From the NCBI RefSeq assembly GCF_017876775.1, contig NZ_JAGIOP010000002.1, positions 2,046,001 to 2,110,000 on the forward strand: a stretch of 64,000 bases of DNA, given 5' to 3'. Shown here one piece after another: positions 1 to 64,000 of the stretch (positions within the stretch are counted from its first letter, which is position 1; each line of letters starts with the position of its first letter). Below the pieces are notes generated by a model that saw only the letters and a program-made list of their open reading frames with translations, was not told the origin of the DNA and made no database searches. The position numbers and the translations under genes are program-made. The stretch is from Mycolicibacterium lutetiense (GTDB lineage: Bacteria; Actinomycetota; Actinomycetes; Mycobacteriales; Mycobacteriaceae).

Positions 1-987
1 CCTTTCGACGCCGAGATCGGCAAGATCCGACTGCCGCTCGGCCAGGGCATTTCGGGTTGGGTGGCCAGCCATCGTCAGCCCGTGGTGATCAGCCACGACA
101 AGGAGTCCGATCCCCGCTACATGCCCTTCGAGTCGCTGCGCGGGCGTGACTTCACCTCGATGGTGTCGGTCCCGATGGAGACCGGGCCGGGCGGGCTGGT
201 CGGGGTTCTCAACGTGCACACCGTCGACCGCCGTGAGTTCACGCCGCGCGACGTCGAGTTGCTGCTGGTGATCGGCCGGCTCATCGCCGGCGCATTGCAC
301 CAGGCCCGCCTGCACCGCCAGCTGGTGGCGCGCGAGCGGGCGCACGAGAATTTCGTCGAGCAGGTGATCCAGGCTCAGGAGATCGAGCGGCGCCGGTTGG
401 CCGGCGACATTCACGACGGCATCTCCCAGCGGTTGGTGACGCTGTCGTACCGGCTCGACGCCGCGGCCCGCGCGGTCGACGCCGAGACGGTGGCCGAACA
501 GCTGGCGGCCGCCCGCGAACTGGTCGCGCTGACGCTGCAGGAGGCCAGGGCCGCGATCAGCGGGCTGCGCCCGCCGGTGCTCGACGATCTCGGCCTGTCC
601 GGCGGGCTGGCCAGCCTGGCCCGCTCGATCCCGCGGATCCCGATCGACGTCGACCTCGCCGAGACCCGGGTGCCCGACCACATCGAGCTCGCGCTGTACC
701 GCATCGCCCAGGAATGCCTGCAGAACGTGGTCAAACACGCCGAGGCGGACCGGGCCCGGCTCACCTTCTCGGTCGACGACAGGGTGGCTCGACTCGAAAT
801 CGTCGATGACGGAAAGGGATTCGACACCTTCGAGCATCCGTTGGGCAGTGACGAGATGGGCGGCTACGGGTTGTTGTCCATGGCCGAGCGGGCCGAGATT
901 GTCGGCGGCCGGTTGCATATCCGGTCGAGGCCGGGCGCCGGTACCACGGTGACCGCATCCATCCCGCTGCCTTCCGCCATCACGTAG
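1..987 (+). CDS. GAF-domain sensor histidine kinase (5' truncated by window edge)
   Basis: The frame is open from base 1, so the true start lies outside the window. The visible part begins inside a GAF-like sensory domain. A HisKA_3 dimerisation helix follows, with the phospho-acceptor in the motif DIHDGISQR (His codon at 412-414). The C-terminal HATPase has an N-box (QNVVKHAEA), a G1 box (DDGKGF) and a G2 box (GYGLLSMAERA). This is the NarL-partner (DegS/LiaS/NreB-type) kinase class, which autophosphorylates and passes phosphate to a LuxR-type response regulator. No regulator gene follows downstream, so a partner is expected upstream of the window or elsewhere. The signal sensed cannot be told from the sequence. 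Confidence 0.9.
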   Translation, partial: PFDAEIGKIRLPLGQGISGWVASHRQPVVISHDKESDPRYMPFESLRGRDFTSMVSVPMETGPGGLVGVLNVHTVDRREFTPRDVELLLVIGRLIAGALHQARLHRQLVARERAHENFVEQVIQAQEIERRRLAGDIHDGISQRLVTLSYRLDAAARAVDAETVAEQLAAARELVALTLQEARAAISGLRPPVLDDLGLSGGLASLARSIPRIPIDVDLAETRVPDHIELALYRIAQECLQNVVKHAEADRARLTFSVDDRVARLEIVDDGKGFDTFEHPLGSDEMGGYGLLSMAERAEIVGGRLHIRSRPGAGTTVTASIPLPSAIT

Positions 988-1077
988 TAGATCGAGTCCT
1001 CAGCGTTCGGCCAGGTCGGCGGGACCGCGGCCGGGATTACGCTCGGGATCATTGATTCCACAAGCGAGGAGTATCCG

Positions 1078-1167
1078 ATGCCCGCTCCGCGATGGGTCGC
1101 ACATGCCAACAAGATCGGCCTGAACAAGCTCACCCCCGACTTCCTCAGCCTCCGCTTTGCGGATTAG
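1078..1167 (+). pseudogene. 29-residue ORF, possible remnant of a deazaflavin-dependent nitroreductase-type gene
   Basis: An ATG at 1078 is preceded by a good Shine-Dalgarno (AGGAG at 1066-1070) and opens a 29-codon frame ending TAG at 1165-1167. The peptide begins MPAPRWVAHANKIGLNKLT. This resembles the N-terminus of short F420/deazaflavin-dependent nitroreductase-family proteins, which often begin with a MPxPRxxAxxN-like pattern. The frame stops where the beta-barrel core should begin and runs into the 3' end of the convergent lipoprotein gene, overlapping its stop codon. It could be a decayed gene or a genuine small protein. The family resemblance is from memory and weak. Confidence 0.35.
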
Positions 1168-1607
1168 CCGCCGAGTTTCCCGGCGAGTTCAGGGCACTCG
1201 TACTTCAACGCCACGTTCACGATCGTCATGAGCGCATCGGGTGGGAGTTTGCTGCCCATCCTGGTCAGCACGTCGACGACATCCTGCCTGGTCTTGTTGA
1301 AGCTGCCGCCGGCCATGATGCAGGCCATCATCAGCTGATCCCCGATGGCATTGTCGGAACCCTGGATGCCGGCGGCGCGGACCTCGGCGAACGCTTGCGG
1401 CGACAACCCCGCCGAACCGCGCGGCGACCCGGCGGGTGGTTTGGGGCTGCGTGTGGCAGTTCGGTTGGGCGCCTTGGACGCCGTCGTGAACGGTGTGACG
1501 TCATCGGGGGCGGTGGCCACCCCGGTGGTCGTGGTGCTGCAGGCCGCCATCAACACGACAGCGACGGCGCCGAACGCCGCACCCACCCGTTTGGCATTCA
1601 TCGGCAC
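1164..1607 (-). CDS. DUF732-like secreted lipoprotein
   Basis: The product is 147 aa. It has a lipoprotein signal peptide: positively charged MNAKR, a hydrophobic stretch of about 15 residues, then lipobox LMAAC with the lipidated Cys near residue 22. A Thr/Ser/Pro-rich linker follows. The C-terminal half (after about residue 65) holds two Cys residues (MMACIMAGG and KYECPEL) that could form a disulfide, as in the small DUF732-type mycobacterial exported domains. ATG codons at residues 1 and 3 are both possible starts. The function is unknown. It is transcribed alone and ends convergently with the short ORF upstream. Confidence 0.7.
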   Translation of the reverse strand: MPMNAKRVGAAFGAVAVVLMAACSTTTTGVATAPDDVTPFTTASKAPNRTATRSPKPPAGSPRGSAGLSPQAFAEVRAAGIQGSDNAIGDQLMMACIMAGGSFNKTRQDVVDVLTRMGSKLPPDALMTIVNVALKYECPELAGKLGG

Positions 1608-1653
1608 TTCCCTCCACTTCGTTCAACGGTAGTGGGGTGCCCAGAAACCGGCC

Positions 1654-2157
1654 TCAGAAATCACCGGAGTGTCGGCGCAGGGTCTCGATGGACGCGACCA
1701 GGGCTCGCGACTGCTCCTCCGACATCCCGACGTCGGCGAACACCTGCTCGTTCAGGGTCACCGTGGCATCCTCGACCGTCGAACGCCCGAGCTTCGTGAT
1801 CTGCACCAGCGTGGTGCGCCCATCGGTGGGATGTGGGATGCGCTCCACCAGCCCACTGGCTTCCAGGCGCCGGATGGCGTGCGTGACGCTGGTGACATGT
1901 ACCTGGAGGCGATCGGAGGCCTTCGTGATCGGCAGTGCACCGGCCCGGCTGAAGGCCAGTAGCCGCAGCAACTCGAACCGCGAGAAGCTCAGATCGTAAG
2001 GTCGCAGCGCGGACTCCACCCGGGCCAGCAGAATCTGATGGGCGCGCATCACCGACGTCACCGCGACCATGCCATCGGCCACCTCGCCCCAACCGGCGGC
2101 CTCCCAGTTCGCCCGGGCCTGCGCGATGGGGTCACGTTTGTCCGGTGGCGAGGGCAC
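1654..2157 (-). CDS. MarR-family transcriptional regulator
   Basis: The product is 167 aa with the MarR winged-helix layout. An N-terminal dimerisation helix (about 25-55) comes first, then the recognition helix region (ITKASDRLQVHVTSVTHAIRRLEASGLV, about 85-112), then the wing with the family signature HPTDGRTTLVQIT. It lies 48 bp after the aminotransferase gene on the same strand and may be the last gene of that operon. M. tuberculosis also has a regulator gene (Rv0737) just beyond sigL-rslA. This one may correspond to it, with the biosynthetic operon inserted between; that is inference. The ligand is unknown. Confidence 0.88.
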   Translation of the reverse strand: MPSPPDKRDPIAQARANWEAAGWGEVADGMVAVTSVMRAHQILLARVESALRPYDLSFSRFELLRLLAFSRAGALPITKASDRLQVHVTSVTHAIRRLEASGLVERIPHPTDGRTTLVQITKLGRSTVEDATVTLNEQVFADVGMSEEQSRALVASIETLRRHSGDF

Positions 2158-2205
2158 GCCTCTTCTTACCGCATCACGGCGCGGCGCCGCGCAGCGATGC
2201 GCGGT

Positions 2206-3237
2206 TCAGGCCGCCGCCGTCACCGCGCTCAGCACTGCCCGGGTGGATTGCCGCGCCCCGATGGTGATCCGCACTCCGCCGTCGGTGTAGTAGCGGAGCT
2301 GAAGGCCGGTCCCATCGAACACCTCCGGCCACGGTGAGGACCCGGCCGGGAGGTACAGGAAGTTGGCCTGCCCATCTGTGCTGTAGACGCCCAGCGCCCG
2401 CAACCGCATCTGCAGGTAGCGCCGCTCCGCTGCGATCATCCGGATACGTTGGCGCAGTTGATTTTCTGCATCGTACGAAGCAGCCACGGCCACCTGGGCA
2501 CTGAGCCCGATTCCGAACGGCAGCTGCATCCGCCACAGCTGACGGCCGAGGTCCGGGGCGCAGAACCCGTAGCCGATCCGCAGGCCGGCCAGGCCGTACG
2601 CCTTCGAAAAGGTGCGCACCACGACGACATTGCCGAACCGGGCCACCAGGCTCGGCCCGTCGATGCACTGTTCGGCGGCCAAGAACTCCACATATGCCTC
2701 GTCGAGGAGCACGACGGTGTCCTCGGGCAACCGGGTCAGGAACCGCTCGATCTCGATGACCGATTCGATGGTGCCCGTCGGGTTGTGCGGCCGGCAGACC
2801 GCCACCACCCTCGCGGTCTTCGCAGCCTCGGCCATCGCGTCGAGATCGTGCCGGCCGTGTTCGTCGAGCGGCACGGTGACCGTCCGCAACCGCGCCATCT
2901 GCGCGAAGATCGGATATCCGTCGAATGTGGGCTCCGCCATCACCATGGTGTCGCCGGGACTGGTCACCGCATGCAGCACCTGCATGATGACCCCGGTGGC
3001 GCCGGCACCGACGATCACCTGTTCCTCGGCCATTCCGTCGTGATCGGCGATCAGCGAGCGCAACCGCTGGGGCAGGAACTCCGGATACCGGTTGGCAGCC
3101 TCATCGCACGCCCGTAGGGCCGAGCGCACCGCGGGCAGCGGCGGAAAAGGACATTCGTTGAGCGACAACGCGAACGGGTTGACCGCCTGCGGCAGCGCGC
3201 CGACAGCGTCGAGCAGGGCGGTCCGGGGAGCCACCAT
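2206..3237 (-). CDS. PLP-dependent aminotransferase, HisC-like (fold type I)
   Basis: The product is 343 aa when started at the ATG at 3237. That ATG overlaps the upstream stop codon (TGATG), which implies translational coupling; an in-frame start at 3270 is less likely. PLP-binding residues typical of class II/HisC-like enzymes are visible: N152-P-T-G, D179 and Y182, S211-K212 (Schiff-base Lys) and R220. The enzyme should transfer an amino group between an amino acid and a keto compound. Genomic context argues against histidine biosynthesis, because its partners are a ThDP enzyme, a KAS III-like enzyme and an SRPBCC protein. It probably aminates or deaminates an intermediate of that pathway. 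The substrate is unknown. Confidence 0.85.
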   Translation of the reverse strand: MVAPRTALLDAVGALPQAVNPFALSLNECPFPPLPAVRSALRACDEAANRYPEFLPQRLRSLIADHDGMAEEQVIVGAGATGVIMQVLHAVTSPGDTMVMAEPTFDGYPIFAQMARLRTVTVPLDEHGRHDLDAMAEAAKTARVVAVCRPHNPTGTIESVIEIERFLTRLPEDTVVLLDEAYVEFLAAEQCIDGPSLVARFGNVVVVRTFSKAYGLAGLRIGYGFCAPDLGRQLWRMQLPFGIGLSAQVAVAASYDAENQLRQRIRMIAAERRYLQMRLRALGVYSTDGQANFLYLPAGSSPWPEVFDGTGLQLRYYTDGGVRITIGARQSTRAVLSAVTAAA

Positions 3238-4274
3238 CACACGTTCCCCGAGTCGCCGCGGCCACCCCACCGGACCGCGGCGGCCCCGGCGAAGTCACCG
3301 GCGTGGGCGAAGGCGGCCATCAGCACGATGTCGCCGGCCTTCACCCGCCCGTCGGTGACGGCACGGTCGAGGTTGACGGGAATGCCTGCGGCGAAAAGGT
3401 TTCCGCATTCGTCAAAGGTGTCCACGTGACGTTCGGACGGCAACTCCAACGCCTCACGCCAGTTGCGCAGGAACACGCGGTTGGGCTGATTCGTCACGAA
3501 CAGGTCGATATCCTTGGGCTGCACACCGATCCGGTCGCAGACGGAATAGGACACCTCGGGAACCTGCCGATTGCCCCGGGCCAGCACCTTGGTGATCTTG
3601 CTCTCGGTGAAGCCGATGCAGGCCTCCCCCGGGCCGGCCTGCCACCACTTGCGCGGCGGGTCCATGACGACGGTCATATCCCCGGCGTACTCCCCGTAGG
3701 TACGGCATTCGATGTCCAGGATGGGAGACTCGTCCGACAACGTCACCAGGCCGACCGCGGCCCCGTCTCCGGGCACCGCCGACTGCGCCTTGCGCCGGAT
3801 GGTCTGCTGATCGAAGACCTGGCCGGCCGAATTCTGGGCGATCGCGATCACCGCGGTGCGGCCCTCTCCCGCGCTCAACAGGGTGCGGGCCACCTTGAGC
3901 CCGAGCACGAATGCCGCGCACCCACCGTTGTGCAGGTCGATCACCCAGTTGGGTTTCATCCCCAGCCGGTGCGCCATGCCGCCGCCGCCACCGTAGAACG
4001 GCATGTCGGGCAGCTGGGTGTGGGTGATCAGCACATCGGCCTCGGTGATGACGTCGGCACCGTGCCGTTCGATCACCCCGGCCGCGGCCCGCTCGACCAT
4101 GTCGATCGCGGTCTCTTCGGGCCCGACGTGATGACGGAACCGCGGCGCCCGGAACATCACGTTCTCGGCCAGCTCGTCGGTTTCGGCGAACCCGGCGTAG
4201 TAGTCGGCGCTGATCGGGTCACCCGGAAGGTAGGTGGACAGGTCGATGAGGCTGACGGGGTTGTTCTCGGACAT
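3237..4274 (-). CDS. KAS III (FabH)-like thiolase-fold enzyme with His-to-Asn change in the triad
   Basis: The product is 345 aa. The thiolase-fold nucleophile is C119 in NGGCAAF. The Asn of the triad is kept (N292 in ECGNLFA). The usual catalytic His of the HQAN motif is replaced: the aligned segment reads FVTNQPNRV, putting N262 at the His position. KAS III enzymes use Cys-His-Asn to condense acyl-CoA with malonyl-ACP. Loss of His suggests a non-decarboxylating acyl transfer or altered condensation. It starts 9 bp after the SRPBCC gene and overlaps the aminotransferase start. The distance from FabH consensus and the operon context argue against a role in primary fatty-acid synthesis. Confidence 0.85.
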   Translation of the reverse strand: MSENNPVSLIDLSTYLPGDPISADYYAGFAETDELAENVMFRAPRFRHHVGPEETAIDMVERAAAGVIERHGADVITEADVLITHTQLPDMPFYGGGGGMAHRLGMKPNWVIDLHNGGCAAFVLGLKVARTLLSAGEGRTAVIAIAQNSAGQVFDQQTIRRKAQSAVPGDGAAVGLVTLSDESPILDIECRTYGEYAGDMTVVMDPPRKWWQAGPGEACIGFTESKITKVLARGNRQVPEVSYSVCDRIGVQPKDIDLFVTNQPNRVFLRNWREALELPSERHVDTFDECGNLFAAGIPVNLDRAVTDGRVKAGDIVLMAAFAHAGDFAGAAAVRWGGRGDSGNV

Positions 4275-4283
4275 GTACGGCTC

Positions 4284-4964
4284 TCACTTCATCCAGGCCG
4301 GGGTGACCGACAGACCGTTGCGGTGCCGGTATTCGGCGATTGCCTTGAGGTTTCGCAATTCCAGCAGGTGGCCGGGACCGAACATGTCCCAGAAATCCCC
4401 CACCCAGACCGGTCGCGCCGGGGGCGCGGTCTCCGGGTAGGGGTTCTCGTCGTAGAACGGATGGTGGCAATTCGTCCACAGCACAACCGATCCCGGCTTG
4501 TCGAACACCACCTGCGCGTCGACGATCCGCATCAGGTAGATCATCCAGAGGTGCTTGCCCTGGTCCCAGGCGCAGTGGTAGTCCACGGTCAGCGCGTCGC
4601 GGTTGGCCACCGTACGGGTGTAGATCGTGCTTCCCGGACCCGACGGCCCGGCGCCGAGCCGGTCATGGGCCAGCCACAGCCCGGGCTCCTCGGTCTGGGT
4701 GAAACCACGCAGGCTGTAGGTCCATTCCTCCAGGCAGCGGGTGTCGGACAGGTAGTCGAACAGCTCGTCGGGTGGGCACTCGATGTAGTCGTTGACCGTG
4801 CAGTACTGACCGAACACCTGGTCGTGCGGGTAGACCGACCGCATCATGTCCATGATGATCGGGGTGGCCTGCTCCTTGGGCGAGGTCTCGATCCGGATGA
4901 GTCCGTCCATCGGGGTACGGGTACCCCGATGGGCCGTGATGTCTTCAAGCGCGGGCAGTGACAT
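4284..4964 (-). CDS. SRPBCC / polyketide cyclase-like protein
   Basis: The product is 226 aa. The chosen ATG at 4964 has a strong Shine-Dalgarno (GAGGAGA) inside the end of the preceding ThDP-enzyme gene, giving a 20-bp overlap. A longer open frame upstream is only read-through of that gene in another frame. The central part fits an SRPBCC (START-like) helix-grip fold: an early helix with ECPPDELFDYLSD and a W near LEEWTYSLRG, followed by alternating beta strands. Such proteins bind hydrophobic ligands or act as cyclases/aromatases. The tail is Trp/Pro rich. Its position between the ThDP and KAS III-like enzymes suggests it acts on their shared intermediate. The function is unproven. Confidence 0.75.
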   Translation of the reverse strand: MSLPALEDITAHRGTRTPMDGLIRIETSPKEQATPIIMDMMRSVYPHDQVFGQYCTVNDYIECPPDELFDYLSDTRCLEEWTYSLRGFTQTEEPGLWLAHDRLGAGPSGPGSTIYTRTVANRDALTVDYHCAWDQGKHLWMIYLMRIVDAQVVFDKPGSVVLWTNCHHPFYDENPYPETAPPARPVWVGDFWDMFGPGHLLELRNLKAIAEYRHRNGLSVTPAWMK

Positions 4965-6702
4965 GGGACCTGTTCTCCTCTGTATCGGAAGGGGCGCTGT
5001 CTGTGGTGGCGAGAAATGCCGCGAACGGCGGGATTTCGTCGGCCGAACATTCGATGCTGAGCACCGATGGTCCGTCGCTGTCCAGGGCCATGCCCAGCGC
5101 CTGCGACAGTTGCCGGACGTCGGTGACGTCGTAGGCCGGCAGGCCGGGGAACATCGCGGCCAGTCCGGCACCCAGTCGGCTGGGTCCGAACCTGTTGTAG
5201 GAGTAGCGATCCTCGTAGAACAGCTGCTCGCGGGTGACACACATGGCGTGAGCGTGATTGTCGAACAGTACGAAGGTGATCGGCAGCCGGTACTGCACCG
5301 CGGTGTGAATCTCCATGCCGTGCATGAAAAATGATCCGTCGCCTGCGATCACCACGGTGCGCCGGGCAGGACCGGCGGTGGCTGCATCAGAGGCCCGGTG
5401 AAACGTCATCCCGATCCCGGCACCGAAGCTGTAGCCCATGCCACCCATTCCGAGCGCCACCATGAAGCGTCCGTCACGCCGGGCGGGCAGGTAGTGGATC
5501 GCCGAGGCCCCCACGTTGCCGGCGTCGACGACGATGTCGGTTCCGTCGGTCAGTGCCGCGTCGAGCACCGACATCGCGTCGCGGTACCGGATACCCGGAC
5601 CGTGATGTGCCGGTGGCCGCAGTTCGGTGCGCGGCACCAGATCCGGCACTCGCACCTGGACCGGCCGACCTGGTCCGGACAGCGCCCGGGCCAGGTATGT
5701 CAGCGACCGGCGCAGGTCGTCGGAGTGGGCGTGGGTGCAGGCCGGGAACGGCACCTGCGAGCCGATCGAATAGGTCGCCACCTTGCCCAGCACGTCGTCG
5801 AGACCGGTCCGCGCGGTCACCGTCATGCGGGTGCCCACCAGCAGGCACATCGCGCTCTGAGCTGCGGCAATGGAAACCCCGGGGTGGCCCATCACACCGG
5901 CTACCCCCAAGGCGGAGGATGAGCCGAATCCCGGGATTCCCGCGACGTCTTTGGCATCGGGCACCGTGGCCACGCGCGCCCGCAGCGTGGCGCGAAGCCG
6001 CTCCAGTTCGGCGCGGGCGTCGTCGCGGGCCACCTGCTCGCCGGCAATGATCGTGATCGTGCCATCGGCGCGGCGCAACGCCTGCTCGAGTCCGGCGAGA
6101 TCGGACTGGCGGCCCCCGGACCCGTTCCCCCCGGGCCGCCCGTTGCCACTGCCATCGTCTGTACCGGCCTCCACCAGCTCTGCCTGCTGAATATTCTTGG
6201 GCAGCAACAACACCGCGGGTCCACCGGTGCGTGCGGCGGCCAGCGCATCCGGAAGTGCGGTGCGGATGTCTTCGGGCTTCAGTATCCTGCGGCAGTACAC
6301 CGAGACCGCCGAGAAAAGGGCGTGCGCGTCCAGGCTCCCGTTGTCCCCACTGGTGTCCTGGAAGGCGCCGCGGCCGTCGAGTGTCATCGGCGCCTGGCCG
6401 ATCAGGGCCAGCACCGGAACGCGGCTGGCCAGCGATTCGGCCAGGCCGGGCACGGTGTTGAGGCAGCCGCCGCCGGAGGTCGCCGCCACCACGCCGATCC
6501 CGGCGCCGCTGCGACTATAGCCGTCCGCCATTGTGGCAGCGGAGAATTCGTGTTTCGCCAGCACCGCGGCGATGTCGTCACGGAAGTACGCCGCGTCGTA
6601 GACGTCCTCAATGTTGGCACCGTCCACGCCGAAGATGTGCGAGATCCCATTCGCGGCCAGATAGCCGACGATGTGGTCCACCACCCTGTGCGCCTTGACC
6701 AT
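4945..6702 (-). CDS. ThDP-dependent enzyme, acetolactate synthase/decarboxylase-like
   Basis: The product is 585 aa with the three-domain ThDP layout. The PYR domain has catalytic Glu E52 in KHEFSAATMADGYSR. The central domain (about 200-350) is preceded by a Gly-rich linker near 183-197. The PP domain has the metal/ThDP motif GDGSFFMHG (454-462) ending at N482. Enzymes of this family decarboxylate 2-keto acids and release an aldehyde or ligate it to a second carbonyl. The partners here are not ilvN/ilvC, so branched-chain amino acid synthesis is unlikely. It is the first gene of a four-gene operon whose promoter looks SigL-dependent. The start ATG has AGGTG five bases upstream. Confidence 0.88.
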   Translation of the reverse strand: MVKAHRVVDHIVGYLAANGISHIFGVDGANIEDVYDAAYFRDDIAAVLAKHEFSAATMADGYSRSGAGIGVVAATSGGGCLNTVPGLAESLASRVPVLALIGQAPMTLDGRGAFQDTSGDNGSLDAHALFSAVSVYCRRILKPEDIRTALPDALAAARTGGPAVLLLPKNIQQAELVEAGTDDGSGNGRPGGNGSGGRQSDLAGLEQALRRADGTITIIAGEQVARDDARAELERLRATLRARVATVPDAKDVAGIPGFGSSSALGVAGVMGHPGVSIAAAQSAMCLLVGTRMTVTARTGLDDVLGKVATYSIGSQVPFPACTHAHSDDLRRSLTYLARALSGPGRPVQVRVPDLVPRTELRPPAHHGPGIRYRDAMSVLDAALTDGTDIVVDAGNVGASAIHYLPARRDGRFMVALGMGGMGYSFGAGIGMTFHRASDAATAGPARRTVVIAGDGSFFMHGMEIHTAVQYRLPITFVLFDNHAHAMCVTREQLFYEDRYSYNRFGPSRLGAGLAAMFPGLPAYDVTDVRQLSQALGMALDSDGPSVLSIECSADEIPPFAAFLATTDSAPSDTEENRSHVTARA

Positions 6703-6730
6703 GTGTCACCTACTTCCGTGCTCTGCCAGT

Positions 6731-6758
6731 GACACGACCCGTAGGCGGCGGCGGTTCA
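6731..6758 (-). promoter_or_regulatory. Candidate SigL promoter of the ThDP/KAS III operon
   Basis: Read on the minus strand, TGAACC (6758-6753), 16 bp, then CGTGTC (6736-6731). This matches the published mycobacterial SigL consensus as I recall it (TGAACC, 16-17 bp, CGTgtc). It ends 29 bp before the start codon of the ThDP enzyme, leaving a short leader with its own ribosome binding site. The sigL gene itself lies 2 kb away and carries the same box. Confidence 0.7.
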
Positions 6759-6760
6759 CC

Positions 6761-6782
6761 GTTGGGACGGATTCGTCCGAAC
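6761..6782. promoter_or_regulatory. 22-bp near-perfect palindrome in the divergent promoter region
   Basis: GTTGGGACG, GATT, CGTCCGAAC: nine-base arms with one mismatch around a 4-bp centre. It lies just upstream of the SigL-type -35 box, between the divergent operon and the methyltransferase. The size and position fit an operator for a dimeric regulator such as the MarR protein encoded at the end of the operon. The assignment to a regulator is inference. Confidence 0.45.
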
Positions 6783-6906
6783 TCCTGGCAATACCGCAGG
6801 AAATGCTCAGGACACCATCAAGATCAGCCGGAACCGAGGGGGATAGTGGAGGACGGGGGGTCGTTGTTACCGGAGACCGCAGGAACCCCGTGATCGGAGG
6901 CATCGG

Positions 6907-7566
6907 ATGACACAGCCGGGTATCGATTGGGAAGACGCCTATCGTCAGGAAACCCCACCGCCGTGGAGCATCGGCGCCCCGCAACCCGAGCTTGCGCGAC
7001 TGATCGAGCAGGGCAAGGTGCACGGCGAGGTTCTCGACTCCGGGTGCGGCCATGCCGCACTCTCGCTGGCGCTGGCCGAGCAGGGCTTCACCGTGGTCGG
7101 GCTGGATGCCAGCCCGACGGCGATCGCAGCAGCGGCAGCCACCGCAGCCGAACGTGGTTTGACCGCAGCAAGTTTCGCGCAAGCCGACATGACTGCCTTC
7201 ACCGGTTACGACGGCAGGTTCAACACCGTGCTCGACAGCGGCCTGCTGCACGCGCTGCCGATCGACAGACGCCAGGCCTATATCCAGGCCATCCACCGCG
7301 CCTCGGCACCGGATGCACGGCTGTACATCCTGGCCTTTGCGACAAGGCCCTTCGGCGAGGACGCTCCGGGCCCCAACGGCTTCACCGCCGACGAGTTGCG
7401 CGACACCGTCGCCACCCGTTGGACCGTGGACGAGGTACGCCCGGCCAAGCTGTACGGCAACGACGGTCCGGCAGGCGGGCCGGCATCAGCGCCGGGCGTC
7501 GAGCGCGACGGTGCCGGCCACATCACGATGTCCGGCTTCCTGCTGACCGCACACAAAGGCGGCTGA
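6907..7566 (+). CDS. Class I SAM-dependent methyltransferase
   Basis: The product is 219 aa. Motif I is VLDSGCGHAALSLALAEQG (about 42-60), with the acidic residue that binds SAM ribose in GLDASPTAI. Motif II lies near QADMTAF. The overall pattern (WEDAYRQETPPPWSIGAPQPEL at the N-terminus) is that of small-molecule or thiol methyltransferases of the TPMT/TehB-like group. It is divergent from the ThDP operon and shares its 204-bp intergenic region, so it may add a methyl group in the same pathway. It ends 11 bp before the convergent rslA. The substrate is unknown. Confidence 0.85.
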   Translation: MTQPGIDWEDAYRQETPPPWSIGAPQPELARLIEQGKVHGEVLDSGCGHAALSLALAEQGFTVVGLDASPTAIAAAAATAAERGLTAASFAQADMTAFTGYDGRFNTVLDSGLLHALPIDRRQAYIQAIHRASAPDARLYILAFATRPFGEDAPGPNGFTADELRDTVATRWTVDEVRPAKLYGNDGPAGGPASAPGVERDGAGHITMSGFLLTAHKGG

Positions 7567-7577
7567 CGTGGCGGGGC

Positions 7578-8312
7578 TCAGAGCTGCTTCTCGAGCAGCA
7601 CTTTGCCCTGGGGGGACGTAACCAGTTGCACCGCAGCGATATCCGCCATCGGCATCTGGGTGTTGCCGCTGGGCAGCGCGGTGGCGCCGGACAACCCGAT
7701 CCACGTCGCGATCTCGTCGCGGCTGCCGTCCCGGCCCACCACCACCATGCCGAGGTTCTGCGGAGGCGCGTCCTGCTTGCCCCAGCTCCCGTAACTGCAG
7801 GCCATGTCGATGCGGGTACCCCAGGAGTAACTGGACATCCCAATACTGGCGTTGATGGGTGTATCAGAGACCTTGTTCATCGCCATCATCTGCGCGCTCT
7901 GCTGCTCGGAGCCGCCGTGTAGGCCGAACACCGCAGGACGAACGCCGACCACCACCCCCAGCGCCAGCAGGGCGGCGGCCACGCCCACGGCGGCCGTGGT
8001 CACCCAGCGCGAACGGCGCCGACCCCAGCTGACCTTGGCCAGCACCGACTGCAATACCTCGGGCGGCAGCGGCGGATCGGGCTGTTCGGATTCGAGGGCA
8101 AGCGCATCATCGAGCTCGAGCATCGCCAGCAGGGCGGGCATGCCGGTCAGCTCGGACACCGCGGAACGGCACTGTGCACAGCCCTCCAGATGCGCCTCGT
8201 ACTCGCGTCGCTCGCTACTCTCCAGCGAACCCAGCACATAGGCCGCATCCCAGGTCCGGTACTTGTCGAGCGCCACTGGATCAGGAGTGTGGGGCCCACC
8301 GAACTGCGTCAT
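7578..8312 (-). CDS. rslA: Anti-sigma-L factor RslA
   Basis: The product is 244 aa. The N-terminal cytoplasmic anti-sigma domain has the zinc-binding H41-x3-C45-x2-C48 motif (HLEGCAQC) of ZAS proteins. A single membrane helix spans about 103-124, and the remainder is an extracytoplasmic domain of the RskA_C type. It starts with ATGA overlapping the sigL stop, so the two are translationally coupled. In M. tuberculosis RslA binds zinc and releases SigL on oxidation; the same is expected here because both Cys ligands are present. The gene order sigL-rslA next to map-adk-secY matches M. tuberculosis. Confidence 0.88.
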   Translation of the reverse strand: MTQFGGPHTPDPVALDKYRTWDAAYVLGSLESSERREYEAHLEGCAQCRSAVSELTGMPALLAMLELDDALALESEQPDPPLPPEVLQSVLAKVSWGRRRSRWVTTAAVGVAAALLALGVVVGVRPAVFGLHGGSEQQSAQMMAMNKVSDTPINASIGMSSYSWGTRIDMACSYGSWGKQDAPPQNLGMVVVGRDGSRDEIATWIGLSGATALPSGNTQMPMADIAAVQLVTSPQGKVLLEKQL

Positions 8313-8836
8313 CGTGTCACCCCCATTTCCTGCAAGTTCAATCTCAGCGCGCGGACCGCGTAGTGCAGCCGTGATTTCACGGTGCCCTCGGGTATCTGCA
8401 GATCGTCGGCGATCTGCCCGGTGGTCCAGCCCTGGTAGTACGCCCGGCGGACCACTGCTCGGTGTTCGTCGGAAAGCTGGCTCAGTGCCGTGCTCAACAG
8501 GATTCGATCCAACGCGTTATCCACTTGGTCGGGGGTGGTGGCAGCCTTTGAATAGTCTGCGACCTGTTCGGGGTCGGGCACCCCGGTTTCGTTCCGAAAG
8601 CGGGCACTCCGACGTTCATCAATGATCATGTTTCGCGCCACGGTAAACAACCACGCCCGCGCTGAACGGTCGGTATCGGCGGTGACATCAGGGTGACGCC
8701 ACGCACGAAGCAGCGTTTCCTGCACCACGTCCTCGGCCCGGGCCCGGTCACCCGTGAGTCGCAGGGCGTAGCACCACAGCGCGGCGGCATGCTCGTCGTA
8801 GAGCACCCGCATCATGGCGGCCTCCGGATCATCCAC
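8309..8836 (-). CDS. sigL: ECF RNA polymerase sigma factor SigL
   Basis: The product is 175 aa, typical for an ECF sigma. Region 2 (about 14-85) contains the -10 recognition helix near RAEDVVQETLLRAWRHP. Region 4 (about 115-170) has the HTH TTGQIADDLQIPEGTVKSRLHYAVRAL, which reads the -35 element. It is coupled to rslA by a 4-bp overlap and preceded by its own SigL-like promoter, implying autoregulation. The position next to map, adk and secY is as in M. tuberculosis (Rv0735). There, SigL controls genes for lipid/polyketide synthesis and exported thiol-redox proteins. Confidence 0.88.
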   Translation of the reverse strand: MDDPEAAMMRVLYDEHAAALWCYALRLTGDRARAEDVVQETLLRAWRHPDVTADTDRSARAWLFTVARNMIIDERRSARFRNETGVPDPEQVADYSKAATTPDQVDNALDRILLSTALSQLSDEHRAVVRRAYYQGWTTGQIADDLQIPEGTVKSRLHYAVRALRLNLQEMGVTR

Positions 8837-8853
8837 TTCCCACCTCCGTCTGT

Positions 8854-8881
8854 GATACGACGTTGGAGGCGATCCGGTTCA
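8854..8881 (-). promoter_or_regulatory. Candidate autoregulated SigL promoter of sigL-rslA
   Basis: Minus-strand TGAACC (8881-8876), 16 bp, then CGTATC (8859-8854). The sigL ATG is at 8836, which leaves a short leader containing a GGAGGT ribosome binding site. The box agrees with the recalled SigL consensus except for A instead of G in the -10. It shares spacing with the box at 6731-6758. Confidence 0.7.
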
Positions 8882-8950
8882 ATTACTACCTTTGCGCGCG
8901 GGCTGACGCCAGCGATGACACGCGATTCGAATAGTGATTGCTGGCGTTAA

Positions 8951-9748
8951 TTACTGCGTGAGGATTCGGGGCCCGTCGTCGGTGACCGCGACGGTGTGCT
9001 CCCAGTGCGCCGCACGGGTCCCGTCGGCGGTGACGACGGTCCACTCGTCGTCGAGAATCTTGGTCTCGGTGGTGCCCAGGGTCAGCATGGGTTCGATCGC
9101 CAGTACCGAGCCCGGCTCCAGGTACGGACCGCGACCGGGCGAGCCCTCGTTGGGCAGGAACGGGTCCATGTGCATCTGGCGGCCGATACCGTGGCCGCCG
9201 TAGCCGTCGACGATGCCGTACTTGCGGTCGTGGCGGGCCTCGGCGGCGTGGGTCTCGACCTCGATCGCGTGCGAGACGTCGGTGAGACGATTTCCGGGCA
9301 GCATCGCGGCGATGCCGGCCTCCATGGCCGATTTGGTTGCCGCAGAAAGGGCTTCGTCCGCGGCGATGAGCGTGCCGACCCCGAAGGTGACGGCCGAGTC
9401 GCCGTGCCATCCGTCGACGATCGCTCCGCAGTCGATGGACACCAGGTCGCCGGCGGCCAGCACTTCGCCGGCCGACGGAATGCCATGCACCACACGGTCA
9501 TTGACCGACGCGCAGATGCTGGCCGGGAATCCGTGGTAGCCGAGGAATGACGGGGTGCCGCCACCGTCACGGATGACGGCTTCGGCGATCTGATCCAGCT
9601 CCAAGGTGGACACGCCCGGCGTCGCGGCAGCACGCACGGCCCGCAGCGCCGAGGCGACGAGCGCCCCGGCCACCGCCATCGCGTCCAATTCTCCGGCGCT
9701 GCGCTGCGCGACGATCTTGCGCTTCCGCAACCCCGGCAAGCTGATCAC
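8951..9748 (-). CDS. map: Methionine aminopeptidase, type I
   Basis: The product is 265 aa and removes the N-terminal Met from nascent proteins. The five metal ligands of the pita-bread fold are visible: Asp in SIDCGA, Asp in HGDSAVTF, His in [12 protein letters not shown], Glu in LAIEPML and Glu in HWEHTVAV. No N-terminal SH3-binding extension is present, so it is the short MapA-like form. It overlaps the adk stop by 4 bp (ATGA) in the secY-adk-map operon. A 115-bp gap separates it from sigL. Confidence 0.95.
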
Positions 9749-10290
9749 TTACCCAGTGCCTGCAATGCGCGGGCGAACACCTCGTCGAGGGCGCCCACCG
9801 CATCGACGGTCTTCACGTCGTCGCGGTAGTACTCCAGCAGCGGCTGGGTCTCGTCGCGGTAGACCTTCATGCGGTTGCGGATGACCTCGTCGGTGTCGTC
9901 TGCACGGCCACGGCCCTTGAGCCGGGTCAGCAGCTCGTCCTCGGACACCTGGAACTCCACCACCGCATCGAGCTGGGTGTTGCGGGCGGCAAGCATGTCC
10001 TTGAGCGCACCGGCCTGCTCGACCGAGCGCGGGTAGCCGTCCAGGATGAATCCGTCGGCGGCATCTGCCTGGTCGATACGGTCCTCGACCAGACGGTTCG
10101 TCAGCTCGGCAGGCACCAGATCGCCGGCGTCGAGGTAGCGCTTGGCCTCCAGGCCGAGCGGCGTGCCGTCGCCGATGTTCTTGCGAAACAGGTCCCCGGT
10201 GGAGATTTGCGGGATGCCGAGCTTCTCGGACAGCTTCTCTGCCTGCGTGCCTTTGCCCGCACCGGGCGGTCCGAGTAGAACGATTCTCAC
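9745..10290 (-). CDS. adk: Adenylate kinase
   Basis: The product is 181 aa, which converts AMP and ATP to two ADP. The P-loop is [10 protein letters not shown] near residues 7-16. The AMP-binding segment contains ISTGDLFR, and the signature DGYPR(S) follows near 84-88. The length and short loop (KGRGRADD) show that it lacks the long zinc-type LID domain, as in mycobacterial Adk. It is coupled to secY and map by 4-bp overlaps at both ends. Confidence 0.97.
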
Positions 10291-11612
10291 TTCAGGAACC
10301 CTTCGTAGTTACGTTGCATGAGCTGGCTCTCGATCTGTTTGACGGTGTCCAAACCGACACCGATCATGATGAGAACGGCCACACCGCCGAATGGCAGGTT
10401 CTGTAGCGTGGCCCCACTGCCCATCTGCAGGAAGACGTTCGGCAGCACCGCAATCACACCGAGGTAGATCGACCCTGGCAGGGTGATGCGGCTCAGCACG
10501 TACCGGAGGTAGTCGGCGGTCGGTTTACCGGGGCGGATGCCCGGGATGAACCCGCCGAACTTCTTCATCTCGTCGGCACGCTCGTCGGGATTGAACGTGA
10601 TCGACACGTAGAAGTACGTGAAGAAGATGATCAGGCCGAAATAGATGGCGACATAGACGGTATCCGCCGGGTTGGTCAGGTGTTCGGCCACGAAGGTGTC
10701 CCACCAGCCGGTGCCCGGGCTGGAGCTGCCGCTCTGGATCAGCTGGGTGATCAGCATCGGGATGTACATCAGCGACGACGCGAAGATCACCGGGATGACG
10801 CCGGCCTGGTTGACCTTCAGTGGCAGATAGGTCGACGTCCCGCCGTACATCTTGCGGCCCACCATGCGCTTGGCGTACTGGACCGGGATACGGCGTTGGC
10901 CCTGCTCGACGAACGTGACACCGACCAGGATCAGCAGCGCAGCGCCGCAGACCAGGGTGAACACCAATCCGCCGCGGGACTCCAGAATCATCTGGCCCTC
11001 GGAGGGGATGCGAGCAGCGATACCCGCGAAGATCAGCAGCGACATACCGTTGCCGATACCGCGCTCGGTAACCAGCTCACCCATCCACATCACGAGCGAT
11101 GCGCCCGCGGTCATCACCAGCACGAGGACGATCAGGCCGAAGATCGAGGTGTCCTGGATGACGTCGAGGCTGCAGCCCTGCATCAGCCCGCCGTTGGCGG
11201 CCAACGCCACGATGCTGGTGGCCTGCAGGATGGCCAGCGCGATCGACAGATAACGCGTGTACTGCGTCATCTTGGCCTGACCTGCCTGGCCTTCCTTCTG
11301 CAGCTGCTCGAAACGCGGGATCACCACGACCAACAGCTGCACGATGATGCTGGCGGTGATGTAGGGCATGACGCCCACCGCGAACACGCTCAGCTGCAGT
11401 AGCGCACCACCGGAGAACAGGTTGATCAGCGAGTAGACCTGCGCCGAATCACCACCGCTGACCTGCTCGATGCATTTCTGCACATTCGGATAGTTGACGC
11501 CTGGGGACGGGATGGTTGCGCCGACCCGATACAAGATCACCATCGCGAGCGTGAACAGAATCTTGCGTCTGAGGTCGGCCGTCCGCAGCGATGAGATAAA
11601 AGCCGAAAGCAC
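10287..11612 (-). CDS. secY: Preprotein translocase subunit SecY
   Basis: The product is 441 aa, an integral membrane protein with about ten hydrophobic helices that forms the Sec protein-conducting channel with SecE and SecG. The N-terminal signature [11 protein letters not shown] and the C-terminal [10 protein letters not shown] are conserved SecY features. The start is GTG at 11612, with AGGAAGA upstream. It is the first gene of the secY-adk-map operon. Unlike many bacteria it is separated from the spc ribosomal operon, here by methyltransferases, an MFS transporter, sppA and an oxidoreductase. Confidence 0.97.
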
Positions 11613-11915
11613 TCTTCCTCCTGCGCAGCCGACCTCTCAGCGCGGCGTGCCAAACGGGCTGGTGGAGCCAGCGTCAATGGTCAAGTCATGTACAGCTTCC
11701 CTGCAAGCGCGCAGCCTGCGAACTCAGCCGTCAAATCAGTCTACGAGAGTAACAGTTGCCGCCCGGCCCTCCCGCCATGCACCCGCGGCGGCTCGCCTCG
11801 ATCCGGCCGGTCTGAGGAGCAAAGCCTCCCTTCAGAATCGGAGCGTACAGTCGGCGGCAGCTCGTTACATCACCTAACTAACACGTTGATTTTGACTGAA
11901 CAACAAGGAGGATGC
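11613..11915. promoter_or_regulatory. Divergent intergenic region between secY and the methyltransferase array
   Basis: This 303-bp region carries the secY-adk-map promoter (minus) and the first methyltransferase promoter (plus). I see the secY ribosome binding site at its left end and AAGGAGG (11905-11911) at its right end. I could not identify a convincing sigma-A -35/-10 pair or a regulator site. A short open frame runs through it in the methyltransferase frame, but it has no start signal. Confidence 0.4.
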
Positions 11916-12830
11916 ATGGCCCGGACTGCTGACGACTCGTGGGATCTGGCGTCCAGCGTGGGTGCCACGGCAACGATGGTCGCGGCGGCCCGTGCAATGG
12001 CCTCCCATGCCGATGATCCGGTGATCGACGACCCCTTCGCCGCTCCGCTGGTGCGCGCCGTCGGGATGGATTTCTTCACCAAGCTCGCCGACGAGAACTT
12101 CACCACCGAAGGCCTCGACGAGGAGGCCGCGACCGGCCTGATCCGATTCGCCAACGGCATGGCCGCCCGCACCCGCTTCTTCGACGATTTCCTCCTGAGT
12201 GCCTGCCGCGCCGGTATCCGACAGGTGGTGATCCTCGCTGCCGGGCTCGACTCACGCGCCTACCGGCTGCCGTGGCCGGCCGGCACCGTGGTCTACGAGG
12301 TGGACCAGCCCGAGGTCATCGAATTCAAGAGCGCCACCCTGGCCGGCCTGGGTGCGGTGCCGACAACCGACCGCCGCACCGTGGCCGTCGACCTGCGCTT
12401 CGACTGGCCCGCGGCCCTGACCGAGGCCGGCTTCGACCCGTCGGTACCGACGGCGTGGATCGCCGAGGGATTGCTGGGGTACCTGCCCGGTGATGCTCAG
12501 GACCGCTTGCTCGACCAGGTCACCGCGCTCAGCGCGCCCGGCAGCCGCTTCGGTGTCGAGGGCGTGCCCGCCACCGAGTCCAACGACGAAGAGACGATCC
12601 GGGCCAAGATGCAGGAGTTCACCGACCGGTGGCGTGCGCACGGCCTGGACATGGACCTCAACGAGCTGATCTTTTTCGGCGACCGCGCCGACGTGACGAC
12701 GTACCTGGAAGGTCACGATTGGAAGGCCACCGGTATCTCGTCGAATGACCTGCTGATCCGTACCGGCCTGCCGCCGGTCGAGGATGAGGCCCACGCGGCA
12801 TCGGTGCTCTACATCAGCGCCGAGAAGTGA
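11916..12830 (+). CDS. LCM-family SAM-dependent methyltransferase, copy 1
   Basis: The product is 304 aa, of the leucine carboxyl methyltransferase-like family (UPF0677) expanded in mycobacteria. Signature blocks are [35 protein letters not shown], the SAM-binding strand [18 protein letters not shown] with acidic [12 protein letters not shown], and [18 protein letters not shown]. The start at 11916 is chosen for the AAGGAGG just upstream and the family N-terminus. The M. tuberculosis homologues (Rv0725c, Rv0726c and Rv0731c, next to secY) are annotated only as possible methyltransferases. It is first of four tandem paralogues. The substrate is unknown; a carboxyl, hydroxyl or phenol group is plausible. 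Confidence 0.88.
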
Positions 12831-12842
12831 GGTAGGGACGCG

Positions 12843-13745
12843 ATGGCACGGTCTGACGCCGACAGTTGGGATCTGGCCTCCAGCGTGGGTGCGACGGCGA
12901 CGATGGTCGCCGCGGCCCGCGCGATCGCCAGCGCCGAACCCGAGCCGTTGATCAACGACCCCTATGCCGCGAACCTGGTGCGTGCGGTCGGGGTCGAGTT
13001 CTTCACCAAGCTCGTCGACGGTGAGATCGCGCTCGACGGTGAGTTGGCGGCCGGCGCCGAGTTGATGATCGGGATCATGGCGGTGCGGACGAAGTTCTTC
13101 GACGACTTCTTCACCTCGACGGGTGACGCCGGTATCCGGCAGGCCGTCATCCTGGCCTCCGGTCTGGACTCGCGCGCCTACCGGCTGCCGTGGCCGGAAG
13201 GCACCGTGGTCTACGAGATCGACCAGCCCGAAGTGATCGGCGCGAAGACCGCCACGATGACGCAGATCGGGGCCACCCCCACGGCCGAGCGGCGCACCGT
13301 CGCCGTCGATCTGCGCGACGACTGGCCCGCAGCACTGCGAGCGGCCGGCTTCGATCCGACGGCGCCGAGCGCGTGGAGCGCCGAGGGACTGCTCGCCTAC
13401 CTGCCGCCGGACGCCCAGGATCGGTTGTTCGACAACATCACCGCACTCAGTGCCCCGGGCAGCCGGCTGGCCACCGAGTTCCATCCCGACATCGCGGCAA
13501 ACCTGCGCGAGCGCGGCGACGCGATGAGCGAGCAGTGGCGCCAACACGGACTCGACCTCGACCTGGCCAACCTGTGGTACGACGGCGAGCGCAACTCAGT
13601 GGTCGAGTATCTCTCCGGCAGCGGATGGTCGGTGACGGCACGGACCCGGCCCGAACTGTTCGCCGAATACGGCCGCACCTTCCCCACCGGAGAAGCCGCC
13701 GCGCCGCAACGTAATTCACAGGCCGTCATCGCCATACGAGACTAG
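12843..13745 (+). CDS. LCM-family SAM-dependent methyltransferase, copy 2
   Basis: The product is 300 aa, paralogous along its whole length to the neighbouring copies. It keeps the SAM strand [19 protein letters not shown] and the acidic ribose-binding motif [12 protein letters not shown]. It differs in the segment [18 protein letters not shown], where the usual Ile/Cys before the AEGLL motif is Ser. The gap from copy 1 is only 12 bp, so they are probably cotranscribed. The C-terminal third, which likely forms the substrate lid, is the most divergent part. That suggests a different substrate from its neighbours. Confidence 0.88.
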
Positions 13746-13754
13746 GAACCTCCC

Positions 13755-14660
13755 ATGACACGCACCGAAGGCGACAGTTGGGATCTGGCCAACAGCGTCG
13801 GGGCCACCGCGACCGGTGTCGCCGCGTCCCGCGCGCTGGCCACCAAACAAACCGACCCGCTCATCGACGACCCGTTCGCCGACGCGCTGGTGCGGGCGGT
13901 GGGCCTGGGACACAGCATCCGGCTCGCCGACGGCGAGGTGTGCGTCGAGGGCGATCTGATGCTCGACAAGCAGCGGATGTGCGAACAGATCGCGGTCCGT
14001 ACCCGGTTTTTCGACGACTTCTTCGCCGACGCGGGACGCGCCGGGATCCGCCAGGCGGTGATCCTGGCCTCCGGTCTGGACACCCGCGCCTACCGGCTGG
14101 ACTGGCCGGCCGGCAGCGTGGTGTTCGAGGTGGACCAGCCTGCGGTACTGGAGTTCAAGACCCGCACCCTGACCGGGCTCGGGGCGGAGCCGGCCGCCGA
14201 GCTGTACACAGTGCCGGTCGACCTTCGCGACGACTGGCCGAAAGCCCTGCGTGACAATGGCTTCGATCCGCAGGTCCCGACCGCCTGGATTGCCGAGGGT
14301 CTGCTGATCTACCTTCCGCCGGAAGCCCAGGACCGGTTGCTCGCCAACATCACCGCACTCAGCGCCCCGGGCAGCCGACTGGCCACCGAACACATGGACG
14401 CCGCCTCGCTCACCGGGAAGTGGTCCGAGCGGGTCACCGAATGGTCCAAGAAGGTCGGGTCCGATGTGGATCTGATGGACTTGTTCTACTCGGGTGAGCG
14501 CACCGCGGCCCGCGATCACCTCACCGCGCTGGGATGGGACGCCACCGTGCAACCCACCCGGGCGGCCTACGAGTCCCACGGCTTCCCGTATCCCGAGGAG
14601 CTTGCCGACCTGGCAGGTGATTCTGGTTATCTGTCTGCGACCCTGAATACATCGAACTAG
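13755..14660 (+). CDS. LCM-family SAM-dependent methyltransferase, copy 3
   Basis: The product is 301 aa. The conserved blocks are present ([68 protein letters not shown]). It is the most divergent copy at the N-terminal lid, with [16 protein letters not shown] and two Cys residues in place of the [12 protein letters not shown] pattern of the others. It lies 9 bp after copy 2 in the same operon. The start ATG is preceded by a modest AGGAA ribosome binding site. The substrate is unknown. Confidence 0.88.
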
Positions 14661-14680
14661 ACGACCCGGAAGGCCACGCC

Positions 14681-15601
14681 ATGGCACGTACTGATGACGA
14701 CAGTTGGGATCTGGCCTCCAGCGTCGGCGCCACCGCAACGCTGGTGGCGACCGGGCGGGCGATCGCCAGCCAGGATTCCCACGGGCTGATCGACGATCCG
14801 TTCGCTGCGCCGTTGGTGCGCGCGGTGGGCATCGAGGTGTTCACCAAGATGGTCGACGGTGAGCTGAGTCTGGATACGCTGGCCCAGCTCGCACCGGATG
14901 CGGCCGAGCGCGCTCGCTCCAACATCGACGAGATGGCCGTGCGCACACGGTTCTTCGACGATTTCTTCATCAACTCAGGCAAGGCGGGCATCCGGCAGGC
15001 GGTGATCCTGGCCTCCGGTCTGGACTCGCGCGCCTACCGACTGCCCTGGCCCGACGCCACGGTGGTCTACGAGATCGACCAGCCCGAGGTGATCGAATTC
15101 AAGACGCGCACGCTGGCCGATCTGGGCGCAGAACCGACGGCGGTACGTCGCACGGTGCCGATCGACCTGCGTAACGACTGGCCGGCCGCACTCAAGGCGG
15201 CCGGGTTCGACCCGGCAAAGCCGACGGCATGGTGCGCCGAGGGGCTGCTGATCTACCTACCGCCCGAGGCGCAGGACCGGCTGTTCGACAACATTGCCGC
15301 GCTCAGCGCGCCCGGCAGCGCGGTGGCCACCGAGTTCGTGCCCGGGCTCAAGGATTTCGACCCGGAGAAGGCCCAGGCCGCCACCGCGGTGTTCAGCCAG
15401 ATGGGTCTCAACATGGACATGCCGTCGTTGATCTACCACGGCGAGAGGCGTTCGGCCGCCGACTATCTGAGCGCCAAGGGTTGGCAGATGACCGGGGTCG
15501 CCCGATCAGAACTGTTCGCCCGACACGGTCTGCCGGTTCCGGACCGCGACGAGAACGACCCGATGGGTGAAATCGTCTACGTCAGTGGCACTCTGGACTG
15601 A
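14681..15601 (+). CDS. LCM-family SAM-dependent methyltransferase, copy 4
   Basis: The product is 306 aa and the last of the tandem array. It starts 20 bp after copy 3. It carries [26 protein letters not shown], a short insertion compared with copies 1-3, then the usual [19 protein letters not shown] and [15 protein letters not shown] blocks. It ends 15 bp before the convergent MFS transporter gene, with no obvious terminator between. The repeated arrangement points to local gene duplication. The long DNA identity among copies could allow recombination. Confidence 0.88.
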
Positions 15602-15616
15602 CCCTCAGGACCCAGG

Positions 15617-17059
15617 TCAGGCCGCCTTGTCCGTCGAGTTCTCCCCCTCGGGGTCGTATTCGACGGGCGGCGGGGCCTCGGGTGTGCCGGGAATCTCGGT
15701 ACCGTTGATCGGACATCGAGCGGTCTCCGGGATTTTCACCAGTGCCACCGCGCCGATCACACACGCCACCATCATGTAGTAGGCCGGCACCAGGCCGTCG
15801 CCGGTCAGGTTGACCAACCAGTCGTTGACCGCCGGCGCGGTGCCGCCGAATATCGACGTCGACACGTTGTAGGCGATCGCGAATCCCGCGTACCGGACGT
15901 GGGTGGGGAACATGGCCGGGAAGGTCGCCGAGATGGTGGCCAACTGGGGTACATACAGCAACCCGAGCACGGCGAAGCCGACGATGGCGCCGATGACGCT
16001 GGTACCCATCAGGAGAAACATCGGTATGCCCGCCACGAACAGGCCGATCAGCGAGAACCACCACATCGGTTTACGCCCAACACGATCCGAGAGGTGCCCG
16101 GCAAATGGCAGGAACATCATCATCGCCAGCATCCCGATGATGGGCACCACGAGCGACATATCGGTGGACAGGCCGATGGTGCTCTTGAGGTACGTCGGCA
16201 TATAGGTCAGCAGGGTGTAGTTCACTACGTTGAGCGCCACCACCAGACCGCCCAACCGCAGCACCGGCCCCCAGTACTGCAGCAGCAGATCCTTGAGTTC
16301 GGTGGAGGGTTGCGGTTCCTCCTCCCCTGCCTCAGCGAGCTCACGGAACACCGGGGTCTCTGCCAGCCGGGTGCGCAGGTAGACACCGATCAGCCCCAGT
16401 GGTGCGGCGACCAGGAACGGCAATCGCCAACCCCACGAACCCATCTGGTCCTCGGTGAGGACCGTCGAGAAGCCCAACATCATCAGCGCACCCAGCGAGA
16501 ACCCGGCCAGCGTGCCGAACTCCAGGAAGCTGCCGAGGAATCCGCGCCGCCGCGACGGGGCGTACTCGGCCATGAAAGTCGCTGCGCCGCCGTATTCCCC
16601 GCCCGTCGAGAAGCCCTGAACCATTCGCAGCAGCACCATCAGCACCGGCGCCCAGACACCGATCGAGGCGTAGGTCGGAACCAGCCCGACACACAGGGTG
16701 GAGCCGGCCATCAACAGAATCGTCAAAGCCAGGACCTGTTTTCGGCCGATCCGGTCTCCGAGCGGACCCCAGACGAACCCGCCGAGGGGCCGCACCAGGA
16801 AGGACACCGCGAAGGTCATGAGTGCCAACAGTGTCGCGTGCTGCGCGCTACCGGGGAATATCGCCGCAGATATGTAGGTCACGCCGTAGGCGTAGATACC
16901 GTAGTCGAACCATTCGGTGGCGTTACCGATCGCCGATGCGGCGACGGCACGTCGTTGCACTTCGGGCGGCGTTTCCTCGACGTTTACCGGCGCAGCCGTT
17001 TCCGGCGAATCCGACGTCGTGCCGGAACTGCTCGTACTGTCCGAGTGCGCGGTGCCCAC
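15617..17059 (-). CDS. MFS transporter, metabolite:H+ symporter (MHS) family
   Basis: The product is 480 aa with about 12 hydrophobic segments. The N-terminal block NATEWFDYGIYAYGVTYIS and the loop GPLGDRIGRKQVLAL (motif A) are typical of the MHS family, the proline/betaine/alpha-ketoglutarate symporters. The motif after TM4 (RMVQGFSTGGEYGGAATFMAEYAP) also fits. It should import a small osmolyte or carboxylate with protons; the substrate cannot be fixed from the sequence. The C-terminus is acidic and Pro-rich. It lies downstream of sppA on the same strand after 179 bp, so it probably has its own promoter. Confidence 0.87.
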   Translation of the reverse strand: MGTAHSDSTSSSGTTSDSPETAAPVNVEETPPEVQRRAVAASAIGNATEWFDYGIYAYGVTYISAAIFPGSAQHATLLALMTFAVSFLVRPLGGFVWGPLGDRIGRKQVLALTILLMAGSTLCVGLVPTYASIGVWAPVLMVLLRMVQGFSTGGEYGGAATFMAEYAPSRRRGFLGSFLEFGTLAGFSLGALMMLGFSTVLTEDQMGSWGWRLPFLVAAPLGLIGVYLRTRLAETPVFRELAEAGEEEPQPSTELKDLLLQYWGPVLRLGGLVVALNVVNYTLLTYMPTYLKSTIGLSTDMSLVVPIIGMLAMMMFLPFAGHLSDRVGRKPMWWFSLIGLFVAGIPMFLLMGTSVIGAIVGFAVLGLLYVPQLATISATFPAMFPTHVRYAGFAIAYNVSTSIFGGTAPAVNDWLVNLTGDGLVPAYYMMVACVIGAVALVKIPETARCPINGTEIPGTPEAPPPVEYDPEGENSTDKAA

Positions 17060-17238
17060 GGGACCCTCCTCGTGTCTGACGACACTGCTCCCGTCGAATC
17101 ACATGGTCGACGTCGGCTGATTCAGATCAACACCGCAGGGCCAGAACGTAGTTTTATCGGCTACCTTTGCTCCTCGGCCGACGTTACCGTGCCGCGCCCA
17201 CGACGCGAAATACCACCGCCGCCACCGGCGGGTCTGCC

Positions 17239-19023
17239 TCAGAACCGGTGCTCCCCCAGCCAAAGCGCATTCGCGCCGGTCACGGTGCGTTCGGCCTGAT
17301 CAAGGATCGACAGCACCGACTGGCCGAGCAGACCGCCCACTGCCTGCGGCAACGAAGCCGCTGCCGGTTGCGAGGAAGGCTTGGGTCGCAACATGTCCAG
17401 CCAGGACGAGCCCGGATAGTTCAGCACCCGCACCTTGGTGTCGGGATCCAGCCCGGCCAGGACCTTGGCCCGGGTGATTGCGGTACGGAGTCCACCGAGT
17501 TCGTCGACGAGGCCGCGGTCCAAGGCATCGGCACCCGTCCAGATCCGTCCGCGCGCCACCGCGTCCACCTGTTCGACCGTGAGTTTGCGCCCCTCGGCCA
17601 CCCGTGAAATGAAATCGGTGTAGAACAGGTCGGTCTCGGCTTCGATGTGGGCGTGCTGTTCATCGGTGAACGGTGCGTTCGACGACCAGGCATCGGCATT
17701 GGGGTTGGTACGCAAGGAATCCGATCCGACTCCCAACTTGTCCTTGAGTTCGCGTGAGATCAACTTGCCGGTGATCACCCCGATGGATCCGGTGAGGGTG
17801 CCGGAGTTGGCCACGATCTCGTCTGCGGCCATCGACACGTAGTAGCCGCCCGAGGCGGCCACCGCACCCATCGAGGCAACGATGGGCTTGCCGCGCTCGC
17901 GGATGCGAACCACTTCGCGCCAAATGGTTTCCGATCCGGTCACCGAGCCGCCGGGGCTGTCTACGCGCAGCACGATCGCCGACACCTCATCGTCAGCGGC
18001 GGCCTCACGCAGCGCCGCGGCAATGGTGTCGCCGCCGGCACTGGAATTACCCAGCGGCAGCACCTGTGGCCCGCCACGGCCGCTGACGATCGAGCCGTGC
18101 AGCGTCACCACCGCAACCGTCGGCTTGGATTTGCGGCCCGGTATCGGTGGTGCAGGAACCTTCGGGGTGGTCCGCGCATAGCGCGAAAGATAAAGCCGCG
18201 GTAGGGCATCAGGGTGGGTGTCGGCATCGGCGTCCGGCCCGGCCGGCCCGCCGGACAGTTCCCCGATGCGTGAATACGCCTGGTCACGAAACCCGATACG
18301 GTCGATCAGACCGGCGGTGACGGCGTCGTCTCGGAGCACCGGCGCCGTGTCGGCCAGTGCGTCGACCGCCTCGACGGTCAGGCTTCGGGATTCGGCGATG
18401 GCCTGCCAGACCTGCGATTGCAGGCTTTCGATCATCCGACCGTCGGCCTCACGTTGCGCATCGGTGTATCGGTCCTCGGTGAAAACGTTTGCTGCAGACT
18501 TGTATTCACCACGCGCGACAAACTGCGCCTCGATACCTGCCTTGTCGAGCGCGTCGCGCAGGAACATCGCGTTGGTGGCGAAACCGACCAGCCCGACCGT
18601 GCCCGACGGCTGCATCCACACTTCACGGAAGGCCGATGCCAGGTAGTAGGACAGCGTGCCGGGGTAAGTCTCGGCCCAGGCCACCGTCGGCTTGACATCG
18701 CTGAACGCCGCGATGGCGTCACGCAGTTCCTGTACCGGGCCGGGCGCGGCGGCGGGCAACTGCACCCGCGCGATCAGCCCGGCCACCCGGTCGTCTTCGG
18801 CGGCCCGGTAGATCGCCGCGACGGCTTGGCGCAACACCAGCGGGCGGCCGCCCCCGGCGATCATCGCCAGCGGATCGAACCCGGCGGTCTCCGGCGGTAG
18901 CGAGGTCAGATCCAACTCCAGCACACACCCGCTGGGAACGCCGTTGTGCCGGGCGGTGTCAACGCGCCGGGCCAATGCCTTGAGATCGTCCTGGCCGGGA
19001 AGCCCGGGGAGAAAGGCGAACAT
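17239..19023 (-). CDS. sppA: Signal peptide peptidase SppA, 67-kDa type
   Basis: The product is 594 aa, a tandem-domain (67K) form of the serine protease that degrades leftover signal peptides at the membrane. The catalytic Lys is in the N-terminal half (GEYKSAANVFTEDRYT). The nucleophilic Ser is in the C-terminal half (GAVAASGGYYVSMAADEIVA). No strong N-terminal membrane anchor is visible (MFAFLPGLPGQDD). It lies beside the rplO end of the spc operon, as Rv0724 does in M. tuberculosis. It diverges from the LLM oxidoreductase gene with a gap of only 75 bp. Confidence 0.92.
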   Translation of the reverse strand: MFAFLPGLPGQDDLKALARRVDTARHNGVPSGCVLELDLTSLPPETAGFDPLAMIAGGGRPLVLRQAVAAIYRAAEDDRVAGLIARVQLPAAAPGPVQELRDAIAAFSDVKPTVAWAETYPGTLSYYLASAFREVWMQPSGTVGLVGFATNAMFLRDALDKAGIEAQFVARGEYKSAANVFTEDRYTDAQREADGRMIESLQSQVWQAIAESRSLTVEAVDALADTAPVLRDDAVTAGLIDRIGFRDQAYSRIGELSGGPAGPDADADTHPDALPRLYLSRYARTTPKVPAPPIPGRKSKPTVAVVTLHGSIVSGRGGPQVLPLGNSSAGGDTIAAALREAAADDEVSAIVLRVDSPGGSVTGSETIWREVVRIRERGKPIVASMGAVAASGGYYVSMAADEIVANSGTLTGSIGVITGKLISRELKDKLGVGSDSLRTNPNADAWSSNAPFTDEQHAHIEAETDLFYTDFISRVAEGRKLTVEQVDAVARGRIWTGADALDRGLVDELGGLRTAITRAKVLAGLDPDTKVRVLNYPGSSWLDMLRPKPSSQPAAASLPQAVGGLLGQSVLSILDQAERTVTGANALWLGEHRF

Positions 19024-19098
19024 GAACCGAGCCTACCGATCCACGGATCCTTCGCGCGTCGACGAGAAGTCGACGCCTACCGGGCGCGCGGTCGTACC

Positions 19099-20034
19099 GT
19101 GAGACGGGTGACGTTTTCCATCTCGCTCCCGCAGCTCGATCACGACGGCTTCGACGACACGGGTTTCAAGGCGTATCTGGCTCGCGCCGAGGAACTCGGA
19201 TTCGAGGGCGGCTGGACGCTAGAGCAGACCGTGGGCCCGGCCCCGACGATCGCCCCACTGGAGCTGCTGTCCTATGCCGCGGCGGTCACCACGACGCTGA
19301 GGCTGGGCGTGGCGGTCCTGGTCACCTCGCTGCACGACCCACTGCAGTTGGCTTCGGCGATCACCGCGGTGGACCGGCTCAGCCATGGCCGCCTCGACGT
19401 CGGCGTGGCCCCTGGCGGCAACTTCCGGCAGTTTCCGGCGTTCGGGGTGGAGCCTTCCACCTTCATCGCCAGCTTCACCGAGGGTCTGGAGTTGATGAAA
19501 GCGGCCTGGTCGGATGAACCCCGAATCACGTTCCACGGCCGCTTCCGCGATGTCGACGACCTGGCCATCAGCCCCAAGCCCGTTCAGCGACCCCACCCGC
19601 CGGTCTGGTTCGGAGCCAATGCGCCGAGGGCACTGGCGCGGGCGGTGCGTCACGGCGACGCGTTCCTCGGGGCCGGCTCCTCGACCACCGCGGCCTTCGC
19701 CGAGGCGGTGCGCACGGTGCGCCGGGAGATCGACGAGCAGGGCAAGGACCCGGCCACCTTCCGGATCGGTAAGCGCGTGTACCTGATCGTCGACGACGAC
19801 AGCTCCCGCGCCCGGGCGCTGGTGAACGCGGGGTTGGGGCGAATCTACGGGGACCGGCCCGGGCTGGGAGATGTGGCGGTGGCCGGCACCGCCGACGAGG
19901 TGGCGCGGGGCCTGCGCGAAGTTCTCGATGCGGGTGCGCAGACCATCGTGCTCAACCCCACCGGCGCAACCATCGCCGAGGACCGCGAGCAGATGGAACG
20001 GCTCGCCGCCGAGGTGATCCCGCAGCTGAGCTGA
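19099..20034 (+). CDS. LLM-class (luciferase-like) flavin/F420-dependent oxidoreductase
   Basis: The product is about 311 aa from the GTG at 19099; an in-frame GTG at 19108 is an alternative. It has the TIM-barrel luciferase-like pattern: FSISLPQLDHDGF, LGVAVLVTSLHDPLQLASAITAVDRLSHGRLDVGVAPGG, VWFGANAPRALARAVRHGDAFLG. In mycobacteria this family commonly uses reduced F420 or FMN. The segment with HGRLDVGVAPGGNFRQF fits cofactor/phosphate binding. The substrate is not predictable. It ends just before the bidirectional terminator that closes the spc operon. Confidence 0.85.
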   Translation: MRRVTFSISLPQLDHDGFDDTGFKAYLARAEELGFEGGWTLEQTVGPAPTIAPLELLSYAAAVTTTLRLGVAVLVTSLHDPLQLASAITAVDRLSHGRLDVGVAPGGNFRQFPAFGVEPSTFIASFTEGLELMKAAWSDEPRITFHGRFRDVDDLAISPKPVQRPHPPVWFGANAPRALARAVRHGDAFLGAGSSTTAAFAEAVRTVRREIDEQGKDPATFRIGKRVYLIVDDDSSRARALVNAGLGRIYGDRPGLGDVAVAGTADEVARGLREVLDAGAQTIVLNPTGATIAEDREQMERLAAEVIPQLS

Positions 20035-20058
20035 CGGCCGCCCCATCCCGTCAACGCA

Positions 20059-20086
20059 AAAAGCCCCCGCCGAAGCGGGGGCTTTT
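20059..20086. terminator. Bidirectional intrinsic terminator between LLM gene and rplO
   Basis: Perfect 12-bp stem AAAAGCCCCCGC / GCGGGGGCTTTT around the tetraloop CGAA. A/T runs on both sides let it work for the plus-strand oxidoreductase and the minus-strand spc operon. On the rplO side it is followed by the motif GTCTGCTCGCGC (20089-20100), which also follows the S10 terminator. Confidence 0.9.
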
Positions 20087-20107
20087 GTGTCTGCTCGCGC
20101 AGAGAAA

Positions 20108-20551
20108 TTACAGCTCGGTGGCCGTACCACCGGCAGCGGTGATCGCCTCACGGGCGCTACCGCTGAACTTGTTGGCGGTGACGTCGGCCTTGACGGCCAA
20201 CTTGCCGTCGCCGAGGACCTTCACCAGGCGGTTCTTACGAACCAGACCCTTCGCAACCAGCTCGTCGACACCAATGGTGCCGCCCTTCGGGAACGCCTTG
20301 GCGATGTCGCCGACGTTGACGGGCTCGTACTCGGTCCGGAAGCGGTTCTTGAAGCCCTTGAGCTTCGGCAGCCGCATGTGGATCGGCATCTGGCCACCCT
20401 CGAACGTCACGGGGACGTTCTTGCGCGCCTTGGTGCCCTTGGTACCACGACCGGAGGTCTTACCCTTGGAGCCCTCACCACGACCAACGCGGGTCTTGGC
20501 TTTCTTCTCTCCTGGGGCGGGCCGCAGGTCGTGCAGTTTGATAACGCTCAT
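20108..20551 (-). CDS. rplO: 50S ribosomal protein L15
   Basis: The product is 147 aa. It starts [14 protein letters not shown], followed by the Gly/Lys/Arg-rich segment with [14 protein letters not shown] that threads into 23S rRNA, and has the globular C-terminus expected for L15. It is the last gene of the spc operon, 5 bp after rpmD. L15 is a late assembly protein of the large subunit. secY, which usually follows rplO, is about 9 kb away here. Confidence 0.98.
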
Positions 20552-20556
20552 GATTC

Positions 20557-20736
20557 CTAGACCTCCTCAACCGAGACGAGGTGATGTACGACCTTGATCA
20601 GACCGCGGGTCTGCGCATTGTCCTCACGAACCACGGACTGACGAATCTTCTTCAGCCCCAAGGTCCGCAGGCTTTCGCGCTGCTTCCAGCGTGCGCCGAT
20701 GGTCCCGCGCACCTGGGTGATCTTGACTTCTGCCAT
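20557..20736 (-). CDS. rpmD: 50S ribosomal protein L30
   Basis: The product is 59 aa, read directly from the sequence: [20 protein letters not shown] at the start and [12 protein letters not shown] at the end. It has the L30 signature of a conserved G-x(2)-G-x(5)-R pattern and the [14 protein letters not shown] block. It sits 2 bp after rpsE and 5 bp before rplO, the normal place in the spc operon. Bacterial L30 is a small 23S rRNA-binding protein of the large subunit. Confidence 0.97.
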
Positions 20737-20738
20737 GG

Positions 20739-21395
20739 TTACGCCGATCCCTCACGCGCTGCTGCGGCAGCCAGCGCTTCGCTCTCGCGCCGGGCCTTCA
20801 GCATGCCGGCCGGCGCCACGTCCTCGAGGGGCAGACCGCGACGGGCCGCAACCTCTTCGGGACGCTGGATCATCTTCAACGCGGCAACGGTGGCGTGCAC
20901 CACGTTGATCGCGTTGTCGCTGCCCAGCGACTTGGCCAGGATGTCGTGCACCCCGGCGCATTCCAGCACCGCGCGGCACGCACCGCCGGCGATAACGCCG
21001 GTACCGGGGCTGGCCGGGCGCAGCATGACCACACCAGCGGCCGCCTCACCCTGGACCGGGTGGACGATGGTGCCACCGATCAGCGGGACGCGGAAGAAGT
21101 TCTTGCGAGCTTCTTCGACACCCTTGGCAATCGCGGCCGGAACTTCCTTGGCCTTGCCGTAGCCGACACCGACCATGCCCTTGCCGTCACCGACGATGAC
21201 CAGCGCGGTGAAGCTGAAGCGCCGACCACCCTTGACCACCTTGGAGACGCGGTTGATCGTGACCACGCGCTCGATGTAGTTGCTCTTCTCGCCGCTGTCG
21301 CGGCCACCACGGCCACCGCGGTCGTCGCGGCGGCCGCGGCCACCCCGGTTGTCGGAAGCGCCTGGGCCGCCGGCACCAGTTGCCTGCTCGGCCAT
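20739..21395 (-). CDS. rpsE: 30S ribosomal protein S5
   Basis: The product is 218 aa from the second of two adjacent ATG codons; MAEQ is the usual mycobacterial start, and the other ATG is at 21398. A Gly/Arg/Asp-rich N-terminal extension (about 40 residues) precedes the conserved S5 double-stranded RNA-binding core ([24 protein letters not shown] pattern) and the C-terminal domain ([18 protein letters not shown]). S5 acts in decoding fidelity. The extension is typical of actinobacteria. Confidence 0.97.
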
Positions 21396-21420
21396 CATGC
21401 AGTCCTCTCGTTGACAGTCA

Positions 21421-21828
21421 TCAGAATTTCAGCCCGCCCTCGCGCGCGGCATCTGCCAGCGCAGCGATCCGGCCGCCATAGGTGTAGCCACCACGGTCGA
21501 ACACCACGGTGTCGACGCCGGCAGCCTTGGCACGCTCGGCGATCAACTGACCGACCCGAACGCTGTGCGCCTTCTTGTCGCCCTCGACGGCGCGCACGTC
21601 GGCCTCGATCGACGAGGCGGCCGCCAGCGTGACGCCCTCCAGGTCATCGATGAGCTGGACGTGGATGTGCCGTGCCGAGCGGTTGACCACCAGGCGCGGG
21701 TTCTCCGCGGTGCCCGAAACCTTCTTGCGCAACCGGGCGTGCCGACGCAGCCGGGAGTTACGGCGGGTCTCAGAGATGTTCTGCCCCACCGGCTTGCGGA
21801 CGGCGGCAGCTTCAGTCTTAGCAGCCAT
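21421..21828 (-). CDS. rplR: 50S ribosomal protein L18
   Basis: The product is 135 aa and binds 5S rRNA. The basic N-terminus ([18 protein letters not shown]) is followed by the core [18 protein letters not shown] and the C-terminal [26 protein letters not shown], all standard for L18. It lies between rplF and rpsE in the spc operon with short gaps. Confidence 0.98.
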
Positions 21829-21830
21829 GA

Positions 21831-22370
21831 TTACTTACCTGTCTTTCCGACCTTGCGGCGGATCTGCTCACCCTCATACCGCACACCCTTGCCCTTGTAC
21901 GGGTCGGGGCGGCGCAGGCGGCGGATAACCGCCGAGATCTGACCGACCTTCTGCTTGTCGATGCCTGTGATCGAGAACTTGGTGGGCGTCTCGACAGCGA
22001 ACGTGATGCCCTCGGGCGCCTCGATCACCACGGGGTGGCTGTAACCGAGCGCGAACTCCAGGTTGGAACCCTTGAGCTGCACGCGGTAGCCGACGCCGAA
22101 GATCTCCATCTTGCGGGTGTAACCCTCGGTGACACCGGTGACCAGGTTGGCCACCAGGGTGCGAGACAACCCGTGCAGGGAGCGGCTGCGCCGCTCGTCA
22201 TCGGGACGGCTGACCACGATGGCGCCGTCGTCGTTGCGCTCGACGGTGATCGGCTCGGCGACATCCAGGGTCAGGGTGCCCTTGGGGCCCTTGACCGAGA
22301 CGTTGCGGCCGTCAATCGTCACATCGACCCCGGTGGGAACCAGGACCGGCTGCTTACCAATACGCGACAT
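21831..22370 (-). CDS. rplF: 50S ribosomal protein L6
   Basis: The product is 179 aa. It shows the two repeated L6 domains, starting [19 protein letters not shown]. The C-terminal signature [18 protein letters not shown] matches the conserved PDPYKGKG block. It binds 23S rRNA near the factor-binding site. It ends 2 bp before rplR. Confidence 0.98.
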
Positions 22371-22383
22371 GTCTTCTATCCCC

Positions 22384-22782
22384 TCACCACACGTAGGCGA
22401 GGACTTCGCCGCCCACGCCGCTTCGTGCCGCCTGACGGTCGGTGAGCAGGCCGGAGGACGTGGAGATGATCGCCACGCCCAGGCCGCCGAGCACCCGAGG
22501 CAGATTGGTGGACTTTGCGTAAACCCGCAGACCGGGCTTGCTCACGCGGCGCAGGCCGGCGATGCTGCGCTCACGGCTGGGGCCGTACTTGAGCGACACC
22601 ACCAGGGACTTGCCGACGCGGGCATCCTCGGTGCGGAAATCGGAGATGTAGCCCTCTTTCTTGAGGATCTCGGCGATGTTCGCCTTGATCTTCGAGTGGG
22701 GCAGGGTCACCTCATCGTGATACGCCGAATTGGCGTTGCGCAGACGTGTCAAGAAGTCTGCGATCGGGTCAGTCATCGTCAT
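22384..22782 (-). CDS. rpsH: 30S ribosomal protein S8
   Basis: The product is 132 aa. It starts [18 protein letters not shown] and ends with the S8 signature [27 protein letters not shown]8 organises the 16S rRNA central domain; in E. coli it is the translational repressor of the spc operon. A regulatory hairpin was not checked here. There is a 94-bp gap from rpsZ, one of the larger gaps in the operon. Confidence 0.98.
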
Positions 22783-22876
22783 GACAACCGGCTCACCTTT
22801 CTCGCGGCGGTTCCCTGTTCAGGGCCTTCCGCAACCTGTTGGATTGGTCTGTGGTCTGCTGCGCTGGTCGCTGCTG

Positions 22877-23062
22877 TTACCAGCTGGACTTCTGCACACC
22901 GGGCAGTTCACCCGCGTGCGCCATCTCGCGCAGGCAGATACGGCACAGCCCGAACTTGCGGTAAACCGAGTGCGGGCGACCGCACTTGTTGCACCGCGTG
23001 TACGCGCGAACCGCGAACTTAGGCTTCTTGTTGGCCTTGTAGACCAGCGCCTTCTTTGCCAT
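22877..23062 (-). CDS. rpsZ: 30S ribosomal protein S14, zinc-binding (type Z)
   Basis: The product is 61 aa, the short zinc-ribbon form. C24-x2-C27 (CNKC) and C40-x2-C43 (CRIC) form the zinc site. Many mycobacteria carry a second, zinc-free S14 elsewhere that replaces this one under zinc starvation; none is in this window. It lies 4 bp before rplE. Confidence 0.97.
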
Positions 23063-23066
23063 GTGC

Positions 23067-23630
23067 TCAGTTCTCCTTGAAGGGGAAGCCCAGCGCCTTC
23101 AGCAGCGCACGGCCTTCGTCGTCGTTGGTCGCCGAGGTGACGACGGTGATGTCCATGCCGCGGGGGCGGTCGATGGAATCCACGTCGATCTCGTGGAACA
23201 TCGACTGCTCGTTGAGGCCGAAGGTGTAGTTGCCGGTGCCATCGAACTGCTTGCCGTTCAGCCCGCGGAAGTCGCGGATACGGGGCAGGGCGATGGAGAT
23301 CAGCCGGTCCAGGAACTCCCACATCCGGTCGCCGCGCAGCGTGACGCGGGCACCGATCGGCATACCCTCACGGAGCTTGAACTGTGCGATGGACTTGCGG
23401 GCCTTACGGATCTCCGGCTTCTGGCCGGTGATCAGCGCCAGGTCGGCAACCGCGCCGTTGATCAGCTTGGCGTCACGGGCGGCGTCGCCGACGCCCATGT
23501 TGACCACAACCTTGACCACACCGGGGATCTGCATGACGTTGGCGAACTCGAACTGCTGATTCAGCGACTCGCGGATCTCTTCGCGGTAGCGCTGCTTCAG
23601 CCGAGGCTGAACCTTCTCTGGTGCAGTCAT
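23067..23630 (-). CDS. rplE: 50S ribosomal protein L5
   Basis: The product is 187 aa and binds 5S rRNA and P-site tRNA. The conserved blocks [31 protein letters not shown] and [21 protein letters not shown] are present. The start overlaps the rplX stop by one base (TGATG), showing translational coupling. Confidence 0.98.
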
Positions 23631-23947
23631 CAGATGTCCTTGCCATTGGTCTTGGCGATGCGGACCTTCTTGCCGGTCTCTTCATCGACGCGGTAACCCA
23701 CACGAGTCGGCTTGCCGTCAGAATCGACCACCATCACGTTGGACACGTGGATGGCGGCTTCCTGGGTGACGATGCCACCCGACGATGCGCCACGCTCGTT
23801 CTGCGACTGCGCGGTGTGCTTCTTGATCCGGTTGACGCCCTCGACCAGGATCTTGTCGCGGGTCGGGAAGGCCTCGATGACCTTGCCCTTCGCGCCCTTG
23901 TCCTTACCGGAGACCACCAGCACGGTGTCGCCCTTGTGGACCTTCAT
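23630..23947 (-). CDS. rplX: 50S ribosomal protein L24
   Basis: The product is 105 aa with the N-terminal KOW motif ([20 protein letters not shown]). L24 starts assembly of the large subunit at the 5' domain of 23S rRNA. The ATG at 23947 directly abuts the rplN stop codon, and its own stop overlaps the rplE start. Confidence 0.98.
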
Positions 23948-24316
23948 TTACAAAACCTCCGGAGCCAGCGAGACGATCTTCATGAACTTCTTCTCGCGCA
24001 GTTCGCGACCGACCGGCCCGAAGATGCGGGTACCGCGCGGGTCGTTGTCGGCCTTGATGATGACGGCGGCGTTCTCGTCGAACTTGATGTAGCTACCGTC
24101 GGCGCGGCGACGCTCCTTGACGGTGCGCACCACGACGGCCTTGACGACATCGCCGCGCTTGACGTTGCCGCCCGGGATGGCGTCCTTGACGGTCGCGACG
24201 ATGACATCACCGATGCCTGCGTAGCGTCGCGATGAGCCACCGAGCACACGGATGCACAAGATCTCCTTGGCGCCCGTGTTGTCGGCGACCTTCAACCGCG
24301 ATTCCTGCTGAATCAC
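23948..24316 (-). CDS. rplN: 50S ribosomal protein L14
   Basis: The product is 122 aa from GTG at 24316, which has AGGAGAT upstream and gives the family's universal N-terminus (M)[17 protein letters not shown] longer open frame upstream is rejected on this basis. The block [23 protein letters not shown] is diagnostic. It is the first gene of the spc operon. Confidence 0.98.
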
Positions 24317-24446
24317 TCGATCTCCTGACCTGGATTTGTATGCACGCCAGATACCGACCTGGACGTGCGCGGTCTTTGTCACCGAAGGGCACGCAGGGCT
24401 GACCCAAAACAGCAGTCAGCCGAGGTCTGCCCAAGGCAACCCCTAC

Positions 24447-24475
24447 ATAGTAGGTGAGCACGGCGAATGCGCCAA
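24447..24475 (-). promoter_or_regulatory. Candidate sigma-A promoter of the spc operon
   Basis: Minus-strand TTGGCG (24475-24470), 17 bp, then TACTAT (24452-24447). The predicted start near 24440 gives a leader of about 125 nt before rplN. It lies in the 185-bp gap between rplN and the FGE gene, where a strong ribosomal promoter is expected. The call rests on hexamer match and spacing only. Confidence 0.5.
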
Positions 24476-24501
24476 ATCGCCGCCGAGGGGACCGCACACC
24501 G

Positions 24502-25395
24502 TCAGCTGAGCACGCAGCGGAATCCGATGTGCGTGGTCGAGCTGTCCTGTGATTGGGGTGACCTCGCGGCCGGCCGGTAGCGGTGACAGTACTCGGGCGC
24601 GCACAGATGCGAACCGCCCTTGAGCACCTGGTTCACCATCGGATCGGGGTCGGCGGGCGGCGGGCAGCACGCCGGCGCGTCGGCGTCGGGCCGGTGCTGC
24701 CCGGCGAACCGGGTCGTGGTCCACTCCCACACATTGCCGATCATGTCCGCCAGCCCGAAGGCATTGGTCGGGAAGCTGCCGACCGGTGAGGTGCCGCGCC
24801 AGCCCAGCGCGCCGTCGTTGCGATACGGGAACCGGCCCTGCCAGGTGTTGGCCATGAGCACTCCGCCCGGGGTGGCCTCGTCACCCCACGCGTAGCTGCC
24901 CTCGACTCCCCCGCGTGCGGCGTACTCCCATTCGGCTTCGGTGGGCAGTCGGCGCCCGGCCCAGGCCGCGTAGGCCGCCGCGTCCGGATAGGCCACCTGT
25001 ACGACGGGGTGGTCGGCGGCAGCCGGGTCCCGATCGGGCCCGAACGGGTGGCGCCAGTTGGCTCCGGGCGCCCAGTCCCACCACTGACGCCAGTCCCGCA
25101 GGTCGACGGGACCGCCGGTGGGCCGGAACACCAGGGCCCCAGGCACCAGGTCGGCCTCGTCGACTCCGGGATACAGCGCGGGGTCCATCGGTTGCTCGGC
25201 GACCGTGACGTATCCGGTGGCCGCGACGAACTCACCGAACTGGGCGGTGGTGACCGAATGCTGCTCGATGGCGAACGCACCGACGGTGACGGTGTGCACC
25301 GGAGCTTCTTCGGGATAGAACGCCGTCGAACCCATCCGGAAGGTTCCGCCGGGAAGCTCAAGGAGTTCGGTGGCCACGGCACCGAGGCTAGTCAC
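24502..25395 (-). CDS. Formylglycine-generating enzyme (sulfatase maturase)
   Basis: The product is 297 aa, the FGE-sulfatase/SUMF1 fold. It oxidises the active-site Cys of type I sulfatases to formylglycine using O2 and copper. The catalytic pair C265-x4-C270 is in GGSHLCAPEYCHRYRPAAR. The family blocks RRLPTEAEWEYAARGG and GNVWEWT are intact. It is the last gene of an operon with the sulfatase at 26116 (CSPTR site) and a lipoprotein, and its obvious client is that sulfatase. The order matches M. tuberculosis Rv0711-Rv0712. Confidence 0.93.
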   Translation of the reverse strand: MTSLGAVATELLELPGGTFRMGSTAFYPEEAPVHTVTVGAFAIEQHSVTTAQFGEFVAATGYVTVAEQPMDPALYPGVDEADLVPGALVFRPTGGPVDLRDWRQWWDWAPGANWRHPFGPDRDPAAADHPVVQVAYPDAAAYAAWAGRRLPTEAEWEYAARGGVEGSYAWGDEATPGGVLMANTWQGRFPYRNDGALGWRGTSPVGSFPTNAFGLADMIGNVWEWTTTRFAGQHRPDADAPACCPPPADPDPMVNQVLKGGSHLCAPEYCHRYRPAARSPQSQDSSTTHIGFRCVLS

Positions 25396-25413
25396 CGCCG
25401 ATTGCCGAACGGC

Positions 25414-26112
25414 TCAGCCCGGCATGGTGATTCCGAAGTCGGCGAGCATCGCCGAACTGGCCTGGTCGAACCCCGGGGTTCCGCTGGGGGCCTCGACGCG
25501 CTCGGCGACCAGGAAATCGCCGCTGTTGGTCCAAATGTGCACGGTCCGGTCGGCATATTGGGTGCCCTCGCCCGGCCGGTCGGCCAGGATGCCCATCAGC
25601 TTCTGCCCGCTGTAGCCGCACAAGTCGCCGGGCAACACGCTGACGCTGTGGATCGAGAACTTCGCGATGCGGTCGTCGCTGTACTGATCGAACGCGTCCT
25701 GTGCGTTCCGGGTGGTCGGGCTCACGGTGATCTCGGCGGCCATCCCGGCCGGTCCGGTCAGTCGCACCGCCTCCGTGTCGGACGTCGCCTCGGTGAACCC
25801 GTCGGGTACCCCGACGGTGAGCGTCGGAGATCCCGGCGCCGGACTGCGCACCGTGACGGTCCGTCCGTCCGGGGGTGGGCAGGTGACCTCACCGGCAGCC
25901 AACACCCGCGTCGTCGTCGGTTCGACACCGTAGGCGGGCAGGGCGAATCTGGGTGCGGGCCGGCTCGACGTGATGGTCGCCGCCGGAACCGTCGTGACCG
26001 GTGCCGCCACGGTGGTGGAGGGGACAGCCGAACGGTCGACGGGGCCGCCGGCGCCGCAGCCCGCCGACACGGCGATTGCCAGCGCACCCGCACCCATCGC
26101 CACCGGCTTCAT
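25414..26112 (-). CDS. Putative lipoprotein between sulfatase and FGE genes
   Basis: The product is 232 aa with a lipoprotein signal peptide: MKPVAMGAGALAIA followed by lipobox VSAGC (lipidated Cys near residue 19). A Thr/Val/Pro-rich linker (about 20-60) leads to a beta-rich C-terminal half, with a pattern (LTVGVPDGF near 100) resembling LpqN-type surface lipoproteins. The resemblance is loose. It starts 3 bp after the sulfatase stop and ends 18 bp before FGE, so it is part of that operon. It might bind a sulfated ligand at the cell surface, which is inference only. Confidence 0.7.
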   Translation of the reverse strand: MKPVAMGAGALAIAVSAGCGAGGPVDRSAVPSTTVAAPVTTVPAATITSSRPAPRFALPAYGVEPTTTRVLAAGEVTCPPPDGRTVTVRSPAPGSPTLTVGVPDGFTEATSDTEAVRLTGPAGMAAEITVSPTTRNAQDAFDQYSDDRIAKFSIHSVSVLPGDLCGYSGQKLMGILADRPGEGTQYADRTVHIWTNSGDFLVAERVEAPSGTPGFDQASSAMLADFGITMPG

Positions 26113-26115
26113 CGA

Positions 26116-28491
26116 TCAGTCCTTGGCGAATGCCACGGCAAGTTTGCGCTCGAGGTCCTGATACGGCTCACCGGACAGGTCGACGGTGACGTGCCCGATG
26201 GTGCCGCCGGTGAAGGCGAACGGTGCCCGGTATTGCTGTGACACCGCCGATCCGGTGTTGCGGCCGACGCAGATGCCACCCCCGGCGAGCGCGAACATGC
26301 CGGGGTGGGTTTGCATCCCGGCCAACTCGGCCACCGCGTCGTCGTCGACGTACAAGGTGGTGTCCCCCACCGGGGTGTGGCTGCCTTCGACGGTGCCGGT
26401 CCGCTCGTATTGCACGCCGAAGATATGCCGCCCCAACGGGATCGGGTCGGGTGAGACCAGCGACTGCTCCTGCTCGCCCAGGAAGTTGTAGACGTAGTGC
26501 AGCCGCCCGTCGGCGATGAACAGCACGTGACCGCCGTGCGCACCGCCCTGCTTGAACAACACGCCGTGCGCGTCGGCCCCGTCCACGGTGACATCAGCGA
26601 GCACCGTGAACGACTGCCCGCGCAGTTCGGCCGCCGCGCCGAGACCGACCTCGGCGGTGTGCGGGTAGTAGGTGTAGCTGGACCGTTCACCGGCCAGGTA
26701 CGGCCGCCACCGGCTCATGGTCTCGAGGAGGTTGAGATCGGCCAGTGGCAACCCGTTGTACTTGTCGGCCTCGCTGAACCACAACGCGATGAGCTCGGCG
26801 AGTTTCTCCGGCTGTTCGTCGGCCAGATCGTGGCACTGGCTGCGGTCGGCCTCGATGTGGAACAGCTCCCAGCGGTCGGCGTCGAAGTGGGACCAGCCCG
26901 ACGGGGTGGCGGCGTGCACGGTGTTGGCAAACCAGCCTCTGTGCCAGATGCCGCGGGTACCGAGCATCGTGTAGAACTGAGTTTCTTTCCCTGTGGGTGC
27001 GTCCGGATCATCTAGCGCCACTTTGAAACTCACTCCGTCGAGCGGCTTCTGCGGAACCCCGCGCACGCTCGCCGGCGGGGTGATATCGAGCAGGTCGTAG
27101 ATGGTCGGGGTGATGTCGCAGACGTTGATGTAGTTGTCGCGTACCGCGCCGTGGGCGCCGATACCGTTGGGCCAGGAGATGATTGCGGTGTCAGCGATTC
27201 CACCCTCATGAGAGGCGTAGCGCTTGAACAGCTTGTAGGGGGTGTTGAACGCCATCGCCCAGCCGATCGGGTAATGGTTGTAGGTCTCGGGCGACCCGAG
27301 CCGGTCGATGAACCTGAGCCCTTCCTCGGCGGTGTCGATGTAGCCGTTGAAGAACTTGGTCTCGTTGACCGAGCCGTTCGGCCCGCCCTCGCCGCTGGCC
27401 CCGTTGTCGGAGATCACCACGATGATCGTGTTGTCGAGTTGCCCCGTCTCCTCCAGAAAGTCCAGCACCCGGCCGATCTGAGCGTCGGTGTACGTCAGGA
27501 ACCCGGCGAACACCTCGGCCATCCGGGCGAACAACCGCTTCTCGTCGTCACTCAAGCTGTCCCACGGCCGCACGGTGTCCTGGGCAGGCCAGGGTTCACC
27601 GTTGGGTCCAGTCACATCGGCATACGGGTTGACCGGTGACAGTTCGGTGTCGGGCGGCACGATGCCCAGCCGCTTCTGGTTCGCCAGCACGATGTCGCGG
27701 TAGGCCTCATAGCCCATGTCGAACCGGCCGGCATAGCGGTCGGCCCATTCCTTGAACACGTGGTGCGGGGCGTGGCCGGCGCCTGGGCACAGGTAGGTGA
27801 ACCACGGTTTGTCCGGGGCGATCACCTTGGCGTCCCGGATGAACTCGATGGTCTTGTCAGCCAGGTCCTGCGACAGGTGGTAGCCCTCCTCGGGGGTGGC
27901 CGGCGGATCGACCGGATGGTTGTCGTACATCAGGTCGGGGTACCACTGATCGGTCTCGCCGCCCATGAATCCGTAGAACCGCTCGAATCCACGTGAACAC
28001 GGCCAATGCCGTTTGGTGGCAGCAAGGTTCGACTCTTCCAACGGCGTCAGGTGCCACTTGCCCACGCAGTAGGTGTTGTAGCCGTTCTCGGCGAGCACCT
28101 CCGGCAGCAGGGCGGTCTCGAAAGGAATTCGCCCGTTGCAGTTGGGGAATCCGTCGGTGAACTCCTCGATGGTGGCCATACCGACCGTGGTGGCGTTACG
28201 GCCGGTGAGAAGTGCGGCCCGCGTGGGTGAGCACAACGCGGTGGTATGGAACTGCGACAACCGGACGCCGCGTTCGGCGATGCGGCTCATCGCGGGCATG
28301 GCCACCAAGCCACCGAAACAGTCCCAGGTGGCGATGCCGGTGTCATCCCACACCAGGTACAGGACGTTCGGGGCATCCTCGACCGCGGTCGGTGCCGCAT
28401 ACGGCCCCCAGTCCGGTTCGGAATCCCGGACATCCAATTCGATCTTGCCGTTGAACGCTGAGTTGACCGCTGAATTGAAAACGGTAGCCAT
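26116..28491 (-). CDS. atsA: Type I (formylglycine) arylsulfatase, AtsA-like
   Basis: The product is 791 aa. The sulfatase signature C87-S-P-T-R91 carries the Cys that becomes formylglycine. The metal-binding D49-D50 (VWDDTG) and a later ISDNGASGEGG segment complete the alkaline-phosphatase-like active site. The extra C-terminal region (about 620-791) is beta-rich and looks like a concanavalin/LamG-type domain. No signal peptide is visible (MATVFNSAVNSAFNG), so a cytoplasmic location is likely, as proposed for M. tuberculosis AtsA (Rv0711). It heads the operon atsA-lipoprotein-FGE. Substrates are sulfate esters of unknown identity. Confidence 0.92.
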   Translation of the reverse strand: MATVFNSAVNSAFNGKIELDVRDSEPDWGPYAAPTAVEDAPNVLYLVWDDTGIATWDCFGGLVAMPAMSRIAERGVRLSQFHTTALCSPTRAALLTGRNATTVGMATIEEFTDGFPNCNGRIPFETALLPEVLAENGYNTYCVGKWHLTPLEESNLAATKRHWPCSRGFERFYGFMGGETDQWYPDLMYDNHPVDPPATPEEGYHLSQDLADKTIEFIRDAKVIAPDKPWFTYLCPGAGHAPHHVFKEWADRYAGRFDMGYEAYRDIVLANQKRLGIVPPDTELSPVNPYADVTGPNGEPWPAQDTVRPWDSLSDDEKRLFARMAEVFAGFLTYTDAQIGRVLDFLEETGQLDNTIIVVISDNGASGEGGPNGSVNETKFFNGYIDTAEEGLRFIDRLGSPETYNHYPIGWAMAFNTPYKLFKRYASHEGGIADTAIISWPNGIGAHGAVRDNYINVCDITPTIYDLLDITPPASVRGVPQKPLDGVSFKVALDDPDAPTGKETQFYTMLGTRGIWHRGWFANTVHAATPSGWSHFDADRWELFHIEADRSQCHDLADEQPEKLAELIALWFSEADKYNGLPLADLNLLETMSRWRPYLAGERSSYTYYPHTAEVGLGAAAELRGQSFTVLADVTVDGADAHGVLFKQGGAHGGHVLFIADGRLHYVYNFLGEQEQSLVSPDPIPLGRHIFGVQYERTGTVEGSHTPVGDTTLYVDDDAVAELAGMQTHPGMFALAGGGICVGRNTGSAVSQQYRAPFAFTGGTIGHVTVDLSGEPYQDLERKLAVAFAKD

Positions 28492-28607
28492 GGCGACCTC
28501 ACTCCGGTTGGCGATTCGGCACCGCTAGCACTGGTCGCGCAGAGATTACACCTGCTCGCTGGTGTTTATCGGGGAAACTGACGGAGCTGCCCAGCTGCCG
28601 ACCCGCG

Positions 28608-29324
28608 TCACGAATTCAGTCGCGCGGCAATGCCGTCGAGCAGGAGATTGAGGGCCGATTCAAACCCACTGCCCCGCATCGACTCGTCGAGCAGACGGCT
28701 GGTGGCGGCAATGTTGGGGTGCGTCTCGGCGGGTAGCCGGGCGTACGTGTCGCGCCACGTGTCGTCGTCGTGGGCTTGATGTTCGGCGGGCAGCGCTTCG
28801 AAGGCGGCATCGAGCGCGGCGAACCCGAGCATCTGGTCGATGAAGGCGTGATACACGTCGACGGCTTCGCGCTCGGGAAATCCGGCCGTCCGCAGCAGCC
28901 CCAGAACCGTTTCGATGACCTGGATCTCGTGGGGCCCTCCGGTCACCCGGCTCGCGGCCAGCACCCCGGCCTGCGGGTGTTCGACATAGACGCGGTGCAC
29001 CCGCACGCCGAGTTCCCGCATGTCTTCCCGCCACCGACCGGTCGGTTCCCACCCCTCGACCACGCGCCGCAGCAGCTCGTCGGTGATGGCGAGCACCACG
29101 TCCTCAATGCCGCGGAAGTAGCGGTACAGAGCGGTCGGGTCAGCGCCGAGGGCGGTGCCGAGTCGCCGGACCGTCAGGCCCGTCGCGCCGTGGTGCCGCA
29201 GCACGCGCAGTGCACCCTCGACGATGAGCTCCTCGGACAGGACCACGCCCTGTTTGGTCTGCCGCCGGCGTCGCCGTGGCGACTCGGATTTCAACGTTCG
29301 GCCCATCCGCACTGCCTCCGGCAC
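28608..29324 (-). CDS. TetR-family transcriptional regulator
   Basis: The product is 238 aa. A very basic N-terminal arm (SPRRRRRQTKQG) precedes the TetR helix-turn-helix (TGLTVRRLGTALGADPTALYRYFRG, about 48-72), which is well conserved. The ligand domain contains VHRVYVEHPQAGVLAASRVTGG. It lies 58 bp after the FAD oxidoreductase and 116 bp before atsA on the same strand, so it could regulate either or both. An alternative start is the Met at residue 7. Confidence 0.88.
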   Translation of the reverse strand: MPEAVRMGRTLKSESPRRRRRQTKQGVVLSEELIVEGALRVLRHHGATGLTVRRLGTALGADPTALYRYFRGIEDVVLAITDELLRRVVEGWEPTGRWREDMRELGVRVHRVYVEHPQAGVLAASRVTGGPHEIQVIETVLGLLRTAGFPEREAVDVYHAFIDQMLGFAALDAAFEALPAEHQAHDDDTWRDTYARLPAETHPNIAATSRLLDESMRGSGFESALNLLLDGIAARLNS

Positions 29325-29382
29325 TCATGTCACCGCCCTTGCCCCATTGTGCGGCGTTGCAGCGCCTCGGCGCACCGGAACC

Positions 29383-30807
29383 CTATGAGTCGAACCCCAG
29401 CCCGACCGCGTCGAGCGCCTTCAACAGGACGTTACGACGCCCCTGCCGATGGTCGGCGCGGTCGAGTGACCAGCGGGTGGCCTGAATTCCGGCCGAGGCC
29501 AACGGCTCTGGCGGGAACGGCAGCGGCATCGACTTGACCATCTGGAGTTCGGTCCGCGCCGTCGGCGTACCCGAGAAGCTGTCGAGCATGACCTCGGCGG
29601 CGAAACGGGTGGCTGCCACGCCCAGGCCGGTGAACCCCGCGGCGTATCCCACCCGGCCTCCACACGCCGACCCGAAGAAGGCGCAGAATCGCGTCGAGGT
29701 GTCGATCATGCCCGCCCAACGATGGCTGAACCCGACGTCCTCCAGTTGTGGGAACGTGGTGAAGAAATGGCCGGCCAGCCGACGATAGGTGACATCGCGG
29801 TCTTCGTATCGAGGCCGGATCCGGCCGCCGAAGTGATACACGGCGTCGTACCCGCCCCACAGGATGCGGTTGTCCTTGGACAACCGGTAGTAGTGGAACT
29901 GATTCGACATGTCACTGATGCCCTGCCGGTGACCCCAGCCGATGTCGGCCAACTGGGCATCGGTGAGCGGTTCGGTCATCAACGCATAGTCGTAGACCGG
30001 GACCGTGTGGTACCGGTAGCGCTTCAACAGCGACGGGAAACCGTTGGTGGCCAGTATCACTCGGTCGCTTCGCAGCGACGCGCGTTCGGTGCGCACGGTC
30101 AACCGCCCGCCTCGGCGGTCGGGCCCGACACCGAGCACCTTGCTGTGTTCGTAGATGTCCACACCGAGTTCAACTGCCGCACGGGCGAGTTCGTTGACGA
30201 GCTTGGCGGGATGCACGAGTGCCGCACTGTCCTTTGCCCACCTGCCGGCCAGGTAGGTGGGCGAATCGACCTCCGCCCGGATGGCCTGCCGATCTAGATA
30301 CAGATGTCCCGGCCGCGGCGGGGCGGCCGCCAGTTCGTCGGCCTGATAGGGCTCGAGCGCGACCGCGATGGTGCCGGTCCGTTCGAAATCACAATCGAGA
30401 CCCAGTGCACCGACGGTCTTCTCGATGGCGTCGAGGTTCTCCATCCCCAACCGGTCGAGGGCGTCGATCTCATCGGGCCAGCGGTTGCGTCCGTTCTCCT
30501 CACCGTGGGTGAGCGAGGCTTCGACGAAACCGCCGTTGCGGCCCGAGGCCGCCCATCCGAGCGTCTGCCCCTCGAGCAGTGCCACCCGCATGCCCGGGTC
30601 ACGCTGCTTGGCCAGCAGGGCCGACCAGAGACCCGTGTACCCGCCGCCGACCACCACCAGGTCGTACTGCGACGAGGCCCGGGTCAGCGCCGGATGGCGG
30701 GGCTGAGCCGGCACATCGTCGAGCCAGAACGGCCGCAGGACGGTGGTAGCCAACGAACGCTCAATGAGGCTGTCGGCGGGAACGCTTCGTTCGAAAACAG
30801 TGTGCAC
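29383..30807 (-). CDS. FAD-dependent oxidoreductase, DAO/glycine oxidase family
   Basis: The product is 474 aa. A dinucleotide-binding motif (VVVGGGYTGLWSALLAKQ, near 50-67) is followed by the DAO-family pattern GRNGGFVEASLTHG, HPAKLVNELARAAVELG and the C-terminal GYAAGFTGLGVAATRFAAEVM. This is closest to gamma-glutamylputrescine oxidase/sarcosine oxidase-like amine oxidases that release aldehyde, amine and H2O2. The substrate is uncertain. It lies 79 bp after the alkylsulfatase gene and 58 bp before the TetR gene. The protein is probably cytoplasmic (no signal). Confidence 0.87.
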   Translation of the reverse strand: MHTVFERSVPADSLIERSLATTVLRPFWLDDVPAQPRHPALTRASSQYDLVVVGGGYTGLWSALLAKQRDPGMRVALLEGQTLGWAASGRNGGFVEASLTHGEENGRNRWPDEIDALDRLGMENLDAIEKTVGALGLDCDFERTGTIAVALEPYQADELAAAPPRPGHLYLDRQAIRAEVDSPTYLAGRWAKDSAALVHPAKLVNELARAAVELGVDIYEHSKVLGVGPDRRGGRLTVRTERASLRSDRVILATNGFPSLLKRYRYHTVPVYDYALMTEPLTDAQLADIGWGHRQGISDMSNQFHYYRLSKDNRILWGGYDAVYHFGGRIRPRYEDRDVTYRRLAGHFFTTFPQLEDVGFSHRWAGMIDTSTRFCAFFGSACGGRVGYAAGFTGLGVAATRFAAEVMLDSFSGTPTARTELQMVKSMPLPFPPEPLASAGIQATRWSLDRADHRQGRRNVLLKALDAVGLGFDS

Positions 30808-30886
30808 GGGTTTCTTCTCGGGTGGCGGTGTACCACCTAAGTAAGACTGACCCGCAGCACTAGCTCAAGGGTGTTGACGTAAGGCC

Positions 30887-32977
30887 CTACGGCGTGACGA
30901 TGTTGAACCAGAACGGGAAGGTGTCCATCAGTCCGATGAACTCGCTGACCGAATCCCGGTTTCCGTCGACGGCGACTTTCTTCTGATCGATGCCGTCATC
31001 GAGCTTCAGCTTCCCCAACTGGATCTGGTTCATCGTCTCTTTGGACAGCGTGAGGCTCGCATTGGCATCGCCGATCTTGCCTGGTGCGTAGTTCAGCACG
31101 CCGTTCTCGACGAACAGGGTGTAGTCCTGCTTCAGGTCGTCGAACGTGACGTTGAGCTTGATGTTCTTGCCCGCCGCCTTCGGTCCGTTCAACCGCACCC
31201 CGAGGTAGTCGAACATCATCTCGGGCGGCATGGCCTCGATGGTGTCGGGGCTCGCGGTATCTGTGCCACCGGCAGTCGGCACCCCGTTGCGGAGCTCGTA
31301 GGCGCCCTGCAGATACACCGAGCGCCACGGGCCGGACTCGGCCTGATAGCCCATCTGCTCGTAACTGTCGGCCAGCAGGTTCTTTCCGTTCGCACTGTCC
31401 GGATTGGCAAACACCACCTGCTTGAGCACCATGGCGGTCCAGCGGTAGTTGCCGTTGTCGAAATCCTTCTGAGCCTTCTCCAGAATCGCATCTTCACCAC
31501 CCATGTACTCGACGTACTTCTTGGCCGCGTCCACCGGCGGCAGGTCGTCGAGGTCGGACGGATTGCCGTCGTACCAGCCCATGTAACGCTGGTACACCGC
31601 ACGTGAGTTGTGCTTGAGGGTGCCGTAATAACCACGGTCGGGCCAGTACGTGTTGATTTCGGGCGGGAACTGAATCTCTTCCGCGATCTCCGAACCCACC
31701 AGACCCTGATTCATCATGCGCACCGACTGGTCGTGCATGTACTTGTACATGTCACGCTGCTTCTTCCAGTAGTCGATGATGTTGGCATTGCCCCACTTCG
31801 GCCAGTGGTGGCTCTGGAACTTGACCTCGGTGTTGGGCCCGTACGTCCGGATCGTTTCGTTGAGGAAGCTGGCCCACTTCAGCGCGTCACGCACCTGCGC
31901 CCCGCGCAACGTCAGCAGGTTGTGCATGGTGTTGGTGGTGTTCTCGGCCATCCACATGGCTTTGAACTGCGGGAAGAACGTGTTCATCTCGGTCGGCGCC
32001 TCGGTGCCCGGAGTCATCTGGAACTCCATGTCGACACCGTCGACGGTCATCTTGGTTCCGGTCGTGCTGATGATGTCGGTCGGAATGATCAGCGTCGGCA
32101 CCCCGGTAGACACCGTCTGCCCCAGACCACCATTGACGCCACCCTCCGCGTTTCGGGGCAGCAGGGCGCCGTACATATAGATCGCGCGCCGCGACATCGC
32201 GTTGCCGGCGATGACATTCTCGTTCACCGCATCCTCGACGAAGGCTTGCGGCGCGATGATTTTCACCTTGCCGGAGTCGACGTCAGCCTGGTTCACGAGG
32301 CCGCGCACACCACCGTAGTGGTCGACATGCGAGTGGCTGTGGACCACGGCGACAATCGGGCGATTCCCAAGCTTCGTGTTCGCCAGATCCAATGCGGCCT
32401 TGGCGGTCTCGGGCGAGATCGCCGTGTCGATCACGACCCAGCCGGTGTCACCCTTGATGAAGGTCACGTTCGACAGGTCGTAGCCGCGCACCTGGTAGAT
32501 CCGATCAGGCACGACCTCGAACAGGCCGTACTCCATACACAGCTGGGCATTACGCCACAGGCTGGGATTGACGGTCTCCGGGGCCGGCTTGTCGTCGGCA
32601 ATGTAGGTCTTGTATTCCTCAAGGTCCCACACGACATTGCCATTCGCGTCCTTGATCGTCAGTGTCTCCGGACGTTCGATCAGCCCCCGCTTGGCGTCTT
32701 CGAAATCAGCCTTGTCGTTGAACGGGAGCGTATCGAGTAGCTTCTGATTGGCTGCCTTGGTCGCGTCGGTCGCGCCTTTGACGCTGTTGTCGGTCTTCAC
32801 TCCGCCACTGCCGCCGGCTGATCCGCCGGAGTCGCTGTCACAGCCGGCCAGCAGCGTGGACACGGCCACGGTGCCGACACCGGCGACAGCCAGGCCCCCC
32901 AGCAGCTTGCGCCGCGGCAACTGCGCACGGACTTCGTTGTTCTCACCGGCACTTTGCGACTTCGAATCGGGATCCAT
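30887..32977 (-). CDS. Exported MBL-fold alkyl/aryl-sulfatase (SdsA1/BDS1-like)
   Basis: The product is 696 aa. The N-terminus has a Tat-like RR (PRRKLLGG) followed by a hydrophobic stretch and lipobox LLAGC (Cys46), so it is probably a surface lipoprotein. The metallo-beta-lactamase zinc motif is H215-x-H217-x-D219-H220. A dimerisation domain and a C-terminal SCP2-like domain (about 570-690) follow, as in alkylsulfatases that cleave SDS-type sulfate esters. It has no sequence relation to atsA. The ATG at 32977 has no Shine-Dalgarno; a CATAAT box 8 bp upstream suggests a leaderless mRNA. Confidence 0.9.
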   Translation of the reverse strand: MDPDSKSQSAGENNEVRAQLPRRKLLGGLAVAGVGTVAVSTLLAGCDSDSGGSAGGSGGVKTDNSVKGATDATKAANQKLLDTLPFNDKADFEDAKRGLIERPETLTIKDANGNVVWDLEEYKTYIADDKPAPETVNPSLWRNAQLCMEYGLFEVVPDRIYQVRGYDLSNVTFIKGDTGWVVIDTAISPETAKAALDLANTKLGNRPIVAVVHSHSHVDHYGGVRGLVNQADVDSGKVKIIAPQAFVEDAVNENVIAGNAMSRRAIYMYGALLPRNAEGGVNGGLGQTVSTGVPTLIIPTDIISTTGTKMTVDGVDMEFQMTPGTEAPTEMNTFFPQFKAMWMAENTTNTMHNLLTLRGAQVRDALKWASFLNETIRTYGPNTEVKFQSHHWPKWGNANIIDYWKKQRDMYKYMHDQSVRMMNQGLVGSEIAEEIQFPPEINTYWPDRGYYGTLKHNSRAVYQRYMGWYDGNPSDLDDLPPVDAAKKYVEYMGGEDAILEKAQKDFDNGNYRWTAMVLKQVVFANPDSANGKNLLADSYEQMGYQAESGPWRSVYLQGAYELRNGVPTAGGTDTASPDTIEAMPPEMMFDYLGVRLNGPKAAGKNIKLNVTFDDLKQDYTLFVENGVLNYAPGKIGDANASLTLSKETMNQIQLGKLKLDDGIDQKKVAVDGNRDSVSEFIGLMDTFPFWFNIVTP

Positions 32978-32978
32978 G

Positions 32979-33000
32979 CGAGCAAATTATGCTGCTCGCC
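32979..33000. promoter_or_regulatory. Palindrome overlapping the alkylsulfatase promoter
   Basis: GCGAGCA, 8 bp, TGCTCGC: 7-bp perfect arms immediately upstream of the alkylsulfatase ATG. The centre contains a CATAAT -10-like box (read on the minus strand), so a protein bound here would block transcription. Half-sites GCGAGCA/TGCTCGC also occur in the ribosomal terminator 200 bp away, so the motif may simply be common in this genome. Confidence 0.45.
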
Positions 33001-33191
33001 CAACCGCATCTGCAGGCGAATCGCCGGACCGATCCGACCCGTAGCTCCAGATCAGCGACTTCGCGGGAATTCGGGTCGCGCACAAAACAAATGGATATCG
33101 CGTTGCTGAAAACCGTGCAGCAAATCGTGAGGAGATCAGATGGATACGTTGATCGCACCATCTGTCTGGGTGACGGTGAATTGACCAGACC

Positions 33192-33253
33192 CGCGAGCAG
33201 ACACAAAAGTGCCCCAAACCCGAAGGTTTGGGGCACTTTTCAGTCTGCTCGCG
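33192..33253. terminator. Extended hairpin terminator of the S10 operon
   Basis: The core stem is AAAAGTGCCCCAAACC / GGTTTGGGGCACTTTT (33205-33220 and 33225-33240) with CGAA loop. After a 2-bp mismatch the stem continues as CGCGAGCAGAC (33192-33202) with GTCTGCTCGCG (33243-33253), giving 27 paired bases. It lies 9 bp after the rpsQ stop on the minus strand. The core would stop transcription in either direction. Confidence 0.9.
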
Positions 33254-33262
33254 CGGAGAAGG

Positions 33263-33559
33263 CTACTTGGCCTTCTCCAGCACCTCGACCAGCCGCCACC
33301 GCTTGGTGGCCGACGTCGGCCGGGTCTCCATCAACGAGACGCGGTCGCCGATACCGGCATCGCCGTTCTCGTCGTGCGCCTTGACCTTGGTGGTGGTCCG
33401 GATGATCTTGCCGTAGAGCGGGTGGCTCTTACGAGATTCCAGCTCGACCACGATGGTCTTCTGCATCTTGTCGCTCACCACGTAGCCGATGGCGGTCTTG
33501 CGACGGCCACGGGGCTTCTCGGTGGCCGGCGTGTGCTTGGGGCCTTTAGTCTCTGCCAT
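33263..33559 (-). CDS. rpsQ: 30S ribosomal protein S17
   Basis: The product is 98 aa with the OB-fold S17 pattern ([32 protein letters not shown]) and an N-terminal extension ([19 protein letters not shown]) common in mycobacteria. It is the last gene of the S10 operon. Its ATG overlaps the rpmC stop (TAATG). Confidence 0.97.
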
Positions 33560-33792
33560 TACGAATCCTCACCAACGGGTCCGGAAGCCAGACCCAACTC
33601 ACGTTCACGCAGCACGGTGTAGACCCGTGCAATCTCCTGGCGCACGACGCGCAGCCGACGGTTGTTGGCCAGCTGACCGGTTGCCATCTGGAAGCGCAGG
33701 TTGAACAGCTCTTCCTTGGACTCGCGCAGCTTTGCCGTCAACTCGGTGTCGGACAGTTCACGCAGCTCACCAGGAGTAGTTCCCACTGCCAT
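33559..33792 (-). CDS. rpmC: 50S ribosomal protein L29
   Basis: The product is 77 aa from ATG at 33792, which overlaps the rplP stop (TGATG). The L29 two-helix pattern is [33 protein letters not shown], then [20 protein letters not shown]. The longer open frame upstream belongs to rplP in another frame. Confidence 0.96.
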
Positions 33793-34208
33793 CAGAACTG
33801 CTCCTCTCGACTCACGATGCGTGCCTTGATCGGCAGCTTGTGGATTGCGCGAGTCAGTGCTTCCTTGGCGATCTTCTCGTCGGGGTAGCTGATCTCGAAC
33901 AAAATGCGGCCCGGCTTGACGTTGGCAATCCACCACTCCGGCGAACCCTTACCGGAACCCATGCGGGTCTCGGCAGGCTTCTTGGTCAGCGGGCGGTCCG
34001 GGAAGATGTTGATCCAGACCTTGCCGCCACGCTTGATGTGCCGGTTGATGGCGATACGAGCGGACTCGATCTGCCGGTTGGTGATGTAGGCGTGGCCGAG
34101 GGCCTGGATGCCGTAGTCACCGAAGCTCACCGACGTGCCACCGCTGGCGATGCCGCGCTGGCGCGGGTGATGCTGCTTGCGGTGCTTGACCTTACGGGGA
34201 ATCAGCAT
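33792..34208 (-). CDS. rplP: 50S ribosomal protein L16
   Basis: The product is 138 aa. It starts [19 protein letters not shown] and carries the conserved [32 protein letters not shown] block near the peptidyl-transferase/A-site region. It is coupled to rpmC by overlapping stop and start, 3 bp after rpsC. Confidence 0.98.
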
Positions 34209-34211
34209 GGT

Positions 34212-35505
<1,294 letters not shown>

Positions 35506-35509
<4 letters not shown>

Positions 35510-35787
35510 CGCCGCTTGCTCTTCCGGTCGTCCTTGATGTGACCCTTGAAGGTGCGCGTCGGGGCGAATTCGCCCAACTTGTGCCCGACCATCGCCTCGG
35601 TGACGAACACCGGGACATGCTTGCGGCCGTCATGCACCGCAAAGGTATGCCCGATGAAGTCGGGGAGGATGGTCGACCGACGCGACCAGGTCTTGATGAC
35701 CTGCTTGGTGTTCTTGTCGTTCTGAACGTCGACCTTCTTGAGAAGATGGCCGTCGACGAACGGACCCTTTTTGAGACTACGAGGCAT
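35506..35787 (-). CDS. rpsS: 30S ribosomal protein S19
   Basis: The product is 93 aa: [19 protein letters not shown] at the start, and the signature [33 protein letters not shown]19 binds 16S rRNA in the head of the small subunit. It lies 21 bp after rplB. Confidence 0.98.
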
Positions 35788-35808
35788 CGCTCCTACTCCT
35801 TCCGCTGC

Positions 35809-36648
35809 CTAGCGCTTGTTCTTGCCGGTGCGCCGGCGACGGACGATGAGCTTGTCGCTCGGCTTGTTGGGCTTGCGGGTGCGGCCCTCAGGCTTACCCC
35901 ACGGGCTGACCGGATGGCGGCCACCAGAGGTCTTACCCTCACCACCACCATGCGGGTGGTCGACCGGGTTCATCACGACACCACGGACGGTCGGGCGCTT
36001 GCCCTTCCACCGCATACGGCCGGCCTTACCCCAGTTGATGTTGGCCTGCTCCTTGTTGCCGACCTCGCCGACGGTGGCGCGGCAGCGCACGTCGACGCGG
36101 CGGATTTCACCGGACGGCATACGCAGCGAGGCGTAGGTGCCTTCCTTACCCAGCAACTGGATGCTGACACCGGCAGAGCGGCCCATCTTGGCACCGCCAC
36201 CGGGCCGCAGCTCCACAGCGTGGATCACGGTACCGGCGGGGATGTTGCGCAGCGGCAGGCTGTTGCCCGGCTTGATGTCGGCGTTCGGCCCCTGCTCGAT
36301 CACGTCGCCCTGCTTCAGGCCCTGGGGCGCGATGATGTAGCGCTTCTCGCCGTCCAGGTAGTGAAGCAGCGCGATGTTCGCGGTGCGGTTGGGGTCGTAC
36401 TCGATGTGCGCAACCTTGGCGTTGACGCCGTCCTTGTCGTGGCGACGGAAGTCGATGACGCGGTAGGCACGCTTGTGGCCACCACCCTTGTGCCGGGTGG
36501 TGATCCGGCCGTGGGCGTTACGACCACCCTTGCCGTGCAGCGGGCGAATCAGCGATTTCTCCGGAGTCGAACGAGTGATCTCGGCGAAATCGGAGACGCT
36601 GGCACCGCGACGACCCGGAGTCGTCGGCTTGTACTTGCGAATTCCCAT
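35809..36648 (-). CDS. rplB: 50S ribosomal protein L2
   Basis: The product is 279 aa. It starts [18 protein letters not shown] and contains the peptidyl-transferase-associated block [23 protein letters not shown], including the conserved His. It is a primary 23S rRNA-binding protein. Gene order rplW-rplB-rpsS is standard. Confidence 0.99.
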
Positions 36649-36675
36649 ATCAGTTAAATCCTCTTAGTTCCCGGC

Positions 36676-36978
36676 TTACGCCGGGGCTCCGAACAGTTCG
36701 ATCGGCTTGCTGCCGGCGACCAGGGTGACGATGGCACGCTTGGTGTCCTTGCGCTTGCCGAAGCCCGAGCGGGTGCGCTTGCGCTTGCCCTGGCGGTTGG
36801 CGGTGTTCACCGAACTGACCTTGACGTCGAAGATCTTCTCAATGGCGATCTTGATCTGCGTCTTGTTCGAATCCGGGTGCACGACGAACGTGTACACGTT
36901 GTTCTCGATCAGCCCGTACGACTTCTCCGAGATGACCGGAGCCAGGATGATGTCGCGGGGGTCGGTCACGGTAGCCAT
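36676..36978 (-). CDS. rplW: 50S ribosomal protein L23
   Basis: The product is 100 aa. It contains [23 protein letters not shown] and the L23 signature with [17 protein letters not shown]. It lies at the tunnel exit, where trigger factor and SRP dock. Its start overlaps the rplD stop by one base. Confidence 0.98.
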
Positions 36979-37625
36979 CAGGCCGACACCTCCTCTTTCG
37001 TATTCGCAGCGATGTACGCGTTCAGCGCCTCGACGCTGAACACCAGATCGTCCGCACGGAGCACGTCGTAGGTGTTGAGCTGATCCGGCGAGATCACGTG
37101 CACACCAGGCAGGTTGCGGACGCTACGGGCGCCGACCTCATCGGTGCGGCCGATGACGACGAGAACCTTCTTGTTCTCGGTCAGGCTGCCCAGGAACGCC
37201 TTGGCGCTCTTGGTCGACGGGGTCTGACCCTCCACCAGTTCGGTGATCGCGTGGATCCGCTCGTTGCGGGCCCGGTCCGAGAGCGCACCGCGCAGGGCGG
37301 CGGCGATCATCTTCTTCGGGGTCCGCTGGCTGTAGTCGCGCGGCTGCGGGCCGTGCACGACGCCACCGCCGGTGAACTGCGGCGCACGGGTCGAGCCCTG
37401 ACGAGCCCGGCCGGTGCCCTTCTGCCGGTACGGCTTCTTGCCGCCACCGGAGACCATGGCGCGGGTCTTCGTCGCATGCGTGCCCTGGCGCTTGGCGGCC
37501 AACTGAGCGTTGACGACCTGGTGCATCAGAGCGATGTTGGGTTCGACGTCGAACAGGGCGTCGGGCAGCTCGATGGAGCCGTCCTTCTTGCCTGCCGGCG
37601 TCTTCACATCAATTTTGAGAGTCAT
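36978..37625 (-). CDS. rplD: 50S ribosomal protein L4
   Basis: The product is 215 aa. The extended loop [35 protein letters not shown] lines the exit tunnel. In E. coli L4 also represses its own operon by acting on the S10 leader. Whether the leader here has such a site is not known. It is coupled to both rplC and rplW by one-base overlaps. Confidence 0.98.
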
Positions 37626-38275
37626 TACTTCTCGCCTCGCTTGATTGCGCTGCGGACAACCACCAGACCACCGTTGCGTCCGGGGATGGCGCCCTTGATC
37701 AACAGCACGCCGTTCTCGGCATCGACCTTGTGAACCTTGAGGTTCTGCGTGGTCACCCGGTCGTGGCCCATGCGGCCCGACATCCGGGTGCCCTTGAACA
37801 CGCGGCCCGGGGTGGCACAGCCACCGATGGAGCCGGGGCGGCGGTGCACGGCCTGGGCGCCGTGGCTGGCGCCCTGACCGGCGAAGCCGTGACGCTTCAT
37901 GGTGCCGGCGAAGCCCTTGCCCTTGCTGGTGCCGGTCACGTCGACGTAAGCACCGTCGGCGAAGATCTCGGCGGTCAGCTCCTGGCCCACCTCGTACTCG
38001 GCGGCAGCAGCTTCGTCGACCCGCAGCTCAGCCAGGTGGCGGCGCGGGTTGACACCCGCGGCGGCGTACTGACCGGTGACGGGCTTGTTGACCTTGCGCG
38101 GGCTGATCTCGCCATAGGCGAGCTGCACGGCGCTGTAGCCGTCGCGCTCGGGGGTACGGATAAGGGTCACCACGTTGGGGCCGGCCTTCACGACCGTCAC
38201 CGGGACGACTTTGTTGTTCTCGTCGAACACCTGCGTCATGCCCAGCTTGGTGCCCAAAATGCCTTTTCTAGCCAT
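37625..38275 (-). CDS. rplC: 50S ribosomal protein L3
   Basis: The product is 216 aa. It starts with [21 protein letters not shown]. The conserved loop [42 protein letters not shown] reaches the peptidyl-transferase centre. It starts 14 bp after rpsJ and overlaps rplD by one base. Confidence 0.98.
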
Positions 38276-38289
38276 TTTTCTCGGGTCTC

Positions 38290-38595
38290 CTACTGGATAT
38301 TGACGTCGACACTGGCCGGCAGGTCGATACGCATGAGCGCGTCAACCGTCTTCGGCGTCGGGTCGAGGATGTCGATCAGTCGCTTGTGGGTGCGCATTTC
38401 GAAATGCTCGCGCGAGTCCTTGTACTTGTGCGGCGACCGGATGACGCAGTAAATGTTCTTCTCAGTCGGCAACGGCACGGGGCCCACGACGCTGGCACCG
38501 GTACGGGTGACCGTCTCGACGATCTTGCGCGCCGAGGCATCAATGGCCTCATGGTCGTAGGCCTTGAGCCTGATGCGGATCTTCTGTCCCGCCAC
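38290..38595 (-). CDS. rpsJ: 30S ribosomal protein S10
   Basis: The product is 101 aa from GTG at 38595, chosen because AGGAG lies just upstream and the result matches the family length and N-terminus ((M)[18 protein letters not shown]). S10 (NusE) also acts in transcription antitermination with NusB. It is the first gene of the S10 operon. Confidence 0.98.
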
Positions 38596-38877
38596 GCTTC
38601 TCCTACCTCTACTTCGTACATTGGCCGGCCGTACCGAAGCCTCGATGGGAGATCCCACCGAAACCCGTCGGGCCTGTGCCTCGGCGCGGGTGCGCCGAGA
38701 ATTGCCGCCGCTGTTTACCTGTCTGTGGTCCACCGGCCCCCGCGGTCGGGCGTGTCGCCTTCGCGCACACTATCTCGCCCTGGAATTCAGTCGCGATCTA
38801 GTGTTGGGACCGGATGCGCCCGTGGGGGCGCGGGTCGTATGCCTGGCCAGGAATACCCGGCGCAAGGCAACCCGAAC

Positions 38878-38906
38878 AGTATGCCTTAGATCCGGGCATG
38901 CTCCAA
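38878..38906 (-). promoter_or_regulatory. Candidate sigma-A promoter of the S10 operon
   Basis: Minus-strand TTGGAG (38906-38901), 17 bp, then CATACT (38883-38878). Spacing is ideal; each hexamer has two or fewer strong mismatches. The start would fall near 38871. The call is based on pattern only. Confidence 0.4.
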
Positions 38907-39025
38907 ATCCACGATCGAGCAGGTCGGGGACCGGCCGGATGCAGTCCGCTTATGTAGCGCCATGGCGGAAAAATGCTCGTCCGGCCGCCACCGCGCTTCG
39001 CACGCGACAGCCCCGTTCCACCGAA

Positions 39026-39041
39026 CTTACTTCTGAGTAAG
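39026..39041. promoter_or_regulatory. Palindromic operator-like site before the hotdog-fold gene
   Basis: CTTACT, TCTG, AGTAAG: 6-bp perfect arms, ending 9 bp before the ATG of the thioesterase-like gene. Sites of the form TTACT-N4-AGTAA are bound by some TetR regulators of acyl-CoA genes. No regulator is adjacent, so the cognate protein is unknown. Confidence 0.45.
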
Positions 39042-39050
39042 GTATGGCGC

Positions 39051-39539
39051 ATGACGCAGTCTCCTGTGAGGACACCCAGCGCTACCTATAAGGCATGGAA
39101 GAAGTTGTCACCGCTGCCCGGTGGCAGCTGGGCGTTCTCCGCGGCGGCCATGGCCCGGGTGCCCTATTTCGCCTCGATCCTCCCCCACGTCGTCCGCATG
39201 GAGCCCGGCCTGGCCGAGGTGACGGTGCCGAAGTGGTTCTACGTCTACAACCACCTGCACACCGTGCACGCGATCGCATCGTGCAATGCCGCCGAGATGG
39301 CGATGGGCATGCTGATGGAGGCCACGGTGCCGACGACCCACCGCTGGATCCCCAAGGCGATGAACGTTCAGTACCTCGCCAAGGCCACCACCTCCCTGCA
39401 GGCCAGGGCCGAGCTGACCCCGCCGGATTTCGGCACCATCACCGAAGGCACCGACATCGTGGTGCCGGTCAGCATCACCGACCGCCACGGCGTCGAGGTG
39501 GTGCACGCCGACATCACCACCTGGGTGACACCGGTCTAG
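39051..39539 (+). CDS. Hotdog-fold (DUF4442-like) thioesterase family protein
   Basis: The product is 162 aa from ATG at 39051. It contains the hotdog helix with NHLHTVHAIASCNAAEMAMGMLMEATVP and beta strands (MNVQYLAKATTSLQARAEL; VPVSITDRHGVEVVHADITTWV), as in DUF4442 acyl-CoA thioesterase-like proteins. Hydrolysis of an acyl-CoA is plausible but not shown. It is divergent from the S10 operon and alone on its strand. A palindromic site covers its promoter. Confidence 0.8.
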   Translation: MTQSPVRTPSATYKAWKKLSPLPGGSWAFSAAAMARVPYFASILPHVVRMEPGLAEVTVPKWFYVYNHLHTVHAIASCNAAEMAMGMLMEATVPTTHRWIPKAMNVQYLAKATTSLQARAELTPPDFGTITEGTDIVVPVSITDRHGVEVVHADITTWVTPV

Positions 39540-39558
39540 CGGTCCTGTTCCAGCGGCG

Positions 39559-39912
39559 CTAGTCGAGATAGGTGCCGTGACCCTCGCGCACCAGCGCGCC
39601 GTCGAACAGCAGCACCTCGTTGACCAACCCGCCTTTCTGATTGCGGTAGTGGATCACCAGGGCCGACTCGCCACGGTATGTGGCGAGCACCTCGAAATGC
39701 AGATCCGGCATCCCGACGAGCGCAGTGGTCCAGTAGTGCCGCAGCGCATCCTTGCCCCGCACCACACCCCCGGTCTCGGGCAGGAGACGCGCCGCGACCG
39801 GCGAACTGAACAACACATCGTCGTGAAAGTGCACCAGCACCGCCTCCACGTCGTGCGCATTCCATGCGTTCACCCATTCCTCGGCGAACGCATGTGGATC
39901 CGGTGTCGCCAT
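39559..39912 (-). CDS. NTF2-like/SnoaL-type protein
   Basis: The product is 117 aa from ATG at 39912 with GGGAGAA upstream; in-frame GTG (39921) and ATG (39951) are alternatives inside the esterase gene. The cone-like NTF2 fold is indicated by FAEEWVNAWNAHDVEAVLVHFHDDVLFSSP, then GKDALRHYWTTAL and a final beta-rich part. Members bind or isomerise small hydrophobic molecules. It follows the carboxylesterase directly and is probably cotranscribed with it. The role is unknown. Confidence 0.8.
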   Translation of the reverse strand: MATPDPHAFAEEWVNAWNAHDVEAVLVHFHDDVLFSSPVAARLLPETGGVVRGKDALRHYWTTALVGMPDLHFEVLATYRGESALVIHYRNQKGGLVNEVLLFDGALVREGHGTYLD

Positions 39913-39917
39913 CGAGT

Positions 39918-41543
39918 TCACTTCTCCCTCAGCCCGGCCCAGAAGGGGCATTGATGCTCGCGTGCATAGCCACTGTCGACACGACTGCCGTCGGCCTGCA
40001 ACGACATTCGGGCGCCGTCGCCCCCCGGATCGAAGCCTGGCCAGCCCGGCTGACCATCGACCGCAGGATTGCCGGTGCGCACGAAAGCGCTCCAGTAGTC
40101 GATCATCTGGTCCGAGAGCCGTTGCTGTGCCGGAGCCAACGGGGGCGCCCCACCGACGTCGAACAGGTAGCGAAGCTCCAGCGAGTGACTGGCGCCGACC
40201 GGGAAGGGCAGAGTTCGCAGAACTTCCGGCGCCGGGGCGGAGCGATCGTTGAACTCGTAGGCATAGACCGGCCGGGTCCGGGACAGCTCACCGGCCATCC
40301 GCTCCGAGACGCAGGCAAAGGCACCGTCGGTCACGGCCGCCGAATATGCCTGTGCCACGCCGCCGTACCGATCGATCGGGTAGTGCGCGCCGACCGCTGC
40401 AGCGTCGACGCCGAAGGTCTCGGACAGGAGTCGCGGATAATCCGCCGCCGAGTAGCGCTGACCGTGCCGCAGATAGCGCAGGGCTACGAACAACGTGAAC
40501 TCATCTCGGGTGGTGCCGAGTAGCACCGGCACCGGATCGGCGCGGTCAGATCCGAATGCCGCCAACGGGTCCTGAGGAATCAACGCCGAACCGGTGACCG
40601 GACCGGTCAGCTCGTCGCTGCCGATATTGAAGTACCACACCGGCTTTCGTAACCGGTCCACCGGCAGTGCCCGCAAGCAGGTGGCCGCCACCACGAGATC
40701 GGGACATCCGACCGCGGCCGCGTAATCGGATGAGCGTCGCGTCGCGGTGGCCAGGCCGGCCTGCGCCTGGCACGGTGCGCTCATCAGGATCGCAGCCCGG
40801 AACAATCCCGTCGAACCCGGCGAAACCAGATGGTCACACACCGACATTCCACCCGCGGATTCCCCGGCAACGGTGACCTTTTCGGGATCGCCACCGAAAT
40901 CGGCGATGTTGTCGCGGACCCACCGCAGTGCCGCCTGCTGGTCGGCCAGGCCGTAGTTGCCGATGTCACCAGCGGACCCCAGGGCCGGATGAGCCAGGAA
41001 CCCCAACGTGCCGAGGCGGTAGTTGATCGTCACCACCACGATGTCACCGCGCACGGCCAACCGCGCCGCGTCGTAGATACCGCTGCTGCCGCCCGCGAAC
41101 GCGCCGCCGTGGATCCACACCATGACGGGGCGCAACTTATCCGAGACCGGCGGCGTCCAGACGTTCAGACTCAGGCAGTCCTCGGCGGTGTTGGCCCCGC
41201 GTTCGGGATCCAGATCGGGGTCCTGGATGCACCGCGGCCCGGGCCGGGTGGCGTCGCGCTCCCCCGGCCATCCCGGCGCGGGGCCCGGCGCGGCGAACCG
41301 CATGGGCCCCACCGGCGCGGCGGCGTACGGCACGCCGGCGAACAGGCGGTGGTCGGATGCCACTGTGCCGCGCAGGGTTCCGGCTGCGGTCTGGACGAGC
41401 GCCGGGTTCCGCCCCTGCCCGTGCCCCGGCGGATGAACGGCCGGATCACTCGGCGTCGCACCGCGACCGCCACCCCACGCACAACCTCCGACCAGCATCG
41501 CCAGCACTGCCAGCAACGCGACGACGCGACGCCCGGACCGCAT
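39918..41543 (-). CDS. Type B carboxylesterase, predicted lipoprotein
   Basis: The product is 541 aa. The signal peptide MRSGRRVVALLAVLAML ends in lipobox LVGGC. Alpha/beta-hydrolase features are the oxyanion-hole region WIHGGAFAGGSSG, nucleophile elbow GESAGGMS, the acid in TTRDEFTLF, and the catalytic His in GASHSLELRYLF. Conserved Cys residues after the first third (DCLSLNVW) fit type B disulfides. The substrates are probably esters of acids or xenobiotics at the cell surface. It is followed closely by the NTF2-like gene. Confidence 0.9.
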   Translation of the reverse strand: MRSGRRVVALLAVLAMLVGGCAWGGGRGATPSDPAVHPPGHGQGRNPALVQTAAGTLRGTVASDHRLFAGVPYAAAPVGPMRFAAPGPAPGWPGERDATRPGPRCIQDPDLDPERGANTAEDCLSLNVWTPPVSDKLRPVMVWIHGGAFAGGSSGIYDAARLAVRGDIVVVTINYRLGTLGFLAHPALGSAGDIGNYGLADQQAALRWVRDNIADFGGDPEKVTVAGESAGGMSVCDHLVSPGSTGLFRAAILMSAPCQAQAGLATATRRSSDYAAAVGCPDLVVAATCLRALPVDRLRKPVWYFNIGSDELTGPVTGSALIPQDPLAAFGSDRADPVPVLLGTTRDEFTLFVALRYLRHGQRYSAADYPRLLSETFGVDAAAVGAHYPIDRYGGVAQAYSAAVTDGAFACVSERMAGELSRTRPVYAYEFNDRSAPAPEVLRTLPFPVGASHSLELRYLFDVGGAPPLAPAQQRLSDQMIDYWSAFVRTGNPAVDGQPGWPGFDPGGDGARMSLQADGSRVDSGYAREHQCPFWAGLREK

Positions 41544-41613
41544 GCCAGCGAGCGTACGGGGCGGATCGCCAAAATCAGCTCCCTTACGTGGCGCCGATCA
41601 CATATGGTGGTAG

Positions 41614-41627
41614 TTGACACCCGTCAA
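41614..41627. promoter_or_regulatory. Palindrome TTGAC-ACCC-GTCAA upstream of the P450 gene
   Basis: 5-bp perfect arms, 22 bp before the P450 start codon and followed by a GAGGAG ribosome binding site. It could be an operator, for example for the TetR encoded downstream of the P450, or its left half could act as a -35 element. No clear -10 was seen. Confidence 0.35.
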
Positions 41628-41649
41628 GTCCCGGTAGTGAGGAGTCCGA

Positions 41650-42900
41650 ATGAGCGCGCCGACGATGGATGACGCCGCGAAGGTGCTCGCCGATCCGGCG
41701 GCTTACGCCGACGATGCACGCCTGCACACCGCGCTGACCCATTTGCGCGCCAACAATCCGGTGGCCTGGGTCGACAACCGGCCCTATCGACCGTTCTGGG
41801 CGATCACCAAGCATGCCGACATCATGGCCGTCGAGCGCGACAACGAGCTCTTCATCAGCGAGCCACGCCCGCTGCTGGCCACGGCGGCCGCCGACGACAT
41901 GGCCAAGCAACAGCTGGAGGCCGGCATGGGCCTCCGGACGCTGATCCACATGGACGACCCGCACCACCGCAAGGTTCGGGCCATCGGCGCGGATTGGTTC
42001 CGCCCCAAGGCAATGCGAGCGCTCAAGGTCCGCGTCGACGAGCTCGCCAAACGCTATGTCGACAAGATGCGCGACATCGGGCCCGAGTGCGATTTCGTCA
42101 CCGCGATCGCCGTCGACTTCCCGCTCTACGTGATCATGTCCCTGCTCGGGCTGCCCGAGGATGACTTCGCTCGCATGCACATGCTGACCCAGGAGATGTT
42201 CGGCGGCGACGACGAGGAGTACCAGCGCGGCAAGTCCCTGGAGGACGGCCTGGCGGTCCTGCTGGATTTCTTCGCCTACTTCTCATCGCTGACCGCGTCG
42301 CGCCGCGCCAACCCGACTGAGGATCTGGCCTCGGCCATCGCCAACGGCACCATCGACGGGGAACCGCTGTCCGACGTCGACACCGCCTCCTATTACGTCA
42401 TCGTCGCCAGCGCCGGACACGACACCACCAAGGATGCGATCTCCGGCGGATTGCACGCGCTCATCGAGAACCCTGACCAGCTCGCCAGGCTGCGCACGCA
42501 GCCCGAGCTGATGGGCACCGCCGTCGAGGAGATGATCCGGTGGACCACCCCGGTCAAGGAATTCATGCGCACCGCCACGGCCGACACCACCGTGCGCGGC
42601 GTGCCGATCGCCAAGGGCGAATCCGTCTATCTGGCCTACGTTTCGGGTAACCGTGACGAGGAAGTCTTCGACAATCCGCACCGCTTCGACGTCGGACGGG
42701 ACCCGAACAAGCACCTGGCGTTCGGATACGGCGTGCACTTCTGCCTGGGGGCAGCACTGGCCAGGATGGAGATGAGCAGCTTGTTCACCGAGCTCCTGGG
42801 CCGACTGGACTCCATCGAATTGGCCGGCACGCCAGAGCTTTCCGCGACCACGTTCGTCGGCGGACTCAAGCACCTGCCGCTTCGTTACTCGCTGCGCTGA
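41650..42900 (+). CDS. Cytochrome P450
   Basis: The product is 416 aa, a soluble bacterial class I P450. The heme ligand is C365 in FGYGVHFCLGAALARME. The I-helix oxygen-activation motif is A255-G-x-D258-T-T260. The K-helix ExxR is E294-x2-R297. The substrate and CYP number are not assigned. No ferredoxin gene is adjacent. The 3' end overlaps the convergent TetR gene by 16 bp. Confidence 0.93.
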   Translation: MSAPTMDDAAKVLADPAAYADDARLHTALTHLRANNPVAWVDNRPYRPFWAITKHADIMAVERDNELFISEPRPLLATAAADDMAKQQLEAGMGLRTLIHMDDPHHRKVRAIGADWFRPKAMRALKVRVDELAKRYVDKMRDIGPECDFVTAIAVDFPLYVIMSLLGLPEDDFARMHMLTQEMFGGDDEEYQRGKSLEDGLAVLLDFFAYFSSLTASRRANPTEDLASAIANGTIDGEPLSDVDTASYYVIVASAGHDTTKDAISGGLHALIENPDQLARLRTQPELMGTAVEEMIRWTTPVKEFMRTATADTTVRGVPIAKGESVYLAYVSGNRDEEVFDNPHRFDVGRDPNKHLAFGYGVHFCLGAALARMEMSSLFTELLGRLDSIELAGTPELSATTFVGGLKHLPLRYSLR

Positions 42901-43520
42901 CGCTCGGGCCGCCGGTGGGTGGCCAGGAAGCCATCCACTGCTGCGCGCACGCAGGCGGTGTAGTCGAATCCCGGCAGCGTGCTGAGCTTGCCCAGCACGA
43001 TCGGACCCAGCAGCAGCGCGGCAGCCTGCGTGCGATCCACCTCACCGAGTTCGGCGATAGCTTCGGGACTGTCGAAGATCGCCTCGAACGGCACCGCATA
43101 CTGCTCGGCCACCCGCTCACGCAGGGTCCGCACCTCGGCGCTGTCACCGGTCCGCCACGGCAGTTGTTCCATGTCGCCGCCGAGCGCCAACCATGACATC
43201 GCGGTGATGCTGATCGGAGCCTCGGCGATCGAGTCGGCCTGCGCCTGAACCAGCGCGATCAGCCGGTCCCGCAGCGGGCCGTCCTCCGGTGGCATCGGCG
43301 CAGCGGGGATAAGGGCTCGAAATGCCGCGGCCAGCAAGTCATTTCCACTCGGGAAGTGCCGGTACAACGTCGCCCTGGCCACATTCGCAGCCCTGGTGAC
43401 CGCGTCGACCGTCACCGCACTCGGACCACCTGACCGCAACAGCGTCGTCGCCGCATCGAGCAACCGGGCTCGCGATCGGGCCGGACGTGGGTCACCGCTG
43501 TCGGCAGTCATCTCCGTCAC
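42885..43520 (-). CDS. TetR-family regulator divergent from an MFS exporter
   Basis: The product is 211 aa. The HTH is SAVTVDAVTRAANVARATLYRHFPSG (about 34-60). A ligand domain of the type found in exporter regulators follows. It is divergent from the MFS gene at 43595, and two overlapping palindromes lie between them. This strongly suggests that it represses itself and the exporter until a drug-like ligand binds. Its 3' end overlaps the P450 3' end by 16 bp. Confidence 0.88.
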   Translation of the reverse strand: MTEMTADSGDPRPARSRARLLDAATTLLRSGGPSAVTVDAVTRAANVARATLYRHFPSGNDLLAAAFRALIPAAPMPPEDGPLRDRLIALVQAQADSIAEAPISITAMSWLALGGDMEQLPWRTGDSAEVRTLRERVAEQYAVPFEAIFDSPEAIAELGEVDRTQAAALLLGPIVLGKLSTLPGFDYTACVRAAVDGFLATHRRPERQRSE

Positions 43521-43540
43521 CTCCAGAAAGCATACTTACC

Positions 43541-43565
43541 GTCTCGCTCCGAGACTGCTAGTCTC
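43541..43565. promoter_or_regulatory. Two overlapping palindromes, candidate TetR operator
   Basis: GTCTC-GCTCC-GAGAC (43541-43555) overlaps GAGACTG-C-TAGTCTC-like GAGACT-GCT-AGTCTC (43551-43565). The shared half-site GAGAC is the centre. Three half-sites 10 bp apart in the 74-bp divergent region fit binding of two TetR dimers that control both genes. Confidence 0.65.
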
Positions 43566-43594
43566 GAAAGTTCGTCGACCAAGGAGTGCCCAGC

Positions 43595-45226
43595 ATGACC
43601 GACACCCTCGTCGAGCCTGGCCAGGATATCGACCCAGGCATGGCCGAGTTGTCGATCCGCCAGCGTTACTGGCTACTCGTCGTCGCGTGCCTCGATGTAT
43701 CGATCGTCGTCTCATCGATGGTGGCCCTCAACGCCGCGCTGCCCGACATCGCCACCCAGACCTCCGCCACCCAGGCCCAACTCACCTGGGTGATCGACGG
43801 GTACACCCTGGCATTGGCATGCCTGCTACTCCCGGCCGGCGCCATCGGAGATCGCTACGGCAGGCGCGGCGCGCTGCTGATCGGGCTCACCGTCTTCACC
43901 CTGGCATCGGCGGCACCGCTGATCTGGGACGATCCGGTTCAACTGATCGTGGCACGCGCCATTGCCGGAGCCGGAGCGGCATTCATCATGCCCGCCACCC
44001 TGTCGATGCTCACCGCCGCATTCCCGAAATCGGAACGCAACAAGGCAATTGGTATCTGGGCTGCCGTCGTCGGATCGGGTGCCATCGCCGGATTCCTGGT
44101 CACCGGCGGGCTCCTTCACTTCTGGCCCTGGCAGTCCATCTTCCTGACATTCACCATCATGGCCGTCGCCATGTTCATCCTCACCTGCACTGTCGCGTCA
44201 TCGCGGGACCCCGACGCCGCGCCGCTGGACTGGATCGGCGCGATCCTCATCGGAGGTGCGGTGGCCGTGTTCGTCCTCGGCGTGGTGGAGGCACCGGTCC
44301 GCGGCTGGACGCACCCGATGGTCTGGGGCTGCATGATCGCCGGGATCGCCCTGGCCGCCCTGTTCACCATCACCCAACTGCGGCACCGTCACCCGCTGCT
44401 CGACGTCCGACTGCTCCGCAGGCCCGACTTCGCCACCGGATCGATCGGGGTGACGTTCCTGTTCTTCGCCAATTTCGGATTCTTCTTCGTCAGCATGCAG
44501 TTCATCCAGCTGGTGATGGGCTACAGCCCGATCCAGACTGCATTTGCGCTGTGCCCCTTGGCCCTTCCCGTACTCATCCTCGGCGCCACCACCCATCTGT
44601 ATCTACCCCGGATCGGGTTGCGGATGGCCGTCTTCGGCGGCCTGCTGCTGATAGCGACCGGCCTGATGTGCATGCGCCTGCTCGAACTCGACTCGTCCTA
44701 CCTGGACTTCACCTGGCCGCTCCTGATCATGAGCACCGGAATCGGATTGTCCACCGCCCCGGCGACATCGGCCATCATGGGCGCGGTTCCCGACGAGAAG
44801 CAGGGCGTGGCGTCTGCCGTCAACGACACCGCCCGCGAAATCGGTGCCGCCCTTGGCATCGCGGTATCCGGTTCGATCCTGGCCGCGCAGTACCAGGACC
44901 ACCTCGCCCCCGCGTTGGACAGCATTCCCGACACTCTGCACGGCCCGGTGACGAACTCGTTGGCCGAGGCACTCACGGTGTCCGAGCACCTGGGTCCACA
45001 AGGCGCGGCATTCGCCCGGTTGGCCCAGCAGGCGTTCCTGGAGGCGACCAACTCGGCCCTGTTGGTGATGGCGGCAGTACTGGGAGTGGCCGCGGTCTTC
45101 GTCGCCGTGTGGGCGCCCGGCCGTGACGGCCGGCAGATCGCTGTGGTGCGCCGGTTCAGGTCGAGAGAAACTCCGCAGCCCGATGACCGATCATGGCAAT
45201 GGTCGCGTGGGGGCCGCGGCTGGTGA
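43595..45226 (+). CDS. MFS transporter, DHA2 (EmrB/QacA) 14-TM drug exporter type
   Basis: The product is 543 aa from ATG at 43595 with AAGGAG 8 bp upstream. About 14 hydrophobic segments are visible. The N-terminal DVSIVVSSMVALNAALPDIA and motif A (LLLPAGAIGDRYGRRGALLIGL) are typical of the DHA2 family, and motif C follows near GAAFIMPATLSML. It probably exports hydrophobic cations or toxic metabolites by proton antiport. It is controlled by the divergent TetR. Its 3' end overlaps the convergent mftG by 71 bp. Confidence 0.9.
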   Translation: MTDTLVEPGQDIDPGMAELSIRQRYWLLVVACLDVSIVVSSMVALNAALPDIATQTSATQAQLTWVIDGYTLALACLLLPAGAIGDRYGRRGALLIGLTVFTLASAAPLIWDDPVQLIVARAIAGAGAAFIMPATLSMLTAAFPKSERNKAIGIWAAVVGSGAIAGFLVTGGLLHFWPWQSIFLTFTIMAVAMFILTCTVASSRDPDAAPLDWIGAILIGGAVAVFVLGVVEAPVRGWTHPMVWGCMIAGIALAALFTITQLRHRHPLLDVRLLRRPDFATGSIGVTFLFFANFGFFFVSMQFIQLVMGYSPIQTAFALCPLALPVLILGATTHLYLPRIGLRMAVFGGLLLIATGLMCMRLLELDSSYLDFTWPLLIMSTGIGLSTAPATSAIMGAVPDEKQGVASAVNDTAREIGAALGIAVSGSILAAQYQDHLAPALDSIPDTLHGPVTNSLAEALTVSEHLGPQGAAFARLAQQAFLEATNSALLVMAAVLGVAAVFVAVWAPGRDGRQIAVVRRFRSRETPQPDDRSWQWSRGGRGW

Positions 45227-46574
45227 TGGCCGGCATGATCGACCCGTCCACCACCCACAGCCCCTCGACCCCCAGCACCCGGCAAGTCGGATCGAGTACC
45301 GCCTCAGGTCCTGTCCCCATCGGAGCAGTGCCGGCCAGATGCTGCGATGTCGACCATGACGCATCACCGACTTCAGCTGTGTGACTGACCAATTCGCGAG
45401 CAAGCTCAGTTCCCCGACGCAGCGTCTCGACATCTTCGGCCACCGTGTCGTAGCGGTGCTCGATCACCGGCGCCACCTTCGGGTCGGCCGACGCCAACCG
45501 GACCCGGCCCCGCGACTGCGGCCGCATCAGCGCCACCCCGAGGTGCGGAAGTTCGGCAGGGTCATGGCCGTGCCCGTGCACCATGGCCGCGAAGCCGGCG
45601 GTGTACGGACGCACCTCGATGCCATCGGCGGTGCTGAGCACGGCCTCCAGCGGCGGCAGGTCGCGGGTCGGCGTCCAGGAAACGGGTAGCACCCATTCCG
45701 GATGGTCCACCGTGTTCATACCCACCGGAACCCCGGAGATCACCTCGATGCCGAGCGCCTCCAGCTCGGCCGACGGCCCGATTCCGGACAATAGCAACAG
45801 GTATGCCGATCCGATTGCACCGGCACACAGGACAATTCGATCGGCATGCAGAACGGAGCCGTCACCGCACTGAACTCCGACAGCTCGATTCGCGCGGAAC
45901 AGCACGCGGTCAACCCGGGTGTCGGTCAGCAGCCCCAGATTCGGCCGGCCCAGGGCTGGCTGCAGGTAGGCACCTCCTGGCCCAACCCTGTTGCCGCCGT
46001 TGATGTTCAGCGGAACCGCCCCCACCCCCGCAGGCAGCATCGCACCGGTATCCGAGCCGTTCAGGTCGTCGATCCAGCCGAATCCGGCACTCGCCGCTGC
46101 ATCCACGAATGATGCTGTGCACCCGTCGAATTCACGTACCCGACGGACAGTTATCGGGCCACCGCCCCCGTGCAGGGCGGTGTCGAAATCCAGGTCGGTC
46201 TCGATGGCGCGGAAGTGCGGCAGCACGTCCTGCCAACTCCAGCCCGGCACCGCCCAGGTGTCGAAGTCCGTGGGCAACCCCCGGCAGAAGTAACCGCCAT
46301 TGACCGCCCCGGAGCCACCCACCACCGACCCGCGGATGATCTCGGTGTGCCGGGGCGGGTTGTCGGTCAACACCGACGCATAGTGACGGACCACCGAACT
46401 GGCCGCCCCGATCGGCAGCCGCAGGGCATCGGTGATCTGTGCCGCCACCCGCGGGTCACTGGGCGCCGGGCCGGCCTCCACGATCGTCACCCGGCAGCTG
46501 GGATCGGCGGAAAGCCGTTCAGCCAGAACTGATCCAGCACTTCCGGCACCGACGATCAGGACGTCGCGCTCCAA
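45156..46574 (-). CDS. mftG: Mycofactocin system GMC-family oxidoreductase MftG
   Basis: The product is 472 aa. The FAD-binding motif is DVLIVGAGSAGSVLAERLSADP at the N-terminus; the GMC C-terminal catalytic part includes SWSTSQHLAGTAPMG (His near the flavin). It is the last mft gene. Published work links MftG to re-oxidation of reduced mycofactocin and electron transfer to respiration during growth on alcohols. It starts 6 bp after mftF. The 3' end overlaps the convergent MFS gene. Confidence 0.9.
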   Translation of the reverse strand: MERDVLIVGAGSAGSVLAERLSADPSCRVTIVEAGPAPSDPRVAAQITDALRLPIGAASSVVRHYASVLTDNPPRHTEIIRGSVVGGSGAVNGGYFCRGLPTDFDTWAVPGWSWQDVLPHFRAIETDLDFDTALHGGGGPITVRRVREFDGCTASFVDAAASAGFGWIDDLNGSDTGAMLPAGVGAVPLNINGGNRVGPGGAYLQPALGRPNLGLLTDTRVDRVLFRANRAVGVQCGDGSVLHADRIVLCAGAIGSAYLLLLSGIGPSAELEALGIEVISGVPVGMNTVDHPEWVLPVSWTPTRDLPPLEAVLSTADGIEVRPYTAGFAAMVHGHGHDPAELPHLGVALMRPQSRGRVRLASADPKVAPVIEHRYDTVAEDVETLRRGTELARELVSHTAEVGDASWSTSQHLAGTAPMGTGPEAVLDPTCRVLGVEGLWVVDGSIMPAITSRGPHATIAMIGHRAAEFLST

Positions 46575-46580
46575 TTCCGG

Positions 46581-47993
46581 CTAGCTCCGCAACTGCGGCT
46601 TGAGCGCGCCCAGTTGACGCTCCCGCACCACACCGGTCCACAGGCCGACTCCGTAGGCGAGATCATCGAGACGCTTGAGCAGGATGTGAGTCAGCAGGCC
46701 GACGGGTTTGGTGTCGTCGTCGGCATTACCGCGCCGGGTAGCCCAGTCGACCACGCCGTCGAGCACCGCGGCCACCAGCACCGCATGCCGGGCCCGCCGG
46801 AACATCAGGGCGGCGACCAGGGCGACCGGCCAGTAGTGCCGACAGATCGCCGAACACAGCTGCAGCGCCGCCGACCACAGCCCGCGCGCGGCCACCGCCG
46901 CGACCTCGGTGGGTTCGGGATCGACCGTGCTGAGGGACCGTGCGATGCGCCGGCCGGTGAAGATCGCGATCACAAGCGAGCCGAGGTACCCGAAACCCGA
47001 CCCCATGGCCAGGAGTAGCCACACCATCAACGTCCACCCCGAGATCACCACAGGCGCGGTCTTACCCGGATGCCGAACGCTCAACGGTGCCGCCGACGTG
47101 CCGTAGAAAGCCTTGCGGTTGAACCACTCTCGCAGATCTGTCCGATGGTCATGAGCAACCAGAGCTATCGGCTCGTACCGGAGTCGGGCGCCGGTCTCCA
47201 CCAGTCGCCAACACAGGTCGACATCCTCGCCGGACTGCATTGTCTCGTCGAACCCGCCCACCGCGGCCAGCGCCGAGCGCCGGCAGATGATGGCCGCACT
47301 CGGTACATAGGACACCGGACCGTACGGCACCACCGGCGCCTCCCGCAGTCCGAGATCCAACGACGAACGCACCGCCTCGTACCGGGCCACCACATTGTCG
47401 GCGGTGTGCAGGCCGACGATGCGGGGCGCCACCAACGCCACGGCCGGATCACAGAAGTGTCCGAGCAACGCCTCCAGCCACCCGCGCCGCGGCACCACGT
47501 CGGAGTCGAGGAACCCCACGAAATCGCTCTGCGTCGCCGCCAGACCGGTGTTACGGGCGGCCGCCGGCCCCTTGCTCCGGACGTGCCGGAGCACCTGCAC
47601 ATCGCAGTGCATCCCGGCGAACTCTGATTGCGCCACCGGAACCGCCGAGCCGTCGTCGACCACGATCACCCGCAGACCCCGCAACGCCGCGATCAGCCGG
47701 TGCAGACCGGACACGTTGTCGCGCACCGGAATAATGACCGTCACGTCTCGGTGCGACGGCCCGCTGGGCGGACGGGGATGAGCCACCGTGGCGTCGAGCA
47801 AAGTGCGGGCCAGCTGCGCGCTCTGCGCGTCGTGCACTTCCAGGCGGCCGCCGCTGAGCATGGTCTGCGCCGTCGGCGCGAGCCGCAGCAACCGGGTCGG
47901 CGACCCGCCGAGTAGGGCCGCACCGGCCCCGAGCACCTTGACACGGCGATCCACCTGCACGGCAAAACCGTCGGGCAGCCTCGGTCCGGTCAT
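46581..47993 (-). CDS. mftF: Mycofactocin glycosyltransferase MftF
   Basis: The product is 470 aa from ATG at 47993, which overlaps the mftE stop (ATGA). GT2 domain: [22 protein letters not shown] and the metal-binding DSD in [13 protein letters not shown]. About two C-terminal hydrophobic segments (near 325-360) suggest membrane association. MftF adds beta-1,4-glucose units to premycofactocin. A longer frame upstream is not needed. Confidence 0.93.
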
Positions 47994-48721
47994 GTCAGCA
48001 ATCCGTTCCGGCCCGGCTCCCACCGCCGTATCCGACCGGCAGAGCCGTTGACCATCTCAGCAAAGATACGCTCCCCCTCGGCGGCCGTGGCGGTAGTCGG
48101 GTCACCCAGTACGCCGACTTCGCTGACCGCCGCGATCCCGCCACTGCGCATCGCCGGCATGAGCTCGGCCAGTGGGGCGGTGTTTCCCGGAGTCAGATAT
48201 CCGGCGGCGACGTCGCCGGGCGAAATATGTAGCAATACAGATGTTTCGGTATGCCCCGCGTGTGCATCGGCGCCCGCGGCCGTGCACGGAACCCAACCGG
48301 CGTCGCGGCCCTCCTCGCGCAACAGGGACACCGCAGCGACCAGCGCCTCGATATTCCCCCCGTGGCCATTGACGAAGACCAGTCGCGACGCCCAGCTCGA
48401 TGCAGAACGTCCGTACTCCAGCAGCAACGATCGCAGCGCCGGGGTGCCGATCGACACCGTGCCGGGAAACCCCTCGTGCTCGCCGCTGGCGCCATAGCAG
48501 ACCGGCGGCGCGACCACCCAGTCACCGTCGACGTGATCGAGCAGGGCGTGCGCAACGGCGGCGGCGATACGTGTGTCGGTATCCAGGGGCAGGTGCGGGC
48601 CATGTTGCTCGGTAGAGCCCACGGGGACCATCAACATTGGCGACAGGCTGTGTAGCTGCTTCGACGTTGAGTTCCCGAGCCCGCTGGGAAAAGCCACGTG
48701 CCGATGGTAGGCCGAATTCAC
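47990..48721 (-). CDS. mftE: Mycofactocin precursor peptide peptidase MftE (creatininase family)
   Basis: The product is 243 aa. It starts MNSAYHRHV, as in other mycobacterial MftE. The creatininase-family metal site is [16 protein letters not shown] (Glu, His, Asp) plus FVNGHGGN. MftE cleaves the modified MftA to release the C-terminal Val-Tyr-derived core (AHDP). It lies 131 bp after mftD, the only sizeable gap in the mft operon. The 4-bp overlap with mftF implies coupling. Confidence 0.93.
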
Positions 48722-48852
48722 CTACTGTGCGCCAATTGTTGGTGCACAGGCAGCAATTGATTTGCCATAGCCTTGCCGGCACCGCCCGTAGGCATCACGT
48801 ACGTCCCTCCCGCCACCCCTGTCACGCTGCACCTTAGGGTGACGGTAAGCCG

Positions 48853-50046
48853 TCAGGCGCCGGTTCGCGGCACACCGAGCACTCGGGTGAAGCCTTCCGG
48901 GACCAGGATGTCGTCGGGTGTCAGGTCGTGGATCGAGGACTTGCCCAACCCGCGCAACGCGGAGTCGATGCCACCGCTGAGGATGTCCAACACATTCTCG
49001 ACACCCGCCTGGCCGTTGGCGGCGAGGCCCCACAGATAGGCGCGTCCGATCATGACGGCCCGGGCGCCCAGCGCCACGGCCTTGACGACATCGCTGCCCC
49101 GGCGGATCCCGCCGTCCAGCAAAACCTCGACCTGATCGCCCACCGCATCGGCGATGGCGGGCAGGCAGCGGATCGACGCCGGGGTGCCGTCTAGGTTGTT
49201 GCCGCCGTGGTTGGACACCGTGATCGCCGAAACACCCGCATCCACGGCACGTTTGGCGTCGTCGACACGCACCATGCCCTTGAGCAGGAACGGCGCGTCG
49301 CCCCACTGCTCACGCAGCCAGGCGATGTCCTCCCAGGTCGGGGGCGGCGTGCCCATCCACTGCCCGTAGGCCTCGAAGAAGGTCGGCCCGGGCTCGCCGG
49401 CCCGGCCCTGGTTCGGCACCCGCAGGTCCGGCGGACGCAGGTGCTTACCGAAGCTCCACAGCCAGCGCGGTTTGGTGAGCACCTCCGGGGACATCTTGAT
49501 GATCTGCTTGAGATCCATACGCTCCGGGATCTTCGGGCTACCCCAGTCGCGGCCGTGGGAGAAGCTCCAGTCGGTCGTGGCGATGAGCCCGACGGCGCCG
49601 GCGTCCTTGGCCCGCTGCACCCGCTCGGCGATCTCGTCGCGGGACCCGAGCCAGTAGATCTGGAAGAAGATCTTGTCGTTGACGGCGGTGACTTCTTCCA
49701 TCGGCTTGCTGGCGAACGAGGACAGCCCCATGGCGGTGCCCCGTGCCGCCGCCGCCCGGGCCACGGCCACCTCACCGTCGGGGTCGACGGCCTGCACTCC
49801 GGTCGGCGAAATGATGACCGGCATCGAAATGTCTTGGCCCATCACGGTTGTCGCCATCTCACGCTTCTCGGTGGCACCCACCACGTGCGGTGCGAAACCG
49901 AGCTCGGCGAACGACTCGACATTGTCGGTGACCGTCACGCCCTTTTCGCTGGCGGAGATCAGCGATGAGTAGGCAGACTTGGGGAGCCGCTTCTTCGCCC
50001 GTTGCTGGGCGATGGCGACGGTCTCGAACCAGGTATCACGAGCCAT
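48853..50046 (-). CDS. mftD: Premycofactocin synthase MftD (FMN-dependent)
   Basis: The product is 397 aa, of the alpha-hydroxyacid dehydrogenase/FMN TIM-barrel family. The catalytic His/FMN region is ITVSNHGGNNLDGTPASI, followed by VLLDGGIRRGSDVVKAVALGARAVMIGR, the phosphate-binding part. MftD oxidatively deaminates AHDP to give premycofactocin, the redox-active dione. It lies 4 bp after mftC. Confidence 0.94.
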   Translation of the reverse strand: MARDTWFETVAIAQQRAKKRLPKSAYSSLISASEKGVTVTDNVESFAELGFAPHVVGATEKREMATTVMGQDISMPVIISPTGVQAVDPDGEVAVARAAAARGTAMGLSSFASKPMEEVTAVNDKIFFQIYWLGSRDEIAERVQRAKDAGAVGLIATTDWSFSHGRDWGSPKIPERMDLKQIIKMSPEVLTKPRWLWSFGKHLRPPDLRVPNQGRAGEPGPTFFEAYGQWMGTPPPTWEDIAWLREQWGDAPFLLKGMVRVDDAKRAVDAGVSAITVSNHGGNNLDGTPASIRCLPAIADAVGDQVEVLLDGGIRRGSDVVKAVALGARAVMIGRAYLWGLAANGQAGVENVLDILSGGIDSALRGLGKSSIHDLTPDDILVPEGFTRVLGVPRTGA

Positions 50047-50050
50047 GGAT

Positions 50051-51253
50051 TTACACCGGACTTTCGTTACAGATTCGGGCGGGCGGCATGGTCAGCAACT
50101 TCAGTGCCACCGGGCCCTGCTTGGTGCCGCGGGAGTGATCCCCGCTGGGCTTGGGTTTGATGCGCTCGGCCGCCAGGGCCGGCTCACCCCAGCCTTCGAC
50201 ACACTCGGGGTCCGGCCCGTCCATCGGCAGACCGGTGAAGAACTTGGCCGCCATGCAGCCGCCGCGGCAGGCGTCGTAGTGCCCGCAGCCACTGCAGGCG
50301 CCGGCCGACTGAGGCTCGCGCAGCTCGCGGAACAACGGGGAGTTCTGCCAGACGTTCTGGAATCCGGCGCCAAAGCCGGTGTCTTCCAGGATGTTTCCGG
50401 CGAGGAACTTGTCGTGGATGGCGAACGGGCAGGCATAGACGTCGCCCACCGGATCGATCAGGCACACCACTCGGCCGGCACCACACAGGTTCAGCCCGGC
50501 CAGCGCGCCGGGCTCGCCCAGGCCCGACAGGTGGAAGAACGAGTCACCGGTCAGCACCCGCTCACCGCGGGCGACCAACCAGTTGTACAGCTGGCGCTGC
50601 TGGTCCGGGGTGGGGTGCAGCTCGTCCCAGACGTCGGCGCCCCGGCCCGACGGGCGCAGCCGGGTGATCCGCAGCGTGGCACCGTAGCGGTCGGCCAGCG
50701 CCTTGAACTCGTCGAGCTGGTCGACGTTGTGGCGGGTCACCACCACCGAGATCTTGGCATCGGAAAAGCCTGCGGCGGCAAGGTTTTCCAGCGCGCGCAC
50801 GGCCATGTCGAATGAGCCCTTGCCACGCACCGCGTCGTTGACCTCGGCATTGGCGCCGTCCAGGGAGATCTGCACGTCGACGTAGTCGCTGGCAGCGAGT
50901 TTCGCGGCCACCTCGGGCGTGATGCGCACCCCGTTGGTGGAGAACTTGACCCCGACGTGATGCTCGGTCGCGTAGTCGACCAGTTCCCAGAAGTCCGGGC
51001 GCACAGTCGGTTCGCCACCACCGATGTTCACATAGAACACCTGCATGCGTTCCAGCTCGTCGATGATGTCCTTGCACTGCTGGGTGGACAGTTCGCGCGG
51101 ATCGCGCTTACCCGAAGAGGACAGGCAGTGCACGCAAGCCAGGTTGCAGGCGTAGGTGAGCTCCCAGGTCAGGCAGATCGGGGCGTCGAGTCCGTGTTCG
51201 AACTGCTCGACGAGCCTTGGAACAGGCGTGCGCGCGGGCGCAACAGAAGTCAT
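50051..51253 (-). CDS. mftC: Mycofactocin radical SAM maturase MftC
   Basis: The product is 400 aa. The radical SAM cluster motif is C36-x3-C40-x2-C43 (CNLACVHC). A C-terminal SPASM domain supplies ligands for auxiliary Fe-S clusters (GLNLCGAG, YACPFAI, GACSGCGHYDACRGGC). MftC decarboxylates and crosslinks the C-terminal Val-Tyr of MftA. The ATG at 51253 overlaps the mftB stop by 4 bp; the longer open frame upstream runs through mftB and mftA in another frame. Confidence 0.95.
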   Translation of the reverse strand: MTSVAPARTPVPRLVEQFEHGLDAPICLTWELTYACNLACVHCLSSSGKRDPRELSTQQCKDIIDELERMQVFYVNIGGGEPTVRPDFWELVDYATEHHVGVKFSTNGVRITPEVAAKLAASDYVDVQISLDGANAEVNDAVRGKGSFDMAVRALENLAAAGFSDAKISVVVTRHNVDQLDEFKALADRYGATLRITRLRPSGRGADVWDELHPTPDQQRQLYNWLVARGERVLTGDSFFHLSGLGEPGALAGLNLCGAGRVVCLIDPVGDVYACPFAIHDKFLAGNILEDTGFGAGFQNVWQNSPLFRELREPQSAGACSGCGHYDACRGGCMAAKFFTGLPMDGPDPECVEGWGEPALAAERIKPKPSGDHSRGTKQGPVALKLLTMPPARICNESPV

Positions 51254-51564
51254 TGTGGATTCCCGGGGATGAGCATCTTCGAGGACACCAGCACGCTCAG
51301 CGCGTGGAGGTAGGGGCCTTGGTCGGCGTCGGCGATGCCGACCGCGCGACATGCGGACCGGGCGTCGGGGTGATCCGCCAGAGCGTTGACCACCTCGACG
51401 ACCGTCCGGTTCTTCAGAAACGACAGCTTGCGGGTTCCGAAGTGATACAGCAGGGCGCCGAACGGCTCCGGCCGCACCGCCACCTGGTGGTGTAACCGCC
51501 AGCTGGAGTCCGGGTCGAAGACCACGCCGGTTTGCGCAGCCGTATCGGCGACCTGTGTGGACAC
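51250..51564 (-). CDS. mftB: Mycofactocin peptide chaperone MftB (RRE)
   Basis: The product is 104 aa from GTG at 51564, two bases after the mftA stop. It has the PqqD-like RiPP recognition element fold: SWRLHHQVAVRPEPFGALLYHFGTRKLSFLKNRTVVEVVNAL. MftB binds MftA and presents it to MftC. It is coupled to mftC. Confidence 0.92.
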   Translation of the reverse strand: MSTQVADTAAQTGVVFDPDSSWRLHHQVAVRPEPFGALLYHFGTRKLSFLKNRTVVEVVNALADHPDARSACRAVGIADADQGPYLHALSVLVSSKMLIPGNPQ

Positions 51565-51566
51565 GG

Positions 51567-51662
51567 TCAGTAAACCCCGCACATACCGTCGATCGAGACC
51601 TCTTCGACGAGCGTCTCGGTGACGAGCTGGGTTTCGGTTTCTGCCTGCGGGTTTTGATCCAT
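51567..51662 (-). CDS. mftA: Mycofactocin precursor peptide MftA
   Basis: The product is 31 aa. The leader is acidic and Thr/Glu rich ([18 protein letters not shown]), ending with the invariant core ...SIDGMCGVY, of which the last Val-Tyr becomes the cofactor. The ATG at 51662 has AAAGG upstream. It is the first gene of the mftABCDEFG operon, divergent from mftR. Confidence 0.93.
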
Positions 51663-51698
51663 GAATCGCACCTTTCCGGTAACTGTGGGTCTCGACAA

Positions 51699-51716
51699 TT
51701 GTGACCTGAGTCGCAA
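51699..51716. promoter_or_regulatory. Candidate MftR operator
   Basis: TTGTGAC, CTGA, GTCGCAA: 7-bp arms with one mismatch, in the 93-bp region between divergent mftA and mftR. MftR is reported to repress the mft locus and to be relieved by long-chain acyl-CoA. This is the only clear dyad in the gap. Confidence 0.5.
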
Positions 51717-51755
51717 TAATATGGCATCGAGTGCACAAATGGAAGGGCGGGTTCT

Positions 51756-52364
51756 ATGCAGCAGGCGTCCGGGCCCCGTGTCGGTCGGCGTCCGTCCACC
51801 ACGCAGGACCACATCACCGACGTCGCACTGGAACTGTTCGCCGCCCACGGCTTCGACGAGGTCAGTGTCGACGACGTGGCCAAAGCCTCCGGCATCGCGC
51901 GACGCACGCTGTTCCGCTACTACTCCTCCAAGAACGCCATCCCCTGGGGAGACTTCGACGCGCACCTGCAGCACCTGCGCGACCTACTCGCCGCGCTGAG
52001 CACCGAGATCCCGCTGGCCGAAGCACTGCGCGAAGCGCTGCTGTCGTTCAACACCTACGACGCCCAGGAGATGGCCCAACACCGCCGGCGCATGCGCGTC
52101 ATCCTGGAAACCGCGGGGCTGCAGGCGTATTCGATGACGATGTACGCCGGCTGGCGTGAGGTCATCGCGACCTACGTGGCACAACGCATCGGCGCGACCC
52201 CCGGCGACCTGATGCCGCAGACCGTGGGCTGGCTCATGCTGGGCGTCGCGCTGTCGGCCTATGAGCACTGGCTAGCCGATGAGTCGGTCGCACTGGCCGG
52301 CGCCATTGCCGAAGCCTTCGAGCTGGCGCGGCCCGGCCTGGAAGCCCTGCCCGCCGACACCTGA
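51756..52364 (+). CDS. mftR: Mycofactocin system TetR regulator MftR
   Basis: The product is 202 aa. The HTH is [29 protein letters not shown], whose [11 protein letters not shown] pattern is characteristic of MftR-like regulators. It is divergent from mftA. In M. smegmatis MftR represses mft genes and responds to long-chain acyl-CoA. The last 106 bp overlap antisense the 3' end of the PhyH-like gene. Confidence 0.92.
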
Positions 52365-53104
52365 TCCGGCGGTATCCCGTCCCACACGGAGGCAAGCGCG
52401 GCCGGTCCCTGCGGACCGAGCCTCTCGGTGAGCATGATCGGCGTCTGCGACATGAAACGCGGTGTGCTGCCGCGATGCACGTCGGCGGCGTGCGCCGTGA
52501 ACGGATGCAGCACGTACATATCGCCGGGCCGGCCGGTCGCGTGGGCCACCGGACATGTTCGGCTGGCCTCGTCCACCACGGCACCGGCTTCCAGGAACGC
52601 GACGGGATCGGGCCCCAGCACCCGGGCAACCTCACGATGGGAACCCACCCGGATCCGCGTCGGCGCATCGAGAGGTCCCACCTCCGACAGCAGGGTCAAC
52701 ACCAGGACGGTGTGCGGACGTCCGCTGACGGTCCACTCACCGCCCGGCAGCGGGGTGTTGGCGTCGATGTGCCAGCCCCGGTCCTCCGCAGGCGGATCGA
52801 CCGGAAACCGGACCGGGATGTTGCCCAGGGCGCCAGGCCGCAGCCAACCTCCGTGTCCGCAGATCGCGTCGAGGGCATCGGTGAGCGCGACATTGCCCAC
52901 CAGTTGCCGAAACGGGCCGGTACCGGTCAGGTCAGCCGCCCACACCGCCGGACTGGTCCACGACGCCGGCGCATCCGGAGACAGCCCGATCTGCGTCCAG
53001 AGCAGATCCCGGGCCGCATCGGCGATTTCGGCCGGAGCGGCCTGTTCGACCTTGACGAACCCGTCCCGCTTGAATACCTCGACATCCACCACACCAACCA
53101 CCAT
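52259..53104 (-). CDS. Phytanoyl-CoA dioxygenase (PhyH)-like Fe(II)/2-oxoglutarate oxygenase
   Basis: The product is 281 aa from ATG at 53104. The iron triad is H-x-D in [10 protein letters not shown] and the distal His in [14 protein letters not shown]; an Arg that can bind 2-oxoglutarate follows (TPRFMSQTP). Family members hydroxylate CoA thioesters or natural products. The final 35 residues (after IPPDQV) are Ala/Ser/Arg-rich, lack domain character and are encoded entirely antisense to mftR. They may be a read-through extension after loss of an earlier stop. The substrate is unknown. Confidence 0.8.
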
Positions 53105-53198
53105 GACGCACCCCGACTGACCGGCGCCACCGAATTTCCCGCGAAAAAACTTCACCCAAGACCGTCGGAGTTCGGTGCCCGGCGGCGACGATAAGGGT

Positions 53199-53714
53199 GT
53201 GAGCGCCGAAACAGACGCTCCGCGGGCGCTGCTGAGGTGCTACGACGAGGCCCTGCCGGCGGTGTACGGCTACTTCGTACGCCGGTGCGGCGACCGCGGA
53301 ACCGCCGAGGACCTGACGTCGGAGACGTTCCTGGCCGCCATGGACGCGGCCCGCAGACCGTCGCCGCCACCGATCTCGGTGGCCTGGTTGATCGGGGTGG
53401 CCAGGCACAAGCTCGCCGACCACTACCGCCGCCGCCACGACCGGTTCACCGTGCCGGTGGCCGAACTACCCGAACCCGTCGACCCGGCCGATGACTGGGA
53501 TGCCGAGCTGGATCGCATTGTCGCCGAATCGGTTTTGGCTCGGCTACCCGAACAGCACCGCACCGTGCTCGCCCTGCGCTACCTCGACGACCGCTCGGTG
53601 CCCGAGTGCGCGGAGTTGATCGGCCGCACAGTGCACGCCACCGAGGCCCTGCTGGTCCGGGCCCGCCGCGCCTTCAGAGCGCAGTACCCGACACCGGAAG
53701 GAGGGACGTCGTGA
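53199..53714 (+). CDS. ECF-type sigma-70 family factor
   Basis: The product is 171 aa from GTG at 53199; GTG at 53175 is an in-frame alternative with a GGAG upstream. Sigma region 2 is near VYGYFVRRCGDRGTAEDLTSETFLAAM. Region 4 is ARLPEQHRTVLALRYLDDRSVPECAELIGRTVHATEALLVRARRAFR. The stop overlaps the VOC-protein start (GTGA), so the pair is coupled. No zinc-type anti-sigma gene is adjacent. The VOC protein occupies the position where an anti-sigma factor would normally be. Confidence 0.88.
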   Translation: MSAETDAPRALLRCYDEALPAVYGYFVRRCGDRGTAEDLTSETFLAAMDAARRPSPPPISVAWLIGVARHKLADHYRRRHDRFTVPVAELPEPVDPADDWDAELDRIVAESVLARLPEQHRTVLALRYLDDRSVPECAELIGRTVHATEALLVRARRAFRAQYPTPEGGTS

Positions 53715-54991
53715 TCAACAGCCACGATCCGTTGACCGTGCTGAGCGGCGACGACCACCCGGTATCCCCCGACCCGGCGTTCGCGGCCCGGCTGCGCGCG
53801 CGGCTGGAATCGGCCCTCACCCTTCCCGACCACACCGAAGGAGTCGACATGAGTGGAACCGAAACTGCCATCGCCGAACTGAACCAGCCGACCGCTGCGC
53901 CGGTGGCCCCACGATCTGCCGTCGTGGCCTACTTGACCGTTCCCGATGCCCGGGCCGCGATCGCCTGGTACATCGATGCGCTCGGTGCAGTTCAGGTCGG
54001 TGAGCCGATCGTCATGGACGACGGCCGCATCGGCCATGCCGAGCTCGCACTGGCCGGCGGCGTGTTCTACCTGGCCGACGAGTATCCCGAGATCGGCCTT
54101 AAAGGACCCACACCACAGGCGAATTCGGTGAGCTTGATGCTGGAAGTACCCGACACCGACACCGCCCTGGAGCGGGCTCGCATGCTGGGTGCGCAGGTGC
54201 AGCGGGAACCGTACGAGAACTACGGCACCCGCAACGCGGCGATCATCGACCCGTCCGGCCACCGCTGGATGCTGTCCGGGCCGGTCACCGGGGCCGGCGT
54301 GCCCATCCAGCACGGCGACGTCGGGTACGTCTCGGTCTGGGCCCCCGATGCCGAACGTGCCGCAGCCTTCTACGGCCACGTGCTGGGTTGGACCTACGAC
54401 GCCGTCACCGGCCAGGTCACCAACACGCGACAGCCCATCGGCATCTTCGGCGTCGCAGGCCCCGGCAACCTGTTCTGCTGCTATGCGGTGACCGATCTGG
54501 ACGGGGCCCGCCAGGCGATCCTGGCCGGTGGTGGCCAACCCGGCCAGACCCGGGAATTCGACTTCGGCACCGTGCTGGACGCCACCGATCCGGCCGGCAC
54601 ACCGTTCGCGGTGTTCCTGCCCGCTCCGGGCACGCCGCGACCGGACCTGAACGGCGCAGGGCCAGGCGAACTTTCGTACCTCACCTACGAGGCACCTGAC
54701 GCGGCGGCGTTCAAGGCGTTCTACAGCCGGCTGTTCTTCTGGACCTTCGAACCCGGCCGAGTCGCCGACGGGTGGGGCGTGCAGGGCAGTCAGCCGATGT
54801 CGGGGATGGCCGGCGGCGGCGCACGTGCCGTAGCCGTACCGATGTGGACGGTCGCCGATATCGACGCCGCGGTCGCCCGCGTCATTGGGGCCGGCGGCAC
54901 CGTGCTGCAGCAGCCGTCACGACAGCCCTACGGATTGATGGCCGAGTGCACCGACGACCAGGGTGGCCGGTTCTACCTCGGCCAGTTCTAG
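53711..54991 (+). CDS. Triple VOC (glyoxalase-fold) protein with sigma-linked N-terminal segment
   Basis: The product is 426 aa from GTG at 53711, overlapping the sigma stop by 4 bp. Residues 1-46 contain a segment PVSPDPAFAARLRARLESAL, often seen in proteins encoded next to actinobacterial ECF sigma genes. Three VOC modules follow: about 70-190, 204-305 and 320-426. A second start at Met47 (53849) has a very good ribosome binding site (GAAGGAG), so a form lacking the segment may also be made. Function could be ligand sensing or binding; enzyme activity is not evident. Confidence 0.85.
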   Translation: MINSHDPLTVLSGDDHPVSPDPAFAARLRARLESALTLPDHTEGVDMSGTETAIAELNQPTAAPVAPRSAVVAYLTVPDARAAIAWYIDALGAVQVGEPIVMDDGRIGHAELALAGGVFYLADEYPEIGLKGPTPQANSVSLMLEVPDTDTALERARMLGAQVQREPYENYGTRNAAIIDPSGHRWMLSGPVTGAGVPIQHGDVGYVSVWAPDAERAAAFYGHVLGWTYDAVTGQVTNTRQPIGIFGVAGPGNLFCCYAVTDLDGARQAILAGGGQPGQTREFDFGTVLDATDPAGTPFAVFLPAPGTPRPDLNGAGPGELSYLTYEAPDAAAFKAFYSRLFFWTFEPGRVADGWGVQGSQPMSGMAGGGARAVAVPMWTVADIDAAVARVIGAGGTVLQQPSRQPYGLMAECTDDQGGRFYLGQF

Positions 54992-54992
54992 A

Positions 54993-55045
54993 GCGATTTG
55001 GGTGCGTTCACCGGCGCTCACCGCCGATGAACGCACCCAAATCGC
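54993..55045. terminator. Convergent inverted-repeat terminator
   Basis: 18-bp perfect arms GCGATTTGGGTGCGTTCA (54993-55010) and its complement (55028-55045) around a 17-nt loop. It lies exactly between the converging stops of the VOC gene (54991) and the ferredoxin reductase gene (55054). There is no T-run, so it may work by other means than classic intrinsic termination. Confidence 0.8.
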
Positions 55046-55053
55046 GGGGAAAG

Positions 55054-56241
55054 TCAGCCCAGGACGTCGGAGATGGGGGCGCCTGCGGCGATCTTGCCGC
55101 GGGCCTTCATCACCTTGCCGGGCATACCGCCGCCGACCACACCGACCACGACACCGTCGCGCTCGTAGAAAGCCAGGAACTTGCGGCCGTCGTCCTCGAC
55201 GACGTGCACCACATCGTCGGCCTCGGGCTCACCGAGGCACTGGATCTTGACGTCGTACTGATCGCTCCAGAAGTACGGCACCGACACCACGGGCGAGGCC
55301 TCCTGGCCCAGGATCGCCGGCACCATGGCCCGCGCCTGATCGGCGACGTTGCTCCAATGCTCGACGCGCGCTTGGTCACCCACGTGATCACGCCACGACG
55401 CGACATCGCCGATGGCCCACACACCCGCGGCGCTGGCTCGGCCCACCTCGTCGCACACCACACCGTTGTCGAGCGCGATCCCGCTGCCCTCGAGCCACTC
55501 GACCGCCGGCTGCGAACCGATACCGACCACCACCAGATCGGCGTCGAGTACGGTGCCGTCGCCCAGGACGACCTGCTCGACCTTGTCCGCGCCCCGCACC
55601 TCGCTCACGCCGATACCGCAGCGCACGTCGACGCCCTCGGCCTGATGCAGGCGGGTCACCAGGGCACCGATCTGCTCACCCAGCACCGAGGCCAGCGGCG
55701 TCGGCTGCGGCTCCACGAGCGTCACCTCGACGCCCAGCTTGCGCAGGCTCGCGGCCACCTCGCAGCCGATGAAGCCGGCACCGACCACCACTGCCCGCTG
55801 AGCCCGCTCGGCGTGCTCGCGCAGGGCCATGCTCTCGGCGTAGGACCGCAACACGTGGATTCCGGCCAGATCGCCGAAGGACCGGATGCGCCTGGGCACC
55901 AGCCCGGTAGCGATGATGAGCTCGTCGTAGGCCACGTCGCTGCCGTCGGCCAGTTTCAGCGTTTTGGCGGCAGTATCGACCGACTGCGCGGCCGAGCCGA
56001 GCCGCAGCGTGATGTCATTCTCGGCGTAGAACTCGGCCGGCTTGAGCGTGACGTCGTCAGTCTCGGCGCGCAGCACTTCCTTGGACAGCGGGGGCCGATC
56101 GTAGGGCAGATGGTTCTCGTCGCTGACGATCGTGATGGGCCCGGTGTACTCCGATCGACGGAGCTGTTCGGCCGTCCGGGCCGCGGCCAAGCCGCCACCG
56201 ACGATGACAATGCCCGCAGCTGATCCCGTTGAAGTAGTCAC
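55054..56241 (-). CDS. NAD(P)/FAD-dependent ferredoxin-type reductase
   Basis: The product is 395 aa. The FAD motif is GIVIVGGGLAAARTAEQLRR; the NAD(P) motif is VVVGAGFIGCEVAASLRKLGVEVTLVE; the second FAD motif is near GVWAIGDVASW. This fits the rubredoxin/ferredoxin reductase group used with P450s or Rieske oxygenases. It seems to correspond to M. tuberculosis Rv0688, encoded next to the mycofactocin-type SDR Rv0687. Here the arginine cluster separates the two. The electron acceptor is unknown. Confidence 0.9.
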   Translation of the reverse strand: MTTSTGSAAGIVIVGGGLAAARTAEQLRRSEYTGPITIVSDENHLPYDRPPLSKEVLRAETDDVTLKPAEFYAENDITLRLGSAAQSVDTAAKTLKLADGSDVAYDELIIATGLVPRRIRSFGDLAGIHVLRSYAESMALREHAERAQRAVVVGAGFIGCEVAASLRKLGVEVTLVEPQPTPLASVLGEQIGALVTRLHQAEGVDVRCGIGVSEVRGADKVEQVVLGDGTVLDADLVVVGIGSQPAVEWLEGSGIALDNGVVCDEVGRASAAGVWAIGDVASWRDHVGDQARVEHWSNVADQARAMVPAILGQEASPVVSVPYFWSDQYDVKIQCLGEPEADDVVHVVEDDGRKFLAFYERDGVVVGVVGGGMPGKVMKARGKIAAGAPISDVLG

Positions 56242-56311
56242 GTGGGGTTTTTACACGATCGCGGTTGAGTGTTGTAGGGCACCCTATGTTTGCGCAGGCC
56301 ACCGGCTCACC

Positions 56312-56791
56312 TCAGGACCGGCCCCGTTCGATGACATTCGTGAGCACCACGATGCTTTCGCTGCGCTCGATGCGCGCCGTTGAGCGGATACGTTCCAGGG
56401 CCTCCTCAAGGTGGCGCATGTCGCGTGCCAGCACGTGCAGGATGGCGTCGGCGGTACCGGTGACCGTTGCCGCACTGACCACTTCGGGAATATCGATCCA
56501 GGCCGCGCGCAGCTGGTCCGGGGCGATGGTGCCCTGGCAGAACACCTGCACGTACGCCTCGGTGCGCCAGCCCAGGACATTGCGGTCGATCACCGTGGTG
56601 AAACCCCGGATCACCCCGTCGGCGACCATACGGTCCACCCGGCGCTTGACCGCGGGCGCCGACAGGTTCACCCGCTGGCCGATCTCGGCGAACGTTGCCC
56701 TGGCGTGCTCGGTGAGCACGGCCAGGATCTGCTCGTCGGTGTCGTCCAGACGCTCCACATCGACCTCCACGCAACAAACCGCCGCCATCAC
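56312..56791 (-). CDS. Lrp/AsnC-family transcriptional regulator
   Basis: The product is 159 aa. The N-terminal HTH is LDDTDEQILAVLTEHARATFAEIGQRVNLSAPAVKRRVDRM. A C-terminal RAM ligand-binding domain follows (VVSAATVTGTADAILHVLARDMRHLEEALERI). It is divergent from the arginine catabolic operon, as Rv2324 is in M. tuberculosis, and is the likely activator or sensor for arginine/ornithine. The 80-bp gap holds a TTGAT-N6-ATCAA dyad (56837-56852) that could be its site. Confidence 0.9.
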   Translation of the reverse strand: MMAAVCCVEVDVERLDDTDEQILAVLTEHARATFAEIGQRVNLSAPAVKRRVDRMVADGVIRGFTTVIDRNVLGWRTEAYVQVFCQGTIAPDQLRAAWIDIPEVVSAATVTGTADAILHVLARDMRHLEEALERIRSTARIERSESIVVLTNVIERGRS

Positions 56792-56836
56792 CGGGCAAAT
56801 GCAATATATCCCTGCCCAAGACGCAACAGGTAGAGA

Positions 56837-56852
56837 TTGATTGCGCCATCAA
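56837..56852. promoter_or_regulatory. Candidate Lrp operator before the arginine operon
   Basis: TTGAT, TGCGCC, ATCAA: 5-bp perfect arms, 20 bp before the guanidino-hydrolase ATG. A nearby A/T-rich stretch (GCAATATATCCC) may be promoter. The assignment rests on position next to the Lrp gene. Confidence 0.4.
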
Positions 56853-56871
56853 CCCTTCATATCGTCGAAAG

Positions 56872-57738
56872 ATGACGATTTTCGATGAAGTCATGCCTGA
56901 CGCTGTGCCCGCATCCGGTACCGCGGTGTCCCCCGCGCGGACCATGACGATCCGCCACTACGCCATGACGGCCCCGGAACACTTCACCGTCGAATACGCC
57001 ATCAACCCGTGGATGGACACCGCAACCCCCGTGGACACCGCACTCGCGCTGGACCAGTGGGACACGCTGCGCCGGGTGTACGCCGACCTGGGCCACACCG
57101 TCGACTCGGTGACACCGCGCAGAGGTCTGCCCGACATGGTCTACGCCGCCAACGGCGGCTTCCTGGTCGGAGACACCGCCGTGGTGGCGCGCTTCGCCTA
57201 TCCACAACGCGCCGGCGAGGCCGACGCCTACGCCGAGTGGATGACCGCCGCCGGCTACCGGACCGTGTTCACCCACCACGTCAACGAAGGCCAGGGCGAC
57301 CTGCTGCTCGTCGGGTCAAACCTGCTGGCCGGATACGGTTTTCGCACCGACCGGCGTGCCCACGCCGAGATCGCGGCCGCCACCGGCCTGGACGTGACCG
57401 GCCTGGAACTCATCGACCCGCGCTTCTACCACCTCGATACCGCGCTGGCGGTGCTCGACGACTCGACGATCGCCTACTATCCCCCGGCCTTCAGTGACGA
57501 CGCCCGCCGACGGATTACCGAACTGTTCGGCGACGCCATCGAAGTCGGCTCGGCCGACGCCTACGTGCTGGGCCTCAATGTGGTGTCCGACGGCCGGCAC
57601 GTCGTGATGCCTTCCGCCGCCACGGGATTCGCCGACCAACTGCGCCGGGCCGGCTTCGAGCCGATCGGCGTCGACCTGTCCGAACTCCTCAAAGGCGGCG
57701 GATCCGTCAAATGCTGCACCCTGGAGCGGTATCCATGA
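56872..57738 (+). CDS. Guanidino-group hydrolase (DDAH / arginine dihydrolase-like)
   Basis: The product is 288 aa of the amidinotransferase/pentein fold. Active-site features are the N-terminal EYAINPWM (44-48 region), the His in FYHLDTALAV (H188) and the C-terminal nucleophile in GGGSVKCCTLERYP (C281 or C282). The M. tuberculosis counterpart Rv2323c is usually annotated dimethylargininase. Because the next gene is ornithine aminotransferase, an enzyme that makes ornithine from arginine would fit better than one that makes citrulline. It overlaps rocD by 4 bp or more depending on start choice. Confidence 0.85.
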   Translation: MTIFDEVMPDAVPASGTAVSPARTMTIRHYAMTAPEHFTVEYAINPWMDTATPVDTALALDQWDTLRRVYADLGHTVDSVTPRRGLPDMVYAANGGFLVGDTAVVARFAYPQRAGEADAYAEWMTAAGYRTVFTHHVNEGQGDLLLVGSNLLAGYGFRTDRRAHAEIAAATGLDVTGLELIDPRFYHLDTALAVLDDSTIAYYPPAFSDDARRRITELFGDAIEVGSADAYVLGLNVVSDGRHVVMPSAATGFADQLRRAGFEPIGVDLSELLKGGGSVKCCTLERYP

Positions 57739-58985
57739 CCATGGTGGACAGCGTGGACAACCAGACCACCCCGGACCCTGCGATCGCAGCCGCGATCGCG
57801 CTCGACCACCGCCATGTCGCCCACAACTACTCACCGCTGCCGGTGGTCGCCGAAAGCGCCGAAGGGGCCTGGATCACCGATGTGACCGGCCGGCGCTACC
57901 TCGATTGCCTGGCCGCCTATTCGGCGGTCAACTTCGGCCACCGCAATCCCGAGATCACCGCCGCCGCACACGCCCAGCTGGACCGGCTGACCCTGGTGAG
58001 CCGCGCCTTCCACTCCGACCAGCTCGGTCCGTTCGCCGAGGCCCTGGCCGAGTTGTGCGGCAAAGACATGGTGCTGCCGATGAACAGCGGTGCCGAGGCC
58101 GTGGAGAGCGGTATCAAGGTGGCCCGCAAGTGGGCCACCGACGTCAAAGGTGTGCCCGCCGGAGAATCCAATATCGTGGTGGCGCATAACAACTTCCACG
58201 GTCGCACCACGACCATCATCAGTTTCTCCGACGACGACGCTGCGCGCCGCGGCTTCGGCCCCTACACGCCCGGCTTCCGCTCGGTGCCCTTCGGGGACCA
58301 TCGGGCGCTGACCGAGGCGATCGATGCGAACACGGCCGCGGTCCTGATCGAGCCCATCCAGGGCGAGGCAGGCATCATCGTTCCGCCCGACGACTACCTG
58401 CCGAGGGTCCGCGACATCTGTTCGCGCAACAACGTCCTGATGATCGCCGACGAGATCCAGTCCGGCCTGGCCCGCACCGGCAAGACCTTCGCCTGTGAGC
58501 ACTGGGCCGTGGTTCCCGACATGTATCTGCTCGGCAAAGCCCTGGGCGGCGGAGTGGTGCCACTGTCCGCGGTGGTGGCCGACCGCGAGATCCTGGGAGT
58601 GCTGCACCCCGGTGAGCACGGCTCCACCTTCGGCGGCAACCCGTTGGCCGCGGCCATCGGCACCACCGTGGTGGAGATGCTGCGTCGAGGCGAATTCCAG
58701 CTGCGATCAACCCAACTCGGAGAACACCTGCACGCCCGACTGACCGGGTTGATCGGGCGCGGCGTGACTGCCGTGCGCGGCATGGGCCTGTGGGCCGGAG
58801 TGGACATCGACCCAGACCTGGGTACCGGTAAGCAGATCGGTCTCGCGCTGGCCGAACGCGGCGTGCTGGTCAAAGACACCCACGGATCGACCCTGCGGTT
58901 CGCCCCACCTCTGGTGGTGACGGCCGATGAGCTGGACTGGGCCGTTGACCAATTCGCCGACACCCTGGTGCAGGCGCGCCGATAA
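57735..58985 (+). CDS. rocD: Ornithine--oxo-acid transaminase
   Basis: The product is about 416 aa from ATG at 57735 (overlapping the upstream TGA as ATGA); an in-frame start further upstream at 57711 is less likely. Class III PLP aminotransferase: MNSGAEAVESGIKVARKW, VLIADEIQSGLARTGK-like MIADEIQSG, and the Schiff-base Lys in LLGKALGGGVVPLSAVVA. It converts ornithine to glutamate semialdehyde. In M. tuberculosis the gene is split into rocD1 and rocD2; here it is intact. Confidence 0.93.
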   Translation: MTMVDSVDNQTTPDPAIAAAIALDHRHVAHNYSPLPVVAESAEGAWITDVTGRRYLDCLAAYSAVNFGHRNPEITAAAHAQLDRLTLVSRAFHSDQLGPFAEALAELCGKDMVLPMNSGAEAVESGIKVARKWATDVKGVPAGESNIVVAHNNFHGRTTTIISFSDDDAARRGFGPYTPGFRSVPFGDHRALTEAIDANTAAVLIEPIQGEAGIIVPPDDYLPRVRDICSRNNVLMIADEIQSGLARTGKTFACEHWAVVPDMYLLGKALGGGVVPLSAVVADREILGVLHPGEHGSTFGGNPLAAAIGTTVVEMLRRGEFQLRSTQLGEHLHARLTGLIGRGVTAVRGMGLWAGVDIDPDLGTGKQIGLALAERGVLVKDTHGSTLRFAPPLVVTADELDWAVDQFADTLVQARR

Positions 58986-59012
58986 TCGGTTGAACGGCAG
59001 CAAGGAGGCACT

Positions 59013-60521
59013 ATGTCCGCCCCAGCCAACAACCTGACCAGCCAGATGTTGCGGCGCAGGCCGGTCATCGGAGCGCCGGTGGCGCACGGCGCGTCTGATC
59101 ACCTCAAACGAAGTATCGGCACGTTTCAACTGACCCTGTTCGGTGTCGGCGCCACGGTCGGCACCGGTATCTTCATCGTGCTTCAACAGGCGGTCCCCAA
59201 AGCCGGCCCCGCTGTACTGGTGTCGTTCGTGGTGGCCGGCATCGCCGCCGGCCTGTCGGCGATCTGTTATGCCGAAATGGCCTCGGCCGTGCCGGTTTCG
59301 GGGTCAACCTACTCCTACGCCTACACCACCATGGGCGAGTTCATCGCGATGGGCGTCGCGGCCTGCCTGTTGCTCGAATACGGCGTCTCCATGTCGGCCA
59401 CCGCAGTCGGCTGGAGCGGTTATCTCAATCGACTGCTGGACAACCTGTTCGGCTGGCGGTTGCCGCACGCACTGTCCGCGGCCCCGTGGGGCGACAACCC
59501 CGGTGTGATCAACCTGCCCGCGACAGTCCTGATCGTCATGTGCGCGCTCCTGTTGATCCGGGGCGCCAGCGAGTCGGCCGCGGTCAACACGGTCATGGTG
59601 ATCCTCAAGCTGTGTGTGCTCGGCATGTTCGTGGCCATCGCGTTCACCGCCTTCACCACCGATCACTTCGCCGGGTTCTGGGACAAGGGGTTCACCGGAA
59701 TCACCGCTGCGGCCAGCACCATCTTCTTCACCTTCATCGGTCTGGACGCGGTGTCCACAGCGGGCGACGAGGTGAAGAATCCACAGAAGACCATGCCCCG
59801 GGCGATCCTGGTGGCGCTGGTCGTCGTCACCAGCATCTACATCCTGGTCGCCTTCGCAGGCGTGGGCACCCAATCCGCCGACGAGTTCGGTTCCGACGAG
59901 CAGTCCGAGGCCGGGTTGTCGGTGATGCTCACCAACATCCTGCACGGTCAGACCTGGGCCAGCACCGTGCTGGCCATGGGCGCCGTCATCTCGATCTTCT
60001 CGGTGACCCTGGTGGTGATGTACGGCCAGACCCGCATCCTGTTCGCGATGGGCCGTGACGGCCTGCTGCCGTCGATGTTCGCAAAGGTCAACCCGCGCAC
60101 CATGACTCCGGTCAACAACACCATCGTCGTCGCCGCGGTCACGGGCACCCTGGCCGGATTGGTGCCCCTGGACTACCTGTGGGATCTGGTATCGATCGGC
60201 ACGCTGGTGGCGTTCATCGTGGTGTCGACCGGCGTAATCATCCTGCGGGTCCGGGAACCGGACCTGCCGCGGGCCTTCAAGGTTCCCGGTTACCCCGTGA
60301 CGCCGGTCCTTTCGGTGCTGGCCTGCCTGTTCGTGCTCTACGGCCTGCCGCACATCACCTGGCTGTGGTTCAGCATCTGGGTCGCCCTCGTGCTGACGTT
60401 CTACCTCCTGTGGAGCCGGCATCACAGCGCCCTCAACGACGGCGGCGACGGCTACCTCCCCGCAGCGGCTGCCGGTGGGGACGATGTGACGACCGCACCC
60501 GGGACCGAGGAGGCCCGATGA
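59013..60521 (+). CDS. rocE: APC-family amino acid permease (probable arginine/ornithine importer)
   Basis: The product is 502 aa with about 12 membrane helices. The N-terminal consensus GVGATVGTGIFIVLQQAVPKAGPA and SFVVAGIAAGLSAICYAEMAS are characteristic of cationic amino acid transporter (CAT)-like APC proteins. It lies 27 bp after rocD and overlaps the Usp gene (ATGA). Context indicates uptake of arginine or ornithine. The symbol follows the M. tuberculosis naming (Rv2320c). Confidence 0.87.
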   Translation: MSAPANNLTSQMLRRRPVIGAPVAHGASDHLKRSIGTFQLTLFGVGATVGTGIFIVLQQAVPKAGPAVLVSFVVAGIAAGLSAICYAEMASAVPVSGSTYSYAYTTMGEFIAMGVAACLLLEYGVSMSATAVGWSGYLNRLLDNLFGWRLPHALSAAPWGDNPGVINLPATVLIVMCALLLIRGASESAAVNTVMVILKLCVLGMFVAIAFTAFTTDHFAGFWDKGFTGITAAASTIFFTFIGLDAVSTAGDEVKNPQKTMPRAILVALVVVTSIYILVAFAGVGTQSADEFGSDEQSEAGLSVMLTNILHGQTWASTVLAMGAVISIFSVTLVVMYGQTRILFAMGRDGLLPSMFAKVNPRTMTPVNNTIVVAAVTGTLAGLVPLDYLWDLVSIGTLVAFIVVSTGVIILRVREPDLPRAFKVPGYPVTPVLSVLACLFVLYGLPHITWLWFSIWVALVLTFYLLWSRHHSALNDGGDGYLPAAAAGGDDVTTAPGTEEAR

Positions 60522-61399
60522 CCGTCGTCGTCGGGTATCTCGCCGGCAAGGGCGGGGCGTCGGCGCTGCACCTCGGCGTGGGTGCAGCCCGTACCCTGAA
60601 CACCTCGCTGGCGGTGGCCACCGTCGTCCCGCGCCCATGGCTGAACCCGTCACCGGCCCGCGTCGACGCCGAATATGCCGAGTACGCAGCACAATTGGCG
60701 AAATCCTCGGCCGAGCAGGCGCGCGAATACGTGACCGCGCTCGACGATCGCCTTGAGGTCAGCTTCCACAAGTACGCGCACCGTTCGGTATCCGACGGCC
60801 TGATGGCAGCCGTCGAGCAGCTCGAGGCCGAACTACTCGTTCTCGGCTCCGCATCGGAGGGCCAGCTGGGCCAGGTGGTGGTGGGCTCCACCGCCGATCG
60901 GCTGCTGCACTCCTGCCCGGTTCCACTGGCACTCAGCCCGCGCGGCTACCGACGGCCGAAATCGGCTGCACTGGTGCGTATCACCTGCGCCTACCCCGGA
61001 ACCCCCGAAGCGGTGGCGGTGGTCCAGCAGGTGGCCGACCTGAGCCGGCGTCTGGGCACCCCGATGCGGTTGGTCACGTTCGCGGTGCGGGGACGCAACA
61101 TGTACCCGCCGACCGTAGGACTACACGCCGAGGACGCCATCTTGCAGGAGTGGGCGAAACAGGCCCGACGGGCGCTGCTCCGCCTGAGGGATGACAAGGT
61201 GATCGGCGACGAGGTGGATCTGCAGGTCGTCACCGGCAACACCTGGAGCGATGCGATCGATGCCATCGACTGGCTCGACGGCGAGATCCTGGCGATCGGG
61301 ACCTCGCCCGGCGGGGCGGTGGCCCGGGTCTTCCTGGGCTCACACGGGTCAAAGATCCTGCGGCACAGCCCGGTTCCGGTGCTTGTTCTCCCGGGCTGA
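60518..61399 (+). CDS. Tandem universal stress protein (UspA domains)
   Basis: The product is 293 aa from ATG at 60518, overlapping the permease stop by 4 bp. Two Usp domains, about 1-145 and 155-293. Each ends in an ATP-binding-type motif: LGSASEGQLGQVVVGSTADRLLHSCPVPLAL and GTSPGGAVARVFLGSHGSKILRHSPVPVLVL. It is translationally coupled to the permease, suggesting that it regulates the transporter or senses energy state for it. The counterpart in M. tuberculosis is Rv2319c. Confidence 0.9.
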   Translation: MTVVVGYLAGKGGASALHLGVGAARTLNTSLAVATVVPRPWLNPSPARVDAEYAEYAAQLAKSSAEQAREYVTALDDRLEVSFHKYAHRSVSDGLMAAVEQLEAELLVLGSASEGQLGQVVVGSTADRLLHSCPVPLALSPRGYRRPKSAALVRITCAYPGTPEAVAVVQQVADLSRRLGTPMRLVTFAVRGRNMYPPTVGLHAEDAILQEWAKQARRALLRLRDDKVIGDEVDLQVVTGNTWSDAIDAIDWLDGEILAIGTSPGGAVARVFLGSHGSKILRHSPVPVLVLPG

Positions 61400-61412
61400 C
61401 CGCGAAGGAGCG

Positions 61413-62336
<924 letters not shown>

Positions 62337-62345
62337 TCAATGGGA

Positions 62346-63185
62346 TCAGAGCTCGGCAATGATCTGCTGCCGTTTCGCGGTGTACTCGTCGTCACTGATG
62401 GCACCGGTGGCACGCAGGGTCTCCAGTTCCTGAAGGCGTTGCGCGGTAGAGGGCGCCGGTGGCGCAAGGAACGGTGCCGACGACGGAGCCGGAGCGGCTG
62501 CCTGCGGGGCCGACGCCGTCTGCTGCGTGACCGCGCGCCGCACCACGGCCTGGACCTGCTCACGCACCGCCGGATTGGCCCGCAGGTCGACCATGTTGTC
62601 GATGCCGATGCCGTTTGCCTTGAGGATCTGCAGGATCTCCATCAGCGGGCCGGACTGACCGGTCAGGTCATAGGTCCGGTTGTCCGCGGCGAGCGTGAAC
62701 GTCGCCGGCATCAGCCCGCTGACCAGACTGCTTCTCTCCCAATCGATCCGGTACTCGTTGGTGGCGGGGTCGACCAGTACGGCCAGTTTCCGGTTGGTGA
62801 TCATCGGAAGCCTCGACACTGAGGCGAGCACCCGGTCCTGACTGGCGAACGGTGCGATGCCGGGTCCGGAGATCTGCAGATCCAACTTCACCAACGGCTG
62901 CTCGTTGATGCGGGTGCCGGTCTCGTGGATACCGGTGACCTGGGCCAGGGCCAGCACACCCACCTGTTCGAGTTTCTCGTTCTGCGCCGCCGACTTCGAC
63001 CCGGCGGCCGTAATCCCGAGCGCGATCAACACGTCGATGGCGGTGATCAACAGGCCCGCCCAGAACATCCACTTCATCATCGGATCGGCTCCGGAGACGA
63101 AGTAGATGACCAGGAAGATCGGGCCGACGATGCCGCACATCAACACGAAAGACTGAATGCGCACGTACCGCCAAAATGTGGACAT
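62346..63185 (-). CDS. Membrane protein with C-terminal SHOCT domain
   Basis: The product is 279 aa from ATG at 63185 with GCAGGAG upstream; a longer open frame has no start signal. Two N-terminal membrane helices (about 9-30 and 38-58) are followed by a soluble domain, then a Pro/Ala linker (about 222-250). The C-terminal SHOCT motif is QRLQELETLRATGAISDDEYTAKRQQIIAEL. SHOCT domains are thought to mediate oligomerisation or protein contacts. The function is unknown. Confidence 0.8.
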   Translation of the reverse strand: MSTFWRYVRIQSFVLMCGIVGPIFLVIYFVSGADPMMKWMFWAGLLITAIDVLIALGITAAGSKSAAQNEKLEQVGVLALAQVTGIHETGTRINEQPLVKLDLQISGPGIAPFASQDRVLASVSRLPMITNRKLAVLVDPATNEYRIDWERSSLVSGLMPATFTLAADNRTYDLTGQSGPLMEILQILKANGIGIDNMVDLRANPAVREQVQAVVRRAVTQQTASAPQAAAPAPSSAPFLAPPAPSTAQRLQELETLRATGAISDDEYTAKRQQIIAEL

Positions 63186-63241
63186 CACAGGCTCCTGCCG
63201 TCGGTTGGGCGCCCTCAGATTAGCGCCCACGGCCACCCTGA

Positions 63242-64000
63242 TCAGGAGTGAACGACGCCGCCCGTCGCGCCGTCCACCGGCACGGTCTGCTGCTGCATCG
63301 GCGACGGGCCCAGCATCCGGTACAAGGGCCAGGTCCACCGATAGCCACCGCTGCTCGAGCGCGCGTAGCTGGTGTGCACCGCCACCGCGGTGGCCGTCAC
63401 CTCGTCGGCGTCCTCGTCGTAGTCACAGACCGCATCGCCGCGATCACACACGCTGATCGTGCGACTGCCGACCGACGGCAACAGCGGTGCCGGGGCGTGG
63501 GCCAGGAGCGGCCAATCCTGCGCGACACCCTTGCCGGTGCCGCTCACCATCGTGGCCGTACCCAGGTTGACGGTGGGATCGGCCGGCAAGCGGTCACCGT
63601 CGGCGACCAACAGAGCCGCGGTCAGATTCGGGCTCTCCGCCAATGTGGCCAGATTGCGGTGGACCACCATCGCGCCCTGCGAATAGCCGGCCAGTACAAC
63701 CTCGCTGGACGGGCACCGCTGGGTGAATCCGGCATATTGATTCGCCAACGCCGCCACCCCGGCATCGACACTGCTCATGAAACCGCCCCAGCCCAGCAGA
63801 TCGCCGTCCGCGGGCACCGGCGCAGCCGGGTAGGCCACCGCCTCGGCCGTCATCGACCGACCGTCCTGCTGCACCCATACGGACAGATCACGCAGAGAGT
63901 TGTAGACCACCCGGCCCATGCCGGCATCAACCGTCGGATTGTCGCGCTCACCCGAACCGGCGACACCGATCCAGTGCACGTCGGGGCACCCGGGGCTCGC
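63242..64000 (-). CDS. Cutinase-family serine esterase (5' truncated by window edge)
   Basis: The frame is open to base 64000, so the start is outside the window; the visible N-terminus reads ASPGCPDVHWIGVAGS, a cutinase-type beginning with a Cys. The nucleophile elbow is GYSQGAM. The Asp-containing disulfide loop is VCDRGDAVCDYDED, and the catalytic His is in VAVHTSYARSS. In mycobacteria these are secreted esterases/phospholipases (Culp-type); a signal peptide is expected upstream. The C-terminal tail is short. Confidence 0.85.
   Translation of the reverse strand, partial: ASPGCPDVHWIGVAGSGERDNPTVDAGMGRVVYNSLRDLSVWVQQDGRSMTAEAVAYPAAPVPADGDLLGWGGFMSSVDAGVAALANQYAGFTQRCPSSEVVLAGYSQGAMVVHRNLATLAESPNLTAALLVADGDRLPADPTVNLGTATMVSGTGKGVAQDWPLLAHAPAPLLPSVGSRTISVCDRGDAVCDYDEDADEVTATAVAVHTSYARSSSGGYRWTWPLYRMLGPSPMQQQTVPVDGATGGVVHS

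Follow-up and report, generated by a model that had tools for sequence, protein, structure and literature searches.

A four-gene operon of Mycolicibacterium lutetiense (6702-2206, minus strand) is very likely a direct target of the sigma factor SigL, transcribed from a promoter box at 6758-6731, and its four enzymes would build a carbazole-like core, the likely product being an antioxidant. Most knowledge of SigL comes from M. tuberculosis, in which its targets seem dispersed. In the window analysed here, a stretch of 64,000 nucleotides (contig NZ_JAGIOP010000002.1, positions 2,046,001 to 2,110,000), the operon lies beside the genes for SigL and its anti-sigma factor RslA. The start site, the redox control in M. 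lutetiense, and the substrates, product and purpose of the pathway are predictions. The promoter, its conservation and the type of pathway are new here, SigL-related control having been suggested before (PMC2806251).

The features discussed are the following:
1654..2157, minus strand, MarR regulator, predicted Rv0737 orthologue by position (MarR_2, E=1.5e-9), 48 bp after gene 4
2206..3237, minus strand, operon gene 4, HisC-like class I/II aminotransferase (Aminotran_1_2, E=3.4e-43; ATG at 3237 by eye)
3237..4274, minus strand, operon gene 3, KAS III-like enzyme (ACP_syn_III and ACP_syn_III_C; Cys119, Asn262, Asn292)
4284..4964, minus strand, operon gene 2, CqsB2-type cyclase (ATG at 4964 by eye)
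4945..6702, minus strand, operon gene 1, ThDP-dependent enzyme (TPP_enzyme N, M and C domains)
6731..6758, minus strand, predicted SigL-type promoter of the operon, TGAACC-N16-CGTGTC
7578..8312, minus strand, rslA, anti-sigma factor (HLEGCAQC zinc motif)
8309..8836, minus strand, sigL, ECF sigma factor, GTG start (Sigma70_r2 and Sigma70_r4)
8854..8881, minus strand, predicted SigL-type promoter of sigL-rslA, TGAACC-N16-CGTATC

SigL, RslA and the MarR regulator

Judged by their sequence matches, the two regulatory proteins are SigL and RslA. For the sigma factor, the matching structures are SigL entries, namely 6dv9 chain F (E=7.9e-75) and chain A of 3hug (E=2.2e-31); the anti-sigma factor matches RslA, chain B of 3hug (E=2.4e-20), 3HUG being the M. 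tuberculosis SigL/RslA structure (PMC2877774). Among 105 matched loci, the HxxxCxxC motif of RslA shows the histidine in 101, the first cysteine in 101 and the second in 103, the rest being unaligned there. Release of SigL upon oxidation has been shown for M. tuberculosis RslA (PMC2877774), and redox control of SigL in M. lutetiense is predicted from that protein. The same sigma/anti-sigma pair governs the M. tuberculosis regulon composed of sigL-rslA, mpt53-Rv2877c, Rv1139c-Rv1138c and pks10. In a garlic-oil study, sigL counted as one of the sigma genes with a weaker response.

The MarR protein could itself be the main controller of the operon, SigL acting indirectly. Rv0737/Ms_1492 is reported to bind the sigL-rslA promoter and to raise its expression (PMC13002591). 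However, among 20 hand-picked genomes with sigL and no ThDP orthologue, the MarR gene is found 722-889 bp after sigL in all 17 with a listed sigL place; since it keeps this position in genomes that lack the operon, it is not operon-specific. In addition, the available text of PMC13002591 reports MarR binding at sigL-rslA and none at a ThDP promoter. Main control by MarR is considered distinctly unlikely.

Promoter boxes in the window and in the genome

The sequence-only reading had located two SigL-type boxes on the minus strand, at 6758-6731 and 8881-8854, each with a 16-bp spacer, and both are present there; the first ends 29 bp before the ATG of the ThDP gene. For SigL of M. tuberculosis, the measured -10 consensus is T G N C/A A G, with CG before (PMC6372665). 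The -10 of the operon box, CGTGTCAC, agrees with it at four of the five specified positions (-12, -11, -9 and -8) and differs at -7, where C takes the place of G; the sigL box deviates at -7 and also at -11, with A where SigL prefers G.

TGAACC-N15..18-CGTNNC has two matches only in the window, namely these boxes. As 0.82 matches are expected by chance and 19 of 100 shuffles contain at least two, the window count alone is weak support and was not used as evidence; what places the operon box above chance is its position and conservation. Four of the 34 TGAACC hexamers in the window had been listed earlier, and the one assigned to 19024 starts at 19023. When 1500-9000 was scanned for sigma-70 promoters and terminators, no promoter-like and three terminator-like sites came out, and shuffles give no fewer.

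A search of the genome had been proposed as a check, to see whether the operon ranked among the top hits. The loose TGAACC/CGTNNC pattern is unspecific by itself, because it has 72 matches in the whole genome versus 39 in a reversed control, and like the window count it was not used as evidence. Of the 72, 23 matches in 20 stretches were inspected: a GC3-rich frame encloses 12 of these, six have no frame start within 200 bp and the remaining five (L241, L242, L254, and L259 on both strands) do have one. A tighter consensus, TGAACY-N16-CGTRTH, yields 11 matches versus 3 in the control; it was fitted to the conserved boxes, so that sigL and the operon are found by construction. The independent match at a promoter position is the orthologue of mpt53, a reported SigL target and member of the M. 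tuberculosis regulon. According to crude gene calls, six of the 11 matches are inside a called gene, and two (L266 and L269) are in no called gene and have no called start below.

Conservation of the box

Lack of the box in orthologous operons had been named beforehand as evidence against SigL control; when this was examined, the box proved to be conserved. Among the matches listed, 141 full-length ThDP rows from 127 genomes of the same genus were scored, with G130 set aside (contig break) and six fragment rows outside the score (G059, G118 C12, G118 C166, G089, G091 and G176 C2). Copies were taken as linked when sigL lay on the same contig and strand at less than 20 kb (the farthest at 18,995 bp), and 14 rows were reassigned to this class on closer check. 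Among the matches listed, 104 of 105 sigL-linked copies of the ThDP gene have TGAACN-N16-CGT upstream, versus 4 of 35 unlinked ones (G042, two in G165, and G041); the exact TGAACC-N16-CGTNNC form is present in 65 of 105 and 2 of 35, respectively. Other spacers in the 105 linked copies listed gave 17 (N13), 0 (N14), 1 (N15), 0 (N17), 3 (N18) and 8 (N25) matches; Markov-resampled windows carried the N16 form in 106 of 10,500 cases. The sole linked copy listed without the box, that of G022, reads by eye CGAACC-N16-CGTGTC. Positions that the search did not fix are nevertheless constrained: in the 104 boxes listed, base 6 of the -35 is always C (78) or T (26), and CGT is followed by G in 97. These preferences agree with the measured SigL -10 consensus (PMC6372665).

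In other genera, TGAACN-N16-CGT precedes all eight sigL-linked copies versus 2 of 12 others (L276 and L285), and the sigL-linked operon of Nocardia farcinica, additional to these eight, also has it. This set comprises 20 hand-picked clusters, one to three per genus and from 13 of 14 genera, taken from the 65 genomes outside the genus that gave a match. The box of L288 reads CGTACC and is matched only under a relaxed pattern. The box is found in none of four trio loci lacking SigL (L089, L091, L092 and L093, of the Tsukamurella tyrosinosolvens/Rhodococcus opacus type), unlike the window operon. In a set of 80 loci, 75 have the box within 400 bp upstream, and sigL itself is preceded by TGAACN-N16-CGT in all 66 scorable loci, L025 being left out because its contig starts within sigL. 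The box counted in L085 (CGTCAC, about 350 bp upstream) is missed by a 350-bp window and is probably due to chance. The same-genus genomes overlap the 80-locus set, so that these two counts are one sample, and the other-genera set is a separate one; given this overlap and shared descent, box counts are not independent events.

All box counts come from related genomes, and an unused box could be conserved merely through the joint inheritance of sigL and the operon. However, both hexamers and their spacing are constant while the spacer and flanks diverge between copies. The box also accompanies the operon in loci where rslA is separated from the ThDP gene by several kb, by an ABC transporter or by a methyltransferase gene, and in L286, where sigL is divergent from the operon. 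Moreover, the apparent orthologous operon responds together with the SigL regulon (PMC2806251). An idle box is therefore regarded as extremely unlikely.

Another reading takes the box for an ECF promoter of general type, mainly read by SigM, SigE or SigH, so that the operon is not SigL-specific. The binding sites of SigL, SigE and SigH are similar (PMC4821874), and the ThDP gene is kept in four genomes with no SigL match: G012, G171, G182 and G041 (89% complete). Nevertheless, the copies of G012, G171 and G182 lack the box that sigL-linked copies possess, although G041 has one at -99. The same box precedes sigL, and published array data show the operon changing in step with known SigL targets (PMC2806251). 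A general promoter of this kind is quite unlikely, and direct control by SigL is the reading followed below.

Expression in related mycobacteria

In MAP4201-MAP4211 of M. avium subsp. paratuberculosis (PMC2806251), the gene names and order after rslA fit the window operon, of which MAP4208-4211 appear to be the orthologue; M. colombiense (L064) shows a similar arrangement, transporter included. On day 1, transcripts of MAP4208-4211 had risen 6.2-7.4-fold, alongside those of sigL (2.6), rslA (2.5) and mpt53 (7.4), and SigL-related control was proposed in the same paper (PMC2806251). In the available text of that paper, MAP4209, at the cyclase position, is named transcriptional regulator, and no promoter, conservation or carbazole link is given.

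In a delta-furA mutant of the same subspecies the operon was down 6.7-10-fold, together with MAP2642; katG was unaffected, for which reason this fall has no clear redox reading (PMC4319475). The main text of that paper does not name sigL (MAP4201), MAP2643 or mpt53 (MAP2942c). A decrease of MAP4211 in THP-1 cells has been reported, and an increase of MAP4208 in acid-nitrosative stress. In a dual RNA-seq study of THP-1 cells, sigL and mpt53 were up, and the main text is without the words acetolactate and fabH. A literature search on MSMEG_1487-1492 yielded little beyond an entry of MSMEG_1488 among genes raised by two G-quadruplex ligands. The idea that the katG level sets operon expression via peroxide was rejected: katG was down and the operon up in one study (PMC2806251), and katG was unaffected and the operon down in delta-furA (PMC4319475). 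Simple oxidant induction does not account for all of the published data.

Taken together, box conservation, the SigL/RslA matches and the published co-expression of the apparent orthologous operon support the prediction, made from the sequence, that SigL/RslA controls a local biosynthetic pathway. In many mycobacteria and some related genera, SigL/RslA adjoins, and very probably turns on, an enzyme set like the one that makes carbazole antioxidants in Streptomyces. M. tuberculosis appears to be without this pathway: in the published tables the entry for a cyclase homologue is NS or blank (MAP4209), and for the other operon genes the homologues given are at other loci (PMC2806251, PMC4319475).

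Operon enzymes and type of pathway

The pathway had been called uncharacterised. Its type can now be assigned, since the cyclase belongs to the CqsB2 carbazole-synthase family (structures 6ipv/6ipw, E=3.7e-45), and its product is predicted only. This protein gave no match in Pfam and NCBIfam at E<=0.001, nor in PHROGs. Among the five proposed CqsB2 catalytic residues (E105, Y144, Y172, H206 and E209), the Y, Y, H and E are identical and E105 is replaced by D, as counted by eye. In 115 matched loci, each of these four is present in 112, with three unaligned there; the E105 position is D in 112, E in one and unaligned in two. The window cyclase is 39.9% identical to that of Embleya, which is close to CqsB2 (E=1.8e-137). 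As for its start, a 226-aa relative begins MSLPALED.

The ThDP enzyme, 34% identical (E=2e-73) to its counterpart beside the CqsB2 orthologue in Embleya, is predicted to couple an aryl-pyruvate with pyruvate, as CqsB3/NzsH. Its best PDB matches are BbmA and CsmA, whose chemistry was not found in a literature search. The KAS III-like enzyme, 26% identical to the one beside the Embleya CqsB2 orthologue, departs from the usual Cys-His-Asn in that Asn262 replaces His. Among 111 matched loci, this position is Asn in 109, His in one (Embleya L094) and unaligned in one; the Cys is present in all 111 and Asn292 in 80, the other 31 being unaligned there. The aminotransferase has PRK03321 as its best NCBIfam match, under its cut-off, and its ATG overlaps the gene 3 stop.

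The Streptomyces clusters cqs (carquinostatin) and nzs (neocarazostatin) share with the operon a CqsB2/NzsI-family cyclase, a ThDP enzyme, a KAS III-like enzyme and an aminotransferase. The operon enzymes correspond to CqsB7, B3, B1 and B2 by enzyme type (PMC7466098), CqsB2 alone having been compared by sequence. In contrast to those clusters, no ACP or second KAS III is found among the genes assigned in 1654-6702 and no prenyltransferase among the operon genes, the KAS III His is changed to Asn, and control is apparently by an ECF sigma factor. The trios of Tsukamurella tyrosinosolvens and Rhodococcus opacus keep the ThDP-cyclase-KAS III order of the window, with cyclases 68.8-69.6% identical; in Tsukamurella the identities are 69.6% (cyclase), 49% (KAS III) and 39% (ThDP enzyme). 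Lipocarbazoles have been reported from Tsukamurella pseudospumae, according to a reference title in PMC7466098, and we infer that the trio is linked to them.

SigL control may be right and the product still not a carbazole, if the same chemistry were to begin with phenylpyruvate or 4-hydroxyphenylpyruvate and led to a different arene or a shunt ketone. The broad HisC-like group of the aminotransferase, the Asn of the KAS III and the low identities to the Embleya ThDP and KAS III enzymes favour this reading. Against it, the cyclase keeps four of the five CqsB2 catalytic residues and the fifth is conservatively changed, and Tsukamurella, a genus with published lipocarbazoles (PMC7466098), has the same trio. 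A different product is a serious possibility, though somewhat improbable; a carbazole-type product is the one assumed below.

Proposed mechanism and meaning

Under reducing conditions, RslA would hold SigL. Oxidation of the HxxxCxxC zinc site would free SigL, which would then transcribe sigL-rslA and, from the box at 6758-6731, the operon. The aminotransferase may convert an aromatic amino acid into an aryl-pyruvate, which the ThDP enzyme would couple with pyruvate; the KAS III-like enzyme may add an acyl group carried by CoA or ACP, after which ring closure to the arene would fall to the CqsB2-type cyclase. The likely product would be of the carbazole type, possibly lipocarbazole-like, a redox-active arene scavenging oxidants.

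Tentatively, and as an idea that could well be wrong, SigL/RslA might have begun as an oxidation-responsive switch for a pathway dedicated to radical scavenging and encoded by the adjoining operon, with the carbazole-type product feeding back as antioxidant, and the tuberculosis lineage might have kept sigL-rslA-Rv0737 and lost the pathway. If true, the operon would point to a class of mycobacterial metabolites for which literature searches found no description, and would give a function to genes tabled as acetolactate synthase, transcriptional regulator, fabH and histidinol-phosphate aminotransferase (PMC2806251, PMC4319475). If the carbazole-type operon is the oldest local SigL target, the purpose of the switch would become testable, as oxidant in and antioxidant out.

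The operon and its SigL-type boxes

The sequence-only reading had predicted that SigL/RslA controls a local biosynthetic operon, and SigL control is judged very likely on the basis of box position and conservation. The two SigL-type promoters (boxes) that it had located were confirmed in the window sequence at the same positions. The relevant features are:

1654..2157, minus strand, MarR regulator gene, starting 48 bp after the operon
2206..3237, minus strand, operon, HisC-like aminotransferase gene
3237..4274, minus strand, operon, KAS III-like gene
4284..4964, minus strand, operon, cyclase gene (226-aa protein)
4945..6702, minus strand, operon, ThDP enzyme gene
6731..6758, minus strand, operon box
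6907..7566, plus strand, methyltransferase gene
7578..8312, minus strand, rslA
8309..8836, minus strand, sigL
8854..8881, minus strand, second box

The operon box, TGAACCGCCGCCGCCTACGGGTCGTGTC, ends 29 bp upstream of the ATG of the ThDP gene, and the second box lies upstream of sigL. Among proteins of known structure, the window SigL matches the SigL chains of 6dv9 (E=7.9e-75) and 3hug (chain A, E=2.2e-31), and the window RslA matches the RslA of 3hug (chain B, E=2.4e-20). The window RslA retains the HxxxCxxC zinc motif as HLEGCAQC.

A loose form of the box pattern is expected 0.82 times in the window, which is unremarkable on that basis; the whole genome contains 72 matches, against 39 in a reversed control. 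The argument for a SigL box is therefore based on position and conservation rather than on loose-pattern counts. The tight pattern TGAACY-N16-CGTRTH, a consensus fitted to the conserved operon boxes, has 11 matches in the 6.35-Mb genome, the operon among them, against 3 in the control. Crude gene calls put two of these matches outside genes and just above a called start (the operon and the gene of a 172-aa protein), a further two (L266 and L269) in no called gene with no start below, and six inside genes. A third match in promoter position is that of sigL, a gene overlooked by these calls. The 172-aa protein matches solved MPT53 (E=3.3e-75), and the frame following its gene presumably encodes a CcdA-like membrane protein. 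The MAP2940c-2942c operon of Mycobacterium avium subsp. paratuberculosis (mpt53 and Rv2877c homologues) is listed in PMC2806251 with the operons for which regulation by SigL is known from other organisms.

Conservation of the box

As the sequence-only reading required, the box is kept in orthologous operons. Two overlapping same-genus sets were analyzed. In the best 80 of 387 loci, TGAACN-N16-CGT was sought within 400 bp of the ThDP start and found in 75: in 74/74 loci with RslA or SigL upstream of the ThDP gene and in one of the six without them (L085), where it is sited far upstream and is probably a chance match. The second set comprised 198 evenly drawn genomes, with 141 full-length ThDP rows scored, 105 of them having SigL no more than 20 kb upstream on their own contig and strand. 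The box is present in 104/105 SigL-linked versus 4/35 unlinked ThDP copies (Fisher p=1.4e-25, the samples being non-independent), and the sole linked exception (genome G022) has a box with one mismatch and unchanged spacing. The exact pattern first proposed, TGAACC-N16-CGTNNC, occurs in 65/105 linked versus 2/35 unlinked copies.

Among the 105 linked copies, N16 is the only spacer so enriched (104 copies, against 17 for N13, 0 for N14, 1 for N15, 0 for N17, 3 for N18 and 8 for N25). Positions unconstrained by the search are also conserved: the sixth base of the -35 is C (78) or T (26) and nothing else, and G follows CGT in 97 of 104 boxes. In three genomes (G012, G171 and G182) nothing matched SigL at E<=1e-20; they have the ThDP gene but not the box. 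A fourth such genome, G041 (89% complete), carries a box at -99.

In a search reaching beyond the genus, 82 of 251 family genomes and 15 of 31 genera had the cyclase. Of 20 clusters examined in 13 other genera, eight have SigL and RslA within a 12.6-kb stretch, and all eight carry the box 31-88 bp before the ThDP gene, including one (L286) with sigL on the opposite strand. The other 12 include two with a box, L276 (45 bp) and L285 (328 bp). In Nocardia farcinica SigL, RslA, box and operon are all found together, and the box is absent from four other non-mycobacterial records that lack SigL.

In 20 of the best 80 of 387 loci (for instance L041, L044, L057, L061, L064 and L086) the -10 ends only 6-7 bp from the apparent ATG of the ThDP gene, a gap that would yield a leaderless mRNA.

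Published expression data

On the basis of gene names, gene order and location downstream of rslA, we read MAP4208-4211 of M. avium subsp. paratuberculosis as the operon orthologues. A like arrangement occurs in M. colombiense (L064), where rslA and the ThDP gene are separated by genes for a FAD-binding protein, a DUF4389 protein and an ABC transporter. One day after addition of the rhodanine D157070, MAP4208-4211 were up 6.93, 7.41, 7.04 and 6.19-fold, sigL 2.60, rslA 2.50, mpt53 7.43 and MAP2642-2644 9.00, 7.93 and 4.90-fold; the authors already proposed SigL-related control (PMC2806251). In a furA deletion mutant MAP4208-4211 were down 6.7-10-fold, MAP2642 alongside, with katG unaffected and MAP4201 (sigL), MAP2643 and MAP2942c (mpt53) unnamed in the main text (PMC4319475). 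MAP4211 was down in THP-1 cells and MAP4208 up in acid-nitrosative stress (PMC3416667). A later RNA-seq study recorded raised expression of sigL and mpt53 in THP-1 cells, in a main text without acetolactate or fabH (PMC9469519). The katG result and unnamed genes of the furA study, together with the last two data sets, oppose a simple picture of operon expression.

The operon as a cassette

Twenty genomes were chosen that possess sigL and lack a ThDP orthologue. All 20 have the MarR orthologue, which in all 17 with a listed sigL place starts 722-889 bp after sigL, a gap that fits rslA alone. Thus, the operon is mostly there or missing as a unit between rslA and the MarR gene; G089 and G091 have ThDP pieces only. 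Judged by locus number, Rv0735-Rv0736-Rv0737 of M. tuberculosis resembles the arrangement without the operon. Rv0737/Ms_1492 is reported to bind the sigL-rslA promoter and increase its expression, and its gene position differs among species (PMC13002591). If the MarR gene is co-transcribed in the window, we infer that SigL and MarR would be linked in a positive loop. Redox-sensing cysteines have been suggested for Rv0737 homologues (PMC13002591); the window MarR has zero cysteines.

Several locus variants were observed. The opposite-strand methyltransferase gene between rslA and the ThDP gene also occurs in six of the best 80 of 387 loci (L009, L011, L012, L013, L014 and L016), and the box remains with the operon where this gene intervenes. 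Two contigs (L043 with L051, L056 with L058) carry two operon copies about 12.5 kb apart, each with a SigL-type box. Additional boxes lie between sigL and the ThDP gene in L043, L057, L063, L080, L082 and L084; the gene that follows, at about 30 bp in L084 and about 160 bp in L080, encodes a FAD-dependent oxidoreductase (Pfam), a possible tailoring enzyme. Loci L047, L049, L053 and L060 are second ThDP, cyclase and KAS III clusters without SigL/RslA upstream, and TGAACN-N16-CGT was found within 400 bp in 0/4; that of L053 has an AMP-binding enzyme, a flavin monooxygenase and a P450 nearby.

Operon enzymes and predicted pathway

The 226-aa protein has no Pfam or NCBIfam match, and the sole PDB sequence that it matches is CqsB2 (E=3.7e-45), the carbazole synthase of carquinostatin biosynthesis, for which E105, Y144, Y172, H206 and E209 have been proposed as catalytic (PMC7466098). 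In the window cyclase the last four are identical and E105 is replaced by D (alignment counted by eye). Among 115 matched loci, the equivalents of these four are each present in 112, the remaining three being unaligned there, and the E105 position is D in 112, E in one and unaligned in two. At the catalytic His position of the KAS III-like enzyme, 109 of 111 matched loci have Asn.

Following the carbazole scheme (PMC7466098), an aryl-pyruvate from the aminotransferase would be coupled with pyruvate by the ThDP enzyme, and acylation by the KAS III and ring closure by the cyclase would follow. However, the operon has no ACP and no second KAS III, its KAS III carries Asn for His, and identity to the counterparts beside a clear CqsB2 orthologue in Embleya is 34% for the ThDP enzyme and 26% for the KAS III; these differences call for caution. 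Tsukamurella has the same ThDP-cyclase-KAS III trio, whose KAS III also reads TNQPN, and antioxidative lipocarbazoles have been reported from this genus (a reference title in PMC7466098). Among the listed matches in the open-licence literature, no mycobacterial cluster is tied to a carbazole synthase, and no joint mention of CqsB2, carbazole biosynthesis and mycobacterium was found there.

In sum, the operon is very likely under SigL control and likely encodes a CqsB2-type pathway, for which a carbazole product with an antioxidant purpose would be, by analogy, a good proposal.
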